Assembly (NCBI GenBank): GCA_000495735.1
Contig: AYMD01000002.1
Span: forward strand, 209,793-273,792
Length of the DNA: 64,000 nt
Direction: 5' to 3'
From: an uncultured Acidilobus sp. JCHS
GTDB taxonomy: Archaea > Thermoproteota > Thermoprotei_A > Sulfolobales > Acidilobaceae
The notes under the pieces are model-generated. The model ran no database searches, had not been told where the DNA came from, and saw only the letters and a list, made by a program, of their open reading frames with translations. A program made the translations under genes and the position numbers. Positions 1 through 64,000 of the stretch are shown here, piece by piece; within the stretch, counting starts at the first letter, position 1, and each line of letters starts with the position of its first letter.

Positions 1-600
1 CCTCGGCGACATGACGTATATGGCCGCCATGGCCAGGTCGCTTGGGGCTCTGAGGCTCTCAACGACTCCCTGACGCATAGGTCCTGTACCCCTGAACTCG
101 CTGCGAGGAGGGCGCTATGACGCCGTACCTCGTTGGGTCCTCGACCCTGTGCACGAAGAGCACGGCGTCAGGTCCCTCTGCCTCGAAGAGCTCGACGCCC
201 GCCCTGTAGTCCTCCAGCGGCAGCAAGTGTCGTCGGCGTTTAGGACGAAGGGGCCCGTCACAGAGCTCCTCGCCAGGAGAGCCGCGTTGCCGTAGCCCCT
301 CATCTCGGCGTCCAGGACTAGCCTCAGCCTCAGCCTGAGGGGTCCCCTGCTGCCCAGGTAGTCTATGATCAGCGAGGAGTTCCTGCTGAACACCAGCGTC
401 ACTGGGTCAAGGCCTAGGGCCTCGAACCTCTCGAGTATGAAGTCTATAAACGGCTTAACGTACCTCCTCCCGTCGCTGTTGAAGCTGAACAGGGGGAGCA
501 GTGGCTTGGGCAGGACGTACGTTATGTTCCTCATCCTCGTGCCCTTGCCGCCTGTTATTATTACCCCTTCCAAGGCCCTCGTGCCAGCTAGAGAACTCAT
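1..600 (-). pseudogene. Sugar-phosphate nucleotidyltransferase, frameshifted and cut by window edge
   Basis: Reading leftwards from an ATG at 600, the protein begins with the family's nucleotide-binding signature (GVIITGGKGTRM, residues 12-23) and continues through KPLLPL and a VLNADD motif, as in glucose-1-phosphate nucleotidyl-transferases. After about position 225 the frame loses homology. The expected continuation (LPLEDYRAGVELFEAEG, then DAVLFVHRVEDPTRYGVIAP) is in another frame until about 105. A further shift is needed to read VVESLRAPSDLAMAAIYVMS near the window start. So two single-base-scale disruptions break one gene. Decay or sequencing error cannot be told apart here. It is divergent from the Agl3-like gene, and the intact enzyme would plausibly have supplied its nucleotide sugar (inference). 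Confidence 0.75.
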
Positions 601-682
601 GAAGGCTAAAATTAAGCGCTGTAGACACAGAGTCCACCAACTGTTTTTGTCCCCCCGGCGACTTCAAGCTCGGCTGAGCTAA

Positions 683-1954
683 TTGGAGACCAAGAGAGTA
701 ATGATACTTGGCATCGACGGCTACCTGGGCTGGGCCCTGGCCCTGAGGATGCTGAGGAGGGGGCACACCGTCTACGGCATAGACAACCTGAGCACGCGCT
801 ACAACGCTGCCCTGGCCGGCGAGGGGTCGGCGTTCCCCCTGCCCGAGCCCAAGGAGAGGGAGGCCTACCTGAGGGAGCTGGGTGACCTGCAGGCCTTCCA
901 GGTGGCTGACATAACGCAGCCCGGGGTCCTCAGGGAGGCCATAGGGAGGTTCAGGCCGGACGTGGTGGTTCACTTCGCCGAGCAGAGGGCGGCCCCCTTC
1001 TCGATGATGGACGAGGAGAGGGCCGTCTACACTATGTACAACAACATCGTAGGGACCATGAGGCTGATCTACGCTCTGAGGGACAGGCCCGAGGTCCACA
1101 TACTTAAGATGGGCACCATGGGCGAGTTCGGCACTCCAAACTACGACATACCTGAGGCCGCCTACGTGGAGTTCACCTACAAGGGCAAGAGCGACCTTAT
1201 GCCTGTGCCCAAGTTCGCAAGCTCCTGGTACCACTGGACGAAGGTCCACGACACCCACAACCTCCTGTTCGCCAACAGGGTCTGGGGCCTCACAGTGACT
1301 GACGTGAACCAGGGGCCGGTCTACGGCACCAGGACCTCAGACATGCTGATTAGCGGCAGCGTCGAGGACCCAGAGGCCCAGGTCGACGAGAGGCTGAGGA
1401 CAAGGATTGACATAGGTGACGCCTTCGGGACCGTTATCAACAAGAACATAGCCAGGGCCCTGGTGAGCATGGCCCTCTACAGGAAGGAGGGCAGGAAGCT
1501 GCCCCTCTACCAATATGGCAAGGCCAGGCAGGTAAGGGGCTTCATAAGCCTCGAGGACAGCATTGAAGCCCTTGAGATACTAATTAACAACTCGCCCAGG
1601 GAGGGCGAGTTCAGGGCGGTCAACCAGTTCCGCGAGCTCTTAACTACGGGTGAGATAATATTTGCCATCAGGGACTACCTCCAGAGCGCTTACAATTATG
1701 AGATACCCATAGAGTGGATAGAGGACCCCAGGGTCGAGAAGGACGAGCACTACTACAACCCTGAGATAAAGGTGCTCCCGTCCCTCGGCTTCAGGCCCAA
1801 GTACACGTTCAGGCAGCTGCTCCCCTCCATGGTCGAGGACATGAGGAAATACCTCGACAGGCTCATGGCCTTCAGGGACGTGGTGGGTGAGGTCAGGATA
1901 GGGTGGAGGACTGGCATGGGCTACTCGAAGAGGGTCCTGAGGAGGGAGGAGTGA
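683..1954 (+). CDS. agl3: UDP-sulfoquinovose synthase-like epimerase (Agl3/SQD1 type)
   Basis: 423-residue extended short-chain dehydrogenase/epimerase. It opens with a Rossmann glycine motif (LGIDGYLGWALA, about residues 9-20), has GTMGEFGTPN, and carries the catalytic YHWTK (Tyr-x-x-x-Lys). The overall pattern, including NQGPVYGT and the RGFISLEDS block, matches SQD1/Agl3 enzymes that convert UDP-glucose and sulfite to UDP-sulfoquinovose. In Sulfolobus Agl3 supplies the sulfosugar of N-glycans. The start is TTG at 683, with no better downstream codon before the Rossmann strand. Divergent from the broken nucleotidyltransferase. The many sequons in the predicted surface proteins at 49713 and 62332 fit a glycosylating cell. 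Confidence 0.85.
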   Translation: METKRVMILGIDGYLGWALALRMLRRGHTVYGIDNLSTRYNAALAGEGSAFPLPEPKEREAYLRELGDLQAFQVADITQPGVLREAIGRFRPDVVVHFAEQRAAPFSMMDEERAVYTMYNNIVGTMRLIYALRDRPEVHILKMGTMGEFGTPNYDIPEAAYVEFTYKGKSDLMPVPKFASSWYHWTKVHDTHNLLFANRVWGLTVTDVNQGPVYGTRTSDMLISGSVEDPEAQVDERLRTRIDIGDAFGTVINKNIARALVSMALYRKEGRKLPLYQYGKARQVRGFISLEDSIEALEILINNSPREGEFRAVNQFRELLTTGEIIFAIRDYLQSAYNYEIPIEWIEDPRVEKDEHYYNPEIKVLPSLGFRPKYTFRQLLPSMVEDMRKYLDRLMAFRDVVGEVRIGWRTGMGYSKRVLRREE

Positions 1955-1962
1955 GACGAGGG

Positions 1963-2040
1963 TGGTGGGCCCGGCCGGACTTGAACCGGCGACCTCCGCC
2001 GTGTCAGGGCGGCGTCCTAACCAATCTAGACTACGGGCCC
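1963..2040 (-). tRNA. tRNA-Val (GAC)
   Basis: Complete cloverleaf on the minus strand. The acceptor GGGCCCG pairs with CGGGCCC. The D arm is GTCT/GGAC. The anticodon stem CCGCC/GGCGG encloses loop CTGACAC (anticodon GAC, Val). The T arm is GCCGG-TTCAAGT-CCGGC. Discriminator A is followed by an encoded CCA (plus-strand TGG at 1963-1965). No intron. It lies just downstream of the epimerase gene on the opposite strand. Confidence 0.95.
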
Positions 2041-2103
2041 ACCGACGTCTAGGAGGCCAAGTGGGGATTTAAGCGTTTACGCGTTAAGGCTATTCTATAG
2101 TAA

Positions 2104-2114
2104 GGTTTAAGATA
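2104..2114 (+). promoter_or_regulatory. TATA-like box for the MFS transporter
   Basis: An AT-rich GGTTTAAGATA element in GC-rich surroundings sits about 35-40 bases before the ATG at 2148. This would allow a short leader. No Shine-Dalgarno is evident. Assigned by position and composition only. Confidence 0.35.
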
Positions 2115-2147
2115 TTTTGGCAGCCTAGGCATGTTGGAAGACGTCCC

Positions 2148-3659
2148 ATGGAGTACAAGTGGAAGGCGCTCTCAGTCACCAGCGTCGGGACGCTGATGTC
2201 AGCTATAGACAGTGTCGTCGTCATGTTGGCCATCGTCCCAATAGCGGAGGACCTCCACGCTGATTACGTGACGATAGTCTGGGTGGTAGTAGCCTACCTG
2301 CTCGCCAACACCTCCCTGGTCCTCACCTTCGGCAGGCTCGGGGACTCCTTCGGCAGGAAGAGAATATACAACCTTGGCTTCGTGGTCTTCACTGTGGGCT
2401 CCCTCCTCTCAGCCCTCTCAAGGACAGGGGTCCAGCTGGTGGTCTTCAGGGCCGTCCAGGGCGTGGGGGCCGCCATGATGGTCTCCAACTCGCTCGCCAT
2501 AATCTCGGAGGCGTTCCCCGTCAACGAGAGGGGGAGGGCGCTGGGCATCAACTCCATAGTCTGGTCGTCAGGCAACATATTAGGGATAATATTAGGAGGT
2601 CTTATCATAACCTTCACCACGTGGAGGTGGATATTCCTCATAAACGTCCCAATAGGGGTCTTCGGCACTCTGTGGGCCTACGTGACCCTTAAGGAGTCCA
2701 GGGGGCCAGGGCTGAAGGAGACCTTTGACGTGCCTGCCGCGCTCATGTTCACCACGGGCGTCCTGGCCGTACAGCTCGGGGTGACGCTCGGCCTCCTCAG
2801 GGGGTGGAACGACCCCTACGCCCTGCTCTCCTTAATTGCAGCCCCTCCGCTCCTCCTAGGCTTCGCCCTCTGGGAGCTCTACGGCGCAAGGGACCCGATA
2901 TTTGACCTCAGGCTCTTCAGGTACAACAGGATGTTCTCGGTCTCCATCTTCACCGCGACCGTGCAGAGCCTCGCCATGTTCGCCGTCAACTTCCTCCTGC
3001 TGTTCTACCTTGAGGGCATATTCGGCCTCCCCGTGTTAACGGCCTCATACCTTATCATCCCGATGGCGGTCATCAACATGGTAAGCGGCCCCATAGGGGG
3101 CAGGCTCACCGACAAGCTCGGCCCGAGGCCCGTGGCCACCGCAGGGCTCATCATACAGGGGGTAGCCCTCTACCTGCTCGCGACCATGAGCGTGAACACG
3201 CCGCTCTGGTGGGTCGCCTTCGTCGAGGGCCTCTACGGGCTGGGCGGCGGCCTCTTCTGGCCCTCAAACACCACGGCCGTCATGTCATCAGCGCCAAGAG
3301 AGCGTTACGGCTCTGCCTCAGGGCTACTTACTACGTTCAGGAACACGGGCATGGTACTGAGCTTCGCTGTGGCCCTTGCGGCAGTGAGCGCAGCACTGCC
3401 CGCCAGCTACGTCTACCAGCTCTTCATTGGCACCCTCTCGTCTCACCTGCCCTTCAATCTTGAGGTCAGTTATCTGAACGCTCAGGCCTTCGCCTATCAC
3501 GTGTCGCTTGGCCTCCTCGCCCTGGCCACAGTGCTCTCGGCCCTCAGGCCCTCCGGGACCCTCGTCAGGCACGCGCCTCCCCTAAGGGCCAAGGGATCAT
3601 GGGTCGACTCTAGGAGGGACGACCCAGGCCCCTCTGACGGACATCATGGCGAAGAGTGA
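2148..3659 (+). CDS. MFS drug/solute exporter, DHA2 (14-TM) type
   Basis: 503-residue polytopic membrane protein of the EmrB/QacA-like major facilitator family. Helix 1 holds SVTSVGTLMSAIDSVVVMLA, typical of DHA2. The loop 2-3 motif GRLGDSFGRKRIYN is the MFS signature A, and the TM5 motif C appears as GNILGIILGG. A second half with GPIGGRLTDKLGPRP repeats the signature. About 14 hydrophobic segments are visible, and the tail is short and charged. Predicted proton-driven export of small amphiphilic compounds at the cytoplasmic membrane; the substrate cannot be read from sequence. The stop overlaps an alternative GTG start of the next gene. Confidence 0.85.
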   Translation: MEYKWKALSVTSVGTLMSAIDSVVVMLAIVPIAEDLHADYVTIVWVVVAYLLANTSLVLTFGRLGDSFGRKRIYNLGFVVFTVGSLLSALSRTGVQLVVFRAVQGVGAAMMVSNSLAIISEAFPVNERGRALGINSIVWSSGNILGIILGGLIITFTTWRWIFLINVPIGVFGTLWAYVTLKESRGPGLKETFDVPAALMFTTGVLAVQLGVTLGLLRGWNDPYALLSLIAAPPLLLGFALWELYGARDPIFDLRLFRYNRMFSVSIFTATVQSLAMFAVNFLLLFYLEGIFGLPVLTASYLIIPMAVINMVSGPIGGRLTDKLGPRPVATAGLIIQGVALYLLATMSVNTPLWWVAFVEGLYGLGGGLFWPSNTTAVMSSAPRERYGSASGLLTTFRNTGMVLSFAVALAAVSAALPASYVYQLFIGTLSSHLPFNLEVSYLNAQAFAYHVSLGLLALATVLSALRPSGTLVRHAPPLRAKGSWVDSRRDDPGPSDGHHGEE

Positions 3660-3718
3660 GCTTCGTCAGGGTGAACCGAAATAATACCCTTCGCCCAGCT
3701 GTTGTTTGGGGCCTGGCT

Positions 3719-4594
3719 TTGGCCAAGGTAAGGAAGCCGGCTCACGCGGGCACCTTCTACCCAGCCCTCAGGGAAGAGCTCGTTAAGAGCATCGAGGAGA
3801 GCTTCCTTCACAGGCTGGGGCCTGGGAGCCTGCCCAGGGCCTCGCAGACCAGGCAGAGGGCCAGCGTGGGCTACCTGGTCCCCCACGCGGGCTACATGTA
3901 CAGCGGTCCCGTGGCGGCCCACAGCTACTTCGCCCTCGCCAGGGAGGGGGCCCCTAAGGTGGTTGTTGTCGCGGGGCCCAACCACACGGGGCTCGGCGAG
4001 TCCGCCTCAGTCTGGCGTGGCGACGCCTGGGAGACGCCGCTGGGCCAGGTGGAGGTTGACCAGGAGGTCGCCAAGATGATAGTGAGCAACTCAAGGTTCT
4101 TCACCTTCGACGAGGAGGCTCACGTCTACGAGCACTCGGTCGAGGTGCAGGTGCCGTTCCTTCAGTACGTCTTCGGCTCGAACTTCAAGTTCATACCCAT
4201 AGTGATAAAGCTCCAGACGCCCGAGGTCTCATTAGACCTTGCCTCGGCCCTGGTCAGGCTGATCAAGGAGAACGGCGTTGACTTGGTCTTCATAGCGAGC
4301 AGCGACATGAACCACTACGAGCCACACGACATCACTGTCAGGAAGGACCTTGAGGCGCTGAAGTTCGTTGAGGCCCTCGACTCAGAGGGCCTCTTCAGGG
4401 TCCTGGAGGCCGAGGACATAAGCATGTGCGGGCCTGGTCCCGCTATGACGTTACTCTACATGGGCAGGATGCTCGGAGCCCAGAGAGCCAAGGTGCTCAT
4501 GCACGCCACCTCTGGTGACGTGACTGGGGAGAAGGACTGGGTCGTGGGCTACGCCTCGGCCGTAGTCCCGCTGCCAGGGGCTGAGCAGTCTTGA
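3719..4594 (+). CDS. MEMO-family (AmmeMemoRadiSam B) protein
   Basis: Member of the MEMO1 family, a dioxygenase-like fold. It opens with VRKPAHAGTFYPA, then YLVPHAGYMYSGPVAA, GPNHTG, an EHSVEVQVPFLQ block, IASSDMNHYEP and ATSGDVTGEKDWVVGYAS. The conserved His residues of the putative metal site (PHAGY, GPNH, EHS, MNHY) are all present. I chose TTG 3719, giving MAKVRKPAHAG, because the family starts at that point. A GTG at 3656 overlapping the MFS stop would add 21 unconserved residues. Upstream of the GHMP-like and isopentenyl phosphate kinase genes, a neighbourhood known in archaeal mevalonate clusters. Its AMMECR1 partner is at 47023. Confidence 0.85.
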   Translation: MAKVRKPAHAGTFYPALREELVKSIEESFLHRLGPGSLPRASQTRQRASVGYLVPHAGYMYSGPVAAHSYFALAREGAPKVVVVAGPNHTGLGESASVWRGDAWETPLGQVEVDQEVAKMIVSNSRFFTFDEEAHVYEHSVEVQVPFLQYVFGSNFKFIPIVIKLQTPEVSLDLASALVRLIKENGVDLVFIASSDMNHYEPHDITVRKDLEALKFVEALDSEGLFRVLEAEDISMCGPGPAMTLLYMGRMLGAQRAKVLMHATSGDVTGEKDWVVGYASAVVPLPGAEQS

Positions 4595-5361
4595 AGCTCT
4601 CCGTCACAGTGCCCCAGGTGCTCCTCGGGCTCCCGATGAAGGGGTCCCAGAACCCGTACCTGGTCTCGCCCGCGGGCGCCGCGGGCTTTGAGGCGTCCTA
4701 TGAGGAGGGCTGCTCGGGCTTAAGGGTTGATAACGTACAGGCCGAGGTCGCGGGCAAACTGAACAACTTCTGGTCCAGGCTGGCCTCAGGCCTAGGCCTC
4801 AGCGGCTGCGCCTCGCTCTCGCTCACGTCAGGGAGGAGCTGGTCCCCCTCGTCGCTTTATGCGGCCTCAACTGTGGCCCTGCTGCACGTGGTGGCCAGGT
4901 CCCACGCTGACGTGCTTGACGAGTACGAGATAGTCGAGATGGGCCGCATGGCCGACCCATGGGAGGGGTCCCCGTGGTGGCAGGCCGTCATCGACGCCCT
5001 GAGGTTCTCCTCAGCGACAGGTAAGGTAGTTGCGTACAGAGGTGAGGAGGAGGCCATTGAGCTTGTAAAGGCCTCCGTCTCTGCCACCCCAGAGGCCTCT
5101 GAGGCCGTCGGTGAGGGCGTAGGCGCTGAGGAGCTGGGCGAGAGCGTCTACAACGCACTGGTCCACATCATAGGGGAGCTCGTGCTTGAGGCCTCTGAAG
5201 AGGTAAGGGGCGGGAGCGACCTAGCTAAGGCTGCCCTGAAGAGGCTGCGGGTCCAGAACGCCGTTGCCCACGCTATATATGGCGTCAGGACGCCCGAGGC
5301 GGGCTGCGTCTGGGTCCCAGGCCTCCCAGGGGTTCTTGAGCTTGTGTGCCTTAAGGGCTGA
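4591..5361 (+). CDS. Degenerate GHMP kinase-like protein beside IPK
   Basis: 256 residues, TTG start overlapping the MEMO stop by 4 bases, so translationally coupled. Not confidently recognised. The fold outline resembles a GHMP kinase: an N-terminal strand, a Ser-rich turn before a helix (SWSPSSLYAASTVALLHVV, about residues 84-102, where GLGSSAA would be expected), and a Gly-rich C-terminal strand (AGCVWVPGLPGV). The canonical phosphate-binding motif is missing. Position between MEMO and IPK suggests a role in or near the archaeal mevalonate pathway. It could be a very divergent mevalonate kinase or a non-catalytic partner. The function is inference from context. Confidence 0.45.
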   Translation: MKLSVTVPQVLLGLPMKGSQNPYLVSPAGAAGFEASYEEGCSGLRVDNVQAEVAGKLNNFWSRLASGLGLSGCASLSLTSGRSWSPSSLYAASTVALLHVVARSHADVLDEYEIVEMGRMADPWEGSPWWQAVIDALRFSSATGKVVAYRGEEEAIELVKASVSATPEASEAVGEGVGAEELGESVYNALVHIIGELVLEASEEVRGGSDLAKAALKRLRVQNAVAHAIYGVRTPEAGCVWVPGLPGVLELVCLKG

Positions 5362-5418
5362 CGTCGCCCTGAGGGCCTCCCCTAAGCTGTAATTTCTTAT
5401 CTGAGAGCGCTTAACCCC

Positions 5419-6159
5419 TTGGGGAGCGACTTGGGCTGCCGTGAGGCGGTGGTCAAGCTGGGCGGCTCGGCCATCACGATCAAGTCGTCACCTGAGACCG
5501 TTAACTGGGAGTCGCTGAGCAGGGTTGTCTCGACCCTGGCGTCCTTCGTGAGGTCAGGGGGCAGGCTAATTGTCGTCCACGGCGGGGGGAGCTTCGGCCA
5601 CTACGCTGTGGACAGGCTGCAGCGTGAGAGGGGCTCGCTGGGCCCCCTTGAGGTCGCTGAGGTCCAGAGGGCGATGCTGGTCCTGGCCATGGCGGTCATC
5701 AGCGAGCTGACGGGGGCCGGGGTCCCAGCGACGCTACACCCCGCCCACACCATGTGCAGGTCCCAGACCTCCTGCGACCTGAGGCCTATGGTGAGCGACT
5801 ATGAGGCTGGGCTCGTCCCCGTGACCTACGGCGACGCCGTGCTATGTTGCGGCAGAGGGGAGATAGTTAGCGGGGACTACCTGGCCTCCCAGCTCGCTAC
5901 CCTCGTCAAAGCTGAGTGCCTGATATACGTCACCGACGTAAAGGGTGTCCTGGGGCCTGACGGCTCCGTGATGAGGCAGGTGAGGCCTGGCGAGCCTATA
6001 GGGGCCCTTAGGTCATCAGGGCCTGACGTTACAGGGGGCATCAGCAGGAAGATATTGGAGGCCGCCTCGTCCGCCGCCAAGGTCGTGAGGATAGTCCACT
6101 GGGAGGACCTGGACAGGGCGCTGAGGGGCGAGGAGGTGGGGACACTCGTAGTGAGGTAG
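5419..6159 (+). CDS. ipk: Isopentenyl phosphate kinase
   Basis: Amino-acid-kinase-fold enzyme of about 246 residues that phosphorylates isopentenyl phosphate to IPP in the archaeal mevalonate route to membrane lipids. Visible motifs are VVKLGGSAIT (phosphate-binding Lys and Gly), VVHGGGSFGHYAV with the catalytic His typical of IPKs, VTYGDAV, SGDYLASQLA, YVTDVKGVLGPDGSVM and DVTGGISRK. The start is ambiguous: TTG 5419, TTG 5431 or GTG 5446 all precede the first conserved strand by a few residues. Follows the MEMO and GHMP-like genes on the same strand. Confidence 0.9.
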   Translation: MGSDLGCREAVVKLGGSAITIKSSPETVNWESLSRVVSTLASFVRSGGRLIVVHGGGSFGHYAVDRLQRERGSLGPLEVAEVQRAMLVLAMAVISELTGAGVPATLHPAHTMCRSQTSCDLRPMVSDYEAGLVPVTYGDAVLCCGRGEIVSGDYLASQLATLVKAECLIYVTDVKGVLGPDGSVMRQVRPGEPIGALRSSGPDVTGGISRKILEAASSAAKVVRIVHWEDLDRALRGEEVGTLVVR

Positions 6160-6244
6160 CGGCGTCAGTTCGGGGGTTCCGTTTTCTTCACAGGTCAAGC
6201 CATGCCAGGGTCCTCATCCGCCGCCGCTATACCTGTAGCTTCCA

Positions 6245-6457
6245 GGGGGTTCAGCTCTCATATAGATTCGTGTTGCCTTACGGTCATCGCCTCATCCCTG
6301 TTCCCCCGCACCCCGCTCGGGCTTTCATCGGGCTTGGGGGCGTTCAGGGCCACCCCAGGGGCCCCACATCTTGAGTGCTCGGTTATGTACATCCTGTATG
6401 TGCTGATTGCGGTGACAACTTATAAACCTACATGAAAGTTGAAACAGCTACGTAGGG
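6245..6457 (-). repeat. Repeat copy R1: TnpB-tail relic / candidate omega-RNA-like element
   Basis: Nearly identical to 46780-46989 (about 15 differences and a 4-base indel by eye) and related to 27459-27658 in inverted orientation. On the minus strand a frame reads STYRMYITEHSRCGAPGVAL followed by NAPKPDESPSGVRGNRDEAM and a stop. Its pattern resembles the C-terminal tail of IS200/IS605 TnpB proteins. A TATA-like TTTATAA (minus strand, plus 6420-6426) is retained 5' of the frame. GC-rich self-complementary runs (CCCCC...GGGGG) would fold strongly. No transposase body is present. It fills most of the gene-free gap 6160-6515. Confidence 0.6.
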
Positions 6458-6478
6458 CTTTTTACAAATGAAAGCCTA

Positions 6479-6502
6479 GCCCTTTAGGTCTGGGAGGAGG
6501 TC
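6479..6502 (+). other. Degenerate IS605-like terminal hairpin motif
   Basis: GCCCTTTAGGTCTGGGAGGAGGTC resembles, in reverse complement, the GACCTCCTCC...GCCCTGAAGGGC end motif seen clearly at 35861-35884. The stem is imperfect here. It lies on the side of repeat R1 opposite to where a right end would be expected, so it may belong to a separate decayed insertion. Confidence 0.35.
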
Positions 6503-6515
6503 AGGATGTCCTGCC

Positions 6516-7781
6516 CTAGAGCTTGAAGTCAGGCCACAGCCTCCTGGCGACCTGTTCGTCCAGCTCAATGCCGAGGCCCGGTTCGTCGGTGAGCCTTATC
6601 ACGCCCTCCGTGACGTCAATCACTCTCTTCCTGCCCTTTACCAGGTCGTTCCAGAAGGGCAGGTCGTGACCGTGGAACTCAAGGGCCCCGAACGTGTTTG
6701 AGACGGAGGCGGCGTGCGCCGCCGCCATGGTCGCTATGGGGGACCCTATGTTATGGGGTGACACCTCAATGTCGTACAGCGATGCCAGCTCCTCCACCCT
6801 CCTGAGCTCCGTTAGCCCTCCTACCTTAGCCACGTCAGGGCCCCAGACCAGGGGGCCTAAGTTGACCAGCTCCTTGAACTGATAGACAGTGTAGAGGTTC
6901 TCGCCCACCTCTATGGGCACTGAGCACTTAGAGGTTATCACCTTGAGCTCGTCGAAGTTGGTCAAAGTGGTCACTGCGGAGGTTGGGTCCTCAACCCACC
7001 TCGGCCTTATGGGCTCAAGGGCCCTACAGATGGCCACGGCGGTGTTAACGTCGTACCTCCAGTGAAGGTCAAACATGAGGTCTACGTCATCGCCCACCGC
7101 CTTCCTCGCGGCCCTGGCCAGCGAGGCCAGGAAGTCCACCTCGGCGTTGTTGAGCCTGCCGGACCTCAGCCTCCTTGGGTCAGAGTAGGGGGTCGGCACG
7201 TCCAGGTCGAACTTGATCGCTCTCCAGCCCTCCGCCTTCAGCTCCTTGGCCCTCCTCGCGTAGGCCTCCGGCGAGTAGTCCTCGTTCCACCTCTCGGCTG
7301 TGAGCCTGCCATGAACTGGCATAGGGGCTGTCAGCCTCCCCTTCTCCACCTCCTTGGCCTCAGCTAACCACGGCGGCTCGACAGGGATCAGGGTGGAGTC
7401 CATGGCCTCCAGCCCCTTGCCGCCGTGAGCGTCTACGTAGACCGGGACCTCTGTCCTGTCGCCGCCCAGGAGGACGTAAACTGGGACGTTGAGGTACTTC
7501 CCTATGAGGTCGTAAAGGGCCATGTCGATGGCCGAGATTATGTGGTATGCTGAGGTCCCGGCATATAGCGTGGCCCACCTGAGCTTCTGGAGGACCCTGT
7601 TCACCTTAAGGGCGTCCTCGCCCATCAGGAGCCTGCCCAGCCTCTCCGCTATCTCTGAGCCCCCAGGCGTCGGCCCAGCCTCGCCCGTCCCATAGAGGTC
7701 GCCTGCGTACACCCTAACGAAAGTCCACTCAAAGTTAGCCTGTACAGTGAAGTGTGAGAAGCCCGTTATCTTAAGTTCCAA
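6516..7781 (-). CDS. Enolase-superfamily sugar acid dehydratase (gluconate/galactonate dehydratase-like)
   Basis: Mandelate racemase/muconate lactonizing family, about 421 residues. A capping domain is followed by a TIM barrel with IKFDLD (general base Lys on strand 2), MFDLHWRYD, RWVEDP and VGENLYT as metal ligands, and SPHNIGSPI with the His that marks acid sugar dehydratases. The end, PGLGIELDEQ, matches GnaD-type enzymes. Likely dehydrates an aldonate to a 2-keto-3-deoxy acid, as in the archaeal Entner-Doudoroff route; the substrate is not certain. I prefer TTG 7781 (LELKITGF), since a TATA-like element overlaps the alternative ATG at 7820. Divergent from the ligase gene. Confidence 0.7.
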   Translation of the reverse strand: MELKITGFSHFTVQANFEWTFVRVYAGDLYGTGEAGPTPGGSEIAERLGRLLMGEDALKVNRVLQKLRWATLYAGTSAYHIISAIDMALYDLIGKYLNVPVYVLLGGDRTEVPVYVDAHGGKGLEAMDSTLIPVEPPWLAEAKEVEKGRLTAPMPVHGRLTAERWNEDYSPEAYARRAKELKAEGWRAIKFDLDVPTPYSDPRRLRSGRLNNAEVDFLASLARAARKAVGDDVDLMFDLHWRYDVNTAVAICRALEPIRPRWVEDPTSAVTTLTNFDELKVITSKCSVPIEVGENLYTVYQFKELVNLGPLVWGPDVAKVGGLTELRRVEELASLYDIEVSPHNIGSPIATMAAAHAASVSNTFGALEFHGHDLPFWNDLVKGRKRVIDVTEGVIRLTDEPGLGIELDEQVARRLWPDFKL

Positions 7782-7903
7782 AACACCCTTCCCCAGGCGC
7801 TTTCCGTTCGGTTGACCCATAAAGGGCTTGATGAAGGCCCTTCACGACTATACGGCGTCCGCAATTAGCTAAATTAGCTTGCTTAGTTACCGGTTCCACG
7901 GTT

Positions 7904-9430
7904 GTGGGCTTGACTAAGCCCTGGGAGAGCCTCTTCCCTGGAGGCCTGCCCTACGTGGAGCCCATAGATGAGCCTGTCTTCAGGCTCCTCGACGCCCAGG
8001 CTGATAAGGCGCCGGAGAGGTGCGCGGCTGTTCAGCTTGAGACAGGGGTCTGCTACACCTGGAGGGTCCTCAGGGACCTCTCATCAAGGGTGGCGGGCCT
8101 CCTCAGGTCACTTGGCGCCAAGAGGGGCTCACAGGTGCTCTTCGCGGCCTTCAACAGGATAGAGGCCCTAGCCGGCCTGCTTGGGATAATGAGGTCAGGC
8201 GCCGTCGCCGTCCTCGTGGACCCGCTGACCATATCGGAGGACCTCGCCATGCAGCTTGAGGGGAAGGGCATAAGGGTTGGCGTGGTCTCCTCGGCTTTCT
8301 ACGAGCGCGAGGCCGAGACGCTGAGGAGGTCAGGGCTCACCGACGTTATCGTCGTTGACGGGTCCCCGAAGGAGGTGGGGCCGAAGGTCCACACGCTTTC
8401 AGAGGCCCTCGGCAGTGATGAGGTGATAGGTGATGACGTTGATGGCTCCTCGAGGTCCGTCATAATGTACTACGCCGGGATAGCCGGCAGGACCATGCAG
8501 GTGTACCACACCCACAGGGCGCTCTCAACGGCCGTTGAGGCGCTAAGGGTCAGCATGGCCCTGGACTTCACGCCCATATCCATCGTGGTAGCGCCCATAA
8601 CCCACGTCCTCGGCCTGCAGGTAAGCACCCTCACGCCGCTGGCCAGCGGGGGCTCTGTGGTCATGATGCAGAGGTGGGATGAGATACTTGCAGCCAGGGC
8701 CCTGGCCTACTATGGCATAAACTTCGTCTCAGGGGCGCCTCTAATGCACGACACCTTGGCGGACGCCGTGGCCAAGCTGGGCGTCAGGCCGGGCGTCAGG
8801 CTAGGCCTCTCAGGCGGGGCGCCTCTCAGGCCTGAGACTCAGGACAAGTTCTTGAAGTCACTAGGGGCGCCCCTGGTGCAGTTCTACGGCATGACCGAGA
8901 CGTGGGTGCTCACCTACCAGCCTCTGGCGGTTAAGGAAGTCAAGGGCACAGTAGGCGCGCCCATAGCGGACGTTGACGTGAAGGTGGTAAACCCGGACAA
9001 CCCGTCCGAGGAGAGGGGGACAGGCGAGGTAGGGGAGCTCCTGGTCAAGGCGCCCTGGCTCATGGAGGGCTATGAGGACGCTGAGGAGACGAAGAAGGCG
9101 TTCTACAACGGGTGGCTCAGGACAGGTGACCTCTTAATGATGGACGAGAAGGGCCTGCTGTACTTCAGGGGCGTGAGGAAGCGCATGATCAAGTACAAGG
9201 CCTACCCGATATTCCCCAGAGACCTCGAGGTCCTCCTGATGAGGCATGAGGCTGTCCAGCAGGCCTACGTCTATGGTGAGCCTGACCCCGAGGTTGGGGA
9301 GAGGCCCGTGGCCAAGGTGGTCCTGAGGCCTGGGAAGTCAGCCAGTGAGCAGGAGCTGCTCAACTTCGTGAACTCAAGGGTAGCGTTCTACAAGAGGCTT
9401 CACAGGGTCTACATAGTTAGCTCTATCTAG
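7904..9430 (+). CDS. Acyl-CoA synthetase-like AMP-binding protein with lost catalytic residues
   Basis: 508-residue ANL-superfamily protein. Adenylation motifs are present in part: YGMTE (A5), GWLRTGDLL (A7) and the hinge region FRGVRKRMIKYKAYPIFP (A8). The P-loop, normally Ser/Thr-Gly-Thr-Thr-Gly-x-Pro-Lys, reads YYAGIAGRTMQVYHTHR, so Lys is replaced by Met. The protein also stops at VYIVSSI, just before the usual A10 motif with the catalytic GK lysine. The rest is full length with no frameshift. Hence activity as a standard acyl-CoA ligase is doubtful; it may only perform thioesterification, bind ligand, or act with a partner (inference). Its stop overlaps convergent rfcL by 8 bases. Confidence 0.75.
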   Translation: MGLTKPWESLFPGGLPYVEPIDEPVFRLLDAQADKAPERCAAVQLETGVCYTWRVLRDLSSRVAGLLRSLGAKRGSQVLFAAFNRIEALAGLLGIMRSGAVAVLVDPLTISEDLAMQLEGKGIRVGVVSSAFYEREAETLRRSGLTDVIVVDGSPKEVGPKVHTLSEALGSDEVIGDDVDGSSRSVIMYYAGIAGRTMQVYHTHRALSTAVEALRVSMALDFTPISIVVAPITHVLGLQVSTLTPLASGGSVVMMQRWDEILAARALAYYGINFVSGAPLMHDTLADAVAKLGVRPGVRLGLSGGAPLRPETQDKFLKSLGAPLVQFYGMTETWVLTYQPLAVKEVKGTVGAPIADVDVKVVNPDNPSEERGTGEVGELLVKAPWLMEGYEDAEETKKAFYNGWLRTGDLLMMDEKGLLYFRGVRKRMIKYKAYPIFPRDLEVLLMRHEAVQQAYVYGEPDPEVGERPVAKVVLRPGKSASEQELLNFVNSRVAFYKRLHRVYIVSSI

Positions 9431-10880
9431 ACGACCTAGAGGACCTGCGCCTGCCCTCCTTCTTAGCCTCGGAGGCCCCCTGGCTCGGCACGCCAAAGAG
9501 GTCAAGGGTCAGCTGGCCCCTCTTCTCCGCAGGCCTCTCCTGGGGCTGCTCGGTCCCCTTCTTGGCCGTAGCCTCTGCCTTGGCGCCCCGCCTGAGCTCC
9601 TGTCTCACCTTCTCGGCTGCCCTCATTATCTCGCGGGCCCTCGCGCCGGCCAGGTACTGGACCTCGTCCTCCGTCAGGTCGTAGGACACAACCATTCCAG
9701 CGGCCCTCTCAACGTCGCCCTGCCTGAACATTATAAGGAGGTAGGGGAGGACGTCAGCCTTGAACGTAGCCATCGAGACGCCCAGGCGAGGCGCGACCTT
9801 GGCCGCCACGCTGTCCCTCAGCTCCCTGATCTCCCTGAGCTTGGCCATCATCGTTATCTTAGACGGGTAAGCGTACCTGTTCTTGAGGATCTCGCCGCTC
9901 TTGCGCGCCATGGCGACGCCCGGACCCATCATGTCGAACACGTACGTCAGGAAGTCCCAGTCCCCGCCCTTCGCCCTTGAGAGGAAGAGGCTGGCCCTTG
10001 AGAGGGCGTCCCAGGCCCTGAAGGCGTCCTCGGGGTCGCCGTACTTGTTAGGTATGTTGTCGTTAAGCCAGGCCAGCAGGGTCTCGTAGTCCTCCTCCGA
10101 GCTCAAGACAGCCTTCCTGGCCTGCCAGCCCTCCTTGGCGTAGAAGATTCCGTTGAGGGTACGCCACAGGTCGATGCTCTTGTCCCTCCCCCTCACGAGA
10201 GCCCTGACCAGCTCCATTGTGACCTTCCCATAGCCCTCGGCGACTGCCTCCAGGTCGTTTATGCAGGCCCTCACGTCGCCCATGTTCTTCTCAGCTATGT
10301 ACCTTAGGGCCTCCCTGTCGCACTCTATGCCCTCCTTGTTGCATATGTTCTGGAGGAGCCCCACTACGTTGTTAAGCGTCAGCTCCTTGAACTGAACCAT
10401 CAGGACCTGCTCCCTGAGGGGCTTTAGCGCGTCCTGCCAGGGGTCATTGGCCGTCAGGACTATAGGGTTCTGGGTGTTAGGTATGATCCTCAGGAGCTCC
10501 TCAATGCCCCCAGCGTCCCCCCTAGCGCTCATGCCGTCAACCTCGTCAAGGAGGATGAGGAGGAGCCGCCCGAAAAGCGGCCTCCTGAAGGCGGCCATGC
10601 CGACGGTCTTCCTTATGTCCTCGGCCCTCCTGTAGTCGCTCGCGTTGAGCTCCAGGAGCTCGAGCTTGTAGTCCCTCACTATGGCCTCTACAAGGCTCGT
10701 CTTGCCGACGCCAGGGGGGCCGTAGAGGAGGGCCGCCCTCTTGCTTGGGACCTTGCCGGCAAGCCAGCTCTCTATCCAGGTGAGCAGCTGGCTCTTGGCC
10801 TCCTCCTGGTCTACCACCTCGTCCACGCGCTTGGGCCTGTACTTGATCACCCAGGGCAGCCTTGCGGGGGCCTCGCTCAT
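9423..10880 (-). CDS. rfcL: Replication factor C large subunit (clamp loader)
   Basis: Clamp-loader ATPase that opens PCNA onto primed DNA together with RfcS. It has PWVIKYRPKRVDEVV at the start, Walker A LYGPPGVGKTSL, Walker B LLILLDEVDGM, then the collar domain and a basic tail. A PCNA-interacting PIP box (QLTLDLF) lies near the C-terminus, followed by a tail of Ser/Arg residues. The start is ATG 10880, which overlaps the rfcS stop as ATGA, giving a coupled rfcS-rfcL operon. A longer frame to 10919 would run inside rfcS and is not needed. Confidence 0.95.
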   Translation of the reverse strand: MSEAPARLPWVIKYRPKRVDEVVDQEEAKSQLLTWIESWLAGKVPSKRAALLYGPPGVGKTSLVEAIVRDYKLELLELNASDYRRAEDIRKTVGMAAFRRPLFGRLLLILLDEVDGMSARGDAGGIEELLRIIPNTQNPIVLTANDPWQDALKPLREQVLMVQFKELTLNNVVGLLQNICNKEGIECDREALRYIAEKNMGDVRACINDLEAVAEGYGKVTMELVRALVRGRDKSIDLWRTLNGIFYAKEGWQARKAVLSSEEDYETLLAWLNDNIPNKYGDPEDAFRAWDALSRASLFLSRAKGGDWDFLTYVFDMMGPGVAMARKSGEILKNRYAYPSKITMMAKLREIRELRDSVAAKVAPRLGVSMATFKADVLPYLLIMFRQGDVERAAGMVVSYDLTEDEVQYLAGARAREIMRAAEKVRQELRRGAKAEATAKKGTEQPQERPAEKRGQLTLDLFGVPSQGASEAKKEGRRRSSRSSR

Positions 10881-11860
10881 GATGTCGCCCCGTACTTCCT
10901 GCCCATCATAGAGAGCCACGCCAGGAAGGCGCTGAGCTGGATATCATCGTCGCTGCCTTCAACTATCCTGAAGTGTATCTCACCCAGGTAGTCAGCCACC
11001 AGGACCCTCAGCTCCTCGGGCATCTTGAGATCGGCTGAGAAGATCTCCCTGTGAACCTGCCTCACCACGTCCTCTCCGCTGAGCCCATACTCTATCATGA
11101 GCTTCCTCAGCAGCTCACGGGCCCCTGTGAAGTCGCCCTTGAGGGCTACCTCGACCATCTCCCTTATGTCCTTTGGCCTCGCCATGCCTATGACCCTGTA
11201 GACGGAGTCCACCGTCACCTTGCCGAGCGAGGCGGCCGTCTGCAGTATGTTAATGGCCTTCCTCATGTCGCCCTCCGACACATCATATATGGCTTCGAGC
11301 GCGTCCTCATCGTAAGAGGCCTTCTCGTTATCGGCTATGAACTTCAGTCTCGACACGACGTCCTCCTTGGAGAGCGGGGTGAACCTAAAGAAGGCGCACC
11401 TGCTCTGTAACGCGTCTATAATCTTGGAGGGGTAGTTGGCGGCCAGTATGAACCGCGTGTTGTTGCTGTAGAGCTCCATCAGCCTCCTGAGGGCTTGCTG
11501 GGCGTCTGCCGTCATGTTGTCAGCCTCATCGAGGAGGACTATCTTGAAGGGTATGTCAGGCGGCGTCCTGCTCCTGGCGAACTCCTTGACCTTCTCCCTT
11601 ATGGTGTCTATGCCCCTCTCGTCGCTGGCGTTCAGCTCCAGCATGAACTGCCTGTACCCCTCGCCGTAAAGGTCATGGGCCAGGGCGTGGGCCGCCGTCG
11701 TCTTGCCTGTCCCAGGCGGGCCGGCGAAGAGCAGGTGGGGCATGTTCTTCTCCTTGACGAACCTCTTGAGCCTGTCGACTATCTCCCTCTGGTTCACTAT
11801 CTCATCGAGGGTGCGGGGCCTGTACTTCTCGGCCCACAGGAGCTCAAGCGCTGTGCTCAA
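10877..11860 (-). CDS. rfcS: Replication factor C small subunit
   Basis: 327-residue AAA+ protein, the repeated subunit of the archaeal clamp loader. Motifs in order: WAEKYRPRTLDEIV (RFC box II), LLFAGPPGTGKTT (Walker A), LELNASDERGIDTIR, IVLLDEADNMT (Walker B), then LQSRCAFFRF (SRC arginine finger) and the collar domain. TTG start with a GGGGAAGG ribosome-binding stretch just upstream. First gene of the rfcS-rfcL operon, divergent from gins23-mcm across about 180 bases containing several TATA-like stretches. Confidence 0.95.
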   Translation of the reverse strand: MSTALELLWAEKYRPRTLDEIVNQREIVDRLKRFVKEKNMPHLLFAGPPGTGKTTAAHALAHDLYGEGYRQFMLELNASDERGIDTIREKVKEFARSRTPPDIPFKIVLLDEADNMTADAQQALRRLMELYSNNTRFILAANYPSKIIDALQSRCAFFRFTPLSKEDVVSRLKFIADNEKASYDEDALEAIYDVSEGDMRKAINILQTAASLGKVTVDSVYRVIGMARPKDIREMVEVALKGDFTGARELLRKLMIEYGLSGEDVVRQVHREIFSADLKMPEELRVLVADYLGEIHFRIVEGSDDDIQLSAFLAWLSMMGRKYGATS

Positions 11861-12039
11861 GGTCCTTCCCCTAACTGCTTGGCCAGGGGAGCTAATAAGG
11901 GCGATAAGGGTTGAGGCCGTCAGGGCTTAGCTAAAGGTGATATAAGGGGGTCTTTGATAAAAGTCTCCGGCCCGGCTTGGTTTTCTCCGGCCCCCTCTCT
12001 GCTTATTGCTTCTCAGGGACAACCCATAAGGGGGCAGGC

Positions 12040-12600
12040 TTGAAGCTGACGGAGAGGCTCAGGCTGATAGAGCTCGACTCGCTGCTGAGGCCTGTAAGGG
12101 TGATGATACTTAGGGATCACGTCTTGACGCTGCCGGAGGGGAAGCTCAGCGTTAAGAAGGGTGACGAGGTCGAGGTGCCCAGGTGGATGGTTCAGACCCT
12201 CATGTCAAGGGGTGTGGCTAAGCCCAAGGACGTCGTTGACGTGAACTACATAAACAGCTACCACTACAAAGAGAGGAGGACCTCCGCGATCACACAGCTC
12301 AGTCAGCTCCCCCAGGACTTCTACGTGGCCGTGGGCGAGTACCTGAGGAGGCTTGATGAGGAGATAAGGGCCCAGCCCTCCCATATGCTTATAAATGACA
12401 GAGACGTCAGCGAGAAGAGCCTACTTGAGCTCTCCCAGCTGAGGCTCAACAAGATAATGAGGCTTGCCCAGACCGACACTGAGGAGGACGTCCTGGGCAA
12501 CATGACCCCCGAGGAGGCGTTGGTCTACTCCGTTATCAGGGAGACCGTCAACTCGTGGCGTAAGTACATTCAGTCCCTGATCGGGGGTGGCGCCCAGTGA
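12040..12600 (+). CDS. gins23: GINS complex subunit Gins23
   Basis: About 186 residues. The small beta B-domain comes first (RPVRVMILRDHVLTLPEGKL to VPRWMVQTLMSRGVA) and the helical A-domain second. This BA order identifies the Gins23 paralogue, not Gins15. Gins23 is part of the CMG-like replicative helicase with MCM and GAN/Cdc45. I chose TTG 12040, which gives MKLTERLRLIELDS and has a GGGGGCAGG Shine-Dalgarno; the frame extends to 11977 without conserved sequence. The stop TGA overlaps the GTG start of mcm, as in other crenarchaea. Confidence 0.85.
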   Translation: MKLTERLRLIELDSLLRPVRVMILRDHVLTLPEGKLSVKKGDEVEVPRWMVQTLMSRGVAKPKDVVDVNYINSYHYKERRTSAITQLSQLPQDFYVAVGEYLRRLDEEIRAQPSHMLINDRDVSEKSLLELSQLRLNKIMRLAQTDTEEDVLGNMTPEEALVYSVIRETVNSWRKYIQSLIGGGAQ

Positions 12601-14681
12601 GCGAGGGCGTTCAGGAGCAGCTAATGGTTGGGGAGAAGTTCAAGGAGTTCCTGAGGAGCTTCAAGGACGCCACGGGCCTTAAGTACATGAACAGAATACA
12701 CAGGATGATGAACCTTGACATGACTAGCCTTTTAGTTGACTACCCGGACCTCTACAGGCACGACCCTGAGCTTGCAGTCCTCCTGGTGGACAACCCGAGA
12801 CCTGTCCTTAAGCAGTTCGACGACGCGCTCAAGGAGGTGATCGCCGCCGAGGACCCCGACTACGCTAAGAGGAAGGGCAAGTTCCACGTGAGGATTCAGG
12901 GGCTTTACGAGACCACCAAGATAAGGGACGTAAAGACGAGCCACATAGGCAAGCTCGTACAGATAGAGGGCATAATCACCAGGATGAGGCCTGTCAGGAG
13001 CAAGATGATCAAGGCGGCCTTCAGACATGAGAAGGAGGGGTGTAACGCTGAGTTCCTGTGGCCAGAGGGAGAGGACGAGCTAATTGAGGACAAGATAGAG
13101 AGGCCGCCTGTCTGCCCGGTCTGCCACGAGGCCGGCGGGAGGTTCGTCCTTCTCAGGGACAAGTCCATCTACATAGACTGGCAGGAGCTGACCCTCCAGG
13201 AGAGGCCTGAGGACGTGCCAGGAGGCCAGATGCCGAGAAGCATAGCTGTCGAGCTGACGGAGGACCTAGTTGACATAGCTAGGCCTGGCGACCTGGTGAC
13301 AGTGGTCGGCATAGTTGAGCCCTCCCCCGCCGGAAGCGATAAGAGCCCTCTCTTCGAGCTGAGGGTGAGGGCCAACAGCTTACGCGTCTCTGAGAAGATC
13401 CTGGAGGAGGTAGCGATAACGAGGGAGGACGAGGAGAAGATACTTGAGCTCGCTAAGGACCCATGGGTCAGGGAGAGGATCGTAGCCAGCATAGCGCCGT
13501 CGATCTACGGCCACTGGGACCTGAAGGAGGCCATAGCCCTTCAGCTCTTCAGCGGCGTACAGAAGGTGATGCCGGACGGCACCAGGATAAGGGGCGACAT
13601 ACACGTCCTCTTCGTAGGAGACCCCGGCGTCGCCAAGAGCCAGCTGCTCCAGTCCGCCTCAAGGATAGCGCCCAGGTCCGTCTTCACGAGCGGCAAGGGC
13701 TCCACGGCGGCCGGCCTCACAGCGGCAGTCCTCAAGGACCCCAAGACCAGCGAGTACTTCCTGGAGGCCGGCGCCCTAGTCCTTGCGGACGGCGGGCTCG
13801 CCGTTATTGACGAGTTCGACAAGATGAGGCCTGAGGACAGGGTCTCAATACACGAGGCTATGGAGCAGCAGACTGTCAGCATATCAAAGGCCGGCATCGT
13901 GGCCAGGCTCAACGCGAGGGCGGCCGTCCTGGCGGCAGGCAACCCCAAGTACGGCCTCTACGACCCGCAGAGGTCCTTCATAGATAACGTTAACCTGCCC
14001 CCTACGGTGCTCTCCAGGTTTGACCTCATATTCGTGGTCAGGGACCTGGTGTCCAAGGATCATGACGAGAGGCTGGCCAGGTACATACTTGACGTCCACA
14101 GTGACTTCAGCAGGTTCACCCCTGAGATCGACCCCCAGCTCCTCAAGAAGTACGTGATATACGCAAGGAGGTACTATAGGCCCAAGCTGAGCGAAGAGGC
14201 CAAGGAGATAATACAGGAGTTCTTCGTGACCATGAGGTCCACGGCCCTCAAGTACGGCTCTGAGGGGCAGATACCAGTGCCGGTGACGGCAAGGCAGCTG
14301 GAGGCCCTCGTGAGGCTCTCGGAGGCCCATGCCAGGATGGGACTTAAGGATACAGTCACCGCTGAGGACGCCGAGGAGGCCATAAGGCTCATGCTCTCCT
14401 TCCTCTCCTCAGTAGGGCTTGACATCGAGTCAGGCGCCATAGACATCGGCATAATATCAACAGGCGCCCCCTTCCATACAAGGAAGCTCATGACGGTCAT
14501 AACTGACACCATTAAGAGGCTAAGCGAGGACGGAAGGCCATGCGTAAAGCATGAGGACCTTATCAAGGAGGTCGTTAACATCACTAAAGCCTCAAAGGAA
14601 AAGGCGGAGGAGGCCATAGCCAAGATGAAGCAGCAGGGCCTAATTATAGAGCGCAGGCCCGAGTGCTACACGGTCATGTGA
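12597..14681 (+). CDS. mcm: Replicative DNA helicase MCM
   Basis: 694 residues, GTG start overlapping the gins23 stop. The N-terminal domain carries OB-fold and zinc-ribbon cysteines (a C at CNAEFLW and CPVC some 35 residues on). The AAA+ core has VGDPGVAKSQLLQ (Walker A), LAVIDEFDKM (Walker B), FTSGKGSTAAGL (presensor/helix-2 region), AAGNPKYG and LSRFDLIFVV (arginine finger). The C-terminus is a winged helix ending ERRPECYTVM. Forms the homohexameric helicase unwinding DNA at forks. The operon with gins23, followed by hel308, makes a replication/restart block. Confidence 0.97.
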   Translation: MSEGVQEQLMVGEKFKEFLRSFKDATGLKYMNRIHRMMNLDMTSLLVDYPDLYRHDPELAVLLVDNPRPVLKQFDDALKEVIAAEDPDYAKRKGKFHVRIQGLYETTKIRDVKTSHIGKLVQIEGIITRMRPVRSKMIKAAFRHEKEGCNAEFLWPEGEDELIEDKIERPPVCPVCHEAGGRFVLLRDKSIYIDWQELTLQERPEDVPGGQMPRSIAVELTEDLVDIARPGDLVTVVGIVEPSPAGSDKSPLFELRVRANSLRVSEKILEEVAITREDEEKILELAKDPWVRERIVASIAPSIYGHWDLKEAIALQLFSGVQKVMPDGTRIRGDIHVLFVGDPGVAKSQLLQSASRIAPRSVFTSGKGSTAAGLTAAVLKDPKTSEYFLEAGALVLADGGLAVIDEFDKMRPEDRVSIHEAMEQQTVSISKAGIVARLNARAAVLAAGNPKYGLYDPQRSFIDNVNLPPTVLSRFDLIFVVRDLVSKDHDERLARYILDVHSDFSRFTPEIDPQLLKKYVIYARRYYRPKLSEEAKEIIQEFFVTMRSTALKYGSEGQIPVPVTARQLEALVRLSEAHARMGLKDTVTAEDAEEAIRLMLSFLSSVGLDIESGAIDIGIISTGAPFHTRKLMTVITDTIKRLSEDGRPCVKHEDLIKEVVNITKASKEKAEEAIAKMKQQGLIIERRPECYTVM

Positions 14682-14721
14682 GGGGGTAGGCCTGCAGCTC
14701 CCAGCGATAGTCTCCAAGCTT

Positions 14722-16863
14722 ATGAAGGCCCTAGGCTACGAGGACCTGTACCCGCCCCAGAGGGCCGCCCTGGAGGCAGGCGTAGCAGATGGCGACAGCC
14801 TAGTGGTGGCTTCACCTACGGCCTCAGGGAAGACGTTCATAGCCCTGGTGGCGATGGCCTCCGCGCTTGAGAGGTCACGTTCGGCAAAGGCCTTCTACAC
14901 GGCGCCTCTGAGGAGCATAGCCACCGAGAAGTTCAGGGAGTTCAAGAGGGTCCTTGAGCCCCTCGGCTACAGGGTCGGGCTCAGCATAGGAGATTATGAG
15001 CTCCCGGCCAGGCTCGACTCCTATGACGTCGTTGTCACAACGTACGAGAAGCTTGACTCCATGATAAGGAACTCGCCCGAGATGCTGTCGCGAGTGGGCG
15101 CGCTGGTCATCGATGAGATACATTATGTAGATGATGATAAGAGGGGGCCCATCGTTGAGACCCTTCTCTCCAAGGTCCTCTATAAGACGCCAGGCGCCCA
15201 GGTAGTGGCCCTGAGCGCGACAGCGCCTAACGCTGACGAGCTGGCCTCCTGGTTAAGGGCTAAGCTCGTCATCTCTGACTGGAGGCCCGTGCCGTTGCAT
15301 GAGGGGGTGTATAAGGACGGGACCATACACTTCTCTGACGGAAGGAAGAAGAGAGTTGAAGACGTAACTGTTAACTCGACCCTTAACCTAGTAGTTGACT
15401 CATCGAGAGACGGCGGCCAGGCCCTCGTCTTCGTCCAGTCTAGGAAGAAGGCGGTTCAGCTCGCTAAGTCGGCGCTCAGGCTGCTTAAAGGGAAGATCAA
15501 CTACCGCACTGAGGTGGCCGCCGAGGTCTCTGAGGCCGTACTTTCTACAGAGGGGCCAAGGGCGCTACGTGAGGAGCTGGCTGAGCTCATAAGGGGAGGG
15601 GTCGCCTACCACCACGCTGGGCTCTCAAACGAGCAGAGGACGCTGATAGAGGACGGGTTCAGGCGCGGCGGCATAGCTGCGATATTCGCAACCCCCACCC
15701 TGGCAGCTGGCGTCAACCTGCCAGCGAGAAGGGTCGTAGTGGCTGAGTACCTAAGGTATGAGGAGGGCAACTGGAAGCCCCTCAAGGTCTTTGAGTACAA
15801 GCAGCTCGCCGGCAGGGCCGGGAGGCCTGGCCTTGACCCCTATGGCGAGGCCGTGATAGTCGCCATGAGGGGTGACACTGTTGAGGACCTTGAGGAGTAC
15901 TACATAAAGGGGAGGCTAGAGAGGTTACAGAGCAGGCTTTACGGCCTCAGGGGGGTCAGGCACTCAGCCTTGGGCGCTATAGCTTCAGGCATAGCCACTG
16001 ACGAGCGCTCGCTCCTAGAGCTTCACAGGAGGACCCTGTACTACGTCCAGAGGGGGGAGGAGAGGGTAAAGGACCTGGTGAGGAAGGCCGTGGACGACCT
16101 CGTGAACTGGGGCCTCGTAGAGAGGACGCCTACCGGAGTTAGAGCGACGGAGCTCGGGGCCAGAATCTCCAGGACGTACCTAGACCCTGCCACTGTCCCA
16201 ATGTTCAGGAAGCTGATCTCAAAGGTCAAGAAGTTCACAACGCCGACTCTCCTCTACATAATCTCGGCAATGCCTGACATGACGCCAATACCCACGACAA
16301 GCCCGGAGGCCGAGAGGATAATGGATATACTGATTGACGTAGCCCCTGAGCTGGTAGAGGTTGTTGACTGGATGGACCTGGAGGCCGTAGCCTCGGTCAA
16401 GACGGCCCTGGTACTCCTGGAGTGGGTAGAGGAGTCCTCTGATGACGACATAATGAAGAAGTACGGTGTCGGCCCGGGCGACGTGGCCTCAGCTGTGGAC
16501 ACGGCCAAGTGGATCTCCAGCTCACTTGCTGAGGTGGCCCCTGCCCTGGGCGCGAGCCAGGAGGTCTCGTCCCAGCTGAAGCTCCTCTCAGCCCGTATAG
16601 AACATGGCGTCAAGGCTGAGCTCCTGCCCCTCGTCACGATACCTGGCGTCGGTCGCGTGAGGGCCAGGAGGCTTTACAACGCTGGCTTCACAAGCCTTGA
16701 GAAGCTGGCCACGGCACGCGTTGAGGACCTTCTGAGGGTCCCAGGGATAGGCTACGCCACAGCAGCCTCCATACTTGAGTTCTTCGGCAGGAAGGACGAG
16801 GCTCAGAGGCTTAGGAAGGAGAGCAAGAGGGAGGGTCCTGGGATCACGCGCTTTCTGGAATGA
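14722..16863 (+). CDS. hel308: Hel308-type superfamily 2 DNA helicase
   Basis: 713 residues from the ATG. Ski2-like helicase for stalled forks: Q-motif YPPQRAAL, Walker A SPTASGKTF, DEIH box VIDEIHYVD, LSATAPN (motif III), Gly-rich motif V FATPTLAAGVNLPARRV and motif VI QLAGRAGRPG. A winged helix and ratchet domain follow, and the C-terminal helix-hairpin-helix is IPGVGRVRARRLYNAGF. The family N-terminus just before YPPQ is longer than this ATG provides. Codons from CTG 14692 read QLPAIVSKLMKALGY and fit the family, with a GAGGGGGT site upstream, so a CTG start is possible. The 3' end overlaps the convergent dehydrogenase by 20 bases. Confidence 0.93.
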   Translation: MKALGYEDLYPPQRAALEAGVADGDSLVVASPTASGKTFIALVAMASALERSRSAKAFYTAPLRSIATEKFREFKRVLEPLGYRVGLSIGDYELPARLDSYDVVVTTYEKLDSMIRNSPEMLSRVGALVIDEIHYVDDDKRGPIVETLLSKVLYKTPGAQVVALSATAPNADELASWLRAKLVISDWRPVPLHEGVYKDGTIHFSDGRKKRVEDVTVNSTLNLVVDSSRDGGQALVFVQSRKKAVQLAKSALRLLKGKINYRTEVAAEVSEAVLSTEGPRALREELAELIRGGVAYHHAGLSNEQRTLIEDGFRRGGIAAIFATPTLAAGVNLPARRVVVAEYLRYEEGNWKPLKVFEYKQLAGRAGRPGLDPYGEAVIVAMRGDTVEDLEEYYIKGRLERLQSRLYGLRGVRHSALGAIASGIATDERSLLELHRRTLYYVQRGEERVKDLVRKAVDDLVNWGLVERTPTGVRATELGARISRTYLDPATVPMFRKLISKVKKFTTPTLLYIISAMPDMTPIPTTSPEAERIMDILIDVAPELVEVVDWMDLEAVASVKTALVLLEWVEESSDDDIMKKYGVGPGDVASAVDTAKWISSSLAEVAPALGASQEVSSQLKLLSARIEHGVKAELLPLVTIPGVGRVRARRLYNAGFTSLEKLATARVEDLLRVPGIGYATAASILEFFGRKDEAQRLRKESKREGPGITRFLE

Positions 16864-17998
16864 GAGGTAACGGCATAACGCTGTAGCTGAACTCCTCCTC
16901 CGAGACCCCCATCCCGTTGACGGCCAGCCTCGTCAAGACGGCGCCGGAGATCTCCTCATTGAGGCCCAGCGTCTCAGGGTAGACGGCCCCGGTCGCCCTT
17001 AGCTTGCCCTCAAGGACCGTCAGCGCTACGAACGCCAGGAAGCTGCCCGTGACCCTGGCCATAGCCGTGGGCCAATCGTCAGGCCTAACCACCTGGGTGA
17101 ACCTGAGCCCACGCCCATCCCTGCCGTAGACCTCCACAACCATGACTACCACGTCCCTAACGTTAACGTGCATGCCCCACAGCAGCGACGCCAGGAGCTC
17201 GTCAGCCATCGCCTCAGCCCCGCCGACCCTCACCGGCCTGTGCTCAAGCAGGCCGAGCCTCTTCAGGCCCTTGACGAAGTCCACGTGACCAGGCCACCTC
17301 AGGGTGTACTCTGCCATGAACTCCGCCTTGGAGTAGGTCCTCAGCAACGTCCTGAGGCCGTCCGTTGGGAAGAACTCAAGCTCACCGACGCTGGGCACGT
17401 AAATCCTTCCCAGAGGCCCAACCAGGGGGTCAAGCGACGTAACCTTGCCGTTAACTACTATCCTGGCAGGCCTCCTGTACTCGTCTATGAGGTCCGATAT
17501 GCTCCAGCTCGGGACGAGCCCCAGAGGCGGGTCAGGCCTCTCGCTGATCCCCCCTACAAATATCCTGGCCCCCCTGATCCCTTCAAGCCTCCTGTCGCCA
17601 ACGCCGACGAGCATGTTGGAGAGGCCTGGGGCGACGCCAGCGTCGAGAACTAACATCACGCCCTGCTTGGCCGCCTCCTCAGCCAGCTCGTCAGGCTCCT
17701 GGGGGAAGAACGACACGTCAACTATGTTGTGACCAAGGCCTATGAGACCCTTGAGGGCCTGGAAGGCAATACCTCCTGGAAGCGCCGTGACGAGGAGGTC
17801 GACGTCCCCAACGGCCTTCTTAACCTCGTCAGGCTTCAGGGCGTCAGCCACGGCAAACCTCGCCCTGGCCCTCTGGGCCGACCTAGCCGCCACCTCCTGG
17901 GTCCTGTCTACGAGAATTACTTCGTGGCCCTCCTGCGCTATCACGGAGGCCGCCACGGTCCCTACGCCGCCGGCGCCTATGACTGCTACCCTTGCCAT
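16844..17998 (-). CDS. Saccharopine dehydrogenase-like oxidoreductase
   Basis: 384 residues. The N-terminal Rossmann domain has VAVIGAGGVGTVAASVIA and acidic DRT at the end of strand 2, indicating NAD. VDLLVTALPGG and LDAGVAPGLSNMLVG are hallmark segments of the saccharopine dehydrogenase/lysine 6-dehydrogenase/homospermidine synthase group, followed by the catalytic alpha/beta domain. Which amino acid is oxidised cannot be deduced, and no lysine-pathway genes are nearby. ATG start. Overlaps the 3' end of hel308 tail to tail. Confidence 0.75.
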   Translation of the reverse strand: MARVAVIGAGGVGTVAASVIAQEGHEVILVDRTQEVAARSAQRARARFAVADALKPDEVKKAVGDVDLLVTALPGGIAFQALKGLIGLGHNIVDVSFFPQEPDELAEEAAKQGVMLVLDAGVAPGLSNMLVGVGDRRLEGIRGARIFVGGISERPDPPLGLVPSWSISDLIDEYRRPARIVVNGKVTSLDPLVGPLGRIYVPSVGELEFFPTDGLRTLLRTYSKAEFMAEYTLRWPGHVDFVKGLKRLGLLEHRPVRVGGAEAMADELLASLLWGMHVNVRDVVVMVVEVYGRDGRGLRFTQVVRPDDWPTAMARVTGSFLAFVALTVLEGKLRATGAVYPETLGLNEEISGAVLTRLAVNGMGVSEEEFSYSVMPLPLIPESA

Positions 17999-18108
17999 CA
18001 GCCTTCACCCCCGGGCTCTGAAGTTCCGATCCTCATCATGTCTCAGAAGACCCTCTTCTCTCCACGGCCCGGGTTCAATTTAATGCCTACATGCTCCGCT
18101 TAAAATGG

Positions 18109-18465
18109 TTAAGGTCCACCGCCAAGAGCCGAGTTCAGCCTCTCCATGACGTCCCTTAGCCTCTTAAAGAAGTCTTCAACGCCGCTGACGTTGACCTTCC
18201 CGACCTGCATCATCCTCAGCCTTAACGCCGTGGCGAGGCCGCTCAGGAGCTCGACCTCCGTGCTGAGCCCGACGTAAGGCCTCCTGACAACCTCCTGAGG
18301 GCCTACGAGGGCCTCCATGAGCCTGAGGGACCTGGCGAGCTCCAGGAGGGCCCTCTCCATGGAGCCGTCCCTTATGGAGATAGCCCCTTTAGCGTAAAGG
18401 TCTAGAACCCTCGCGAGGGCCTCGCGGACCCTGCCCAGGGCATCATTGACGTCAGCTGGCTCCAT
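18109..18465 (-). CDS. Small helical protein of unknown function
   Basis: About 118 residues from ATG 18465 (MEPADVNDALGRVREALARV). The frame runs further upstream to 18600, but that would cross the promoter of the divergent antiporter, so the internal ATG is preferred. Predicted mostly alpha-helical with alternating Leu/Arg/Glu heptads. No motif recognised. It shares a short divergent promoter region with the antiporter gene. Confidence 0.55.
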   Translation of the reverse strand: MEPADVNDALGRVREALARVLDLYAKGAISIRDGSMERALLELARSLRLMEALVGPQEVVRRPYVGLSTEVELLSGLATALRLRMMQVGKVNVSGVEDFFKRLRDVMERLNSALGGGP

Positions 18466-18495
18466 AGGGCCCTCTGACCTGGTTGCGTGGAAACC

Positions 18496-18503
18496 TTTAT
18501 ATT
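18496..18503 (+). promoter_or_regulatory. TATA-like box for the antiporter
   Basis: TTTATATT, an isolated AT-rich octamer about 50 bases before GTG 18554. It falls inside the upstream extension of the minus-strand frame, supporting the shorter start for that gene. Confidence 0.45.
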
Positions 18504-18553
18504 CAGCTCTACGTTCTCGCCCCTGGTGGCCTAGGCTGGGGACCGGGGCCCTG

Positions 18554-19714
18554 GTGAGCGAAGAGCTCCTTGGCCTGTCGCTGCTAGTCCTGGTAGGCAA
18601 GGTCCTTGGGGACCTGACGGAGAGGGCCGGCTACGGCAGGCTGATAGGAGAGATCACGGGCGGGGCCCTGCTGGGGCCCTACGCCATAGGTGGCCTCATT
18701 AACGGCCTCCTTAAGGCGAGGCTGTTCTACATAGGCGGTGAAATCGTCTTCCTCTCGGAGTTCTCGATGATACTCCTGGTCTTCGCCGCGGGCCTGGACC
18801 ACGGCACCGCGCCCCTGAGGCGGGCTGGCCTCTGGGGGGCGCTAGGAGCCGTGTTCGGGGCCGTGACGCCCTTTGCGCTGTCTTTGCCTCTCATGAAGTT
18901 TGGCCTCGTGAATGGCATCCAGGCCCTCTTCATAGGGGCCTCGATGGCCCCCACCAGCCTCGCGGTGGTCTCCGGCATGCTCCATGAGAAGGCCAGTGGT
19001 AGGTTCGCGGACTTCCTGTTCTCGGCGACAGCGCTTGACGACGTGGTGGCGTTAATCATCCTCAGCGTGGTCATGGGCGTGAGCCAGCTGGGCTCCAGCT
19101 TCTCATCGCTGGCGATCATAAGGACAACAGTCTACTACTCTGTGGCGTGGATCATTATATATTATGCGTCAGTTAAGCTGATCCCGTTCCTGGTCAGCGC
19201 GCTAGGCAGGAGGTACGCAGTTGAGGCCTCTCTCGTTGTGCTCTTTGGGCTCATAGCGGCTATGCAGTCGCTCGGCTTCTCCCCCGTCATAGCAGCGTTC
19301 ATAGCTGGCGTGACGCTCGCGGAGACGGTGGGCGTTGACGTCCTGAGGGACCTCTACAGAAGCCTGCTGCTGGTATTCGGCTCGGTCTTCTTCGTGGTGA
19401 CGGGGGCCCAGCTGAACCCCCAGGCCGTGGGCCTCCAGGGCCTGGCCCTAGCGGCCGTCATACTGGCGTTAGCGCTCATAGGTAAGGCCGCCGGGGCGCT
19501 GCCGTTCGCCTATGCTTACATCAGGGACCTCAAGGATTCAACCAGCGCGGCGGTCGCCATGGAGCCCAGGGGCGAAGTCGGACTGGCCGTCGCCTCAATA
19601 GGCCTAAGCGTCGGCGCGCTGAGCCAGGAGCTCTACGGGTCCCTGGTGCTGGCAATAGCGCTCACCACGGTGATAGGGGCCGCCGCCTTCGCAAAACTTT
19701 ACAGAACGAGCTGA
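18554..19714 (+). CDS. CPA2-family cation/proton antiporter
   Basis: About 386 residues with 12-13 hydrophobic segments. GEITGGALLGPYAIGG early on and the paired aspartates ATALDDVVALIIL in the middle are the ion-binding signature of electrogenic Na+/H+ or K+/H+ antiporters (KefB/NapA-like). EPRGEVGLAVASIGL is the conserved C-terminal helix. No C-terminal TrkA domain is present. GTG 18554 gives VSEELLGLSLLVLVG, with GGGG ahead. The frame runs on to 18446 but carries only Arg/Trp-rich unconserved sequence there. Likely pH or ion homeostasis. Confidence 0.85.
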   Translation: MSEELLGLSLLVLVGKVLGDLTERAGYGRLIGEITGGALLGPYAIGGLINGLLKARLFYIGGEIVFLSEFSMILLVFAAGLDHGTAPLRRAGLWGALGAVFGAVTPFALSLPLMKFGLVNGIQALFIGASMAPTSLAVVSGMLHEKASGRFADFLFSATALDDVVALIILSVVMGVSQLGSSFSSLAIIRTTVYYSVAWIIIYYASVKLIPFLVSALGRRYAVEASLVVLFGLIAAMQSLGFSPVIAAFIAGVTLAETVGVDVLRDLYRSLLLVFGSVFFVVTGAQLNPQAVGLQGLALAAVILALALIGKAAGALPFAYAYIRDLKDSTSAAVAMEPRGEVGLAVASIGLSVGALSQELYGSLVLAIALTTVIGAAAFAKLYRTS

Positions 19715-19801
19715 AAGGCCCGCGCCCTCAGTCCAAACCCTGACCCAAAGGGGCCTTTGATTCCTCATTACTTTAACAGGCTCTTAGACATTGGTTGAGC
19801 C

Positions 19802-20644
19802 TCACTGCTTCCGCTCCTGTGAGGCCCCCTGCGACTCCTGAGGGGTCCCCTGGGCGCTGCCTATCAGCTCGCGTACGCCCATCATGCCTATGGGTGACGC
19901 TGGCCCGGCGACCGGGAGGTTTACAGGTATGAACACCAGCATGTTCTTGCCCTCCATGCCCAGCTCGTATATCATGTTCATCCACCTCAGCATGAAGGCC
20001 CTGTCGTTATTTATGTAGAGGTTGGCGGCCTCGACCATCTTCTGTGCAGCCTCGTACTCGGCCTGAGCTAGGGTTACCCTCGCCCTCCTCTCCCTCTCGG
20101 CCTGGGCCTGCCTCGACATGGCCTGAACGAGGTCCGGCGGTATCTCAACATTCCTTATCTCAACAGACGTCACCTTGACGCCCCACGCCTCGGTCTTGCT
20201 GTCTATTATGTTCCTCGCAAGCGCCGCGACCTTGTCCCTCTCGGCCAGCAGCTCGTCAAGCATGGTCTGCCCTATCACCTCCCTGAGGGTGGTCTCAGCG
20301 GCCAGCCTGGTGGCGACGTTGTAGTCCTCGACCTTGAGCACGACCTTCTCCAGGTCAACTGGCTGATAGTACATGACGGCGTCCACTATCACAGGCACGT
20401 TGTCCTTCGTCAGGGACTGCTCGGTCCTGAAGGCTATGGCCTGGAGCCTCGTTGAGATCCTCATGGGCACCTTGCCTATTATAGGCGGGACGTAAATTAT
20501 GCCAGGCCCCTTGAGGCCCGCGAACCTGCCGAGTATCAGGACGGGCAGCCTCTCCCACTCGTTCACTACCTTTATGCCGCTGAGCAGTATCACGGCAACT
20601 ATGAAGGCAATGAAGGCAATAATAACATCCAGTGCAACGCTCAT
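19802..20644 (-). CDS. Stomatin-like SPFH-domain membrane protein (slipin)
   Basis: 280 residues: an N-terminal membrane helix (residues 4-25), then the SPFH/band-7 domain with VNEWERLPVLILGRFAGLKGPG, VDAVMYYQPVDLEKVVLKVEDY and LREVIGQTMLDELLAERDK. A coiled segment EAAQKMVEAANLY and a Gln/Ser-rich tail follow. Oligomerises on the inner face of the membrane. The gene lies just downstream of the NfeD-type serine protease, the same pairing as Pyrococcus PH1511/PH1510, where the protease cleaves stomatin. Confidence 0.92.
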   Translation of the reverse strand: MSVALDVIIAFIAFIVAVILLSGIKVVNEWERLPVLILGRFAGLKGPGIIYVPPIIGKVPMRISTRLQAIAFRTEQSLTKDNVPVIVDAVMYYQPVDLEKVVLKVEDYNVATRLAAETTLREVIGQTMLDELLAERDKVAALARNIIDSKTEAWGVKVTSVEIRNVEIPPDLVQAMSRQAQAERERRARVTLAQAEYEAAQKMVEAANLYINNDRAFMLRWMNMIYELGMEGKNMLVFIPVNLPVAGPASPIGMMGVRELIGSAQGTPQESQGASQERKQ

Positions 20645-20749
20645 GCAATTCCCCGAGATCTACAGCAAGTGCGTTACTAATAACTATTCATGAGGGGCTC
20701 CCCTTAATGAAATGAACGCCAGGCCTCACCTTCAGGATGGGGAAGGAGG

Positions 20750-22024
20750 TCATTTCTTGTCCAGGGGCTCGACTATCAGCATGAGGCCTTCCCTGCCCAT
20801 CACCCTAACAGTCGAGCCTGCCGCAACGAACCCTGATGACCTGGCCCTCCACACAACACCCTGGACCTTCACCTCGCCCGTTGGGTTCAGGTCAGTGACG
20901 GCCACGCCTACATCGCCTATGAGCGACTCGGGCCCTGCCATAACCCTCTTCCTCCTGGCGGGGCCCGCTATCCACCTTATGTAAAGCCCTGCCACGAGGC
21001 CCACTATGGCTATGGTTGAGTCGATGAGGGCGGACTTAGGCGATGTTGGTAACGACGTTGTCAGGTACGGCACATTAAGCGCCATAAGGTAGATCCCCAG
21101 GGCAGAGATCGCCGCCCCAGCGATGACGGCCAGCCCGTGGCCCATTTTGAGCTCCAGGAGCATGAGGACCGCCCCTATCAGGACCAGCGTAAGGCCTATG
21201 AGGGAGGCCCCCACTACCTCAGCCCCTACTAGGCCCAGGACCACAGCGATGGCCCCTATCGCGCTGAGCAGGAAAGTGGGGTGGTACAGGTCGATGAGTA
21301 TCACCAGGAAGCCGAGCGATATCAGGAGCCCGTCCACCGTTGGGTTGCTCAGGACGCTTAGGAACTGCTCATAGAGGTCCTCCGAGACGCTCACCTGGGC
21401 GTAGCCTGAGAGGTTCCACATGGCCAGGGCCTGGCTGAGGCTGTTGGCTATCCCGTCTATCAGGTGATATTGAAGCGCCTGCTGCGCCGTGAAGGCCTTG
21501 TCGGAGAGGACCATAATGGCGGCAGCGGTAGCGTTCCTGCCCCACTTGGAGGCCAGGGACTCCATGAAGGCCAGCATGGCCGCCTCGGTGTGGTTCTGCT
21601 CGAGGGGGGTCCCGCCTACAACTATTGGCGTCGAGGGGCCTATGAAGGTGCCGTTCGCCATCAAGATGCTGTTGCTGGCCATAGCTATGTAGCTTCCGGC
21701 CGAGGCCGCCATGCCGTCAGGGGGGACATACGTGTAGACCGGGATCCCCTGGCTCTGAAGGTCCTCTATGTAGTTAACTATGTTAATCATGTCACTTAGG
21801 TAGCCCCCTGGCGTGTTCATCACAATGACTACTGCCTTCGCGTGAAGCCCCTCGGCCATGGCGACGACCCTTGACATCATGGTCGACGAGCCCAGGTCAA
21901 CCGTGACGTCAAAGTTGACCACCACTACAGGAGGCCCCTGCTGTGCGCGGGCCGTTATGAGAAGGCTGGCGAGCCCAAGCGCTACCAACGCTGCCCCAAG
22001 GACCGCCAGAAGCCTTGAAGTCAA
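20750..22024 (-). CDS. nfeD: NfeD1b membrane-bound serine protease
   Basis: 424 residues: a signal/anchor (residues 5-26), a ClpP-like protease domain, about 4-5 membrane helices, and a C-terminal OB-fold NfeD domain. Catalytic residues match the PH1510 Ser-Lys dyad: nucleophile Ser in GMAASAGSYIAM and Lys in LSDKAFTAQQAL. MNTPGGYLSDM provides the oxyanion region. Expected to face outside and clip the hydrophobic C-terminal region of the neighbouring stomatin. TTG start. In the same direction as the slipin gene with about 105 bases between, so they may be separately transcribed. Confidence 0.9.
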   Translation of the reverse strand: MTSRLLAVLGAALVALGLASLLITARAQQGPPVVVVNFDVTVDLGSSTMMSRVVAMAEGLHAKAVVIVMNTPGGYLSDMINIVNYIEDLQSQGIPVYTYVPPDGMAASAGSYIAMASNSILMANGTFIGPSTPIVVGGTPLEQNHTEAAMLAFMESLASKWGRNATAAAIMVLSDKAFTAQQALQYHLIDGIANSLSQALAMWNLSGYAQVSVSEDLYEQFLSVLSNPTVDGLLISLGFLVILIDLYHPTFLLSAIGAIAVVLGLVGAEVVGASLIGLTLVLIGAVLMLLELKMGHGLAVIAGAAISALGIYLMALNVPYLTTSLPTSPKSALIDSTIAIVGLVAGLYIRWIAGPARRKRVMAGPESLIGDVGVAVTDLNPTGEVKVQGVVWRARSSGFVAAGSTVRVMGREGLMLIVEPLDKK

Positions 22025-22099
22025 GTGAGGCGCCCTATTCGTTAGCGCGGCCCTTAAAGGGAATAAAGGCTAAAGTCGCTGGCTGTTGACCCCCAAACC

Positions 22100-22513
22100 G
22101 TGACTGCTAGGGACAACGTGGGGTTCTTCTCGAGGCTTAGGTGGGGACCGGGAAGCGTGGCAACGGTTGTCTCGGTGGCCGTCGCAGCCGCCCTCCTCAT
22201 AGCCCTTGGCGTTAAGGAGGGCGACGTGGTCTTGGAGTTCTCAGGGGGGCTCCTCGCCTTTGTCGACCTGATAGTACTGGTCGCTAAGGGCCTGGAGAAC
22301 ATAACGCCGAAGACCCTGCCGCCCAGGGAGATCATAGGCGCCGAGGGCGTCGTTGTCCTAAGGGTGACGCCCTCAAGGCCTGGCGTAGTCAGCGTGGGGG
22401 GAGAGCTGTGGTCAGCAACCTCTAACGAGGTCATAGAGGAGGGGGAGAGAGTTATCGTTGTGGCGCGGGACGGCATATATCTCAGGGTCTCAAGGGCCCC
22501 TAAAGAGCCGTAG
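22100..22513 (+). CDS. Short NfeD-domain membrane protein
   Basis: 137 residues, GTG start. Two hydrophobic segments (about 22-38 and 46-62), then an OB-fold NfeD C-terminal domain (IGAEGVVVLRVTPSRPGVVS, GELWSAT, GERVIVVARDGIYLRV). It has no protease domain, so it corresponds to the truncated NfeD class. Divergent from the full-length NfeD protease, completing a three-gene stomatin/NfeD locus. Probable scaffold or partner (inference). Confidence 0.75.
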   Translation: MTARDNVGFFSRLRWGPGSVATVVSVAVAAALLIALGVKEGDVVLEFSGGLLAFVDLIVLVAKGLENITPKTLPPREIIGAEGVVVLRVTPSRPGVVSVGGELWSATSNEVIEEGERVIVVARDGIYLRVSRAPKEP

Positions 22514-22597
22514 AGGCCAATGACTGAAAGTTGCCGAGATCAAGATAACCTGTGTCCTGACGTGGCCTTCAGGAAGATCTAGCATCTGAGCGGGTGG

Positions 22598-22606
22598 CTT
22601 TTAAAG
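22598..22606 (+). promoter_or_regulatory. TATA box for rpo8
   Basis: CTTTTAAAG, palindromic within TGGCTTTTAAAGGCCA, about 32-40 bases before the ATG at 22638. The spacing suits a leader of about ten bases. Confidence 0.5.
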
Positions 22607-22637
22607 GCCATCCACGCCCAGCTACAAGGGCAGCATA

Positions 22638-22970
22638 ATGGTAACCCTAAGCCTTGAAGTTAAGGACGTGCAGCCCTCAAAGCTCGTCGGAGTTAAGACC
22701 GCGAGAGCCGAGGGCAACGGGGTGAGCGCTCAGTTCGACTTGATAGAGGGCCTCTATACCCTTAACGCGGGCGACAGGATAGAGGTCCTAGTTGATGAGA
22801 ACAAGCCCGAGGACCTGGAGTCCTACGAGTTCTGCGGCCACGGCTACCTGGTGACCGACGAGAGCAAGGGCTTCACGTTGCTCTCGCTCTGGGGCATCCT
22901 CTTCAAGTTTGAACCGCCCCTCGGCCTTAAGCTCGACCAGAAATACTACCTCTGCATCAGAAGGTCTTAG
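22638..22970 (+). CDS. rpo8: RNA polymerase subunit Rpo8 (RpoG)
   Basis: 110-residue all-beta protein matching the crenarchaeal homologue of eukaryotic Rpb8. The segments LYTLNAGDRIEVLVDE, the signature FCGHGYLV and LLSLWGILFKF follow in the expected order. Known only from Crenarchaeota and Korarchaeota among archaea, so it is also a lineage marker. ATG start with its own TATA-like element. The stop overlaps the convergent PUA gene by 4 bases. Confidence 0.8.
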   Translation: MVTLSLEVKDVQPSKLVGVKTARAEGNGVSAQFDLIEGLYTLNAGDRIEVLVDENKPEDLESYEFCGHGYLVTDESKGFTLLSLWGILFKFEPPLGLKLDQKYYLCIRRS

Positions 22971-23464
22971 GAGATCAGGTCCCAGAGCTCGTCCCCTGGG
23001 TAGTGAAGGTTCTCAACGACCTTTCCCCTCTCCTTAGCCGATATCATCTGCCTGAGCCTAGCGCTGTCGACCAGGGCCCTGCCTACCGCCACGGGGACGC
23101 CGCTCTGCTCGTCAACGATGGCCACTAAGGCCCCCTCCTTGAAGTCCCCCTTGACGCCTCTGACCCCGGGGGCCATTAGGTCGGCGCCCCTGCCCATGGC
23201 CTGTGTGGCCCCCCTGTCAACTATGACGGAGGGGAGCCAGGTGTGACCCCTCTTCAGGAGGCACAGGAGCGTCGGTATCAGGAGACCCTTGACCCTGGCC
23301 AGGCACGGCAAGCCGCTGTCTATGTAGACGGTGATGTCACCTGCCTTGGCCTCTTCCACGTCGTTCCACTCCAGAGGCGGCGACCCAAGGACCTTAACCA
23401 CCTCCTCCCTCAGCTCCTTAATGGCCTTCTTAGAGAGCTTGTACCTTGTCGAGTACTTTACCAA
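22967..23464 (-). CDS. PUA-domain RNA-binding protein
   Basis: 165 residues. An N-terminal domain with LSKKAIKELREEVVKVLG resembles the pre-PUA region of MCT-1/Tma20-like proteins. The C-terminal PUA domain has VDRGATQAMGRGADLMAPGV, a FKEGALVAIVDEQSGVPVAVG block and a closing LHYPGDELW. Probably acts in translation or on structured RNA, by family analogy. It lies between rpo8 and the SmAP-L37e pair, an information-processing neighbourhood. Confidence 0.8.
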   Translation of the reverse strand: MVKYSTRYKLSKKAIKELREEVVKVLGSPPLEWNDVEEAKAGDITVYIDSGLPCLARVKGLLIPTLLCLLKRGHTWLPSVIVDRGATQAMGRGADLMAPGVRGVKGDFKEGALVAIVDEQSGVPVAVGRALVDSARLRQMISAKERGKVVENLHYPGDELWDLIS

Positions 23465-23711
23465 GCACCCCGCCTCAGTAAACAGCTGTGGGCAACTCCC
23501 TTAAGAGAACTAACGTCTGCTGATAGCCGCTGGGAGCGCCCTCGAAGACCCGTTGCTCCTCACCCTTTCCTCGGCCAGTAAAGCGCTCTTCACAGGGCGC
23601 CCCAGGCCTGGAGCCCTCACGACGCCTATTATGGCCTGTTGGAGCAGAGCCTGAGATTAAGTTGATAGCCGCTCACGTACAGCTACCAGTGAAGCTTTTA
23701 ACTGGCCTTAG

Positions 23712-23972
<261 letters not shown>

Positions 23973-23983
23973 GGTGAGGCCCT

Positions 23984-24172
23984 GTGACCAAGGGAACGCC
24001 TTCATTTGGCAAGATGGGCAGGGGCTACACGCACATAGTCTGCAGGAGGTGCGGCCGCAGGGCCTTTAACGTGGCTAAGGGCTACTGCGCCGCCTGCGGC
24101 TTCGGCAGAAGCAAGAGAATAAGGAGGTACTCGTGGCAGAACAAAAAGGTCAACAGGGTCAGGATAATTTAG
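23984..24172 (+). CDS. rpl37e: Ribosomal protein L37e
   Basis: 62 residues, GTG start. A C4 zinc finger formed by CRRCG and CAACG frames the conserved [12 protein letters not shown] core, with a basic tail. Binds 23S rRNA. Co-transcribed with the SmAP gene. Confidence 0.95.
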
Positions 24173-24266
24173 GGCCCATTCTCTGGCAACAAGGTCGCCT
24201 CTCTCCTGAAGGGCCTAGCTTAGGGAGCCCTTATTACAGCTGAGCACCTTAAGTCTAGCTGACGGA

Positions 24267-24287
24267 TCCCTGCCCTGAAGGGCGAGG
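24267..24287. other. IS605-like terminal hairpin in a 320-base gene-free gap
   Basis: GCCCTGAAGGGC (24272-24283), extended by partial pairing outside, is the same hairpin as at 35873-35884 and close to 46729-46740. The GACCTCCTCC flank is not conserved here. No transposase remnant is recognisable in the rest of 24173-24495. A short frame or sRNA cannot be excluded. Confidence 0.4.
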
Positions 24288-24495
24288 CCTCAACTGAGGT
24301 GACGTTAGTCAGGGTCAGTCCTTTGAGTTTAAGAAGAAGTCATTGGTATACCGCAGACTCCTCTGGTCCTTGGCGCGCTCTTGCTAAGACCGTACTTAAA
24401 CCGCTAAGTGAAGGGAAGGCGTAATGAAATACGCTGAAGCTTGAAACGCGTTCAGGGCGCTAAAGCCCCGCCACCAGCCTAGGGCCAACCTTATT

Positions 24496-25656
24496 TTGTC
24501 GCGTCTGCTAAGTCCTCTGGTGCTCGCGTTGGAGCTGCGATGGGACCTGAACAGGAAAAAGGTTAGACAGCTCCTTGACTCCACGTCGCTTGACGCGATA
24601 GTCCTGTTAGGGAGCCCTAACATAACTTACGTAACAGGCATAAGGGACCCCACGGGCGTCATGATCTTGACTAAGGAGTGCGGCGACTACCTGTTGACCT
24701 CTGTCCTGGACTACAACCGCCTGGCCTCCCAGGCCCCAAAGGACGTCGTAGTGAGGGCCTACTTCAGAAGGGAGGGGGAGATGACGGTAGGGCTTGGCGC
24801 TGTCCCCCACAGCGACTTGGTGCCTAAGGGTCTTGACGACGCGGTAAGGGACCTCCTCTCGTCCTGCCAGGCGAAAAAGGTGGGGGCCGACCTTTCATGG
24901 GCCTCGTACAGCGTTAACAGCCTGGCCTCAGCTATAGGGCTCCAGGACGTAAGTAAGGACATCAGTAAGGTCAGGTCGGTGAAGGACGACTGGGAGGTCG
25001 AGGCCATATCAGCCTCCATAGCGGCCGCCGAGCAGGCCTTCAGGGAGGCCCTGCAGGCCCTTGAGGGCTCGCCCAGCGAGGCAGAGGTTGAGGCCGCGTT
25101 CCACTCGTCCCTTATGAGGCAGGGCGCCTGGGGGGAGGCGTTCCCAACCATAGTGGCCTTCTACGATCACACGGCCCTGCCCCACCACACGCCGACCACT
25201 GTTAGGCTTCAGCACCCTGGTCCCGTGCTCATAGACTTCGGGGCCAACATGGGCGGCTACGTGAGCGACACCACCAGGACGCTCTGGCACGGGGGAGGGG
25301 GTGCCGAGTTCAGGAAGCTGATAGAGCTGGTCGCCGAGGCCCAGGGGGCGGCAATAGACGTTATAGGGCCCGGCGTGGAGGCCCGCGACCCCGACATGGC
25401 ATCAAGGAGGGTCCTGGCGAGGGAGGGCCTTGACAAGTTCTACAACCATGGCCTAGGCCACGGCGTAGGGGTTGAGGTACATGAGACTCCTTACCTTGCC
25501 CCAAGCTCAAAGGACGTGCTGGAGCCCGGGAACGTTGTAACTGTTGAGCCGGGCTTCTACATACCTGGCGTCCATGGCGTCAGGGTAGAGGACATGGTGC
25601 TGGTCACTAAAAGGGGCGCAAGGCCGCTTACAAGGCTTTCAAGGATCATCTCATGA
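24496..25656 (+). CDS. Xaa-Pro aminopeptidase/dipeptidase (M24)
   Basis: 386 residues. A creatinase-like N-terminal domain (ITYVTGIRDPTGVMILT) precedes the pita-bread fold. Dinuclear metal ligands are all present: Asp in LIDFGANM, Asp in VSDTTRTLW, His in GLGHGVGVEVHE, Glu in VEPGFYIPG and Glu in RVEDMVLV. Removes N-terminal residues before proline or cleaves X-Pro dipeptides. TTG 24496 is listed; TTG 24529 (LELRWDLNRKK) is an equally plausible start. Tail overlaps the convergent tRNA thiolase gene by 11 bases. Confidence 0.88.
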   Translation: MSRLLSPLVLALELRWDLNRKKVRQLLDSTSLDAIVLLGSPNITYVTGIRDPTGVMILTKECGDYLLTSVLDYNRLASQAPKDVVVRAYFRREGEMTVGLGAVPHSDLVPKGLDDAVRDLLSSCQAKKVGADLSWASYSVNSLASAIGLQDVSKDISKVRSVKDDWEVEAISASIAAAEQAFREALQALEGSPSEAEVEAAFHSSLMRQGAWGEAFPTIVAFYDHTALPHHTPTTVRLQHPGPVLIDFGANMGGYVSDTTRTLWHGGGGAEFRKLIELVAEAQGAAIDVIGPGVEARDPDMASRRVLAREGLDKFYNHGLGHGVGVEVHETPYLAPSSKDVLEPGNVVTVEPGFYIPGVHGVRVEDMVLVTKRGARPLTRLSRIIS

Positions 25657-26668
25657 GGGCCAGCTTGGTCGCTATGTCCCTGATCTTCGACCTGACCTCA
25701 GGTCCAAGGGGCCTCCCAGCTATCGCCTGGGTTAGGGAGCAGAACGAGCACACCTCCCTGCTAGTCGGCATTCCGCAGTACTTACAGCGACCCATGGGCC
25801 TCTCTGACCTAGGGTAGCCCCCCAGGCTCTCGGCCATCTTCCTGGCGCTCGATATAAGCAGGCTTGGGCTCTTCCTCTCGATGGTCTCTAACATCCGCTT
25901 TATGACGTCCTCCATGCTGTCACGTGGCTTGAAGGGGCACACAGCTGAGGTGTAAGGGACCCCGCCTATGATTGCGTAGGCCCTCGTCTCGTCCTCATAT
26001 ACGTCGAAGAGGGGCCTTATCCTTCTGACCGCTGACTCCTCGCCCTCAACTGCGGGCCCGAGCTTTGGTATCTGCTCAAGGTTCTGGCCGAGGAAGTTCT
26101 TGACAGCATAGGCCATGATGTCATTCATGTGGTGGCCCGTGGCGACTTCCGAAGCTCCCAGCTCCACGGCCAGCGCGTTAAGTACGTACCTCTTGACGAG
26201 CCCGCAGACGCTGCACGCAGGCCTCCTGACAGCCTTCAGCAAATCTGGCAGGTAGAACCCGGTGAGCTCCTTGAGGTCAAGCTCAAGGCACTTAACGCCC
26301 TGGTACCTCTTGCATGCCTCCCTGAAGGCGCTGAGGGACTGTTGGGAGAAGTCCCCTATGCCCAAGTTTATGTGAACAGCTATCAATTCTATCCCCAGCC
26401 TCGTTGAGAGGCCGCTGAGGACATCCATGAGGGTCATGCTGTCCTTTCCGCCTGAGACGGCCACTATGACCTTGTCCCCCCTCCTGATCATGTCATACCT
26501 CGTCAGCCCCCTTGCCACCTTCTCCCTCAGGTACTCAAGGAAGTGCTCATCGCAGAGCCAGGCCCTCGCGTAAAGCAACCTGACCCTGGCTGGCCGCCCG
26601 CACTTAATGCACCTGCCCTTGGGCTCGGAGTAGACCTTGACCGCTGCCCCGTCTAGCAGCACAGCCAT
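25646..26668 (-). CDS. tRNA 2-thiolation enzyme (TtuA/Ncs6/TtcA family)
   Basis: 340 residues. N-terminal zinc finger (CIKCG ... CDEH), PP-loop ATPase motif AVSGGKDSMTL, cluster-binding CSVCG and a distal cysteine in AVCPFKPRDS, and a C-terminal zinc ribbon (CKYCG ... CSFC). TGHHMNDIM is the conserved adenylation helix. This architecture is TtuA-like, making 2-thiouridine in tRNA, which stabilises tRNA at high temperature. ATG start. Confidence 0.87.
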   Translation of the reverse strand: MAVLLDGAAVKVYSEPKGRCIKCGRPARVRLLYARAWLCDEHFLEYLREKVARGLTRYDMIRRGDKVIVAVSGGKDSMTLMDVLSGLSTRLGIELIAVHINLGIGDFSQQSLSAFREACKRYQGVKCLELDLKELTGFYLPDLLKAVRRPACSVCGLVKRYVLNALAVELGASEVATGHHMNDIMAYAVKNFLGQNLEQIPKLGPAVEGEESAVRRIRPLFDVYEDETRAYAIIGGVPYTSAVCPFKPRDSMEDVIKRMLETIERKSPSLLISSARKMAESLGGYPRSERPMGRCKYCGMPTSREVCSFCSLTQAIAGRPLGPEVRSKIRDIATKLALMR

Positions 26669-26707
26669 GACTGTCCTTCACAGCGACCTGGACGCTTAAA
26701 AAAGGCT

Positions 26708-27214
26708 CTACGGAGCCTCTGAGGGCCCGGCCGCAGTCTCCTGCGCCCCCAGGGACCTCGAGAAGGACCTTATCCTATACCAGGCCGCTAGGAGAAGAAC
26801 GCCCCCCAGCAGGCCGAAGAACAGCGTGTAGAAGGACCCTGCTATGGCCGTCAACATGTAGAGAACGCCCGTGAAGAGGGCGCCCATGGCGGCCCTGGCG
26901 TAGTTAGCTGACGCGGCGGGCCTGTAGACGAAGGCCCAGGCCACGACCCCTAGGGCAGCCAGGAAGGCGCTCACGGCTATCAGGGAGTAGGCCGTCTGCC
27001 TCATAAAGCTCTGGACCTGCGACAGCGTGTAGTTCAGGCCCTGCTGCTGGGCCTCCCTGTACAGGGTCTGGGTCAGGTTCGATGAAGCGTTGGATGCGGC
27101 CTTCAGGACGGGGTAAGCGTAGACCACCCCTAGGACGCCTCCAGCGATGCCGAGGAACATGGCGGTCACTATCAGGAGGCCGGCGGGCACAGGCCTGCGC
27201 TGGTCCTTCTGCAA
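26708..27214 (-). CDS. Four-helix membrane protein of unknown function
   Basis: 168 residues with hydrophobic segments near residues 11-33, 75-95, 105-122 and 124-142. The region between the first two holds a Gln-rich stretch with two N-glycosylation sequons (NASS, NLT), probably external. Ends in a hydrophilic Ala/Pro tail. No family recognised. Upstream of tRNA-Arg on the other strand. Confidence 0.6.
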   Translation of the reverse strand: MQKDQRRPVPAGLLIVTAMFLGIAGGVLGVVYAYPVLKAASNASSNLTQTLYREAQQQGLNYTLSQVQSFMRQTAYSLIAVSAFLAALGVVAWAFVYRPAASANYARAAMGALFTGVLYMLTAIAGSFYTLFFGLLGGVLLLAAWYRIRSFSRSLGAQETAAGPSEAP

Positions 27215-27311
27215 ATCTTACCTCCTCAGCCGTTGGAGGGTAAGGGAGCCTTTAATATAGAGATGCTAAAGCCTGCGGTCGCTTAAAAACGCCCAGGCGC
27301 CTTCAACAAGG

Positions 27312-27390
27312 GGGCCCGTAGCCCAGCCAGGATCAGGGCGCCAGCCTGCGGAGCTGGAGGTCCCGGGTTCAAGTCCCGGCGGGCCCGCCA
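27312..27390 (+). tRNA. tRNA-Arg (GCG)
   Basis: Acceptor GGGCCCG/CGGGCCC, D stem GCCC/GGGC, anticodon stem CCAGC/GCTGG with loop CTGCGGA (anticodon GCG, reading CGC), T arm CCCGG-TTCAAGT-CCCGG shifted by one G, discriminator G and an encoded CCA (27388-27390). No intron. Repeat R3 begins about 70 bases downstream. Confidence 0.92.
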
Positions 27391-27458
27391 GCTCTGCTGA
27401 CCTTGTTATTGGCTTAGCGGAGCAACTACAACAGAAGAAGTGCAGAAGTAGCCTTCCA

Positions 27459-27658
27459 TAGCTGTTTTCGGTTTTCATATAATTTTGTAGGGTGTCATTC
27501 AACTAACGTCTACATGAGGTATGCAAGGAAGCGCTTAAGAAGTGGGGCCCTAGGGCGGCCCTGAACGCCCCCAAGCCCGATGAAATCCCGAACGGGATGC
27601 GGGGGAACGATAGGACGATGACCGTAAGCTGCATGAACCCATAATGGGACCTAACCCC
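27459..27658 (+). repeat. Repeat copy R3: diverged TnpB-tail relic
   Basis: Related to R1 and R2 but in the opposite orientation. It shares AGCTGTTT, a TATA-like CATATAAT, then RYARKRLRSGAL in one frame and, after a one-base deletion near 27555, ALNAPKPDEIPNGMRGN in the next frame. These align with RYVKEHSRCGAPG and ALNAPKPNEGPSGVRGN of R2. GATGACCGTAAG is also conserved. No hairpin end motif follows. The gene-free stretch 27391-27777 holds nothing else I can identify. Confidence 0.55.
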
Positions 27659-27777
27659 TCAGACGAGAGCCTTTCTTCATCAAGTCAGGCGGTTTGCTAC
27701 CAATCACCGGGGCCGTTAAGAGAGCTAATAGCGAACTCGTTTTAAACCTCATCGCCTACAGACCTGTGAGAAGGGCC

Positions 27778-28893
27778 TTGAAGGGCGGCTTCGTTGGCAA
27801 GGAATATCTTCTGAGCCTGCTCAGGTCGCTCTCGGAGTCCTTTGGGCCCTCAGGGTTCGAGGACGCCGTGAGGGAGATAGTCGTCAAGGAGGTCGAAAGC
27901 GTAGCTGACTCCGTCTGGGTCGACTCCATGGGGAACCTGTTCGCGCTCAAGAGAGGAAGGAAGGGCGGCGCCAGCCTAATGCTCACGGCCCACATGGATG
28001 AGATAGGTTTCATAGTGACGCATGTTGATAACAGGGGCTTCCTCAGGGTCGCACCAATTGGGGGGCAGAGCCCGAGGGTCATACAGGGCCAGAGGGTACT
28101 GGTCAGGGCCAGGGACGGCTCCCTGGTAAAGGGCGTCATAGGGAGCAAGCCGCCTCATGTCATGAGGCCTGACGAGGCTAAGCAGTGCCCTGAGGTCAGG
28201 GACGTCTACGTAGACGTGGGCGCCGCCAGCGCCCAGGAGGTCGAGAGGATGGGGATAACTGTCGGCAGCCCGGTGGCCTTTGAGAGGGGGCTTGAGAGGC
28301 TGAACGAGGACACTGTTGTCGGCAAGGCCTTTGACGACAGGGCGGGCCTGGCGGCGGTGATAGGGGCCTTCAAGGCGGTTGAGGACCAGGCCGTGGACGT
28401 CTACCTTGTCGCAACTGTGCAGGAGGAGGTAGGCCTGAGGGGGGCCCAGGTGGCTGCCTATAAGATCTCGCCCAGCGCAGCGATAGGCGTTGACACTACG
28501 ATAGCGGCTGACGTCCCAGGGAACGAGGAGAGGGACTGGGTGACGAGGTTAGGCGCAGGGCCAGCCATAAAGGTCGCCGACAACCCAGCGTCATTCTATG
28601 GGCTCATGGCCAACAGGTCCCTGAGGGAGAGGCTTGAGGAGGTGGCTAGGTCGCACGGGATACCGTACCAGCTTGAGGTCCTACAGGGAGGCACCACTGA
28701 CGCCTCTGCCATAGCCCTCACTAAGGAGGGCATACCGGCTGCCGTGGTCTCGGTCCCGACGAGGTACGTCCACTCACCCTCGGAGGTGCTGAGGCTATCG
28801 GACCTTGAGGGCGTCACGAAGCTCCTAGCGTTGTTCACAGAGGAGGTAAGCCCTGACTGGCTGGCAGGCCTCTCAACGTCAAGGGTTAAGTGA
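27778..28893 (+). CDS. M42-family metallo-aminopeptidase
   Basis: About 371 residues. Co-catalytic metal ligands are in order: His in LTAHMDEIGF, Asp in GKAFDDRAGL, Glu pair in TVQEEVGLRG, Asp in GVDTTIAAD, and His in TRYVHSPSEV. SFGPSGFED is the usual N-terminal hallmark. Forms large tetrahedral dodecamers that trim peptides downstream of the proteasome. I prefer TTG 27778, because a TATA-like TTTTAAAC at 27740-27747 lies between it and the frame start at 27694, and homology begins only after it. Confidence 0.9.
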   Translation: MKGGFVGKEYLLSLLRSLSESFGPSGFEDAVREIVVKEVESVADSVWVDSMGNLFALKRGRKGGASLMLTAHMDEIGFIVTHVDNRGFLRVAPIGGQSPRVIQGQRVLVRARDGSLVKGVIGSKPPHVMRPDEAKQCPEVRDVYVDVGAASAQEVERMGITVGSPVAFERGLERLNEDTVVGKAFDDRAGLAAVIGAFKAVEDQAVDVYLVATVQEEVGLRGAQVAAYKISPSAAIGVDTTIAADVPGNEERDWVTRLGAGPAIKVADNPASFYGLMANRSLRERLEEVARSHGIPYQLEVLQGGTTDASAIALTKEGIPAAVVSVPTRYVHSPSEVLRLSDLEGVTKLLALFTEEVSPDWLAGLSTSRVK

Positions 28894-28898
28894 GGAGG

Positions 28899-28973
28899 GG
28901 CCCGGGGCGGGATTTGAACCCGCGACCTCCGGGTCCACAGCCCGGCGCTCTAGCCAGCTGAGCTACCCGGGCC
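28899..28973 (-). tRNA. tRNA-His (GTG)
   Basis: Minus-strand cloverleaf. The extra G-1 expected of tRNA-His is followed by acceptor GCCCGGG/CCCGGGC and discriminator C73. D arm GCTC/GAGC, anticodon stem CCGGG/CCCGG with loop CTGTGGA (anticodon GTG), T arm GCGGG-TTCAAAT-CCCGC. CCA is not encoded. It lies 5 bases after the M42 peptidase stop, tail to tail. Confidence 0.95.
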
Positions 28974-29123
28974 ATGGGGCCCCTTACGGCTTCTAGGTCA
29001 CAGGCGCTGGCAGCGCCTCCCTCCGGGCCCAGACTCTTAGGCCTTCTCGGGCTTTATTTAATTGAAGGCCGCTTAAAGCTTACGCTCAAAAGGCCCCTCA
29101 GGCAATAGGAGGTGGTGTAGAGG

Positions 29124-30572
29124 GTGCCAGAGGTACCCCTCAAGAGGGTTGACAGGAACACGTGGACCATAGAGAAGGGCTTCAAGGGCTGCATGAGGGT
29201 CCCTGCGATAATATACGCCGACGACCTCCTCATCGAGAAGATGAGGCAGGACCTGACCCTGGTCCAGGCGGCCAACGTGGCCTGCCTCCAGGGCATACAG
29301 AGGTACAGCCTGGTCATGCCCGACGGCCACCAGGGCTACGGCTTCCCAATAGGAGGGGTTGCCGCGATGGCTATCGACGAAGGGGGAGTCATAAGCCCTG
29401 GGGGAGTAGGGTATGACATAAACTGCGGCGTGAGGCTTCTGAGGACTGACCTGACGCTCCAGGACGTGAAGCCCAAGATAAAGGAGCTGATAGACGCCAT
29501 CTATGAGAACGTGCCTAGCGGCCTTGGGAGCACCGGCAAGGTGAGGCTCTCCGTAAGGGAGCTGGACAACGTCCTCAACGAGGGGGTCAGGTGGGCCGTT
29601 GAGAAGGGCTACGGGTGGGACGAGGACATAGAGAGGATAGAGGAGAACGGCTCGTGGAAGCTCGCTGACGCAAGCAAGGTGAGCGAGACCGCCAAGAGGC
29701 GTGGGGCCCCCGAGCTGGGCACCTTGGGGAGCGGCAACCACTTCCTCGAGGTACAGGTCGTTGACAAGGTCTACGACGAGAGGCTGGCCAAGGCCTTCGG
29801 CCTCTTCGAGGGCCAGGTAACGGTCATGATACACACAGGCAGCAGAGGGCTCGGCCACCAGGTGGCCAGCGACTACCTGCAGATAATGGAGAGGGCCATG
29901 AGGAAGTACGGCACCGTACCACCTGACAGGGAGCTCGCGAGCATACCATATAACGCGCCAGAGGCCCAGGACTACGCCAAGGCCATGGCGGCCGCTGCCA
30001 ACTATGCCTGGACCAACAGGCAGCTGATAACCCACTGGGTCAGGGAGAGCTTTGAGAGCGTCTTTAGGACGGACGCCGAGAGGCTAGGCCTTCACCTGGT
30101 ATATGACGTTGCGCACAACATCGCCAAGATAGAGGAGTACGACATAGACGGCAAGAGGAAGAAGGTTGTTGTGCACAGGAAGGGGGCCACAAGGGCCTTC
30201 CCGCCCGGCAGCCCTGAAATACCTGCCATATACAGGCTCTACGGCCAGCCCGTCCTTATACCCGGCAGCATGGGCACCGCGAGCTACGTCCTGGCAGGTG
30301 TTGAGACCGGCGTGAAGGCCTGGTACACCGCGCCTCATGGAGCTGGCAGGTGGATGAGCAGGTCAGGGGCCAAGAGGGAGAAGAGCTATAAGGAGGTCGT
30401 TCACGACCTAGAGGTCAAGGGTATATACATCAGGGCCAGCAACGTGGCCACGGTCGTTGAGGAGGCCCCCGAGGCCTATAAGGACGTTGACAGGGTCGCC
30501 CAGGTCGCCCATGAGGTGGGCATTGCGAGGCTGGTCGCCAGGATGAGGCCAATAGGCGTCACGAAGGGCTAA
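29124..30572 (+). CDS. rtcB: RNA-splicing ligase RtcB
   Basis: 482 residues, GTG start with an AGGAGGTGGTG leader. Joins tRNA exon halves by GTP-dependent 3'-phosphate ligation. Motifs: LVMPDGHQGYGFPIGGVAA, PGGVGYDINCGVRLLRT (Cys metal ligand), GTLGSGNHFLEVQ (metal His), VMIHTGSRGLGHQ, YDVAHNIAKIE, VHRKGATRAFPP, and the guanylylated-His region APHGAGRWMSR. Full length, with no intein at the usual insertion points. Confidence 0.97.
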   Translation: MPEVPLKRVDRNTWTIEKGFKGCMRVPAIIYADDLLIEKMRQDLTLVQAANVACLQGIQRYSLVMPDGHQGYGFPIGGVAAMAIDEGGVISPGGVGYDINCGVRLLRTDLTLQDVKPKIKELIDAIYENVPSGLGSTGKVRLSVRELDNVLNEGVRWAVEKGYGWDEDIERIEENGSWKLADASKVSETAKRRGAPELGTLGSGNHFLEVQVVDKVYDERLAKAFGLFEGQVTVMIHTGSRGLGHQVASDYLQIMERAMRKYGTVPPDRELASIPYNAPEAQDYAKAMAAAANYAWTNRQLITHWVRESFESVFRTDAERLGLHLVYDVAHNIAKIEEYDIDGKRKKVVVHRKGATRAFPPGSPEIPAIYRLYGQPVLIPGSMGTASYVLAGVETGVKAWYTAPHGAGRWMSRSGAKREKSYKEVVHDLEVKGIYIRASNVATVVEEAPEAYKDVDRVAQVAHEVGIARLVARMRPIGVTKG

Positions 30573-30638
30573 GGCCCCTTAACCTTTAAAACGTCCCTCT
30601 GCGCTCTTGCTCTGGCAACTTAACAGAGGTGCTAAGGA

Positions 30639-31676
30639 GTGGGCCATCGTAAGAAGTCAGCGCCGAGAAGAGGAAGCCTAGGGTTCATGCCAAGGAAGAG
30701 AGCCGAGGAGCTAGTGCCCAGGGTGAAGTCATGGCCTCAGGTCAACGTCCAGAAGCCCACGCTGCTGGCCTTCCTAGGCTACAAGGTCGGCATGACCCAC
30801 GTCTTCATAGTTGATAACAGGCAGGGCTCACCGACGTTCGGTAAGGAGGTCTTCAGGCCGATCACAGTCATCGAGACGCCACCCATGTACGTGCTGGCCG
30901 TCAGGGGTTACGCCTATGATGAGAACAGAGGGCTCTACGCTGTCAGCGAGGCCTGGGCTAAACCACCCCTTGAGCTTGAGCTCAACAGGAGGATCAGCAC
31001 GCTCGGCTCTTTCGACACTGAGGCCACACTGAAGTCGTTGGAGTCCAAGCTCTCGGACCTGGTCGAGGTCAGGGTTCTCCTGGCATCGCAACCGAAGCTG
31101 ACGGGGGGCCTCAGCAAGAAGGTCCCTGACCTCATTGAGGTGAAGGTAGCAGCGCCTAATGACAGCGTTAAGGAGGCCTTCAGCTACGCTACGTCAATAC
31201 TGGGTAAAACGGTCTCGGTCCGTGACGTGTTCCAGCCCGGCATGGTAGTTGATGTGCTCGCGGTGACCAAGGGCAAGGGCTTCCAGGGCGAGGTCAAGAG
31301 GTTCGGCGTCAAGGTCCTCCCAAGGTGGCATAAGCACAGGAAGGGCGCCAGGGGCGTTGGAGCTAGGAGCCATGGCAGAGGGACCTGGTGGGAGATACCT
31401 CAGCCTGGACAGCTCGGGTTCCACAGGAGGACAGAGTACAACAAGAGGGTCCTTGAGATAACTGACAACGCCCTGGCCTTCACGCCAGCCGGCGGGTTCC
31501 TGCATTACGGCGTGCCGGCAAGCACAGTAGTTGTCCTGGAGGGCTCAGTCCCCGGCGTCGTGAAGAGGCCCATAGTTCTCAGGTACCCGATAAGGCCGCC
31601 TGAGTGGTACCTGAAGATGGGCGTGACTAAGCCAACGATAACCTTTGTGAGCCTCCAGAGCAAGCAGGGGGTGTAA
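30639..31676 (+). CDS. rpl3: Ribosomal protein L3
   Basis: 345 residues, GTG start. Begins GHRKKSAPRRGSLGFMPRKRA as in archaeal/eukaryotic L3, and contains FLGYKVGMTHV and KGFQGEVKRFGVKVLPRWHKH followed by a Gly-Arg rRNA-binding region with PQPGQLGFHRRTEYNKRVL. First gene of an L3-L4-L23 operon. Confidence 0.97.
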   Translation: MGHRKKSAPRRGSLGFMPRKRAEELVPRVKSWPQVNVQKPTLLAFLGYKVGMTHVFIVDNRQGSPTFGKEVFRPITVIETPPMYVLAVRGYAYDENRGLYAVSEAWAKPPLELELNRRISTLGSFDTEATLKSLESKLSDLVEVRVLLASQPKLTGGLSKKVPDLIEVKVAAPNDSVKEAFSYATSILGKTVSVRDVFQPGMVVDVLAVTKGKGFQGEVKRFGVKVLPRWHKHRKGARGVGARSHGRGTWWEIPQPGQLGFHRRTEYNKRVLEITDNALAFTPAGGFLHYGVPASTVVVLEGSVPGVVKRPIVLRYPIRPPEWYLKMGVTKPTITFVSLQSKQGV

Positions 31677-31679
31677 ACA

Positions 31680-32510
31680 GTGGTCAGGCAGGTAGGGCTT
31701 GGCTTCCTGCTTTACCTGAACCCGCCTATTGAGGTCCCTGTTTACAGCGCGACCGGCGAGGTTCAGGGGAACGTCAGGTTACCTGACGTGTACAGGGTCC
31801 CGGTCAGGAAGGACCTTATACACAGGGTCTTCATGAGTGAGTTCACCGCCGCCGTCCAGCCCAAGGGCAGGGACCCCATGGCCGGCATGAGGACCACCGC
31901 TGTGAGCCTCGGCATACACCACGGCCTGGCCAGGGTGCCCAGGGTCAAGGGCTCTACGAGGGCCAGGCTTGCCCCCTTCGTGAGGGGCGGAAGGCTCGCC
32001 CATCCGCCCAGGGTTGACGAGAACATTAAGGAGGAGGTCAATAAGCTCGAGAGGCTCATGGGCACTATGAGCGCGCTGGCCGCTACTGCCTACGTCGACT
32101 TAGTCAGGGCCAGGGGTCACGTCTTTGAGGCCAGCGCCGTCCCAATAGTGATCGACTCGGCAGTCCTTCAGTCAGTCAAGAGGACCCGTGAGGCCCGTGA
32201 GCTCCTTAAGAAGCTGGGGGTTTACTCTGACGTAGAGAGGGCCGCCGAAGGCACAAAGGTAAGGGCTGGCAAGGGCAAGATGAGGGGGAGGAGGTACGTT
32301 GAGCCCAAGAGCGTCCTCTTCGTGCTCGAGGACCACGCGTCGCCCTTCGCAATAGCAGTTAAGGGCCTTCCAGGCGTCGACGTAGTAGAGCCCCAGCTCG
32401 TGAGCGTCCTTGAGCTGGCCCCCGGAGGCGTACCTGGCAGGCTAACTGTGGTCACGACGAAGAGCCTTGATCTGCTGGCTTCAAGGTTCAGGCTGGGTGA
32501 GGTGGCATGA
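31680..32510 (+). CDS. rpl4: Ribosomal protein L4 (L4e)
   Basis: 276 residues, GTG start 3 bases after L3. Contains [18 protein letters not shown], the extended loop region [36 protein letters not shown] and a Rossmann-like C-terminal half. Overlaps L23 by 4 bases (ATGA). Confidence 0.96.
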
Positions 32511-32770
32511 GCGAGGAGAGGGAGGTAATTATCAGGCCCCTGATGAGCGAGAAGGCCCTCAGGCTCCTCGAGGAGCTGAACACTCTCACGTTCATAGTGA
32601 GAAGGGACGCCAACAAGCACGACATAAAGAGGGCCGTTGAGAGGCTCTACGGAGTCAAGGTGGAAAAGGTCAACACCCTTATAACGCCCAAGGGCGAGAA
32701 GAAGGCCTATGTTAAGCTCTCAAAGGAGTACAAGGCCTCTGACGTGGCCGCTAAGCTAGGACTCCTCTGA
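32507..32770 (+). CDS. rpl23: Ribosomal protein L23
   Basis: 87 residues: [40 protein letters not shown] and [14 protein letters not shown], the standard L23 core lining the exit tunnel. ATG overlaps the L4 stop. The operon stops here: the next gene (Mrp ATPase) is convergent and overlaps by 15 bases. The usual L2-S19-L22-S3 continuation is absent. Confidence 0.96.
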
Positions 32771-33733
32771 GCCGTTAGCACCCTTATTCGACTTACCTCC
32801 CTTGGACTCTACTACTTCAACGAACCTCCTCGCCATCTCGAGGAAGACCTTGGCGGCCTCGCTGTCAGGGTACTCAAGGAAGAACGGGACCCCTGCGTCA
32901 GTGGCCTCCCTGATCCTTGGGTCTATCGGGATCTGGCCGAGGAGCGGCACGTTGAACTCCTTGGCTATCTCCTCCGCGGCGCCCTTGCCAAATATGTACT
33001 GGACGGACCCGTCGGGGCACCTGAAGTAGCTCATGTTTTCAACAATGCCAAGCAGCGGCACGTTGAGCTTCTGGGCAAAGGCCGCCGCCTTCTTGACGAC
33101 TACCTTTGACACATCACTCGGTATCGTGACCAGGAGGAACCCGGTGAGGCCAGGTATCGTCTGGGCTATCGTCAGCTGCTCGTCGCCTGTGCCGGGCGGG
33201 AGATCTATGAGGAGGTACTCGGCGCCCTCCCAGTCCGTGTAGGCCAGAAGCTGCCTTATAGCTGTCGTCTTCAGTGACCCTCTCCATATGACGGGGGCCT
33301 CCTCTGACGGAAGCATGAGGCCCACCGACACAAGCCTGACCCCGTAGACGTTGACCGCCGGCACTATGCTGCCGTCGTCGCGGGCCAGCAGCCCCTTGAC
33401 CTGGCTGAGGCCCAGCATGAGCGGCATGCTGGGGCCGTGGAAGTCAGCGTCGAAGACCCCAACCACTTTACCCATCATGGCGAGGGCCATGGCTAGGCTG
33501 GCGGTGACGAAGGACTTCCCAACGCCGCCCTTGGCGCTCAGCACCGCGACCTTGTAGGGTATCTGCCTCATCCTCTCAACGACAAGCCTCTGCTCCTCCT
33601 GCACCTTCTTCATTCGCTCCGCTATCTCCCTGTAGCTCTGCCCTCCTCCAGGGGCCGCCCCTGGGTTTGACCTCTGCGGAAGCGCCATCCTGGAGGGCTT
33701 CCTCTCCTGACCTCCCTCGTTCGTCTCAGACAT
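32756..33733 (-). CDS. Mrp/Nbp35-family P-loop ATPase
   Basis: About 325 residues. A deviant Walker [18 protein letters not shown], with [10 protein letters not shown] and [17 protein letters not shown], identifies an Mrp/Nbp35 iron-sulfur cluster carrier. The usual C-terminal CxxC is reduced to one Cys ([17 protein letters not shown]), so cluster bridging may differ. A hydrophilic N-terminal extension of about 40 residues precedes the ATPase. ATG 33733 is chosen over the ATG 15 bases upstream; both are possible. Confidence 0.9.
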
Positions 33734-33801
33734 CCCGCTCGCTGACAATACAAGTTCAAAAAGGGTATTTTAACCTAAGTTAAAAGGGGGCTAGTGAAAG
33801 G

Positions 33802-34389
33802 TCAGAGCTTGCCTATGTCGTCGGGTATCCTTATGTGGAGCACCTCGTGGCCCTCGCCCTTGTTGGCTGCCACTATGTCGAACTCGTTAGGCGAGGGCGG
33901 GTGCTCGTAGAGGTACTTCAGGTTCATGAAGGCGTTGAAGATATGTGCCACGTCCTTGCCAAGCCTATCGTTATGGACTGCTATGTACTCAACTATGCCG
34001 TCAGGGTTTATTATGACTGTGCCCCTCCTGGTCATGCCACTCTGCGGGTTAAGGAAGCCGTAGGCAGCGGAGATCTGCTTGCTTATGTCATCAACGAGGG
34101 GGAACTTGACGTTCTTAACCCTGGGGCTCGTTTCTACCCAGACCTTGTGCGAGTAGACGCTGTCGGTGCTTACCGCAAGGACCTCGGCGTTGTTGGCCTT
34201 AAACTTGTCATAGTATGCCTGGAAGGCCTCAAGGTCGGTGGCGCAGACGAAAGTGAAGTCGCCGGGGTGGAAGGTGAGGACGACCCACTTGCCCTTATAG
34301 TCGCTGAGCTTTATGGTCTTGACCTCGTTGGTGTCCGGGAAGTAAGCCCTAGCCGTGAAGTCAGGCGCGGGTGAACCTACCTCTATCAT
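33802..34389 (-). CDS. Peroxiredoxin, Prx6-like, single cysteine
   Basis: 195 residues. VVLTFHPGDFTFVCATDLEAF carries the peroxidatic Cys in the T-x-x-C context. No other cysteine occurs in the protein, so no resolving Cys and a 1-Cys mechanism. Contains FPLVDDISKQISAAYGFL and RRGTVIINPDG. Detoxifies peroxides with an external reductant. Monocistronic, with its own strong TATA-like box. Confidence 0.93.
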   Translation of the reverse strand: MIEVGSPAPDFTARAYFPDTNEVKTIKLSDYKGKWVVLTFHPGDFTFVCATDLEAFQAYYDKFKANNAEVLAVSTDSVYSHKVWVETSPRVKNVKFPLVDDISKQISAAYGFLNPQSGMTRRGTVIINPDGIVEYIAVHNDRLGKDVAHIFNAFMNLKYLYEHPPSPNEFDIVAANKGEGHEVLHIRIPDDIGKL

Positions 34390-34420
34390 GCTCTCGCCTC
34401 ATTCTTAGAGGGGCGGTACT

Positions 34421-34430
34421 TATTTAAAAG
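34421..34430 (-). promoter_or_regulatory. TATA box for the peroxiredoxin gene
   Basis: On the minus strand CTTTTAAATA (plus TATTTAAAAG) lies about 32-41 bases before the ATG, flanked by GAAAAG upstream. The best TATA match in this region. Confidence 0.55.
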
Positions 34431-34463
34431 CTTTTCTAACTAGAATAAGCACCTACAAGCTTA

Positions 34464-35780
34464 TTAGCTTAGACCAGCCATGCCTTTCTCTCCTTGCGTA
34501 AACGTTCTCTGAACAGCCCTCTTGAGGACTTCGTAGGCAGTCAACAGGTCGTCAATCATCACGTACTCGTCGTAGGAGTGGGCCACGAAGGGCTCGCCTG
34601 GACCATATATTACAACGGGTATCCCCCTCATCCTGAAGTAGCGGCCGTCCGTGGCCCCAGTCTCTATTCTCAGCCTTGGCTCCCTGCCCAAGACCTCCTT
34701 AACGCTCTCGCTGACTGTCCTGACCAGGGGGCTGGAGGGGTTTGTGTAGTTAGGCTCGCTGGAGTTGATTATCTCGAGCTCTATATCCTTACTGCCTTCT
34801 CCCAGGTCCATCCTAAGCAGGTCATAGGCCTCCTCTACTATCCTCTTGCAGGCTGAAGGGCCTCCTGAATGCAACGCCATAGACAACGGGGTCCTCATAT
34901 CTATCTCAACCCTACATATGTCTGGGACCACGTTGACCTTGGTCCCTCCCTCTATCTTGCCTGGGTTAAACGTTATCTTCTCTATGACGTACTCGGCCTC
35001 GGCCCTTGAAAGCCTGACCCTTCTCTTTGAGGCCTCCTCAAATAGCGTCTCGGCTGACGATGCAAGCAGCGACTCCAGGTCCTCAGGCACGCTGAGCCTC
35101 GAGTTGATAGCCGAGACGGCCTTGGACAGTATCTGGACAGCGTCCATGGCCTTAAGTATGGCGTTCTCCCCGAGTATGGGAACGCTGCCGTGGGCTGGCC
35201 TCCCCTTAGCCGTCAGCCTCACCTGGCACAGGCCCTTCTCCCCCACCGAGACCGAGTCGACGCCTGAGGGCTCCGCTATTATCACGGCGTCGCCCTTCAG
35301 AACGCCCTGCTCCACAAGGGCCCCTACGCCGTTCTGGCCTCCTACCTCCTCGTCGGCCGTGGCCGCATACACCAAAGTGCCGAGACCCTCCTTCTCGATG
35401 ACCTCTGCTATGTCAACGAACAGCGCCGTTATGACGGCGAGGCCCCCCTTCATGTCGGTGGCCCCTCTCCCCCACACCTTCCTGTCATCTATTATCATGC
35501 CAGAGAAGGGAGGATGCGTCCACCTACTCACGTCACCAGGCGGCACGACGTCCATGTGACCATTAATTATAAGCGTAGGGGAGCCCTTGCCTACCTTGGC
35601 TATCACGTTGACTTTGCCTTCCTCGAACTGCACAGTGTCGCCGGAGAGGCCGTTTATCTGAAGGTAGTCGATTATGAAGTCCGCCAGCTCTCTCGTCTTC
35701 CCTGGCGGGTTACTAGTGTCGATCTTTATCATGTCCGAGGCCAGCCGCGCCAGCCGATCCCTTAGCTGCTCTCTGCTCAA
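34464..35780 (-). CDS. M20-family amidohydrolase (ArgE/DapE/ACY1-like)
   Basis: 438 residues. Metal ligands: His in LIINGHMDVVPPG, Asp in GRGATDMKGGL, catalytic Glu and metal Glu in ATADEEVGG, and Glu/Asp in IIAEPSGVD; His in FVAHSYDEYV near the end. The inserted dimerisation domain contains KGRPAHGSVP. Removes an acyl group or splits a peptide; the substrate is not inferable. No arginine or lysine genes are adjacent. Confidence 0.85.
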   Translation of the reverse strand: MSREQLRDRLARLASDMIKIDTSNPPGKTRELADFIIDYLQINGLSGDTVQFEEGKVNVIAKVGKGSPTLIINGHMDVVPPGDVSRWTHPPFSGMIIDDRKVWGRGATDMKGGLAVITALFVDIAEVIEKEGLGTLVYAATADEEVGGQNGVGALVEQGVLKGDAVIIAEPSGVDSVSVGEKGLCQVRLTAKGRPAHGSVPILGENAILKAMDAVQILSKAVSAINSRLSVPEDLESLLASSAETLFEEASKRRVRLSRAEAEYVIEKITFNPGKIEGGTKVNVVPDICRVEIDMRTPLSMALHSGGPSACKRIVEEAYDLLRMDLGEGSKDIELEIINSSEPNYTNPSSPLVRTVSESVKEVLGREPRLRIETGATDGRYFRMRGIPVVIYGPGEPFVAHSYDEYVMIDDLLTAYEVLKRAVQRTFTQGEKGMAGLS

Positions 35781-35860
35781 GCGGCTTCTCCCCGCTGACC
35801 TAAGTAAGGCAAATTATAAAAGGGTGTGGAAAGCGCACATAATATATTAAGACGAGATCT

Positions 35861-35884
35861 GACCTCCTCCCCGCCCTGAAGGGC
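35861..35884. other. IS605-like end motif within an inverted repeat
   Basis: GACCTCCTCCCCGCCCTGAA then GGGC: the best copy of the crenarchaeal IS200/IS605-type terminal motif in this window, hairpin GCCC-TGAA-GGGC at 35873-35884. It is bracketed by ATATTAAGACGA (from 35845) and its near-complement TCATCTTAATAT (to about 35912). No transposase frame is next to it. It sits between divergent genes, so the AT-rich flanks could also be promoters. Confidence 0.5.
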
Positions 35885-35945
35885 AAGTTTTCAATTCTTT
35901 TCATCTTAATATAAATAACGTCAGTCACCTGAAGCTGGAGAGACC

Positions 35946-36598
35946 TTGCTAGGCGGCGTCTTCGACCTGGACGGTACATTGGCATCAACTGCCATGGCGC
36001 ACCTCAGGGCGTGGCAGCTGGCCCTTGCGGAAGTCGGCGTCACGAACGTCAACATTGAAATAAGGAGGCTTCTCGGCATGAGGGCCTATGACATAGCTAA
36101 AGAGATAGTTAGGGCCGCCGGCCTAAGCTATGACATGATGGGTAGGCTGATAGAGCTGAAGGTCAAGCACTTCGACCTGATAGTGCCCTCCCTCGCTAGG
36201 CCAATGCCCTGCGCAGTAGACGTGACCCGAGCTCTAAGGGGAAGAGGCATGAAGTTCATGTAGTTACCTCATCGCTCAGGAGAAACGCCCTGAGCGTCCT
36301 GGAGAGCATAGGGCTGAAGCCCGACGTTCTTGTGGCAGGAGATGACGTGGATCGCGGCAAGCCAGACCCTGAACCCGTACTGCTGGCGCTGAAGCTAGCC
36401 GACCTATCCCCTAAGGAGGTCTTCGCCGTCGGTGACACCATAAATGACGTAAAGGCCTACAGGTCAGCTGGCATAGACAGAGTTTACCTGGTAAAGGGAG
36501 ATGTTGAGGTGCCCGTCGACGAGTCCGAGCTCAAAAGGCTCGGGGCGCACAAGGTAGAAAGCCTCTGTGACGTCATGAAGCTTGAGGGCCTGACGTAG
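35946..36598 (+). pseudogene. HAD-superfamily phosphatase, single frameshift
   Basis: First segment (TTG 35946 to a stop at 36263) has the nucleophile motif GGVFDLDGTLAST and a helical cap. Just after GMKFM a stop intervenes. In the +1-shifted frame, VVTSSLRRNAL (motif II Ser), KPDVLVAGDDVDRGKPDPEP (motif III Lys) and VFAVGDTINDVKAYRSAG (motif IV Asp) continue to 36598. All four HAD motifs are therefore present, split by a one-base loss near 36256-36259. It resembles phosphoglycolate phosphatase-type enzymes. Recent mutation, sequencing error or recoding are all possible. Confidence 0.8.
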
Positions 36599-36653
36599 TT
36601 CATCTCCACTTAAATACCCTAGGGCCTTCAAGGCTCACTGGAGATGCAAGGGT

Positions 36654-37001
36654 TTGCGGATTGCGGTATTTTACGGGTCGCAGGACTTTGTCCTGATGCC
36701 ATTGAAGAGCGCGGACATCCTGGCCATAATAGACGAGGAGCAGAAGGTCGTTGAGCAGTATGAGAACCCGGCTCCTGAGTTTGGCGAGGAGGCTGCCGTA
36801 GAGGGCATACTAGAGCTCGGGGCCTCGGCCGTCATTGTAAGGGATGACACGCTTACTCAGAGCGCTTACAAGGCCCTCAAGGGCCACGTCAAGTTCATGC
36901 CAACAAGCATGAACAACCTCTACGAAATACTTGATAAGCTGGAGGAGGTAAAGTCCGGCGCCACAGATGTAATAGAGAAGCTGGAGGTCAGCGCCAGCTG
37001 A
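36654..37001 (+). CDS. Small acidic protein of unknown function
   Basis: 115 residues, TTG start (MRIAVFYGS). Alternating strands and helices with GILELGASAVIVRDD and a C-terminal amphipathic helix. The outline resembles the NifX/NifB-type ribonuclease-H-like fold of cofactor-binding proteins, but no conserved motif is strong enough to assert it. Lies between the HAD gene and the macrodomain gene on the same strand. Confidence 0.6.
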   Translation: MRIAVFYGSQDFVLMPLKSADILAIIDEEQKVVEQYENPAPEFGEEAAVEGILELGASAVIVRDDTLTQSAYKALKGHVKFMPTSMNNLYEILDKLEEVKSGATDVIEKLEVSAS

Positions 37002-37060
37002 AGTCCCGAATCCTGAAGGATTTTAAGAAGGCCCTATAGTTTTTACGCCGGGCCTGAGCG

Positions 37061-37615
37061 TTGCTTGCCCTCAATTACAAAGGGGTTGAAATAGTCGTCA
37101 AAAAGGGCGACATAACGGAGGAAGTGGTCGACGCTATCGTCAACCCCGCTAACTCATTCATGATAATGGGTGGAGGCGTCGCTGGCGCTATCAAGAGGAA
37201 GGGCGGGGTCTCAATTGAGCAGGAGGCCATGGCAAAGGCGCCTGTCGACGTAGGGAACGCTATCGTGACCTCCGCTGGGAGGCTGAAGGCAAAATATGTT
37301 ATACATGCGCCCACTATGCGCTACCCAGCCTCAAGGACCAACGAGGATAACGTGAGGTTAGCCGTCAGGGCCTCACTTAAGCTCTCTAGGGAGCTCAACA
37401 TATCCTCCGTAGCGTTCCCGGGCATGGGGACCGGCGTCGGGGGGGTTCCATACAGCGTAGCCTCCAACGCCATGGTTGATGAGGTAAGGGCCTTCATAGA
37501 TCTTAACGGCCCGCCGCCCGCTAAGGTGGTATTGGTAGCGTTTGACGACGAGCTCTACGAGGAGTTCGTGAAGGCCGTGAGGAGGCTTCTCGAGGGCTCA
37601 ACCCTGGCCGTTTGA
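37061..37615 (+). CDS. Macrodomain protein (ADP-ribose binding/hydrolase)
   Basis: 184 residues, essentially a single macro domain: KKGDITEEVVDAIVNPANSFMIMGGGVAGAI (in part) is the ADP-ribose-binding loop with the catalytic Asn. GGVSIEQEA, VIHAPTMRYP and SVAFPGMGTGVGGVPYSVAS follow. Predicted to remove ADP-ribose from proteins or hydrolyse ADP-ribose-1''-phosphate or O-acetyl-ADP-ribose. TTG start. Confidence 0.92.
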   Translation: MLALNYKGVEIVVKKGDITEEVVDAIVNPANSFMIMGGGVAGAIKRKGGVSIEQEAMAKAPVDVGNAIVTSAGRLKAKYVIHAPTMRYPASRTNEDNVRLAVRASLKLSRELNISSVAFPGMGTGVGGVPYSVASNAMVDEVRAFIDLNGPPPAKVVLVAFDDELYEEFVKAVRRLLEGSTLAV

Positions 37616-37691
37616 CTCGACGCCACCTCGTTGGTAGGCTCACGACTTCATCAGCACGAGAAGGACTTGATAATGTAGCGGGCGAGGGTAG

Positions 37692-37765
37692 TAGCGGGGG
37701 GTGGATTTGAACCACCGACCTCGGGGTTATGAGCCCCGCGGGCTACCAGGCTGCCCTACCCCGCT
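37692..37765 (-). tRNA. Initiator tRNA-Met (CAT)
   Basis: Minus-strand cloverleaf with A1-U72 (AGCGGGG/CCCCGCT) and three G-C pairs in the anticodon stem (CGGGG/CCCCG) around loop CTCATAA; both features mark an archaeal initiator. T arm GGTGG-TTCAAAT-CCACC, discriminator A, CCA not encoded. The first 13 bases of the gene are duplicated in tandem immediately upstream (plus 37764-37776). Confidence 0.95.
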
Positions 37766-37776
37766 GCCCTACCCCG
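37764..37776. repeat. 13-bp tandem duplication of the tRNA-iMet 5' end
   Basis: CTGCCCTACCCCG at 37751-37763 is repeated exactly at 37764-37776. The first copy lies mostly within the tRNA gene (to 37765). Replication slippage is the simplest cause; an attachment-site scar is an alternative. Confidence 0.6.
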
Positions 37777-37810
37777 CCTTCCCTCGCCCACGAGGTCGGT
37801 AACACTGCAA

Positions 37811-37818
37811 CTTATTAA
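37811..37818 (+). promoter_or_regulatory. TATA-like box for the MDR dehydrogenase
   Basis: CTTATTAA lies 13 bases before the ATG at 37831. At normal TATA-to-start spacing transcription would begin near 37838-37842. This favours translation from TTG 37852. Confidence 0.45.
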
Positions 37819-37851
37819 CCTTTTCACGCCATGTCAAGAGGGCTGGCCCTA

Positions 37852-38808
37852 TTGAAGTTCAGGGCCGCTGTCCTTGAGGAGTTCAGGAGGCCCTTTGTCA
37901 TAAAGGAAGTGGACCTATCGTCCTCCAATGACGAGGTCCCGGTCCGCGTTGTTGCTACGGGCCTGTGCGGCAGGGACATAGTTGTGTGGCGCGGGGGCTT
38001 CAGGAACCTCAGGACCCCCCTGATACTGGGTCACGAGGTGGTAGGGGTTGACCAGGACGGCAGGCCCGTCGCCGTTTACCCCGGCCTAGTCCCGCCTGAG
38101 TGTAGGTCGACGGGTAACGAGAACTTCTGTCAGGGATACACAATACTGGGCGAGGGGAAGCCGGGCGGCTACGCCGAGTACGTGTTCGTGCCCAGGTGGA
38201 ACCTTGTGCCCCTCCAGGGCGGAGAGCCCGAGCAGTACGCTGCTGCAGCTTGCGGCGTCGCCACGTTCATCCACGCCTCCAAGGTAGCCGGCGTGAGGCC
38301 TGGCGACAGGGTTCTAGTGACAGGCGCCACGGGAGGGACCGGAATCCACGGCGTCCAGTACCTGGTCAAGGTCCTGGGGGCCCAGGTCTACGGGTTCTCA
38401 AGGTCGCCCGAGAAGGCCAGGCTGCTGGAGGGTCTTGGTGTGAAGCCCGTCACGAGCTTCAGCTTCTACAGGGACGAGGGGAAGGTGGACTTCGTCTTTG
38501 AGGTAGTAGGGGGGCCAACTATAAACGACAGCATGCTTTCCCTTAGGGAGAGGGGGACGCTGGTCCTAATAGGCAACATCACAGGTGAGCCCATAACTTT
38601 AGAGAGGCCCGCCTTCATAGTTATGAGGGAGCTGAAGATTACAGGGACGGCCGCTTACACGAAACGCGAGTTCGAGGAGGCCATCAAGCTAATAGGCGAG
38701 GGCGCCATAAGGCCCTTCTACAGGACGTATAGGCTTGACCAGATCAACGAGGCCTATGAGGATGCCCTGAACGGCAGGCTCGTGGGCAGGGCCGTGATCA
38801 AGCCCTAA
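37852..38808 (+). CDS. Zinc-type alcohol dehydrogenase (MDR family)
   Basis: About 318 residues. GroES-like half with VATGLCGRDIVVWRG (catalytic Cys), LILGHEVVGV (His/Glu) and only two of the four structural-zinc cysteines (PECRSTGNENFC). Then VLVTGATGGTGIHGVQYL, the Rossmann glycine motif. YGFSRSPEKARLL lacks the acidic residue at strand 2, suggesting NADP. The substrate is unknown. TTG 37852 (MKFRAAVLEEF) is preferred to ATG 37831 for promoter spacing. Tail overlaps pyrD by 11 bases. Confidence 0.82.
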   Translation: MKFRAAVLEEFRRPFVIKEVDLSSSNDEVPVRVVATGLCGRDIVVWRGGFRNLRTPLILGHEVVGVDQDGRPVAVYPGLVPPECRSTGNENFCQGYTILGEGKPGGYAEYVFVPRWNLVPLQGGEPEQYAAAACGVATFIHASKVAGVRPGDRVLVTGATGGTGIHGVQYLVKVLGAQVYGFSRSPEKARLLEGLGVKPVTSFSFYRDEGKVDFVFEVVGGPTINDSMLSLRERGTLVLIGNITGEPITLERPAFIVMRELKITGTAAYTKREFEEAIKLIGEGAIRPFYRTYRLDQINEAYEDALNGRLVGRAVIKP

Positions 38809-39721
38809 GGGCAGCGCCCACCAGCTCGCTCACCCCTCTTAAGCCCATGTACTCAAGGTACTCCTTGATGCCCCTCTTGATCTCGCCCACCACCTGCAGG
38901 CCCTTCCTGACTAGGGCGGTTCCGACCTGAACGGCCCTGGCACCCACAAGCATAAGCTCAACGGCGTCCTCCCAGCTCTCAACGCCTCCGACCCCTATTA
39001 TGTCAGGCCTCAGCTCCTTGTAAACCTCGTAGACGGCCCTCACCGCTATTGGATGTATGGCAGGCCCTGAGAGTCCTCCGATGCCATGACCTAGCACCGG
39101 CCTCATAGTGTACACGTTGACTTTCATGGCCCTCACCGTGTTTATGAGCGTCAGCGCCCTGGCGCCAGCGCTTAGCACGGCCTCAGCCGTCCTCAGCATG
39201 TTGTCCGAGATCCCCAGCTTGGCTATAACGGGCACTCTGACGACCGAGGCTACAGCCTTTGTGACCTCGGCGCTGAGGCGGGGGTCCATGCCTATGTCAA
39301 GGCCCATCCTCTCTACATGAGGGCAGCTCAGGTTGAGCTCCACTGCCGATGCGCCCTCCTCCTCTGCGACAGACGCAACCTCAGCGAAGTCGTTCGGCAA
39401 GGAGCCGGCGACGCTGACCACTATGGGTATGCCGAGCTGCCTGAGAAGCCTCATGTGACCCTTAAGCCCCTCCACGCCCGGGTTGGCCAACCCGACCGCG
39501 TTAAGGGCGCCGTGCTCAACATGTACGACCCTAGGCATGGGATAGGGCTCCCTGGGCTTTGGAGTGTAGGACTTGGTCACGAGGGCGCTGACGCCGGCCC
39601 TCGCTATGGCCATGAGGCCGTCGGGGGTCTCGCCCATGATACCGCTGGCGTTCATGACTGGGTGGGCCAATCTGAGGCCAGCTACGTCAACGCTCAGGTC
39701 GACCAAGCCCGCGACCCTCAA
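38798..39721 (-). CDS. pyrD: Dihydroorotate dehydrogenase, class 1
   Basis: 307 residues, FMN TIM barrel: LRLAHPVMNASGIMGET, NAVGLANPGVEGLKGHM, VELNLSCPHVERMG (class 1B uses Cys as base; here SCPH is kept), VIAKLGISDN, GGLSGPAIHPIAVRAVY and IIGVGGVESWEDAVELMLVGA. Oxidises dihydroorotate to orotate. No PyrK-like partner is nearby, so the electron acceptor is open. TTG 39721 overlaps pyrC by 35 bases; TTG 39706 would shorten the overlap. Confidence 0.92.
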   Translation of the reverse strand: MRVAGLVDLSVDVAGLRLAHPVMNASGIMGETPDGLMAIARAGVSALVTKSYTPKPREPYPMPRVVHVEHGALNAVGLANPGVEGLKGHMRLLRQLGIPIVVSVAGSLPNDFAEVASVAEEEGASAVELNLSCPHVERMGLDIGMDPRLSAEVTKAVASVVRVPVIAKLGISDNMLRTAEAVLSAGARALTLINTVRAMKVNVYTMRPVLGHGIGGLSGPAIHPIAVRAVYEVYKELRPDIIGVGGVESWEDAVELMLVGARAVQVGTALVRKGLQVVGEIKRGIKEYLEYMGLRGVSELVGAALRA

Positions 39722-40949
39722 ATGGGTTTAGCACAGGAGGCCTTAATAGGACCTCCCCCTCCTCTGCGGCCAGCTCACCGCCCACAAAGACGGCCCTGAT
39801 TGTCGCCTGAAGGCCCTCCATGAACGCATGCATGTAGAGGGCCTTGCTATAGGTTCCCGAGAACCTTCCCCAGCCGTTGAGATCTATCACGACTAGGTTG
39901 GCCCTGTAATTGACCTCGAGGAGCCCGTAGAGGTGGTCCAGGCCAAGTATCTTAGCGGGCCCCAGCGACGTGAGCCTTAGGAACTCGGTAAGCTTCAGGG
40001 CGCCTGACCTCACTAAGCCTAGAAGCAGAGGCGGCCAGAGGCCAAGCCATGGTATGCCAGGAGGGCAGTAAGCCCACGAGTCCTTCTCACGCGGGGAGTG
40101 CGGCGCGTGGTCGCTGGCTAAGGCGTCGATGCCTCCATTCATGAGCTCCCTGAGCATTAACGACCTGGTGACAGGGTCACGCAGCGGAGGGTTGACCTTG
40201 AAGTGGCAGCCCTCATGGCTGTAATCGTACAGCACGTGATGAGGAGTGGTGTCCGTCGTGGCGCCGTAAGACTTCGCGACCCTCAGCGTGCCTGGGCATG
40301 ACACGTGCGTGACGTGAAGCCTCTTAAGGGGTCCATAGGTGGATAAGAGGTGTACGCTAGCGCCCTCGAGCCAACACCCCCTCGCCTCGCCCCTCTCCGC
40401 GTTCTCGCCCCAGCCGACCCTCTCGGCCTCTGGGAGCTCAGGGTGAAGGACTACGAGGGCGCCCGTGCTGAGCACCCTAGACACCGATGAAGCCCTTAAG
40501 TCCATGTCCTCTGGGTAAATCTTGAAGCCGGCTATCGGCATTGAGGCCAACTTATCGACCAAGGCCTCGGAGTCCGGGACGCCTGCGTAGACGCCGTAAT
40601 CGACGTAAGAGCGCTCCCTCAGGGCCTCAAGCTTTAGCCTCAGGGCCTCAGGGGTGGCGAGCCTAGGCCTCGTGTTAGGCATGTCGACTACGAGCGTTAC
40701 GCCTGACGACAGTGCGGCCTTGGTCCCGCTCTCCTCGTCCTCCTTGTAGGACAGGTCGAGCCCTCTCAGGTGCACGTGAAGGTCTATGAGGCCTGGGGTC
40801 ACGAAGACGTTCTCCGCATAGAAGCTGTAGACCTGATCGCCGCTGGGCGACCTGCCTATAGACTTGATTACGCCATCCTCAACGTTAACGCAGCCCTCTC
40901 CAAGAAACCCCCTCGGGTCAACCAGGCGGCCACATACGGAGGCCTCCAT
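39687..40949 (-). CDS. pyrC: Dihydroorotase
   Basis: 420-residue amidohydrolase: GLIDLHVHLRGLDLS (metal-binding HxH), TLVVDMPNTRPRL (substrate-binding MPNT), KIYPEDMD, a His at LHPELPEAE, HVTHVSCPGTL and ALASDHAPHSPREK (catalytic Asp). Cyclises carbamoyl-aspartate. Follows pyrI by 4 bases in the pyrB-I-C-D operon. Confidence 0.94.
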   Translation of the reverse strand: MEASVCGRLVDPRGFLGEGCVNVEDGVIKSIGRSPSGDQVYSFYAENVFVTPGLIDLHVHLRGLDLSYKEDEESGTKAALSSGVTLVVDMPNTRPRLATPEALRLKLEALRERSYVDYGVYAGVPDSEALVDKLASMPIAGFKIYPEDMDLRASSVSRVLSTGALVVLHPELPEAERVGWGENAERGEARGCWLEGASVHLLSTYGPLKRLHVTHVSCPGTLRVAKSYGATTDTTPHHVLYDYSHEGCHFKVNPPLRDPVTRSLMLRELMNGGIDALASDHAPHSPREKDSWAYCPPGIPWLGLWPPLLLGLVRSGALKLTEFLRLTSLGPAKILGLDHLYGLLEVNYRANLVVIDLNGWGRFSGTYSKALYMHAFMEGLQATIRAVFVGGELAAEEGEVLLRPPVLNPFEGRGLGRPER

Positions 40950-40953
40950 GCCA

Positions 40954-41451
40954 TCACACCGAGGCCAGCTCCTTGAGGACCGTTGTCTCGTCTATCTCAG
41001 AGCCGCAGTAGTAGCACCTGAGCCTCAGCGGCGACCGACTGACCACGATGAACCTGCTCTTGACGGGCTCCGAAGGCCTCCTGGTTATGCAAGTTGGATT
41101 AGGGCAGGTCAGCAGGCCCTCTATCACTGGCGGCACCTCGACGGGCCTCTTCTCAACGACCGCGTAGTCCTTGATCCTGTTCACTGTGGCTGTCGGCGCT
41201 ATCAGGGCTATCTTTGTTATGTCCTCAAACCTTGGGTAGAAGTTCTCAAGCTTCACTATGTCCTTCCTGCCCATCCTGGTGCTCTCAACGTTCATTACGA
41301 CAGCTACCCTCAGGCCCTCGTCACCCCTTATGCCGAGTATCCTCAGCACTGTTAGTGCGCGGCCTGCAGGTATGTGGTCTATGACTGTGCCGTCCTTTAT
41401 CTTAGTGACCAGGAGCATCCTCCCTTCCTTAGCGGCCCTCACGTCAATCAC
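40954..41451 (-). CDS. pyrI: Aspartate carbamoyltransferase regulatory subunit
   Basis: 165 residues: an allosteric nucleotide-binding domain ([20 protein letters not shown]) and a zinc domain with four Cys (CPNPTC, CYYC). Pairs with PyrB, indicating feedback control by nucleotides. Start overlaps the pyrB stop by 8 bases. Confidence 0.96.
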
Positions 41452-42373
41452 CCCCTAGCACGAGGCTTAGGAGGGCCATGCGCAGAGAAACCCCTAGCCT
41501 GGCCTGAATGAAGTAGGCCTGAAAGTCTGTCGAGTCTACGTCTGGCGCCAGCTCGTCAACCCTGGGCAACGGGTGAAGGACCTTAGCGCCCTTCTTAGCG
41601 AGCGACTCGAGCAGCCTCCTTGTTATCCTATAGCTGCCCCTGACCTTCTCATACTCCTGCGGGTCAGGGAACCTCTCCTTCTGGATCCTCGTTACGTAAA
41701 TTACGTCAGCTCTCCTGAGGCCTTCTTCAAGGGGGACCTCCTCAAGCTTGAGCCCTGCCTCCTCCAGCTCCCTCTTGAGCTCATCCCTCAGCCTCAGCTC
41801 GGGCGGTGATGAGAGCATGACAGCCTCAGGCCTGAACTTGGCAAGAGCGCGGAGGAAGCTTGCAACGGTCCTAGCGTACTTGAGGTCACCGAGGACCAGG
41901 TAGCTGAGCCCGTCAATGGTCCCGAAGATCCTCCTAACCGTATAGAGGTCAAGCATCGCCTGCGTGGGATGGTGTTGCCTCCCATCACCGCCATTTATGA
42001 CTGGAGCTGAGGCGACCTCCGCCGCGAGCAGGGCCGCGCCCTCGTACCTGTGCCTGAGCACTATTAGGTCTGAGTACGAGTCCAGCATCCTGATTGTGTC
42101 AACGAAGGACTCCCCCTTGGAGACGCTTATGGCTTCCTCCGACGTAAACCCTATGGTCTCAGCGCCTAGCCTCTTAGCGGCCGACTCAAAGCTCATCCTG
42201 GTCCTAGTGGAGGGCTCGAAGAAGGCCAGCGCTATCACCTTACCCTCAAGCCTCTTTCTGACGGAGCCCTGGGCCAGCTCCTTGTCCATTAAGTCAGCGA
42301 CCTCAAAGAGCTCCTCAAGTTCTTCACGTGAAAAGTCCCTGACATCTACTACGTCACGTCCTCTCCAGCCCAA
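41444..42373 (-). CDS. pyrB: Aspartate carbamoyltransferase catalytic subunit
   Basis: 309 residues: [20 protein letters not shown] (carbamoyl phosphate loop), [39 protein letters not shown] and [17 protein letters not shown] start. First gene of pyrB-I-C-D; about 150 bases separate it from pyrE, enough for its own promoter. Confidence 0.97.
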
Positions 42374-42524
42374 AAGCCCTCCAGTAAGTTGGAGCCAGGC
42401 ATTATTAGACTAGCGGGCTCCTTCGAGGCGAGGGCGCCAGGGCCACTCATAGCTCTGAGCCCTAGCATGTGCCAAGCGTAACATTAAGGGGAGACCACAG
42501 TTCCGAGGCCTTCCTGCTGCCTCT

Positions 42525-43142
42525 CTACCTCAGAGGCCTCCCCCAGAGCTCCTCGCTTACCATGTTCGCCTTTGGCTCACTGACAGCTCCGAGCCTTACT
42601 GCTTCGACGAGCACCTCACGTAAGGTGGTGACCCTCCTTAGCTGAACGCCCAGCTTAGCAAGCACCTCTGACGCGCCCTGTTCCCTATCTACAAGGACCA
42701 CAGCGGTGACCTGCGAGGCCCCCAGGGACAGCAACGAGTTAACTGATGACGCCAGGCTCCCGCCAGTAGTTGCCACGTCGTCTATCACGATAGCTCTGCG
42801 CCTGCTGACCTCCGCTCCCTCCACGACCTTCTCTGTGCCGTGGCCCTTAGGAGGCCTTACATAGGCCAGCGGGAGGCCCAGCGAGAGCGAGACTGCAGTA
42901 GCCCACGCTATGCCGCCTGTCGCCACGCCCACTACGACAGTGTTATCATCGATGCCAGCCTTTACGACCTCGCTGGCCAGGAGCGTTGACAGAGTTCTGA
43001 AGTGCCTAGGGGATCCCAGGACCCTCCTCAGGTCCACGTAGACGTGGCTTATGGCGCCTGAGGCCAGCCTGAACTCCCCAAAGAGCAGCGCGCCCGATTC
43101 TATAAGGGACCTGGTCACTATGCTCGTCAGGCCCTCTGACAC
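42525..43142 (-). CDS. pyrE: Orotate phosphoribosyltransferase
   Basis: 205 residues: YVDLRRVLGSPR, GVATGGIAWATAVS, AYVRPPKGHGTEK and the PRPP-binding motif AIVIDDVATTGGSLASS. ATG overlaps the pyrF 3' end by 16 bases, giving coupled pyrF-pyrE. Converts orotate to OMP. Confidence 0.95.
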   Translation of the reverse strand: MSEGLTSIVTRSLIESGALLFGEFRLASGAISHVYVDLRRVLGSPRHFRTLSTLLASEVVKAGIDDNTVVVGVATGGIAWATAVSLSLGLPLAYVRPPKGHGTEKVVEGAEVSRRRAIVIDDVATTGGSLASSVNSLLSLGASQVTAVVLVDREQGASEVLAKLGVQLRRVTTLREVLVEAVRLGAVSEPKANMVSEELWGRPLR

Positions 43143-43804
43143 CTCTTCATCGCCCCCAGGGCCTCCCCGCCCACCGACTTAGCGGCAGCGAGGGGGTCGC
43201 TGGCCTCAAGAATAGTGCGGCCAACTATCTCATAGTCTGCCCCGGCGCAGAGCGCCTCGCCTGGCCTCGCGCCCTGGACGCCAACGCCTGGTGAGAAGAT
43301 CTTCACGTCCCTCAGCCTGCCCCTTATGACCCTTATCACGTCAGGCCTCGTAGCCGGCGCCACAATCCCCCACGCGTTGAGGTCCCTCGCCAGCCCGATG
43401 ACCCTATCAGTTATAGCGTCGTAGAACTCCTGGGAGCCCGGATGGCTCATAGAGGCTACCAAGATAAGCTTGACGTCCCACTTGCTAAGCTCCTCTGAAA
43501 GAACGTCAAGCCCTCCCCTCCTTCCAACAAAGGCGTGAGCTATGACGGCATCAACGTAGTCCTTGACCAGCGATGTCGTCCTTACCATTATGTCCCCTAT
43601 GTCGGCCAGCTTTAGGTCAGCTATCATGAGCGCGTCGCCGACGGCGTCCCTGAGGTCCTTAAGGAACGCCGTGCCGCATGATATGAGCATGGGCAGCCCT
43701 ACCTTGAAGCCCGAAAGCACCTGCGAGAGCTCTTCCGATAACAATATTATCCTCTCGTCGCAGCTGGTCGCGTCTATCGCGAGCACTACCGGGTACCTGT
43801 CCAT
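43127..43804 (-). CDS. pyrF: Orotidine-5'-phosphate decarboxylase
   Basis: 225-residue TIM barrel: VVLAIDATS, FKVGLPMLISCG, MIADLKLADIGDIM (catalytic Lys/Asp array DxKxxDI), VGRRGGLDVL, ILVASMSHPGS, FSPGVGVQGARPGEAL and YEIVGRTILEA. Final step to UMP. Upstream-most gene of the pyrimidine block. Confidence 0.96.
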   Translation of the reverse strand: MDRYPVVLAIDATSCDERIILLSEELSQVLSGFKVGLPMLISCGTAFLKDLRDAVGDALMIADLKLADIGDIMVRTTSLVKDYVDAVIAHAFVGRRGGLDVLSEELSKWDVKLILVASMSHPGSQEFYDAITDRVIGLARDLNAWGIVAPATRPDVIRVIRGRLRDVKIFSPGVGVQGARPGEALCAGADYEIVGRTILEASDPLAAAKSVGGEALGAMKRCQRA

Positions 43805-43936
43805 GGCTTACCACCGGACAGGGGACAAGCCCCTTTGAAGCCTTGCTCGTTCACGCTTTAAACAAAGTAGCCGTATATCACCGACTTGGATTAAAGCTAT
43901 TATTCAAGGAAAGGGCCCTAACGTCAGGCGAATAGA

Positions 43937-44797
43937 GTGACCAAGGTCTTCGTGATTGGCCTCGGCAGGATGGGAAGGGGGATCGTCAAGAACCTCGTAA
44001 AGAAGGGCTACTCCGTGCTAGGTTATGACGTATCCCCTAGGTCCTATGAGCTGCTTGCCGACATCACAGGCTTCAGGCCTGCCGCTCTCCCTGAAGCAAG
44101 AGAAGCCGATTACGTCCTCCTGACACTTCCCACAGCCCGTGAGCTCTTAGGAGTGTTAGACGAGATTACGGGAAGCAAGGGAGTCATAATAAATATGACC
44201 ACAGTGGGCCTTGATGACGCCAAGGCCGCCGCTTCCAAGGCTGCCTCGATGAACTTGAGGTACCTGACAGCAATGATGGAGGGTGGCCCAGCTAACGCTG
44301 AGACAGGCACCTTAACGCTTTACGTAGGAGGACCCGTGGAGGTTTACAATAGTTCCCTGGCCTTCCTCAGGGACGTCGGAAACCCCATTTACGTGGGCTC
44401 TCATGAGGCTGCCACGACGATTAAGCTGCTCAGCACCGCGATCCTCCTTGCGAACACGGCAATATTGGCTGAGGCCTCACAGGCGCTCCTACGCCTTGGC
44501 CTAGAGCCTGACCTGCTGGTGAAGGCCCTCTCCTCGGGTGGTGCTGACTCGGCGCAGCTGAGGTCAAGGCTTCCCATGATGCTCTCAGGCCTATACAAGG
44601 ACGTCTTCTCAGTAGACCTCGGGGTCTACGTACTTGAAGAGGCTATCAAGGCCGCTAGAGCGCTTGGAAGCGACTACACGCCGCTGCTTTCACAGGTAGT
44701 GGAGCTCCTGAGGGCTGCCAGAGGGCTTGGCCTCGGGTCACATGACGTAGCCGAGGTCGCTGAAGTGTATAAGTACCTCACTTCAAGGAGGAGCTAG
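43937..44797 (+). CDS. Beta-hydroxyacid dehydrogenase (HIBADH/glyoxylate reductase-like)
   Basis: 286 residues, GTG start. Rossmann motif VIGLGRMGRGIVKNLV; substrate-binding MEGGPANAETGTLTLYVGG; catalytic Lys in AATTIKLLSTAILLAN; a C-terminal helical dimer domain. Followed directly by ridA with a shared junction, so co-transcribed. The substrate is uncertain. Confidence 0.82.
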   Translation: MTKVFVIGLGRMGRGIVKNLVKKGYSVLGYDVSPRSYELLADITGFRPAALPEAREADYVLLTLPTARELLGVLDEITGSKGVIINMTTVGLDDAKAAASKAASMNLRYLTAMMEGGPANAETGTLTLYVGGPVEVYNSSLAFLRDVGNPIYVGSHEAATTIKLLSTAILLANTAILAEASQALLRLGLEPDLLVKALSSGGADSAQLRSRLPMMLSGLYKDVFSVDLGVYVLEEAIKAARALGSDYTPLLSQVVELLRAARGLGLGSHDVAEVAEVYKYLTSRRS

Positions 44798-45190
44798 GTG
44801 ACCACCGTGAAGGAGGCCGTGTTCACTGACAAGGCCCCTAGGCCTGTAGGCCCCTACAGCCAGGCCATAGTGGCAGGCGACCTAGTGTTCGTCTCAGGCC
44901 AGATCCCTATAGACCCTTGCACTGGAAAGCTCATAGAGGGCGACTTCGAGGCCCAGGTCAGGAGGGTCCTCGAGAACCTAAAGGCAATACTTGAGGCCGC
45001 GGGTCTGACCCTTGACGACGTTGTTAAGGTCACCGCGTTCCTGAAGGACCCTTCCAAGTTCCAGGACTTCAACAGGGTCTACTCGGAGTACTTCAAGGGC
45101 TCCTTCCCAGCCAGGACAACGGTGTTCGTGGCGGACCTTCCCGCTGGAGCCCAGGTCGAGGTAGAGGCGATAGCCCTGAGGCCTAGGTAG
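44798..45190 (+). CDS. ridA: RidA/YjgF reactive enamine deaminase
   Basis: 130 residues, GTG start immediately after the preceding TAG. PVGPYSQAIVAGDLVFVSGQIPI, DDVVKVTAFLKDPSKF and PARTTVFVADLPAGAQVEVEAIA; the substrate-binding Arg is in FPARTTV. Hydrolyses enamine/imine intermediates of PLP enzymes. Tail overlaps ribL by 8 bases. Confidence 0.95.
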   Translation: MTTVKEAVFTDKAPRPVGPYSQAIVAGDLVFVSGQIPIDPCTGKLIEGDFEAQVRRVLENLKAILEAAGLTLDDVVKVTAFLKDPSKFQDFNRVYSEYFKGSFPARTTVFVADLPAGAQVEVEAIALRPR

Positions 45191-45932
45191 CCCCAGAGGA
45201 CTGGTCCTCCTTCAGGCCATTAAGGCACGCCTTTTTTATCAGGTCCCTGACCCCCCTCATGCCTCCAGCAAAGGGCACCTTCTCCTTGAACCTTATCACC
45301 TGAGGCCTCTTGCCCGTCCTCCTCTCTAGCTCGTCTTCAAGCCACCGCTCATCCATGGGCTGGTCAGGACCCAGGACTACATAGTCAGGCCCTATAAGCT
45401 CTAAGGGCTTGAGGTAATCCTTCTCGTCCCCCATCACGACCTCGTATACGTACTTCAGTGATGACAGTACCAGGGCCCTGGAAGCCTCGTCAAGTATTGG
45501 GGGTCTGCCCTTGTCCTTTATAACGTTCTCATCCCTGGCAACTATCACGTAGACCTTGCCCAGCTGTGAGGCGAACCTGAGGAGCTCTATGTGGCCAGGG
45601 TGAACTATGTCAAAGGTCCCAGCCACGACGACCTTCTTCTCCTCCAGAGGCCTAGGCCACTTTATATCGACAAGTCCCGCGTGTCTTAGCGAGTCCAGCA
45701 GGCCCTCCGCGTAAGATATTGATATCAGTGAGTCCACGTAGTCCCCTTTGTTCAGGTAATACTCGGCATCCCTGAGGTATGCCTCTGCGTTCTCAAGCAG
45801 GTTGGCCAGGCCCTTATCGGTTATAGTCCTTGGTGCGCTGTTAACAGCTCGCTTAAGTTCCGAGAGGGCCTGCCTGAAGCCCAAAACGTACCTCCTGGCC
45901 CTCTCCTCTAGGTGATTATCCAAGATCGACAC
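45183..45932 (-). CDS. DUF357 domain fused to a RibL-like cytidylyltransferase
   Basis: 249 residues in two parts. Residues about 8-85 are a helical DUF357 domain (LENAEAYLRDAEYYLNKGDY, ISYAEGLLDSLRHAG). From about 98 a nucleotidyltransferase domain follows: VVAGTFDIVHPGHIELLRFA with the HxGH motif, RPPILDEASRALVLSSLKYV (ISSS-like region), DYVVLGPDQPMDE. The catalytic half matches archaeal FAD synthetase (RibL). The accessory domain is probably dimerising. Downstream of secE-spt5 with 7 bases between, so likely in that operon. Confidence 0.85.
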   Translation of the reverse strand: MSILDNHLEERARRYVLGFRQALSELKRAVNSAPRTITDKGLANLLENAEAYLRDAEYYLNKGDYVDSLISISYAEGLLDSLRHAGLVDIKWPRPLEEKKVVVAGTFDIVHPGHIELLRFASQLGKVYVIVARDENVIKDKGRPPILDEASRALVLSSLKYVYEVVMGDEKDYLKPLELIGPDYVVLGPDQPMDERWLEDELERRTGKRPQVIRFKEKVPFAGGMRGVRDLIKKACLNGLKEDQSSGAT

Positions 45933-45939
45933 CTATCTA

Positions 45940-46437
45940 TCACTTGGCCTCAGACTCAGAGATAGGCTTAACCTGGTCTATGGGAACCGTGACCACGATC
46001 TTGGAGTCGCCCTCAAGGAGCGTTATGTCGACGTCGCTCTTCCTGACCTCAATGACTCTTCCCTTCATGCCCTTGAAGGGCCCGCCTATGACCTGTATTA
46101 GCTGGCCCCTTTCAACCGCGACCTCTGCGACCGCCGGCTTGATGAGCTTAATTACGTCATCTATCGTTACAGGTATAGGCCTCCTGCCCCTTACGTACCT
46201 GATCCCCTTTATCAGGTAATACAGGTCAGTCACGTCGCCCACCTCCACAAAGACCACGTTCTTGTAGTCCTTAGAGAACACTACGCTTCTTACGTCAAGG
46301 TTTAAGGCCTTTGCCCTCTCGCCGAGGATCAGGGCCACCTTCTCCTCATAGCCACCCATCACCTTCAGGGCGTAGAACTTGCTTGGCTTTGGGGACCCTT
46401 GTCCCTGCGGCTGGGCCTGCCCTGACAAAGGCTTCAC
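45940..46437 (-). CDS. spt5: Transcription elongation factor Spt5 (NusG)
   Basis: 165 residues. NGN domain (FYALKVMGGYEEKVALILGE, VVFVEVGDVTDLYYLIKGIR) and one KOW domain (VERGQLIQVIGGPFKGMKGR). A short hydrophilic N-terminal stretch precedes. Works with Spt4 on RNA polymerase. One base after secE. The usual L11-L1-L10-L12 continuation is not here. Confidence 0.96.
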   Translation of the reverse strand: MKPLSGQAQPQGQGSPKPSKFYALKVMGGYEEKVALILGERAKALNLDVRSVVFSKDYKNVVFVEVGDVTDLYYLIKGIRYVRGRRPIPVTIDDVIKLIKPAVAEVAVERGQLIQVIGGPFKGMKGRVIEVRKSDVDITLLEGDSKIVVTVPIDQVKPISESEAK

Positions 46438-46438
46438 C

Positions 46439-46621
46439 TCAGCCTACCACGAAGAGTACGTATAACAGGTGTATTATATAGGCCAGAACGCCAACCAGGA
46501 GGAACCCGATTATGGTCAGCCTGGCCAGGACCGAGAACTCCTCCTCGTCAGGCTTCCTGGATAGCAGCACCACCCTTCTCCAGGCCGCTACGTGGTTCTT
46601 CAGCCTGTCCCTGAATCCCAT
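46439..46621 (-). CDS. secE: SecE/Sec61-gamma preprotein translocase subunit
   Basis: 60 residues: amphipathic helix (HVAAWRRVVLLSRKPDEEEF) followed by one membrane span (ARLTIIGFLLVGVLAYIIHL). Part of SecYE-beta. Operon with spt5, the universal archaeal pairing. Confidence 0.95.
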   Translation of the reverse strand: MGFRDRLKNHVAAWRRVVLLSRKPDEEEFSVLARLTIIGFLLVGVLAYIIHLLYVLFVVG

Positions 46622-46718
46622 TGCTAGGCGGCGCCCCGCTTAAACCGGGCTCGCGGGCTTAAGTGCCTTAGCAGGCGTGGCTGATACCTTCAGCCCTGTA
46701 GAGCTCCAATAGAGCTTA

Positions 46719-46748
46719 CCTCCTCCTTGTCCTGAAGGGCAGGGCTTG
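46719..46748 (-). other. IS605-like right-end hairpin beside repeat R2
   Basis: ACCTCCTCCTTGTCCTGAAG then GGCAGGGC. An eight-pair stem CCTTGTCC/GGGCAGGG (with G-T pairs) closes on a TGAA loop. On the minus strand it follows the R2 TnpB-tail relic by about 30 bases, the position expected of a transposon right end. Confidence 0.5.
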
Positions 46749-46779
46749 CAACATCTGAACTGACGCAGCGCCCCCCGTA

Positions 46780-46989
46780 GGGGGTTCAGCTCTCATATAG
46801 GTTGTTGCCTTACGGTCATCGCCTCATCCCTGTTCCCCCGCACCCCGCTCGGGCCTTCATTGGGCTTGGGGGCGTTCAGGGCCACCCCAGGGGCCCCACA
46901 TCTTGAGTGCTCTTTTACGTACCTCCTGTATGTGCTGATCGCGGTGACGACTTATAAACCTATACGAAAGTTGAAACAGCTACGTAGGG
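46780..46989 (-). repeat. Repeat copy R2: TnpB-tail relic / candidate omega-RNA-like element
   Basis: Minus-strand frame reads AISTYRRYVKEHSRCGAPGV and ALNAPKPNEGPSGVRGNRDE, then AMTVRQQPI and stop. It aligns residue for residue with R1. TATA-like TTTATAA is kept at plus 46953-46959. Unlike R1 and R3 it still has the terminal hairpin downstream. The rest of gap 46622-47022 is featureless apart from these. No zinc-finger or RuvC part of a TnpB is recognisable upstream. Confidence 0.6.
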
Positions 46990-47022
46990 TCCTTCACCTT
47001 GAGCTGCCCTGGCGTTCAGCCG

Positions 47023-47697
47023 CTAGGGTGACAGCCCTTGAGCTGCCAGGGCCTGCTTGTACTCAGCCGCCAGGTCCCTTCTCCTGACCCTGCCCTTGGG
47101 GGTCTCCTCAAGCCACGCCGCAGTCCTGAACCTGTAGACCTTGACCCTCTCGTCGCGCCAGCAGTCAGGCCACAGGCCCGCCTTTATGCACGTCTCTGAC
47201 AGGAAGGTCTCAACGTCCCACATGTTCTCTACAGGCACCTCGGGCAGGAGTAGCCCCCTGTAGATGCCTTTCTCAACTACCAGCCCGTCCCTACCTATCT
47301 CGACGAACTCCAGGCGGCCCTTCACGTCACGCGGGGCCTCCTCAAGGGCTGAGAGCACGGAGACCTCAAAGGTCACGTAGTCAAGCTCCTGCCTCTCCAT
47401 AGGCATGAACCTTGGGTCGTTGAAGGCAGCCTCGACCGCTACCTCTATAACTGACCTCACCAGGGGCCTTACCGGCTCTATGAACCCTATGCAGCCCCTG
47501 AGGCTCCTCGAGCTTCCCTCATAGGTCTCTATCGTCACGAACGCAGCGCCTGGCCTGTAAGCCACAGGCGGCAGGCCCTGAGGGGCAGGCATTAGCTCCT
47601 TCCTGTCAAAGTAGTGCTCAACGCTCTTCCTGGCCAGTCTTACTAGCTGCTCCCCCAACGAGTCATCTACCTCGTCAGGGTCCACGGGCCTTTCCAA
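47023..47697 (-). CDS. AMMECR1-domain protein (AmmeMemoRadiSam A)
   Basis: 224 residues: GAAFVTIETYEGSSRSLRGC (with RGCIGF, the signature hexapeptide LRGCIG), AVEAAFNDPRFMPM, LDYVTFEVSVLS and GLLLPEVPVENMWDVETFL. The function is unknown in archaea; the family often pairs with MEMO (here at 3719) and a radical SAM protein (not in this window). ATG start. Confidence 0.92.
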   Translation of the reverse strand: MERPVDPDEVDDSLGEQLVRLARKSVEHYFDRKELMPAPQGLPPVAYRPGAAFVTIETYEGSSRSLRGCIGFIEPVRPLVRSVIEVAVEAAFNDPRFMPMERQELDYVTFEVSVLSALEEAPRDVKGRLEFVEIGRDGLVVEKGIYRGLLLPEVPVENMWDVETFLSETCIKAGLWPDCWRDERVKVYRFRTAAWLEETPKGRVRRRDLAAEYKQALAAQGLSP

Positions 47698-47839
47698 GCC
47701 TCACACCACGTTGTTACGGTCAAGGGAGCGGTCTTAAGTGCAAACTGACGTCCGGTCTTAAGTTGAAAGGTAAATAAAGCCCCTCGGCTCAGAGCTTCCA
47801 AGAGCGACTATCGCCAGCGCTGCCGCGCCAAGGGAGGGA

Positions 47840-48109
47840 ATGAGAATGGACAACGACGGAGAGGTAGAGGTGCTCTGCCCACGGTGCAGGGTGCCCATGA
47901 ACTACTACTCGAGGACAGAGAAGTCCAGCAGGTCCAGCGGAGGCGCTGAGATAAAGGTGACCAGGTTCTACAAGTGCCCAGTGTGCGGAAGGACTGTAAT
48001 TGACGAAGAGCTCCTGCTAAGGGAGACGCCTGAAGGTATTGTGGTTACAGCCAGGAGAAACGGCCTTGAAAAGTTGGCAATTGTGAAAAAGGTCGTTAGA
48101 CCCGCCTAA
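47840..48109 (+). CDS. Small zinc-ribbon protein
   Basis: 89 residues. CPRC (residues 13-16) and CPVC (about 47-50) form a C4 zinc ribbon separated by a Ser-rich hairpin. The rest is short strands and a basic C-terminus. ATG 47840, or ATG 47846. Probably nucleic acid binding, by fold only. Confidence 0.65.
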   Translation: MRMDNDGEVEVLCPRCRVPMNYYSRTEKSSRSSGGAEIKVTRFYKCPVCGRTVIDEELLLRETPEGIVVTARRNGLEKLAIVKKVVRPA

Positions 48110-48174
48110 CCTCAGGCCTTTTTGCCCCGTCCTTCCACGTGTTTTATCATGAGCTCTTAGGCGGCCGTCCTGAG

Positions 48175-48939
48175 TTAAAGCCGCTTAACGACCTCCTTCA
48201 GCTTATCGTCGCAGCTGTGAACGGTAACCGAGTTAGGCCTCGTCGTAGTTAACCTGCTCCTCTCAAGCTTGCTAAGCCTGTCGGCCACGCCTAGGGGGTA
48301 GGGAAGGGCGAGACCCGACCTTAACATCGGCCTCACGAGCTCCAGGGACTTCCTCACGTCAACCAGGTTGCCAGGGCTCACATATATCATGCCCCTGGAG
48401 GTCTCTATGGCCACGCCCAGGACGCCCTCATCAGAGGTTATGCAGAGGCCCAGGTCGCACTGCTCAAGCCTTCCGTAGAGCAACCTCTTAGCCACCCCAA
48501 TGGACGGAACCCCCAGCGCCACCCCCACGTGGGAGGCTATGCCGAAACGCCTTGGGTGCGCTATACCGTGGCCGTCAACCAGGGTAAGCCCTACCCTATA
48601 CCTAGTCATCAAGGCAATCGCGGCAGGCGCCATCAGCTGCATCTCCCTGAAGGCCAGAAGCCCGGGCACGTAGGGCACGCAGACGGGCCCCCTGGACTCG
48701 TAACACGCTAACGGCTCGCCTTCAGGCGTGAAGGCCGCGGCGACGGCTACCCCGTAGGACTCCCGTGGGCCCCAGTAGGACGCGTCGAGCGCCATGATAG
48801 CCCTGCTCAGGACGTCGTCGCCAGGCCACCTCAGGGTTACCTTAAGCCTCAGGGCGTTCTGGGCCCTGACGGCCCTCTCGTACGAGAACGCCTCCCTTAC
48901 GCCCCTGCAGACCTCAGGGGGAGCCCCTGTCCTCAACAA
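48175..48939 (-). CDS. nfi: Endonuclease V
   Basis: 254 residues: MALDASYWG (catalytic Asp), YVPGLLAFREMQ (catalytic Glu), LTLVDGHGIAHPRRFGIASHVGVALG (catalytic Asp/His) and SIGVAKRLLYG (the Tyr-wedge region is PYVPG). Nicks one base 3' of deoxyinosine, repairing adenine deamination, which is frequent in thermophiles. Its start overlaps the psmB 3' end by 26 bases; a more downstream start is possible. Confidence 0.92.
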   Translation of the reverse strand: MLRTGAPPEVCRGVREAFSYERAVRAQNALRLKVTLRWPGDDVLSRAIMALDASYWGPRESYGVAVAAAFTPEGEPLACYESRGPVCVPYVPGLLAFREMQLMAPAAIALMTRYRVGLTLVDGHGIAHPRRFGIASHVGVALGVPSIGVAKRLLYGRLEQCDLGLCITSDEGVLGVAIETSRGMIYVSPGNLVDVRKSLELVRPMLRSGLALPYPLGVADRLSKLERSRLTTTRPNSVTVHSCDDKLKEVVKRL

Positions 48940-49609
48940 CCCTCAGCCTTAGGCTCCTCTCCTTAGCCTCGCCGGCGACGCTTATGGTGAGGACGTCTAT
49001 GCCGTCGCCAGTCGAGGCGTCGCGCTCCATCGAGACCCTTAAAGCGCTCACGGCCAGCTCCTCGGCCTCCGCCAGGCTCATGTCGTCCCTGTACTGGCTC
49101 TCCAGCAGCCCTAACGCTGTCGTGGCGCCTGAGCCAACAGCCATGTACTTGTCCTCCGACACGGAGCCCAGCGAGTCGAGGGTGAACACCTTAGGCTGGC
49201 CGTCCCTGTCAATGCCTCCTACCACTGCCTCTATCAGGAAGGGCAGCACCTTGTAGGAGTAAAGTATTGACGAGAGGAGCTTAGCTATCGAGTAGAGGCT
49301 CATAGGCCTCTCGCTGGTCAGCTCGTAGTACTTGCTCTCAGCGCTTAGGAACCTCACTATGGCGCCTACGTCAGCGTAGAGGCCGCTCATCGCTATGCCG
49401 ACCCTGTTGTTCAGGAGGAAGACCTTCTTGGCGTTCCTGCTCATGACGAAGGACCCGTAGGCCATCCTCTTATCTGTAGCTAGCACTACGCCGTCCTTGG
49501 CCCTTAAGCCGACGGCCGTCCCCTGCTCTATCTGGTAGGCCACTGGTGCCACCTTGTAGTTGGAGCCGCGCAGGGAATTTAAGTGACAGTTGGTCAGATC
49601 TGTTGACAT
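48914..49609 (-). CDS. psmB: Proteasome beta subunit lacking the Thr1 nucleophile
   Basis: About 231 residues from ATG 49609; TATA-like ATTATATAG lies about 43-51 bases upstream. The core aligns with 20S beta subunits: GTAVGLRAKDGVVLATDKRM, MSGLYADVGAIVRFL, VGSGATTALGLLES and GDGIDVLTI. In register with Thermoplasma beta (TTTVGITLKDAVIMATERR) the Thr1 position is Gly, preceded by Gln. The mature N-terminal nucleophile is therefore missing. Sulfolobus has an equivalent (ATAVG) non-catalytic beta beside an active one. An active partner must be encoded elsewhere. Confidence 0.9.
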   Translation of the reverse strand: MSTDLTNCHLNSLRGSNYKVAPVAYQIEQGTAVGLRAKDGVVLATDKRMAYGSFVMSRNAKKVFLLNNRVGIAMSGLYADVGAIVRFLSAESKYYELTSERPMSLYSIAKLLSSILYSYKVLPFLIEAVVGGIDRDGQPKVFTLDSLGSVSEDKYMAVGSGATTALGLLESQYRDDMSLAEAEELAVSALRVSMERDASTGDGIDVLTISVAGEAKERSLRLRVVEDRGSP

Positions 49610-49651
49610 AGAACTTGGCTTTCCTTGAGCTTGAAGCCGCAAAAACGTAAA

Positions 49652-49660
49652 CTATATAAT
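49652..49660 (-). promoter_or_regulatory. TATA box for psmB
   Basis: Minus strand ATTATATAG in an AT-rich block (49649-49680). It supports initiation near ATG 49609, not the in-frame TTG at 49642. Confidence 0.5.
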
Positions 49661-49712
49661 TTTAACAAACCTTATAACTTCATAACCATAAGACAGCCCT
49701 GGTGGTGCCCTC

Positions 49713-51290
49713 TTGAGGACCAAGAGGGCCCTGGCCCTCGTCCTTATCATCATTGTCTTGGCATCGCTGCTCGCCGGGCTGTTCTACCTGACGCCTGGCC
49801 TGCTCTACTGGAGGGATGTAATAATAAGGGCTTACGCTGTAGGAAGCCACCACACGCTGGTCTGGCTCACCAACGCCTCCTTCTCCGTGTGGGCCTGGGC
49901 GCCGACCCCCAACGGAACTATGTTCATACCTATCTACAACGGGACAGGGCTCCAGGCGGTGATAGGCCCGGGCAGGCTGGTCAGGTGGGCCGATGACTGG
50001 GTGCACGCATACGGCGATGCCGCCGTAAGCGCCTTTGAGCCATCGATAATAATATGGGTCTCATACTCTATACCTCTGCCCAACGGCAGCGTCGAGCTCG
50101 TGGCTCAGCCCTTCTACAGGCCCCTTAACCTCAGCTTCCCGCTGAGCGGCATTTGGGGCGTGGTAGTAAACGCTGTGATGGGCCGCCCCTTCAGGACCAT
50201 CCTGAACGCCAGCGGAGCGGCCGCAAAGGGCTCAGGTGATGCGTTGACATTCTCACCCCCATTCTACGTGGTACCTCACGTCATTGCTTGGTACTCTAAC
50301 GACAAGGACATGGCGCCCATAAGCCTCGCCGTGGCCTTAGCGCAGCCCAGTCCTCTCATCACTTCTTTTAATGAAGGCTTAGCAGCTGTGAATATAGTAC
50401 CAATAGGATTCCCTGCCACCGTGGACTCCGTCACGTTGTCTGGCAGCGAGTTCGAGGCCGCCCTAAGGGACGCTGAGTCGGGAAATCTATTACAGGCCGT
50501 CAGGATGCTTTCCCCGGTAATGGGGCCTGCGCTTAACTACACGATCCTCATAAGCAACACCGCGGCGGCCGTCAGCATCCCACCGGGTCATGAAGGCATA
50601 GCCCAGCTCTACATAGTTGGCCAGGGCGCGCTGGTCAACTGGACTGAGCAGAGCGCTTCCGGCAGGCCAGTAACCTGGTACCTCAGCCTCCAGCCGACGG
50701 AGGCTAAGCTCGCGAAGGTCATGCACTACACGACTATTGCGACCTATGACTGGGAGGGCTACGACCCATGCATTAACCTGAGCGAGTGGGCCCGTGAGCA
50801 ACAGGTCCTCATGCAGAACTCAAGCTACTTCTTCAAGGCTGGCATGAACTCCACGTGCCCTCTCCCCAAAACGCCAGCGCCCGTCATATGGCAGGACTAC
50901 GCCACTAACCTGACGCATTACGCTACGGTGAAGCCTGGCGATAACTTCATAGAGCTCTCTTATGAGCTCTCACACAGCGTTAACGGGACCATCATAAACA
51001 CCTTGGGCGCGGGCGTCGACCTCGGCTCGGCAATAGCGTCAGTGATGGAGGGCAAGGATTTCGGCCAGCCGGGGGCAACCGCCTTCGCGGATCTAATAGC
51101 GGGGGTCCTCGATCCCTTCCAATACTGGGTATATAACGAAATTACGGCGTTCAACGACCTGCCGCGTGGCTATTACGTTAACGTATACTTCAATGACCTG
51201 ACCCCCGTGTACTATAACGCCAGCGGCTACGGCTTCACCCTGCCCGGGAAGCTGGTGCTCATAAACGTGACATCATCGCATGAAGGTTAA
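49713..51290 (+). CDS. Membrane-anchored, sequon-rich surface protein of unknown function
   Basis: 525 residues, TTG start. Basic N-terminus and a hydrophobic segment (residues 6-27) act as signal anchor; no second clear span. The remaining 490 residues are external-looking, rich in aromatic residues and Gly, with about 15 Asn-x-Ser/Thr sequons (for example NAS, NGT, NLS, NYT, NWT). Two cysteines (YDPCINLS, NSTCPLP) could form a disulfide. No family recognised. It directly precedes cdvB in the place where cdvA stands in Sulfolobus but bears no resemblance to CdvA. Confidence 0.65.
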   Translation: MRTKRALALVLIIIVLASLLAGLFYLTPGLLYWRDVIIRAYAVGSHHTLVWLTNASFSVWAWAPTPNGTMFIPIYNGTGLQAVIGPGRLVRWADDWVHAYGDAAVSAFEPSIIIWVSYSIPLPNGSVELVAQPFYRPLNLSFPLSGIWGVVVNAVMGRPFRTILNASGAAAKGSGDALTFSPPFYVVPHVIAWYSNDKDMAPISLAVALAQPSPLITSFNEGLAAVNIVPIGFPATVDSVTLSGSEFEAALRDAESGNLLQAVRMLSPVMGPALNYTILISNTAAAVSIPPGHEGIAQLYIVGQGALVNWTEQSASGRPVTWYLSLQPTEAKLAKVMHYTTIATYDWEGYDPCINLSEWAREQQVLMQNSSYFFKAGMNSTCPLPKTPAPVIWQDYATNLTHYATVKPGDNFIELSYELSHSVNGTIINTLGAGVDLGSAIASVMEGKDFGQPGATAFADLIAGVLDPFQYWVYNEITAFNDLPRGYYVNVYFNDLTPVYYNASGYGFTLPGKLVLINVTSSHEG

Positions 51291-51487
51291 GGGAGGACAT
51301 AGGTCAAGGTACTTTTGAGCATCTAATTGAAAAACCCTTCGTGGTGGAACCTCCACAGCCTTGGCCTGCAGAAGGGCAGGCTGTCAAGAGGAAGGCCGGC
51401 CCAAGGACCTGGCACGAAATCGTTCAGCCAGTAATACTCCCCCTGCCCTGCTAAGGCCTACTAAAGTCTAACAGCAGAAGACGGAGG

Positions 51488-52297
51488 ATGGACGCTGTGA
51501 CAGGGATAGTTGATGTAATTAAGAAGGCCTTCTCCTGGGGCCTTGAGAAGGCCGAGACGGAGGGCTTGCCTGACCAGTCCGAGGGCATAAATTACGATGA
51601 TATAGTGGCTCAGCTCAACATAGCGAAGTCGGAGGTCGAGAGGATAAAGCTCAAGATGTCAGCAGAGATGAGCGAGTACTACGAGAGGCTCGTAAAGGCT
51701 CTGAAGGCCAAGGACGAGGAGAGCGCCACGTTTAACGCCTCAGAGCTCGCAATAAAGAAGAAGGTTTACAAGATCGTCGCAGCCTATGAGAAGCTCCTGG
51801 GGGCCGCCATCGAGAGGATAGCGGACGCCAGGAACATAGAGGTCCTCGTCAAGACCCTGGCGCCGCTCCAGTACGTCATGGAGACGGCCAACAACTACTT
51901 GTCAGGCCTCGCGCCTGACGTGACGGCTTCCCTGGCCTCAGTGATAGAGTCCACGGAGGGCGTCATAAGGAAGGTCGGCCTGCTCAGCTCAGTGCTGCCT
52001 GAGGGCAAGAGCGTGGCCCTCTACAGCCCGGATGTCAAGGAGCTCATAACTGAGGCCATGAAGGAGGCTGCTGAGGAGGCCGAGAAGGCAGCCCCGAAGG
52101 TGCCGCCAGCCTATGACCCTGAGGCGCTCGAGAGGAGGCTGCTTGACTACATAAGGACCTCAAAGGGCGTCATAAGCATAAGGCAGGCCGCGACATCCCT
52201 CGGCGTGGCCCCAGAGGTGGTGAGGGAGCTGCTGGCCAGGCTTGAGGCTAAGGGGGCCATAAAGGTAGAGCCCGCGTCATCGGCCTCAACTGCTTAA
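51488..52297 (+). CDS. cdvB: CdvB, ESCRT-III-like cell division protein
   Basis: 269 residues with a GGAGG site just before ATG. Helical ESCRT-III core (about 20-180) rich in Lys/Glu with LNIAKSEVERIKLKMSAEMS and ELAIKKKVYKIVAAYEKLL. A Pro-containing MIM2-like motif (APKVPPAYDP, about 208-217) should bind the CdvC MIT domain. The C-terminal winged helix (LLDYIRTSKGVISIRQAATS) is the part that binds CdvA in Sulfolobus. Polymerises at mid-cell. 51 bases before cdvC. Confidence 0.9.
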   Translation: MDAVTGIVDVIKKAFSWGLEKAETEGLPDQSEGINYDDIVAQLNIAKSEVERIKLKMSAEMSEYYERLVKALKAKDEESATFNASELAIKKKVYKIVAAYEKLLGAAIERIADARNIEVLVKTLAPLQYVMETANNYLSGLAPDVTASLASVIESTEGVIRKVGLLSSVLPEGKSVALYSPDVKELITEAMKEAAEEAEKAAPKVPPAYDPEALERRLLDYIRTSKGVISIRQAATSLGVAPEVVRELLARLEAKGAIKVEPASSASTA

Positions 52298-52348
52298 GGC
52301 CTCTCCCCCTTTATTTCGCTATATTTAACGTCATAGAGGTGAAGACGC

Positions 52349-53503
52349 TTGTCAGGGAGCCCTGTGCAGATGCTAGAGAGCCTTGCCAGAAAGAAGATAG
52401 AGGAAGGGCTTCAGGCAGAGAAGAACAAGGACTACGCCACGGCCGCGGACAAGTACAAGAGGGCGCTGGAGGCCCTTGATGACATTATCAGGAACTACCC
52501 AGATCACCCGCTCATAGGCCTTTACAGGCGGATGTATAATGACGTAAAGTCCAGGCTCAAGTACGTTGAGGTCAAGGGGGCTCAGGCCGTATCCTTGGGA
52601 GATGACGTGGTAAAAGTTGACATAAAGGGGGAGGCCGAACAGGGGCCTGACGAGCTGCCTGAGTTTGTGCTCAAGGAGAAGCCGAAGGTCACGTTCAACG
52701 ACATAGCTGGGCTTGAGGAAGCTAAGAGGGCCATAAAGGAGGCGATAATCTACCCTATAACTGAGCCTGAGCTCTTCCCCCTCGGCTGGCCGAGGGGGAT
52801 CCTCCTTTATGGCCCCCCAGGCACTGGCAAGACCATGTTGGCCGCGGCCGTGGCCAACGAGGTGTCAGGGGAGTTCCTTTACGCTGACGCGGCCAGCATC
52901 ATGAGCAAGTGGCTAGGGGAGGGCGAGAAGAACGTTAAGAGGCTGTTCGAGTACTCCAGGTCAAGGGCCAGGTCAGGGACCCCTGTGATAATATTCATAG
53001 ACGAGGTTGACGCCCTCTTCGGCGTCCACTCTAACGAGGTAGGCGGCGAGGTCAGGGTAAGGAACCAGTTCCTTAAGGAGATGGACGGGCTTCAGGACAA
53101 GAACGAGAGGCTCCACGTGTACGTTATAGCGGCCACTAACAAGCCCTGGGCCCTTGACGAGCCTTTCATCAGGAGGTTCCAGAAGAGGATTTACGTGCCC
53201 CTGCCTGACCTAGAGGCCAGGAGGCAGCTCCTGCAGATGCTTATCTCGAGGCTGCCGAGCGGGGCGAAAGTGGACCTGGACGAGCTGGCCAGGAGACTTG
53301 AGGGCTACAGCGGCAGCGACATAAAGGACCTAGTCCAGGACGCCTATATGAGGGTCGTTAGGGAGCACTTCGAGCAGAAGGGTGGCCTGAGGCCGGTAAC
53401 CATGGAGGACTTCGAGTACGCCCTGAGCCGCAGGAAGCCAAGCGTTGACGAGAGGATGCTCAGGGCCTATGAGGAGTGGAGCGAGAAGTTCAAGGCCGTT
53501 TAG
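52349..53503 (+). CDS. cdvC: CdvC, Vps4-like AAA ATPase
   Basis: 384 residues, TTG start after a GAGGTG site. N-terminal MIT domain (about 7-70; KKIEEGLQAEKNKDYATAAD, YKRALEALDDII) then one AAA module: LLYGPPGTGKTMLAAAVA (Walker A), VIIFIDEVDALFG (Walker B), IAATNKPWALDEPFIRRFQKRI (sensor 1/arginine finger). The beta-domain is small and ends SEKFKAV. Disassembles CdvB polymers during division or budding. Its tail overlaps the convergent methyltransferase by 14 bases. Confidence 0.96.
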   Translation: MSGSPVQMLESLARKKIEEGLQAEKNKDYATAADKYKRALEALDDIIRNYPDHPLIGLYRRMYNDVKSRLKYVEVKGAQAVSLGDDVVKVDIKGEAEQGPDELPEFVLKEKPKVTFNDIAGLEEAKRAIKEAIIYPITEPELFPLGWPRGILLYGPPGTGKTMLAAAVANEVSGEFLYADAASIMSKWLGEGEKNVKRLFEYSRSRARSGTPVIIFIDEVDALFGVHSNEVGGEVRVRNQFLKEMDGLQDKNERLHVYVIAATNKPWALDEPFIRRFQKRIYVPLPDLEARRQLLQMLISRLPSGAKVDLDELARRLEGYSGSDIKDLVQDAYMRVVREHFEQKGGLRPVTMEDFEYALSRRKPSVDERMLRAYEEWSEKFKAV

Positions 53504-54374
53504 GCCTGCGGGCTACAATCCCTAGGGCCTCCTTAACGTACCTTATTTCATCGAAGCCCACTTCCCTAAGCCTTCTCGCTACGTCGGCCCAGAGGCTCCT
53601 ACCCCTGGCCCTGCCCGGCTCGCCAGTGTAGTGGAAGAGCCTGCCGCCCGGCCTCAGCAGCCTGAAGAGCTCCGCGTAGAACTCCCTGCCGTACAGGGGC
53701 CCCGTCGATGACGTGAACCTCGGCGGGTCATGAACTACATAGTCGAAGGGCCCCGAAAGCTCCTTGACGACCATAACGGCGTCGCCTAACAGGATCGTCA
53801 CCTTATCTGAGGCCAGATGACGGCTCCAGGGGTTCCTCTCGGCCACCCAGAGAACGTTCTCGTCGACCTCTATTGAAGTCACGTGGGCAGCGCCCGCCTC
53901 CAGGGCGGCGGCTGTCGTATAGCCTAGACCGGTGCCAACCTCGAGGACCTCGGACCCTGGCCTTATTGAGAGGGCCCTGACCTTAGACCTGGCGTCCTCA
54001 ATTGGCGTTGTTCCCTCCACCCTGTGCATGTGTATGCCGTTGATTTCGAGTGTTGGAGCGCGGCTTCCCTCCACGGGCACTAGCTTGTAGTAAGCGAAGG
54101 GCGTCCTCACCTCGACTTCATAGGCCGCTGACCGCTCGACCGCCAGATACGATCTCCTACGCGTGTGCCTCTGAAGGACCTCCGCCTCAACGCTATAGGC
54201 CCTACCCCCCAGCTCGACAACTACCTCGTGACCCCTCTTGGCTACCCTGACGGAGTCCTTACCCGCATTAACCGTGACCACGCTCCCTGGCGACGCGTTA
54301 AGTAAGGCCTCTGACTCCCAGGGGGCTAGTACTACACACTCGCAGGCCGAGAAGCCGAAGACCTGGAGGGCCAT
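53490..54374 (-). CDS. SAM-dependent methyltransferase in the herA operon
   Basis: About 294 residues from ATG 54374, which overlaps the herA stop (TGATG). A longer frame inside herA is unlikely. The N-terminal half is a beta-rich domain. Rossmann-like methyltransferase motif I is VLEVGTGLGYTTAAALEAGA, with acidic strand-2 end SIEVDEN, and motif IV is FDYVVHDPPRF. The DPPRF motif (N/D-P-P-aromatic) suggests methylation of a planar nitrogen in a base or RNA, though spermidine-synthase-like enzymes are also similar. Tight coupling to herA implies a role in DNA end processing or protection (inference). Confidence 0.75.
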   Translation of the reverse strand: MALQVFGFSACECVVLAPWESEALLNASPGSVVTVNAGKDSVRVAKRGHEVVVELGGRAYSVEAEVLQRHTRRRSYLAVERSAAYEVEVRTPFAYYKLVPVEGSRAPTLEINGIHMHRVEGTTPIEDARSKVRALSIRPGSEVLEVGTGLGYTTAAALEAGAAHVTSIEVDENVLWVAERNPWSRHLASDKVTILLGDAVMVVKELSGPFDYVVHDPPRFTSSTGPLYGREFYAELFRLLRPGGRLFHYTGEPGRARGRSLWADVARRLREVGFDEIRYVKEALGIVARRPKRP

Positions 54375-55951
54375 CAGAGCAGCTCCTCTAGGCTCCTCTC
54401 TACCTCCTCCGCCCTTCTGGCCTCTCCCTTGACAAGTGCCTCCCACTCGCTGATCACGTCTATGTCGCCTCCCCTGCTCTTCTCCTTACATATGTCAACC
54501 TTGACTATGGCGGGGAGCTTGACCATGCTCCCTATTACGACAGCTTCGCCTGGGTTCAGGCTCGGCAGGAGGGCCGCCAGGTCCTCGCTAAGCTCCTCGC
54601 TAGCCTCCTGGACGTACCTAATGTCCTGGGGTTCAACGATCCTGAGTATGATCTTGTTGTTGGTCTGACTTAGGACGTCAGGGTCGACGTTCCTGGGCCT
54701 CTGGCTCACTATAACGAGCCCTACCCCGAACTTCCTGCCCTCCCTTGCAACCCTTGAGGCCCAGTACTTAGTCAATTTGTGGTCCCTTGCCGGTATCAGG
54801 ATGTGGGCCTCCTCGATGACAACGATTATGGGGGGCAGGCGGCCGACCCCCGACTCCTCCCTCCTCTTCAGCTTCTTCCTCTCGCTCAGTATCCTCCTTA
54901 AGTAGTGGCTCACTATGGCGTCGGCTGCCTCCTCATCGACCCCGCTTAGGTCGAACACGTTGAGCCTGCCCGGCACCACTACCTTGGTCAGGTCAAGTGG
55001 GACGCCGTGGTCAAGTACATCAGCGTACTTGTCCTTTACGTCCATGAGCCTGTTGAGGGCTCCCCTGCCTCCCTCCTCATCAACAGCGCCTTTCTCTATG
55101 AGCTTCTCGAGCGTATCTATCAGGGCGTCGACTAGCGTGTAATCCGCTGTGAACTTGATCTTTCCCTCCGAGTACCCCTCATGGACAAGTGCCCACGCCT
55201 GGCGGATCGCCCTTTCCTGTCTCACGGCGCTCTCGGGGACCTTGGCCAGCTCCATCAGCTCCTCAAGGGCCATGTTTACGGGGTTCATGGCAGGCCTAAG
55301 CACGTTAACCAGCTGACCGCCAAGTTCAATGTTTGAGTACTCCCCATGCATGTCGAATATGACTACTGTGCCCCTTAACCTCTGAACGATCTCACGGGCT
55401 AGGACGCAGACCGTGTTGCTCTTGCCGCCGCCTGTGACTGCGAGTATCGCCAGGTGCCTCATCAGCCTGTTGACATTTATGTTGTACCTGACCTCCTCGT
55501 TGTTGATAAGGCTCCCTAGCTCTATCCACCCCCTGCTCTCGTTTGAGCCAAACACGCTCTTCAAGAGGTCTGTTGACGCCGAGTAAACAATGGTGCCTGG
55601 CCTTGGAGGGACCTTGGGAAGAACTACAAGGCCCTTCACCAGGTGGTCCTGGTAGCTGAGCCACCTTATGGAGCCCCTTACGTAGCTTGGGGACACCAGC
55701 GGGTTCTCGTTCAGGGTCCTGACCAGGGCGTCCACAGAGTCGGGGCTCGTGACGTCCTCTGAAAGGAGCCTGTTACCTGCCGTCACGGTCTCTATCATAC
55801 CGAAGACGCAGCCCGCGGGGGTCTCAGCAACGACGTAAGTGCCTGCCTGAGGGACCTCGCGATCCCCCTTGAAGAGAACCTGACTCGACCTGGGCGTGCT
55901 CTCTCCTACTATCCAGCCCAGCTCCCTTTCGCCCTTGCACGGGGACATCAT
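54374..55951 (-). CDS. herA: HerA DNA translocase/helicase
   Basis: 525-residue FtsK/HerA ATPase. N-terminal HAS barrel (VLFKGDREVPQAGTYVVAE), Walker A ILAVTGGGKSNTVCVLA, Walker B PIIVVIEEAHILIPA, a conserved VSQRPRNVDPDVLSQTNNKI segment and IGSMVKLPAIVKVD near the end. Forms hexamers with NurA that resect DNA ends for recombination. Starts 3 bases after nurA. Confidence 0.95.
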   Translation of the reverse strand: MMSPCKGERELGWIVGESTPRSSQVLFKGDREVPQAGTYVVAETPAGCVFGMIETVTAGNRLLSEDVTSPDSVDALVRTLNENPLVSPSYVRGSIRWLSYQDHLVKGLVVLPKVPPRPGTIVYSASTDLLKSVFGSNESRGWIELGSLINNEEVRYNINVNRLMRHLAILAVTGGGKSNTVCVLAREIVQRLRGTVVIFDMHGEYSNIELGGQLVNVLRPAMNPVNMALEELMELAKVPESAVRQERAIRQAWALVHEGYSEGKIKFTADYTLVDALIDTLEKLIEKGAVDEEGGRGALNRLMDVKDKYADVLDHGVPLDLTKVVVPGRLNVFDLSGVDEEAADAIVSHYLRRILSERKKLKRREESGVGRLPPIIVVIEEAHILIPARDHKLTKYWASRVAREGRKFGVGLVIVSQRPRNVDPDVLSQTNNKIILRIVEPQDIRYVQEASEELSEDLAALLPSLNPGEAVVIGSMVKLPAIVKVDICKEKSRGGDIDVISEWEALVKGEARRAEEVERSLEELL

Positions 55952-55954
55952 AAC

Positions 55955-57187
55955 TCACACCCTAAGCACAGACCTGCTCTCGGGCACCAGGTCGGCCCCC
56001 AGGGCCCTCAGAACGCCGTCCATCTCAGGCTCTGATATCCTTGCGTTGCTGTCAGCTATCATCAGCGCCAGGGGGTAGCCCTCACCAGATAAGGGTAACG
56101 TGGCTAGCCTGGAGAGAAGGGAGCCCGCCAGCTTGACCTCGTCAGCGGACTCCACGAGGTCCTTCCTGTAAAGGGCCTCCACCTTAAAGATGAAGCCGCC
56201 CCTCCTCAGCCTGACGAAAGTGCTCAGGACAGCGACCTTGCCCTGGTAGAAATCGCTGACGCCGTTGACAGCGGGGTACAGCCTTGGGCCTCCGGTCTTC
56301 TTAAGGCCGAAGTACTCGTTCACGTTCCTAAACAGTCTGGCCGTGAAGCCTGGCTCTATGTCACCCCTGGACCTCAAGATGTCCTCGATTATGTGTATGT
56401 CCGGGAGCGTTGAGTTGCAGAACGACGTTGACCTGCTGGTCTTGACTACGAAGACCGGCGTCGAACCCTGGGCCCAGATGCGCTCTATTGTCCTCTTGAT
56501 GACCATTAGCCTCTCCAGGCTCTCTAGCGCGAGTATCCATGAGTTCTTCAGCCCGTCCTCCCTGGCCTCGCGGGCCACCTCATCAAGGCGGCCCTCATAG
56601 GCCAGCCTGAGGAGCAGGCTCGCTGAGAAGGGCCTGAGCCTGGAGTCCTCTATAGCCTTGGCTACGCACTCAGGGTCAGACGACTCGCACGCGGTTCCCG
56701 TAAGCCTTTCAGCTATGTCCTTGTTCTTAGTTAGCACCCTGCCCACGAACTCCAGCGCTTCATCCCATGTGACCCTCGCGCCGACGCTTCCCCACCTTAT
56801 TGGCGGCCTTCCGTCAAAGAGCGCTATGCCGTTCGTGGGCGCCACGTCCCCTGCGGCCTCGGCCTCGAGGATCTCCCTGTAGAGGCTGAGCCTCTTTGAC
56901 GCCTTGAAGTCCTGAGGAAGGATTAGCCCTACGAAGCCCTTAGGGCTCGTGGCCTGAGGGACCCCTCCCCCTCCGAACCTGGCCCCCCAGGCCTTAACAG
57001 CTACCATAGTGTACGTCCTCAGCCGCCTTACGTTAAGGCCTCCGTCCTCAGCCGAGTACTGCGAAACGACGCCTTCGGCTGCCTCAAGGCGGTGCCAGGA
57101 GAGATCACACCTCCCCTCGGCCTTCGTGTCGTCTAGGATCCTCCTTATGAGGTCACGAGACTCCAGCGCATAGGGGACTAAGCTCAA
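55955..57187 (-). CDS. nurA: NurA 5'-3' nuclease
   Basis: 410 residues, longer than Sulfolobus NurA (about 340). The metal-site Asp is likely in NGIALFDGRPPIRWGSV. The C-terminal hallmark YPLALMIADSNARISEPEMD matches the NurA DNA-end-binding region, and LSTFVRLRRGGFIFKVEALY the strand before it. Identity rests partly on position between rad50 and herA. Overlaps rad50 by 4 bases. Confidence 0.82.
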   Translation of the reverse strand: MSLVPYALESRDLIRRILDDTKAEGRCDLSWHRLEAAEGVVSQYSAEDGGLNVRRLRTYTMVAVKAWGARFGGGGVPQATSPKGFVGLILPQDFKASKRLSLYREILEAEAAGDVAPTNGIALFDGRPPIRWGSVGARVTWDEALEFVGRVLTKNKDIAERLTGTACESSDPECVAKAIEDSRLRPFSASLLLRLAYEGRLDEVAREAREDGLKNSWILALESLERLMVIKRTIERIWAQGSTPVFVVKTSRSTSFCNSTLPDIHIIEDILRSRGDIEPGFTARLFRNVNEYFGLKKTGGPRLYPAVNGVSDFYQGKVAVLSTFVRLRRGGFIFKVEALYRKDLVESADEVKLAGSLLSRLATLPLSGEGYPLALMIADSNARISEPEMDGVLRALGADLVPESRSVLRV

Positions 57188-59925
57188 GCCGCCTCACCCT
57201 CCTCACAGCTGACCTTCGACAGCCCCCTCTGGTCCTTCTCCACCGTGCAGACCTTGTCAACCTTGTCAACGACCTCCGTGTGGTGCGTGATCATTATCAG
57301 CTGCGGCACGCCGCCCTCCTCGGTCACCCTGCCTATTATGTCCACCAGGGCCCTCCTCCTGGCGTCGTCAAGCATGTCGGTAGGCTCGTCAAGCAGGAGG
57401 AACCCTACCTTTGACTGCATGATCCTGTTCAGGGCCAGGACGTAGGCCAAGGAGAGCACTATCTGCTCCCCTCCGCTGAGCGTTGAGACGGGCCTCTCGA
57501 CGCCCTGCCTGTCCACGACCCTGAAGTAGAAAGCGTCCTCAGACTCCCGCACCTCCACCCTGGCGTAATCAAGTCCAAATAGCCTGAACACGTCATTCAT
57601 CTCGTTCTCAAGGCTTATGAGGGCCCTCCTGTAAAGGGCCTTCTCAAGCCTCTCCACGACGGCCATAGCGCCAAGCGCGGCGTCAAGCTCGTCCAGCGCC
57701 CTGCTGAGGGCCTCCTCGTCTTCGCCGGCCCTCTCGGCGTCAGCCTTTGCCTGCTCAATCCTCGACCTGAGAGCCGCGACCTCCTTCAGCGCTTGGTCCC
57801 TCTGCGTCCTTATGCCTTCCTGCCTGCGCCTCAGCTCGTCGCACTCCCTGGCCTTAGGCTCAAGCGCACTTACCTGAGACCTTAACGCCTCTACCCTGCG
57901 CCTCAGCTCGTCGACCCTGGTCCCAGCCTCTGAGACCTGTGACCTAAGCGAAAGCGCGGTGCCCTCAAGGACCCTTGCCCTGGCAGCGGCCTCCACTGCC
58001 GTCTTGACCTTGGCGAGGGCCTCTGCTAGGTCCTTAGCTGAAGCCCTGTTGATCAGCTCACGCTCTACCTGGGCCCTCCTGGCCTTACTGGCCTCAAGCT
58101 CCCCTTCGACGCGCTTTAGCTCATCTATTACCCCCTGGGCAGCCTCGGGCGACCTGAGCCCGCTCGCCTCAAGCCTGGCTAAGGCCGCAAGGTATGAGGC
58201 GTTGGCCTGCTCAAGCTCCTTCAGCCTACGCTCAACCTCCTCAGCCTCCCTGTTGAGCGCCTCAACGGACCTCTTGAGCTCAGGTAGCCTTGAGCTCAGC
58301 GCAGAGAGGCCCTGCAGTGATGACATTATTTGGGACGCCGTAGATATCGCTGCCCTGGCCCTGCTGACCCTGGACTCAATGTCTTCAAGCCTCCTGAAGA
58401 GGTCCTCTGCCTGCGACCTCGCGGCCTCAGCGCTGGCCCTCAGCCTGGACGCCTCCTCTGAGTAGTGAAGCGCTAACGACTCAGCCCTCTCCTGCGACAG
58501 AGGCGACCCACACACAGGGCACCTGGCCTCCCTCCCGCCCCTCCTCAGAAGCCTGACGACCTCGTCGAGCTCCCTGAGCCTGGCCTCCTGCGCCTCTGCC
58601 TGGGCCCTCAGCTCCTGGGCCCTGGCCCTGACCTCCGTCAGCTCGCTTTCAAGCCCCCTGAGCTTCTCCTCTAGGCACCTAATGTCGCAATCCTGGCCTA
58701 CCCCTACCGCGGCCCTTGCCTCCTGCTCCGCCTGCTCTATGGACTTCGAGAGGAGCTCCGCCTGGGCCAGCTGACCCTCTATGACCTTAAGCTCGTCAGA
58801 GGCCTTCCGCCTGGCTTCCCTCAGCTCCTCAAGCCTTGACCTCAGCGCCTCATACTCCTCGTGAACCCCTCTGTTAGCATTGAGCTCCAGGTATGCGTCG
58901 GCGATGGGCTTCAGTTCCCTTGCCCTCTCGCTCAGCAATGAAATCCTGTTATCAAGCGAGGTGAGCTCGTCAACTAACGGCGCCAGCGAGGCAAGGGGGA
59001 CCAGGGGCTGAAGTGACGCCAGCTGCTGCATAACGTCATTAAGTTCGCCCTGTAGCCTGGACAGCCTCGCCTGCTCCTCACCAAGCGACCTCTCGCCCTC
59101 TCTCAGCTGCTGCCTCAACGCCTCAAGCACCGATGAGGCCTTGCACGCCTCGTCAGAGGCCCTCGTCACCTTGTCGAGCTCTGCTGTCAACGAGGAAAGC
59201 CTCTCCTCAGCCTCCTTGAGCTTGGCCTCAAGGTCGTGGTACTCCTGCAGCTTGGCCCTCTTGACCTCCCTTGCGGCCTGTATGGCCTTAAGCACCTCAG
59301 CCCTTCTCCTAGGGCCCACGTCAAAGGCCATGATGAGGCTTCCGTCGCTCCTCTGGACCCTTATCGTGTGGGACCTCACCGCCTCGAGGGCCTTCTCGAG
59401 CTGAGGGATCCCGATAGCGCTCTCAACGAGCTCCTTGAGCCTCTTGCCCTCATCCGAGGAAAGTATAGAGGCTATCTCGGCCAGGCCGCCCTGCCTTATT
59501 ATCACCGCGGAGCCTATGAAGCTCTTGTAATCAGTTACCCCGTGAAGCCCGAGGAGCTTAGCCATCTCCTCCCTGTAGGTCGTTGCCGTGGTCGCTACTA
59601 CCTTGCCGTTAACGGTCAGCCTGTAAGCTGTTGTAGCAGTGCTCCCGCGCCTCTCTATGAAGACCCTTGCGGTGGCCTTTGAGCCAGTGGCGGGGTCCTC
59701 GAGCTCAAGAATAACCTCGGCCCTCTGCTTGCCAAGCTGTATCAGGTCTGACGCCTTTCCTCTCCAGCCTGACCCGGTCAGCGCATAATATATGGCCTCA
59801 AAGACGCTGGTCTTCCCGGCCCCGTTCTCGCCGACTAAGGCCAGGCTGCCAAGCGGAAGCCTAAGCTTAGTGCTCTCATGGCTGAGGAAGTTACGCATCT
59901 CCACGGACCTTATGATGTAGGTCAC
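57184..59925 (-). CDS. rad50: Rad50 SMC-like ATPase
   Basis: 913 residues: N-terminal Walker A LVGENGAGKTSVFEAIYYAL, Q-loop near IGSAVIIRQGGLAEI, a long Glu/Arg/Ala-rich coiled coil with a central zinc hook CPVCGSPL, then C-terminal signature STLSGGEQIVLSLAYVLAL and Walker B FLLLDEPTDMLDDARRRAL. Tethers and processes double-strand breaks with Mre11. Start overlaps the mre11 stop. Confidence 0.97.
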   Translation of the reverse strand: MTYIIRSVEMRNFLSHESTKLRLPLGSLALVGENGAGKTSVFEAIYYALTGSGWRGKASDLIQLGKQRAEVILELEDPATGSKATARVFIERRGSTATTAYRLTVNGKVVATTATTYREEMAKLLGLHGVTDYKSFIGSAVIIRQGGLAEIASILSSDEGKRLKELVESAIGIPQLEKALEAVRSHTIRVQRSDGSLIMAFDVGPRRRAEVLKAIQAAREVKRAKLQEYHDLEAKLKEAEERLSSLTAELDKVTRASDEACKASSVLEALRQQLREGERSLGEEQARLSRLQGELNDVMQQLASLQPLVPLASLAPLVDELTSLDNRISLLSERARELKPIADAYLELNANRGVHEEYEALRSRLEELREARRKASDELKVIEGQLAQAELLSKSIEQAEQEARAAVGVGQDCDIRCLEEKLRGLESELTEVRARAQELRAQAEAQEARLRELDEVVRLLRRGGREARCPVCGSPLSQERAESLALHYSEEASRLRASAEAARSQAEDLFRRLEDIESRVSRARAAISTASQIMSSLQGLSALSSRLPELKRSVEALNREAEEVERRLKELEQANASYLAALARLEASGLRSPEAAQGVIDELKRVEGELEASKARRAQVERELINRASAKDLAEALAKVKTAVEAAARARVLEGTALSLRSQVSEAGTRVDELRRRVEALRSQVSALEPKARECDELRRRQEGIRTQRDQALKEVAALRSRIEQAKADAERAGEDEEALSRALDELDAALGAMAVVERLEKALYRRALISLENEMNDVFRLFGLDYARVEVRESEDAFYFRVVDRQGVERPVSTLSGGEQIVLSLAYVLALNRIMQSKVGFLLLDEPTDMLDDARRRALVDIIGRVTEEGGVPQLIMITHHTEVVDKVDKVCTVEKDQRGLSKVSCEEGEAA

Positions 59926-61172
59926 TGGGCCGCCAGCCTCCTAAGCGACTCCAATGACTTAGGCCAGGAGGCCAGCCTTTCGAGCGCCTTCTCAATGGCC
60001 TCCTCATTCCCCTCCGAGGCGGCGACTATAAGGTCAAGTATCGCCTTAGACGTGAGTTCATCGAGCCCAACCTCAGCCTTAATCACGTCGAGAGGGTCAA
60101 GGGGCTCAGGGCCGCGCTCCGGCAGGGCCTTGGCCCCCGCCTTCTCATCGCTCACCCTCGTTATGTGCGGTATTATTATCAGGCCCCTCTCGCCGGAGAC
60201 CCTTGAGGCGGAGAGCTCAACCACGCTTGAGGGCACCTTGACCCCAACCTTAAGCCTGAGGTGAACGAGCGGCTCCTTCTCGTTAGGGGCCCTCGCGACC
60301 TTGCCTACAGCTGCCCTGATCACCCTGTCAACGTCCTTTGGGTCCCTGACCTCGGCGTCAAGCACCACGTGCCTCCTCACGGCGATGCTTACCTCTTGGA
60401 CTACCGGCTCGTCACCGCTCAGGTCCACTATGAGCGGGCCTCTCTTGTGGTCCCTCTCCGCCTCGGAGACGTCAAGGGGGTAGAGGGAGCCCGTGTAAGC
60501 GTACCACAGGTCTGGCCTGCCAGGGGGCACAACACACCTGACGCACCTGTCATGTACGTGGCCTAGCGCTACGTAACGCGCCTTAGGCAGCTCCGTCAGA
60601 GAGGCTATGGCGTCATACGTGAACACTGGGTCAAGAGAGAAGTGTCCCGTGAAGATCACGCTGAGGCCCAGCGACCTGAGCTCCTCAGCTCTCCTCTCAT
60701 AACAGGGCGCTAACGCCCTAAAGATGTCCCTACGCTCGTTAACGCTGACCTTGAAGAAGGGGTAGACCATGAAGGCAAGCTTGCCATCAATTATCGTCAT
60801 CCTCTCTATTGCCTTCAGGCACTCGGCCGCAGAGGTAAGCTTGAGGCCTGGAGGGGGCTGAGGCGCGTGGAAGCCCTCCAGGGCCTCGGCTAAAACGTCA
60901 AGGGGTGAAGGCTCTCTTCTGCCCGGGGTATCGTGCTCCCCCCTCGCAGCTATGACCTTGACGCCTCTTGACGTTAACTCCCTCAGCTTCCTCAGCGCGA
61001 AGGCCAAGGTGGCGTTATCTGGGTGCGGAGAGTCGAACAGGTCGCCGGCTATCACAAGAGCTCTGACCCTGTCCTTGACTATCTCCTCGATGGACTCCTC
61101 AAAGGCCTGGAATATGTCATCATAGAAGGCCCTCTCGCCGTACTTCCTGGCGCCTAAGTGAACGTCGGCCAT
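59922..61172 (-). CDS. mre11: Mre11 nuclease
   Basis: 416 residues from ATG 61172: ADVHLG (metal Asp/His), VIAGDLFDSPHP, AARGEHDTPGRREP (GNHD box as GEHD), IFTGHFSLDP and ALGHVHDRC, all phosphodiesterase motifs. The family needs a first strand (like ILHISD) before DxHLG, and the ATG start omits it. Upstream in frame LGTDALIAHM supplies it, and the only candidate initiator before an in-frame stop is CTG 61199, with a GGGAG site 6 bases ahead. First gene of mre11-rad50-nurA-herA-methyltransferase. Confidence 0.95.
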   Translation of the reverse strand: MADVHLGARKYGERAFYDDIFQAFEESIEEIVKDRVRALVIAGDLFDSPHPDNATLAFALRKLRELTSRGVKVIAARGEHDTPGRREPSPLDVLAEALEGFHAPQPPPGLKLTSAAECLKAIERMTIIDGKLAFMVYPFFKVSVNERRDIFRALAPCYERRAEELRSLGLSVIFTGHFSLDPVFTYDAIASLTELPKARYVALGHVHDRCVRCVVPPGRPDLWYAYTGSLYPLDVSEAERDHKRGPLIVDLSGDEPVVQEVSIAVRRHVVLDAEVRDPKDVDRVIRAAVGKVARAPNEKEPLVHLRLKVGVKVPSSVVELSASRVSGERGLIIIPHITRVSDEKAGAKALPERGPEPLDPLDVIKAEVGLDELTSKAILDLIVAASEGNEEAIEKALERLASWPKSLESLRRLAAQ

Positions 61173-61298
61173 GTGCGCTATTAACGCGTCAGTCCCCAGG
61201 GGCCGCTCCCAAGGCCCTCTTTACTAGGGGTAATACCTAAAATCCTGAACCCCGCCCAGGGCGATGGGCCTTCACGTGATTAATGAGGACATGACTGG

Positions 61299-61994
61299 GT
61301 GACGGGGTTGGGAAGGCTTGTTGACAGGGCCTTGGAGTGTGGCGGGCTCCTCCAGGTAGCCCTCGACTTCACGACGCTGGAGGAGGCGCTCAGGGTAGCT
61401 TCACTGCTTCCCGCTAGCAGGTCCCTGATCATGGAGGCCGGCACGCCCCTCATCAAGTCCGAGGGCCTGAAGAGCGTGAGGCTGCTGAGGGCGCTGCCTG
61501 GGCATCACCTAGTCATGGCTGACACGAAGACTATGGACGTTGGCGGGCTTGAGGCCCAGATGGCCTTCAGGGCCGGAGCTGACGCCATGAGCGTGCTCCT
61601 CGCCGCAAGCGAGGAAACCGTCAAGGAGGCGGCCAGGGCCGCTGAGGACGTTGGGGCTGACGTGTACGCTGACTCCATGGGCTTCCAGGACCTGGCCTCT
61701 TGGGTTGATAAGGCTAGGCGAAGCGGGGCTGATGTCTTCCTGATACACATAGGGATAGACGTTCAGAGGGCGCTCGGGATAACGGCGGCTCAGGCGCTTG
61801 ACCTAGTAAGGAAGGCCAAGGAGCTGTTCAGGGGACCCGTTGCCGTGGCAGGCGGCATAAAGCCTGAGGACGTTAGGCTTGTAGCCGGCGCTGGCGCCGA
61901 CATAGTTATCATAGGCTCTGCCATAACCAAGTCGCAGGACCCCAGGTCGTCAACTTTAAGGGCCCTCGAGGGACTGGGGAGCAGGTGCCAGTGA
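61299..61994 (+). CDS. hps: 3-Hexulose-6-phosphate synthase
   Basis: 231 residues, GTG start. OMP-decarboxylase-superfamily barrel with LQVALDFTTLEEAL, IMEAGTPLIKSEGL (substrate Glu and Lys), VMADTKTMDVGG (DxKTxD metal/substrate motif), VYADSMG, IHIGIDVQ, and VAVAGGIKPEDV. Archaea run the ribulose monophosphate pathway backwards to make pentoses with formaldehyde release. No hexulose-phosphate isomerase domain is fused or adjacent. Ends TGATG with the next gene. Confidence 0.92.
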   Translation: MTGLGRLVDRALECGGLLQVALDFTTLEEALRVASLLPASRSLIMEAGTPLIKSEGLKSVRLLRALPGHHLVMADTKTMDVGGLEAQMAFRAGADAMSVLLAASEETVKEAARAAEDVGADVYADSMGFQDLASWVDKARRSGADVFLIHIGIDVQRALGITAAQALDLVRKAKELFRGPVAVAGGIKPEDVRLVAGAGADIVIIGSAITKSQDPRSSTLRALEGLGSRCQ

Positions 61995-62290
61995 TGGACG
62001 AGGTCGCCAAGAGGTTCAGGCTCGCAGTAAAGAAGTACAACATGTACAGGGCCCCTGAGGCGGTGGCCCGAATAGCTACTAGGAAGGGGAACACGTTCTA
62101 CGTGGTCTTCGACGGCACCTATTGCGAGACCTGCGGCCTTTACGACTGGATAGACGACCTTAAGTACGTCCTCGAGGAGACAGGCCTGAGGGCTGAGATA
62201 GTTAAGCTTCACGAGCCCGAGGGGCCAACAGGGTCCAGGAGAATTGCGGCGTTCAGAGTAGTCGAGGGTGAAAGCCAACATAAATATTAA
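61994..62290 (+). CDS. Small conserved-looking protein of unknown function
   Basis: 98 residues from ATG 61994, overlapping the hps stop; GTG 61985 is an alternative. MDEVAKRFRLAVKKYNMYRA then a strand-rich region NTFYVVFDGTYCETCGLYDW with a CxxC pair, possibly metal-binding or redox. Translational coupling suggests a link with hexulose-phosphate synthase. No family recognised. Confidence 0.6.
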   Translation: MDEVAKRFRLAVKKYNMYRAPEAVARIATRKGNTFYVVFDGTYCETCGLYDWIDDLKYVLEETGLRAEIVKLHEPEGPTGSRRIAAFRVVEGESQHKY

Positions 62291-62331
62291 ATCCTCCTTA
62301 AGCAAAAATCCGTTGGTGTAAGTGGCCAACA

Positions 62332-62802
62332 TTGTACACGACATACACTAGAAAGGGTGGGCTCCTTAAGGGAGCACTCTTAGCTATAGGCATAGCTGTT
62401 GCCGTTCTAGTTATCACGATCTTCATGGTTAAGCCCTTTAACACCTTAGGCGTCAAGCGTGCGCAGCAAAGCGTGACCAACGTCACTGTGAGCCTGAACC
62501 CCATGGCCTCCTACATCGCTAACTTCACAGTACCTCCCAACTACACGGCGCCAAAGCTTGTAGTGCAGCTCACGTCGTCAGGACCCGTAGCACTATACGT
62601 TCTAAGTACCTCAGACCTTGGGATGCTTGAAAAGACTGGAGGCGCCCCGACCCTCCTCTACTACCCCAACGCGACCAACGTGAAGGCCTCCGCCAGCCTG
62701 CCTGGCCCTGGCGAGTACTCAATAGTTATAATAAACAGGGCGCCCCTGGCCAGCGTCAACGTTAGGCTTGAGGCCAACATAACCGAGACCACGTCTAGCT
62801 AG
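62332..62802 (+). CDS. Signal-anchored small exported protein
   Basis: 156 residues, TTG start. One membrane span (residues 13-33) and a beta-rich external domain with six or so sequons (NVT, NFT, NYT, NAT, NIT). Similar in layout to bitopic pilin-like or surface-complex proteins, but no type III signal peptide is obvious. Function unknown. Tail overlaps the MBL-fold gene by 8 bases. Confidence 0.6.
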   Translation: MYTTYTRKGGLLKGALLAIGIAVAVLVITIFMVKPFNTLGVKRAQQSVTNVTVSLNPMASYIANFTVPPNYTAPKLVVQLTSSGPVALYVLSTSDLGMLEKTGGAPTLLYYPNATNVKASASLPGPGEYSIVIINRAPLASVNVRLEANITETTSS

Positions 62803-63682
62803 GCTTGAGCCTCCACCTGAGCGTGCCCTCTGACAGGTCAGGCTCGAGAACCCCCTCGTCGCGGAGACACCTTATCAGGCCCTTTATCGATGCTCCTATC
62901 AACATAGAGTTCTCAGGGGTACACGAGGCCTTGAGGCCCTGGCAGACCGCCCTCAGGACTTCATCAACGCTTAAGGGGCTCCTCAGTAACCCCCTCACGC
63001 CATCAATGAACTCCTGGACCCTTCGCTCATTGATATCGATTAGAGGGCCCGCCTCGCCACCTTTAACTATCGGGCCGTGGCCCGGCACCACGTACTCGTA
63101 CTTGCCCAGGAGCGACCCCAGCTTCTTGAGGGTCTCGAGCGCCTTACAGGGCATCTTATGATATGGGACGCCGAACTTCTCCAGCACCTTATCACCGAAG
63201 AGGGCGTCGCCCACGTAAAGCACGCCGTCAGGCGTCGCGAAGCCCAGGTGGCCCTCCGTGTGGCCGGGCAGCCAGTGTACCTCAATTGGGCCGTAACGGT
63301 CAGTCCCTTCAGGCAAGGCCTGCGTGACCCTCGCGGGCACCGCCCTGTAGGGCAAGAGAGGGTCCACGGGGTTGAGGGGGTAGTCGAAGGTCATCAGGAC
63401 CCTCAGCTCAGGCCTCTCGATCATGGGGGCGTCTAGGGAGCTGGCGACCACCTCAGCTGGGCTGAGGGCCGCCACTGCCTCCACGTGGTCACTGTGGTAG
63501 TGGGTCAGCAGGACTACGGCCTGGGACGCCCCAAGCTCCTTAAGGTCCTTCGTCAGCCTCCTGGACCTGTCCTCCCCTTGGCCAGGGTCAATTACGTAGA
63601 CGGTGCCCTCCTGTATGAACAGAAGCGTAGCGGGTGACCCTCTCTCTACATATGTGTTACCCAAGAGCCTGTTAGTCGCCAA
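62795..63682 (-). CDS. Metallo-beta-lactamase-fold hydrolase
   Basis: 295 residues. VVLLTHYHSDHVEAVAAL supplies HxHxDH; the His of LPGHTEGHLGF and the Asp of LYVGDALFGD and the His of VVPGHGPIV complete the dinuclear site. A C-terminal winged-helix-like region (LSVDEVLRAVCQGLKASCTP) resembles the LACTB2-like class. The substrate could be a thioester or RNA; not decidable. Confidence 0.85.
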   Translation of the reverse strand: MATNRLLGNTYVERGSPATLLFIQEGTVYVIDPGQGEDRSRRLTKDLKELGASQAVVLLTHYHSDHVEAVAALSPAEVVASSLDAPMIERPELRVLMTFDYPLNPVDPLLPYRAVPARVTQALPEGTDRYGPIEVHWLPGHTEGHLGFATPDGVLYVGDALFGDKVLEKFGVPYHKMPCKALETLKKLGSLLGKYEYVVPGHGPIVKGGEAGPLIDINERRVQEFIDGVRGLLRSPLSVDEVLRAVCQGLKASCTPENSMLIGASIKGLIRCLRDEGVLEPDLSEGTLRWRLKPS

Positions 63683-63753
63683 CCCCTAGGCCCTGTGCTT
63701 GAGAAATCAGAACCCCACAACTTAAAAACGCTTTTACGATTAAAGGGCCCTAA

Positions 63754-64000
63754 TCAGAAGCCCTCCTCCTCTCCTCCTTCCTCGCCCTCGCCAGAGGGCC
63801 TGTACCTCCTGCCCCCGCCGGGCCTCCTGCCGTAGGACCTCCTGAAGCCTCCCCTTCCCTGTCCTGGGGCCGTCTCGGCCTTGGGGGTGGTCTCAGGTAT
63901 GTCCTCAGGCTTGGGGACCTCTGAGTCCTCTATCTTCTCAATAGATCCGCGGCTTCCAATGTTGAGCTGCACCTGGCCCCTGTAGACCGTTGTCCATGCG
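63754..64000 (-). CDS. ssb: Single-stranded DNA-binding protein, C-terminal part
   Basis: Partial; the gene continues past the window end. The visible part starts in the last OB-fold strands (AWTTVYRGQVQLNIGSRGSI), which match Sulfolobus SSB (AWTTAFKGQVQLNAGSK). A linker of Pro/Glu, a Gly/Arg-rich segment (RGGFRRSYGRRPGGGRR) and an acidic tail ending GEEEGF follow. The acidic tail is the likely protein-interaction site. Confidence 0.85.
   Translation of the reverse strand, partial: AWTTVYRGQVQLNIGSRGSIEKIEDSEVPKPEDIPETTPKAETAPGQGRGGFRRSYGRRPGGGRRYRPSGEGEEGGEEEGF

Follow-up and report, generated by a model that had tools for sequence, protein, structure and literature searches.

Gene-less IS607-like elements with a putative TnpB guide-RNA scaffold behind a promoter-like left end in Acidilobus and related archaea

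The window analysed here, a stretch of 64,000 nucleotides from an uncultured Acidilobus genome (contig AYMD01000002.1), carries a short repeat in which only the tail of a tnpB gene can be read, and it raises the question of why such a tail is kept and multiplied when the gene itself is gone. Copy 1 occupies 6246..6457 on the minus strand (about 212 bp), with its left end at 6457, its right end (GAACCCC) at 6246 and a putative guide flank running from 6245 downwards; copy 2 lies at 46781..46989 on the minus strand (209 bp); and copy 3, at 27452..27658 on the plus strand (207 bp), is older and more diverged and is located about 60 bp past tRNA-Arg(GCG). These bounds include the CC at each end. 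The copies show 93% and 75% mutual identity, with BLAST E values down to 1e-89, far beyond chance, and a frame reading ALNAPKP(D/N)E..PxGxRGN is found in all three. The original prediction placed a TATA-like box in every copy; in the sequence, TTTATAA is present at 6420..6426 (minus strand) in copy 1, some 45 nt ahead of the RNA core described below, and at 46952..46958 (minus strand) in copy 2, but the box of copy 3 is degenerate (AATTTTGTA). Similarly, the three predicted copies are all present, but they are part of a genome-wide family whose size had been underestimated: a search of the own genome (G000; 1.48 Mb, 13 contigs) gave 11 BLAST places, comprising approximately nine short elements (minis) and one broken full element. 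In the closed genome of a congeneric sister species (G002), 19 places were found, or over twenty when weaker matches are included, and a genome search of a further member of the genus (G003) returned zero copies. The element edges are sharp, the flanks of 19 aligned copies being 26-28% identical compared with 73-87% for the insides.

Two neighbouring features of the window were also observed. The left end of copy 1 is immediately adjoined, at 6461-6504, by a different repeat, which has over a dozen copies in G002 and is similar to the hairpin (CCCTTTAGGGCGGGGAGGAGGTCAG) at the right end of further TnpB genes of the own genome; it may be the remnant of a second omegaRNA family. In addition, comparison with G002 and G003 places breakpoints of rearrangement at 6159-6229 and at approximately 27300-28900, next to the copies at 6.2 kb and 27.5 kb, which have opposite orientations, and the 71-bp segment at 6159-6229 lies beside tRNA-His in the relatives.

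The short frame had been predicted to be a TnpB C-terminus, and the same sequence indeed ends tnpB genes in the own genome and in relatives, which answers the concern that no related TnpB would end in this way. The mini-element sequence corresponds to the tnpB 3' end at loci L012, L123, L132-L136 and L143, and both Pfam and NCBIfam assign the tail-bearing proteins to TnpB. In the own genome, the tnpB gene at L012 (G000:C2:116.4-119.8k) ends in ...SRCGAPGVALNAPKPDEAPSGVRGNRDEAMTVRQQPI, which is followed by the right end GAGAGCTGAACCCC, and the same left end lies in front. An intact gene with this tail had been looked for in the same genome; a gene is present, but it is frameshifted and broken by assembly gaps, and the intact versions are found in relatives. 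Its counterpart in G002 (L123) is an open frame of 459 residues with part of the zinc finger missing, and open cognate TnpB frames of 415-455 residues are found in other genomes (G101, G141). Given the damage to the cognate TnpB of the own genome and of G002, a working partner there is only putative. Element sizes are bimodal, with about 55 short copies of 208-426 bp and nine long ones of 1443-1518 bp, and none is of intermediate length. Taken together with the tnpB genes that have the same tail and ends, this implies that the minis derive from a tnpB element of 1.44-1.52 kb through loss of its middle, in agreement with the prediction that the tnpB body is gone and the RNA-bearing end is kept. 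The minis encode no protein and are thus non-autonomous, as had been proposed.

What is kept differs strongly between the two sides. The left end is approximately 36-58 bp in most types and only about 35-40 bp in several, with TTTATAA in most copies, while on the right, nearly all types retain 126-163 bp and one retains 198 bp, with at least 126 bp in every case. The junction between the two differs among mini types (that of the window, those of G068, G123 and G034, that of G141 and a Jordarchaeum MAG, and others), which amounts to at least three separate deletion patterns, although some types may share an ancestor. The ends form imperfect terminal inverted repeats (CTGTTTCAACTTTCATATAGGTT at the left end, GGGGTTCAGCTCTCATATAGGTT as the reverse complement of the right end), and the minis combine the features of MITEs, being short and multi-copy, with terminal inverted repeats and ends common to a longer element.

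Several observations concern the full elements. At L012, the element interrupts a gene, and an intact paralogue of that gene sits between its two halves (G000:C2:115000-122000); the left and right junctions map onto two GCC^TC sites 220 bp apart in the paralogue, and the 220-bp gap could be a real loss of target or an artefact of scaffolding (20-base N runs). Between the left end and tnpB, full elements have a conserved antisense ORF of 47 residues (MAKFIYVESTVIKYRGGTVVLYPLAKYQPEVKPLHGRKVHVIIIAEE; L012:4569-4709, L123:1729-1869, L132:1725-1865 and others) with zero matches in Pfam and NCBIfam, which the minis of G034 retain without tnpB. The 5' start of the tnpB frame (L132-L138, L123, L012) forms a long hairpin, GCTACYC..GAGGGGTGAAGAGCC / GGGCTCTYCCCGAGGGTAGC, with compensatory differences between genomes; several mini types (L177-L185, L148, L071) retain this hairpin immediately ahead of the scaffold, its loop being trimmed, and it is absent from the window minis.

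The right part of the minis overlaps the tnpB 3' end and extends to the transposon right end, as is the case for omegaRNAs and reRNAs. In copy 1, the core to the right end spans 6246..6374 on the minus strand (alignments A2 and A3; match of covariance model R1 at G000:C2:216038-216166, E 8e-33) and contains helices A, B and D and a guide-adjacent pseudoknot; the corresponding regions, both in alignment A3 and matched by R1, are 46781..46906 on the minus strand in copy 2 and 27535..27658 on the plus strand in copy 3 (G000:C2:237327-237450, E 2e-23). Alignment A3 comprises 59 sequences from many genomes, in which helices A (6 pairs), B (5 pairs) and D (2 pairs) and the pseudoknot are paired in 92-96% of cells. 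The helices were named from mutual information and then counted against controls: A3 contains 49 double-changed cells, compared to 15.4 +/- 3.2 in shuffles and at most 13 in slid controls, and A2 contains 53, compared to 17.5 +/- 3.3 in shuffles. The covariation score is 0.204, against no more than 0.090 in slid controls, and none of 500 shuffles matched the observed changed cells or the covariation score. For one helix-A pair, CG, GC, UG and UA are all present among the sequences. The pseudoknot joins the helix-A loop GGGGT to the final bases ACCCC and is paired in 95.9% of cells, mostly through conservation, with one double change; a pseudoknot at this same place has been described in the reRNAs of ISDra2 and ISXfa1 (PMC10711439). 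RNAalifold on A2 returned a weak helix of 4 pairs only. In several lineages (L157, L083, L086, L087, L079, L081), AGGGT/GACC replaces AGCCC/GCGG (A3 columns 47-49 and 64-66), a clean compensatory switch that should be useful in structural work. A local hairpin, CCCGAGCGGG, was rejected, in that variants change AGCCC and GCGG together and the CCC of that hairpin stays constant. Both an Rfam search and a covariance model had been proposed as checks. Run at gathering thresholds and permissively up to E 10, the 4227 Rfam models gave zero matches; the covariance model recovered the window copies and detected the scaffold RNA in 49 of the 214 genomes examined from the order. Judged from these comparative data, the kept right part is a complete, structurally conserved putative guide-RNA (omegaRNA/reRNA) scaffold.

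Since the paired bases are also coding in full elements, codon positions were compared between full tnpB genes and minis. The change per codon position is 0.071/0.074/0.134 in full tnpB tails and 0.051/0.116/0.053 in minis, so that the third-position excess is gone in the latter; this would look like the pattern expected for constraint at the RNA level after loss of coding, with the statistic weakened by recent common descent, as many minis may stem from few founders and the copies are then not independent. Within the minis, conservation is 0.87 in the RNA core, 0.79 in the left end, 0.73 in the spacer and 0.82 at the right terminus. A scaffold-free census was made with a 13-base right-end motif in six genomes, where 50 loci, chosen partly for being unlisted by the scaffold model and including a few full tnpB elements, were evaluated: 45 have the full core, one has most of it, two are without it and two lie at contig ends. 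The core is thus kept in 46 of 48 evaluable right ends found by the motif alone, and its retention is therefore not an artefact of the scaffold query. The occurrence of the same design in dozens of related genomes suggests that it is the RNA that is being retained.

By the covariance model, copies per genome reach at least 16, and a search with the tail also gave matches in Methanomethylicota, Nezhaarchaeota and one Jordarchaeum MAG. Some mini-bearing genomes lack a full cognate TnpB: at E 1e-30, none was matched in G008 (at least 16 copies), G034 (5) or G126 (14), and in G068, a closed genome with at least 16 copies, just an N-terminal fragment is present. Their copies are either served by another TnpB or relics, and lower model scores allow for relics. 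Copies sit at unrelated sites that differ between sister species; mobilization in trans, which this and the copy number point to, would account for their spread. Exact target junctions between close strains were not seen, and the comparison of empty sites with the sister species was blurred by high intergenic divergence. In viral contigs, 31 exact matches to the right-end motif were found, none with the scaffold, and these are regarded as chance matches.

The family to which the elements belong had been predicted to be IS200/IS605, but the results favour IS607. No Y1 TnpA was found in the own genome, which encodes five serine recombinases; among 16 genomes tested, serine recombinases occur in 13 and Y1 TnpA in 4. 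Complete IS607 elements in the own genome (L093; tnpA of 211 aa, tnpB of 434 aa), G002 (L254) and G034 (L255) match the left-end and the scaffold/right-end models of the family at modest E values of 3e-4 to 4e-3, and L082 and L165 carry a deleted tnpA-tnpB fusion with a serine-recombinase N-terminus and the same tail. The left flank is GCC in nearly all copies, and the right end is a fixed CCCC; the paralogous target of L012 fits a CC crossover, but with the 220-bp target loss. IS607 recombines between GG dinucleotides, and a fixed right-flank nucleotide is counted in the reRNA scaffold (PMC10711439). The absence of Y1, the serine recombinases, the IS607 elements with homologous ends and the GCC flanks and CCCC ends together argue for IS607. 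It is very improbable that these are PATE-like IS200/IS605 elements moved as single strands by a Y1 TnpA; the TnpB tail and the 3'-end RNA would suit that origin, being common to both families, but Y1 TnpA is missing from 12 of the 16 genomes, and the imperfect terminal inverted repeats, the probable CC junctions and the sharing of both ends with complete IS607 elements speak against it. An IS607 element has a serine-recombinase TnpA of its own, and neither the protein-less minis nor the full elements, which contain tnpB without tnpA, encode one; they are therefore filed as non-autonomous IS607-like elements rather than as IS607 elements.

Based on the results presented above, we consider it probable (about 0.8) that the minis are non-autonomous IS607-type elements consisting of ends, usually a promoter and a full scaffold, which would be moved in trans and whose RNA would guide a borrowed TnpB for their retention. 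That they are instead plain, MITE-like deletion derivatives, in which the 3' block is kept only as right-end DNA bound by the TnpA transposase and the RNA is an inert leftover, is doubtful, although it deserves real weight: the minis occur in many copies that share a small number of junction types, and the donor tnpB genes of the genus are broken. Against it, the best-conserved part of the minis is the RNA core and not the terminal bases, changes preserve RNA pairs in noncoding copies as well, and a left end of only about 35-40 bp is enough in several types where the right always has at least 126 bp; it is this covariation and asymmetry of the two ends that weaken the case for end DNA. A conserved short protein can hardly be the reason for retention: the tail peptide ALNAPKPDE..PSGVRGN could be translated in many copies, where its frame is readable, but frameshifting indels interrupt it in several minis (e.g. 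L006, L007, L058, L059) and in copies of G141, and there is neither a third-position excess nor a conserved start. A domesticated or regulatory small RNA, working with a TnpB that is nuclease-dead or unrelated, or acting as a decoy that titrates TnpB and having no role in transposon retention, would fit the genomes in which five to at least 16 copies occur without a full cognate TnpB (G068, G008, G034, G126), as well as the conserved core of noncoding copies; we regard it as improbable, as the unrelated sites and flanks (identity 0.26-0.28) and the differences between sister species look like spread rather than a fixed host function.

For the preferred reading, that of trans-moved elements with a working guide RNA, the following mechanism is proposed. 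The minis have an IS607-like left end in which most copies carry the TATA box at the position of the tnpA promoter of related complete IS607 elements; there, the box lies just before tnpA, and conservation of TTTATAA in the left end extends from the minis to the full elements and to related IS607 elements. Nearly all of tnpB is deleted and the complete putative omegaRNA/reRNA scaffold is kept, so the deletion would bring the left-end promoter immediately in front of the scaffold and turn the mini into a free-standing omegaRNA gene. At the right end, which closes with GAACCCC, the guide would come from the adjacent host DNA. A serine-recombinase TnpA would move the minis in trans, with crossover at the CC (=GG) dinucleotide. 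In the current view, TnpB cleaves empty sites and thereby retains the transposon at its position. By analogy, the mini RNA would be transcribed, bind a TnpB made elsewhere in the cell and direct cleavage of the empty donor site (GCC + flank), which would promote re-copying of the mini into that site and its retention, the role that TnpB plays in complete elements.

Among known systems, the minis resemble IS607 elements, including those with the ISXfa1 reRNA (PMC10711439) and RAGATH-18 RNAs (PMC11061315), with which they share a probable CC/GG junction, right-flank nucleotides within the scaffold, the guide-adjacent pseudoknot and a TnpB-coded right-end RNA; complete IS607 elements with homologous ends also occur in mini-bearing genomes. 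They differ in having neither tnpA nor tnpB, in a scaffold outside Rfam and in its position next to the left end. Non-autonomous derivatives of TnpB elements are already known, as are omegaRNAs. The PATEs of Haloquadratum walsbyi (PMC3119063) are likewise archaeal, multi-copy and protein-less, but they are of IS605-type origin, carry palindromes in subterminal position and may consist of the termini alone (52 bp), and the part of that paper drawn on here describes no guide RNA for them. Sense-overlapping RNAs and omegaRNAs of Halobacterium and Sulfolobus acidocaldarius (PMC12558985, PMC12817955) also derive from the tnpB 3' end and were detected experimentally; these sit inside tnpB, whereas the RNA region of the minis stands without the gene and is known here from sequence. 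Prokaryotic MITEs, in a review whose text makes no mention of TnpB, IS605 or IS607 (PMC10969869), resemble the minis in being short and multi-copy, with inferred movement in trans and imperfect terminal inverted repeats. The minis are unlike them in bearing a conserved structured guide-RNA scaffold. Later work in Geobacillus reportedly found PATEs that retain the omegaRNA. In the literature searched, which covers TnpB work partially, there is no precedent for a gene-less IS607-type element made of promoter, guide-RNA scaffold and ends and present across an archaeal order in several junction types.

The elements described here are gene-less and have IS607-like ends and, as their alignments indicate, a constrained guide-RNA scaffold behind a promoter-like left-end sequence. 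More tentatively, they may be guide-RNA-only transposons that arose repeatedly, each with its own promoter and omegaRNA, and that spread or are retained through borrowed TnpA and TnpB, even outliving their own tnpB; the RNA gene would then be the selfish unit, and, where cognate TnpB is lacking, the RNA may be used by another TnpB lineage or be newly employed. The minis add to the heat-loving archaea a covariation-supported guide-RNA family outside Rfam, with GCC as its predicted target motif. As a large natural set of elements stripped to the guide RNA, they ask whether an RNA and a borrowed nuclease suffice for the retention of a transposon.
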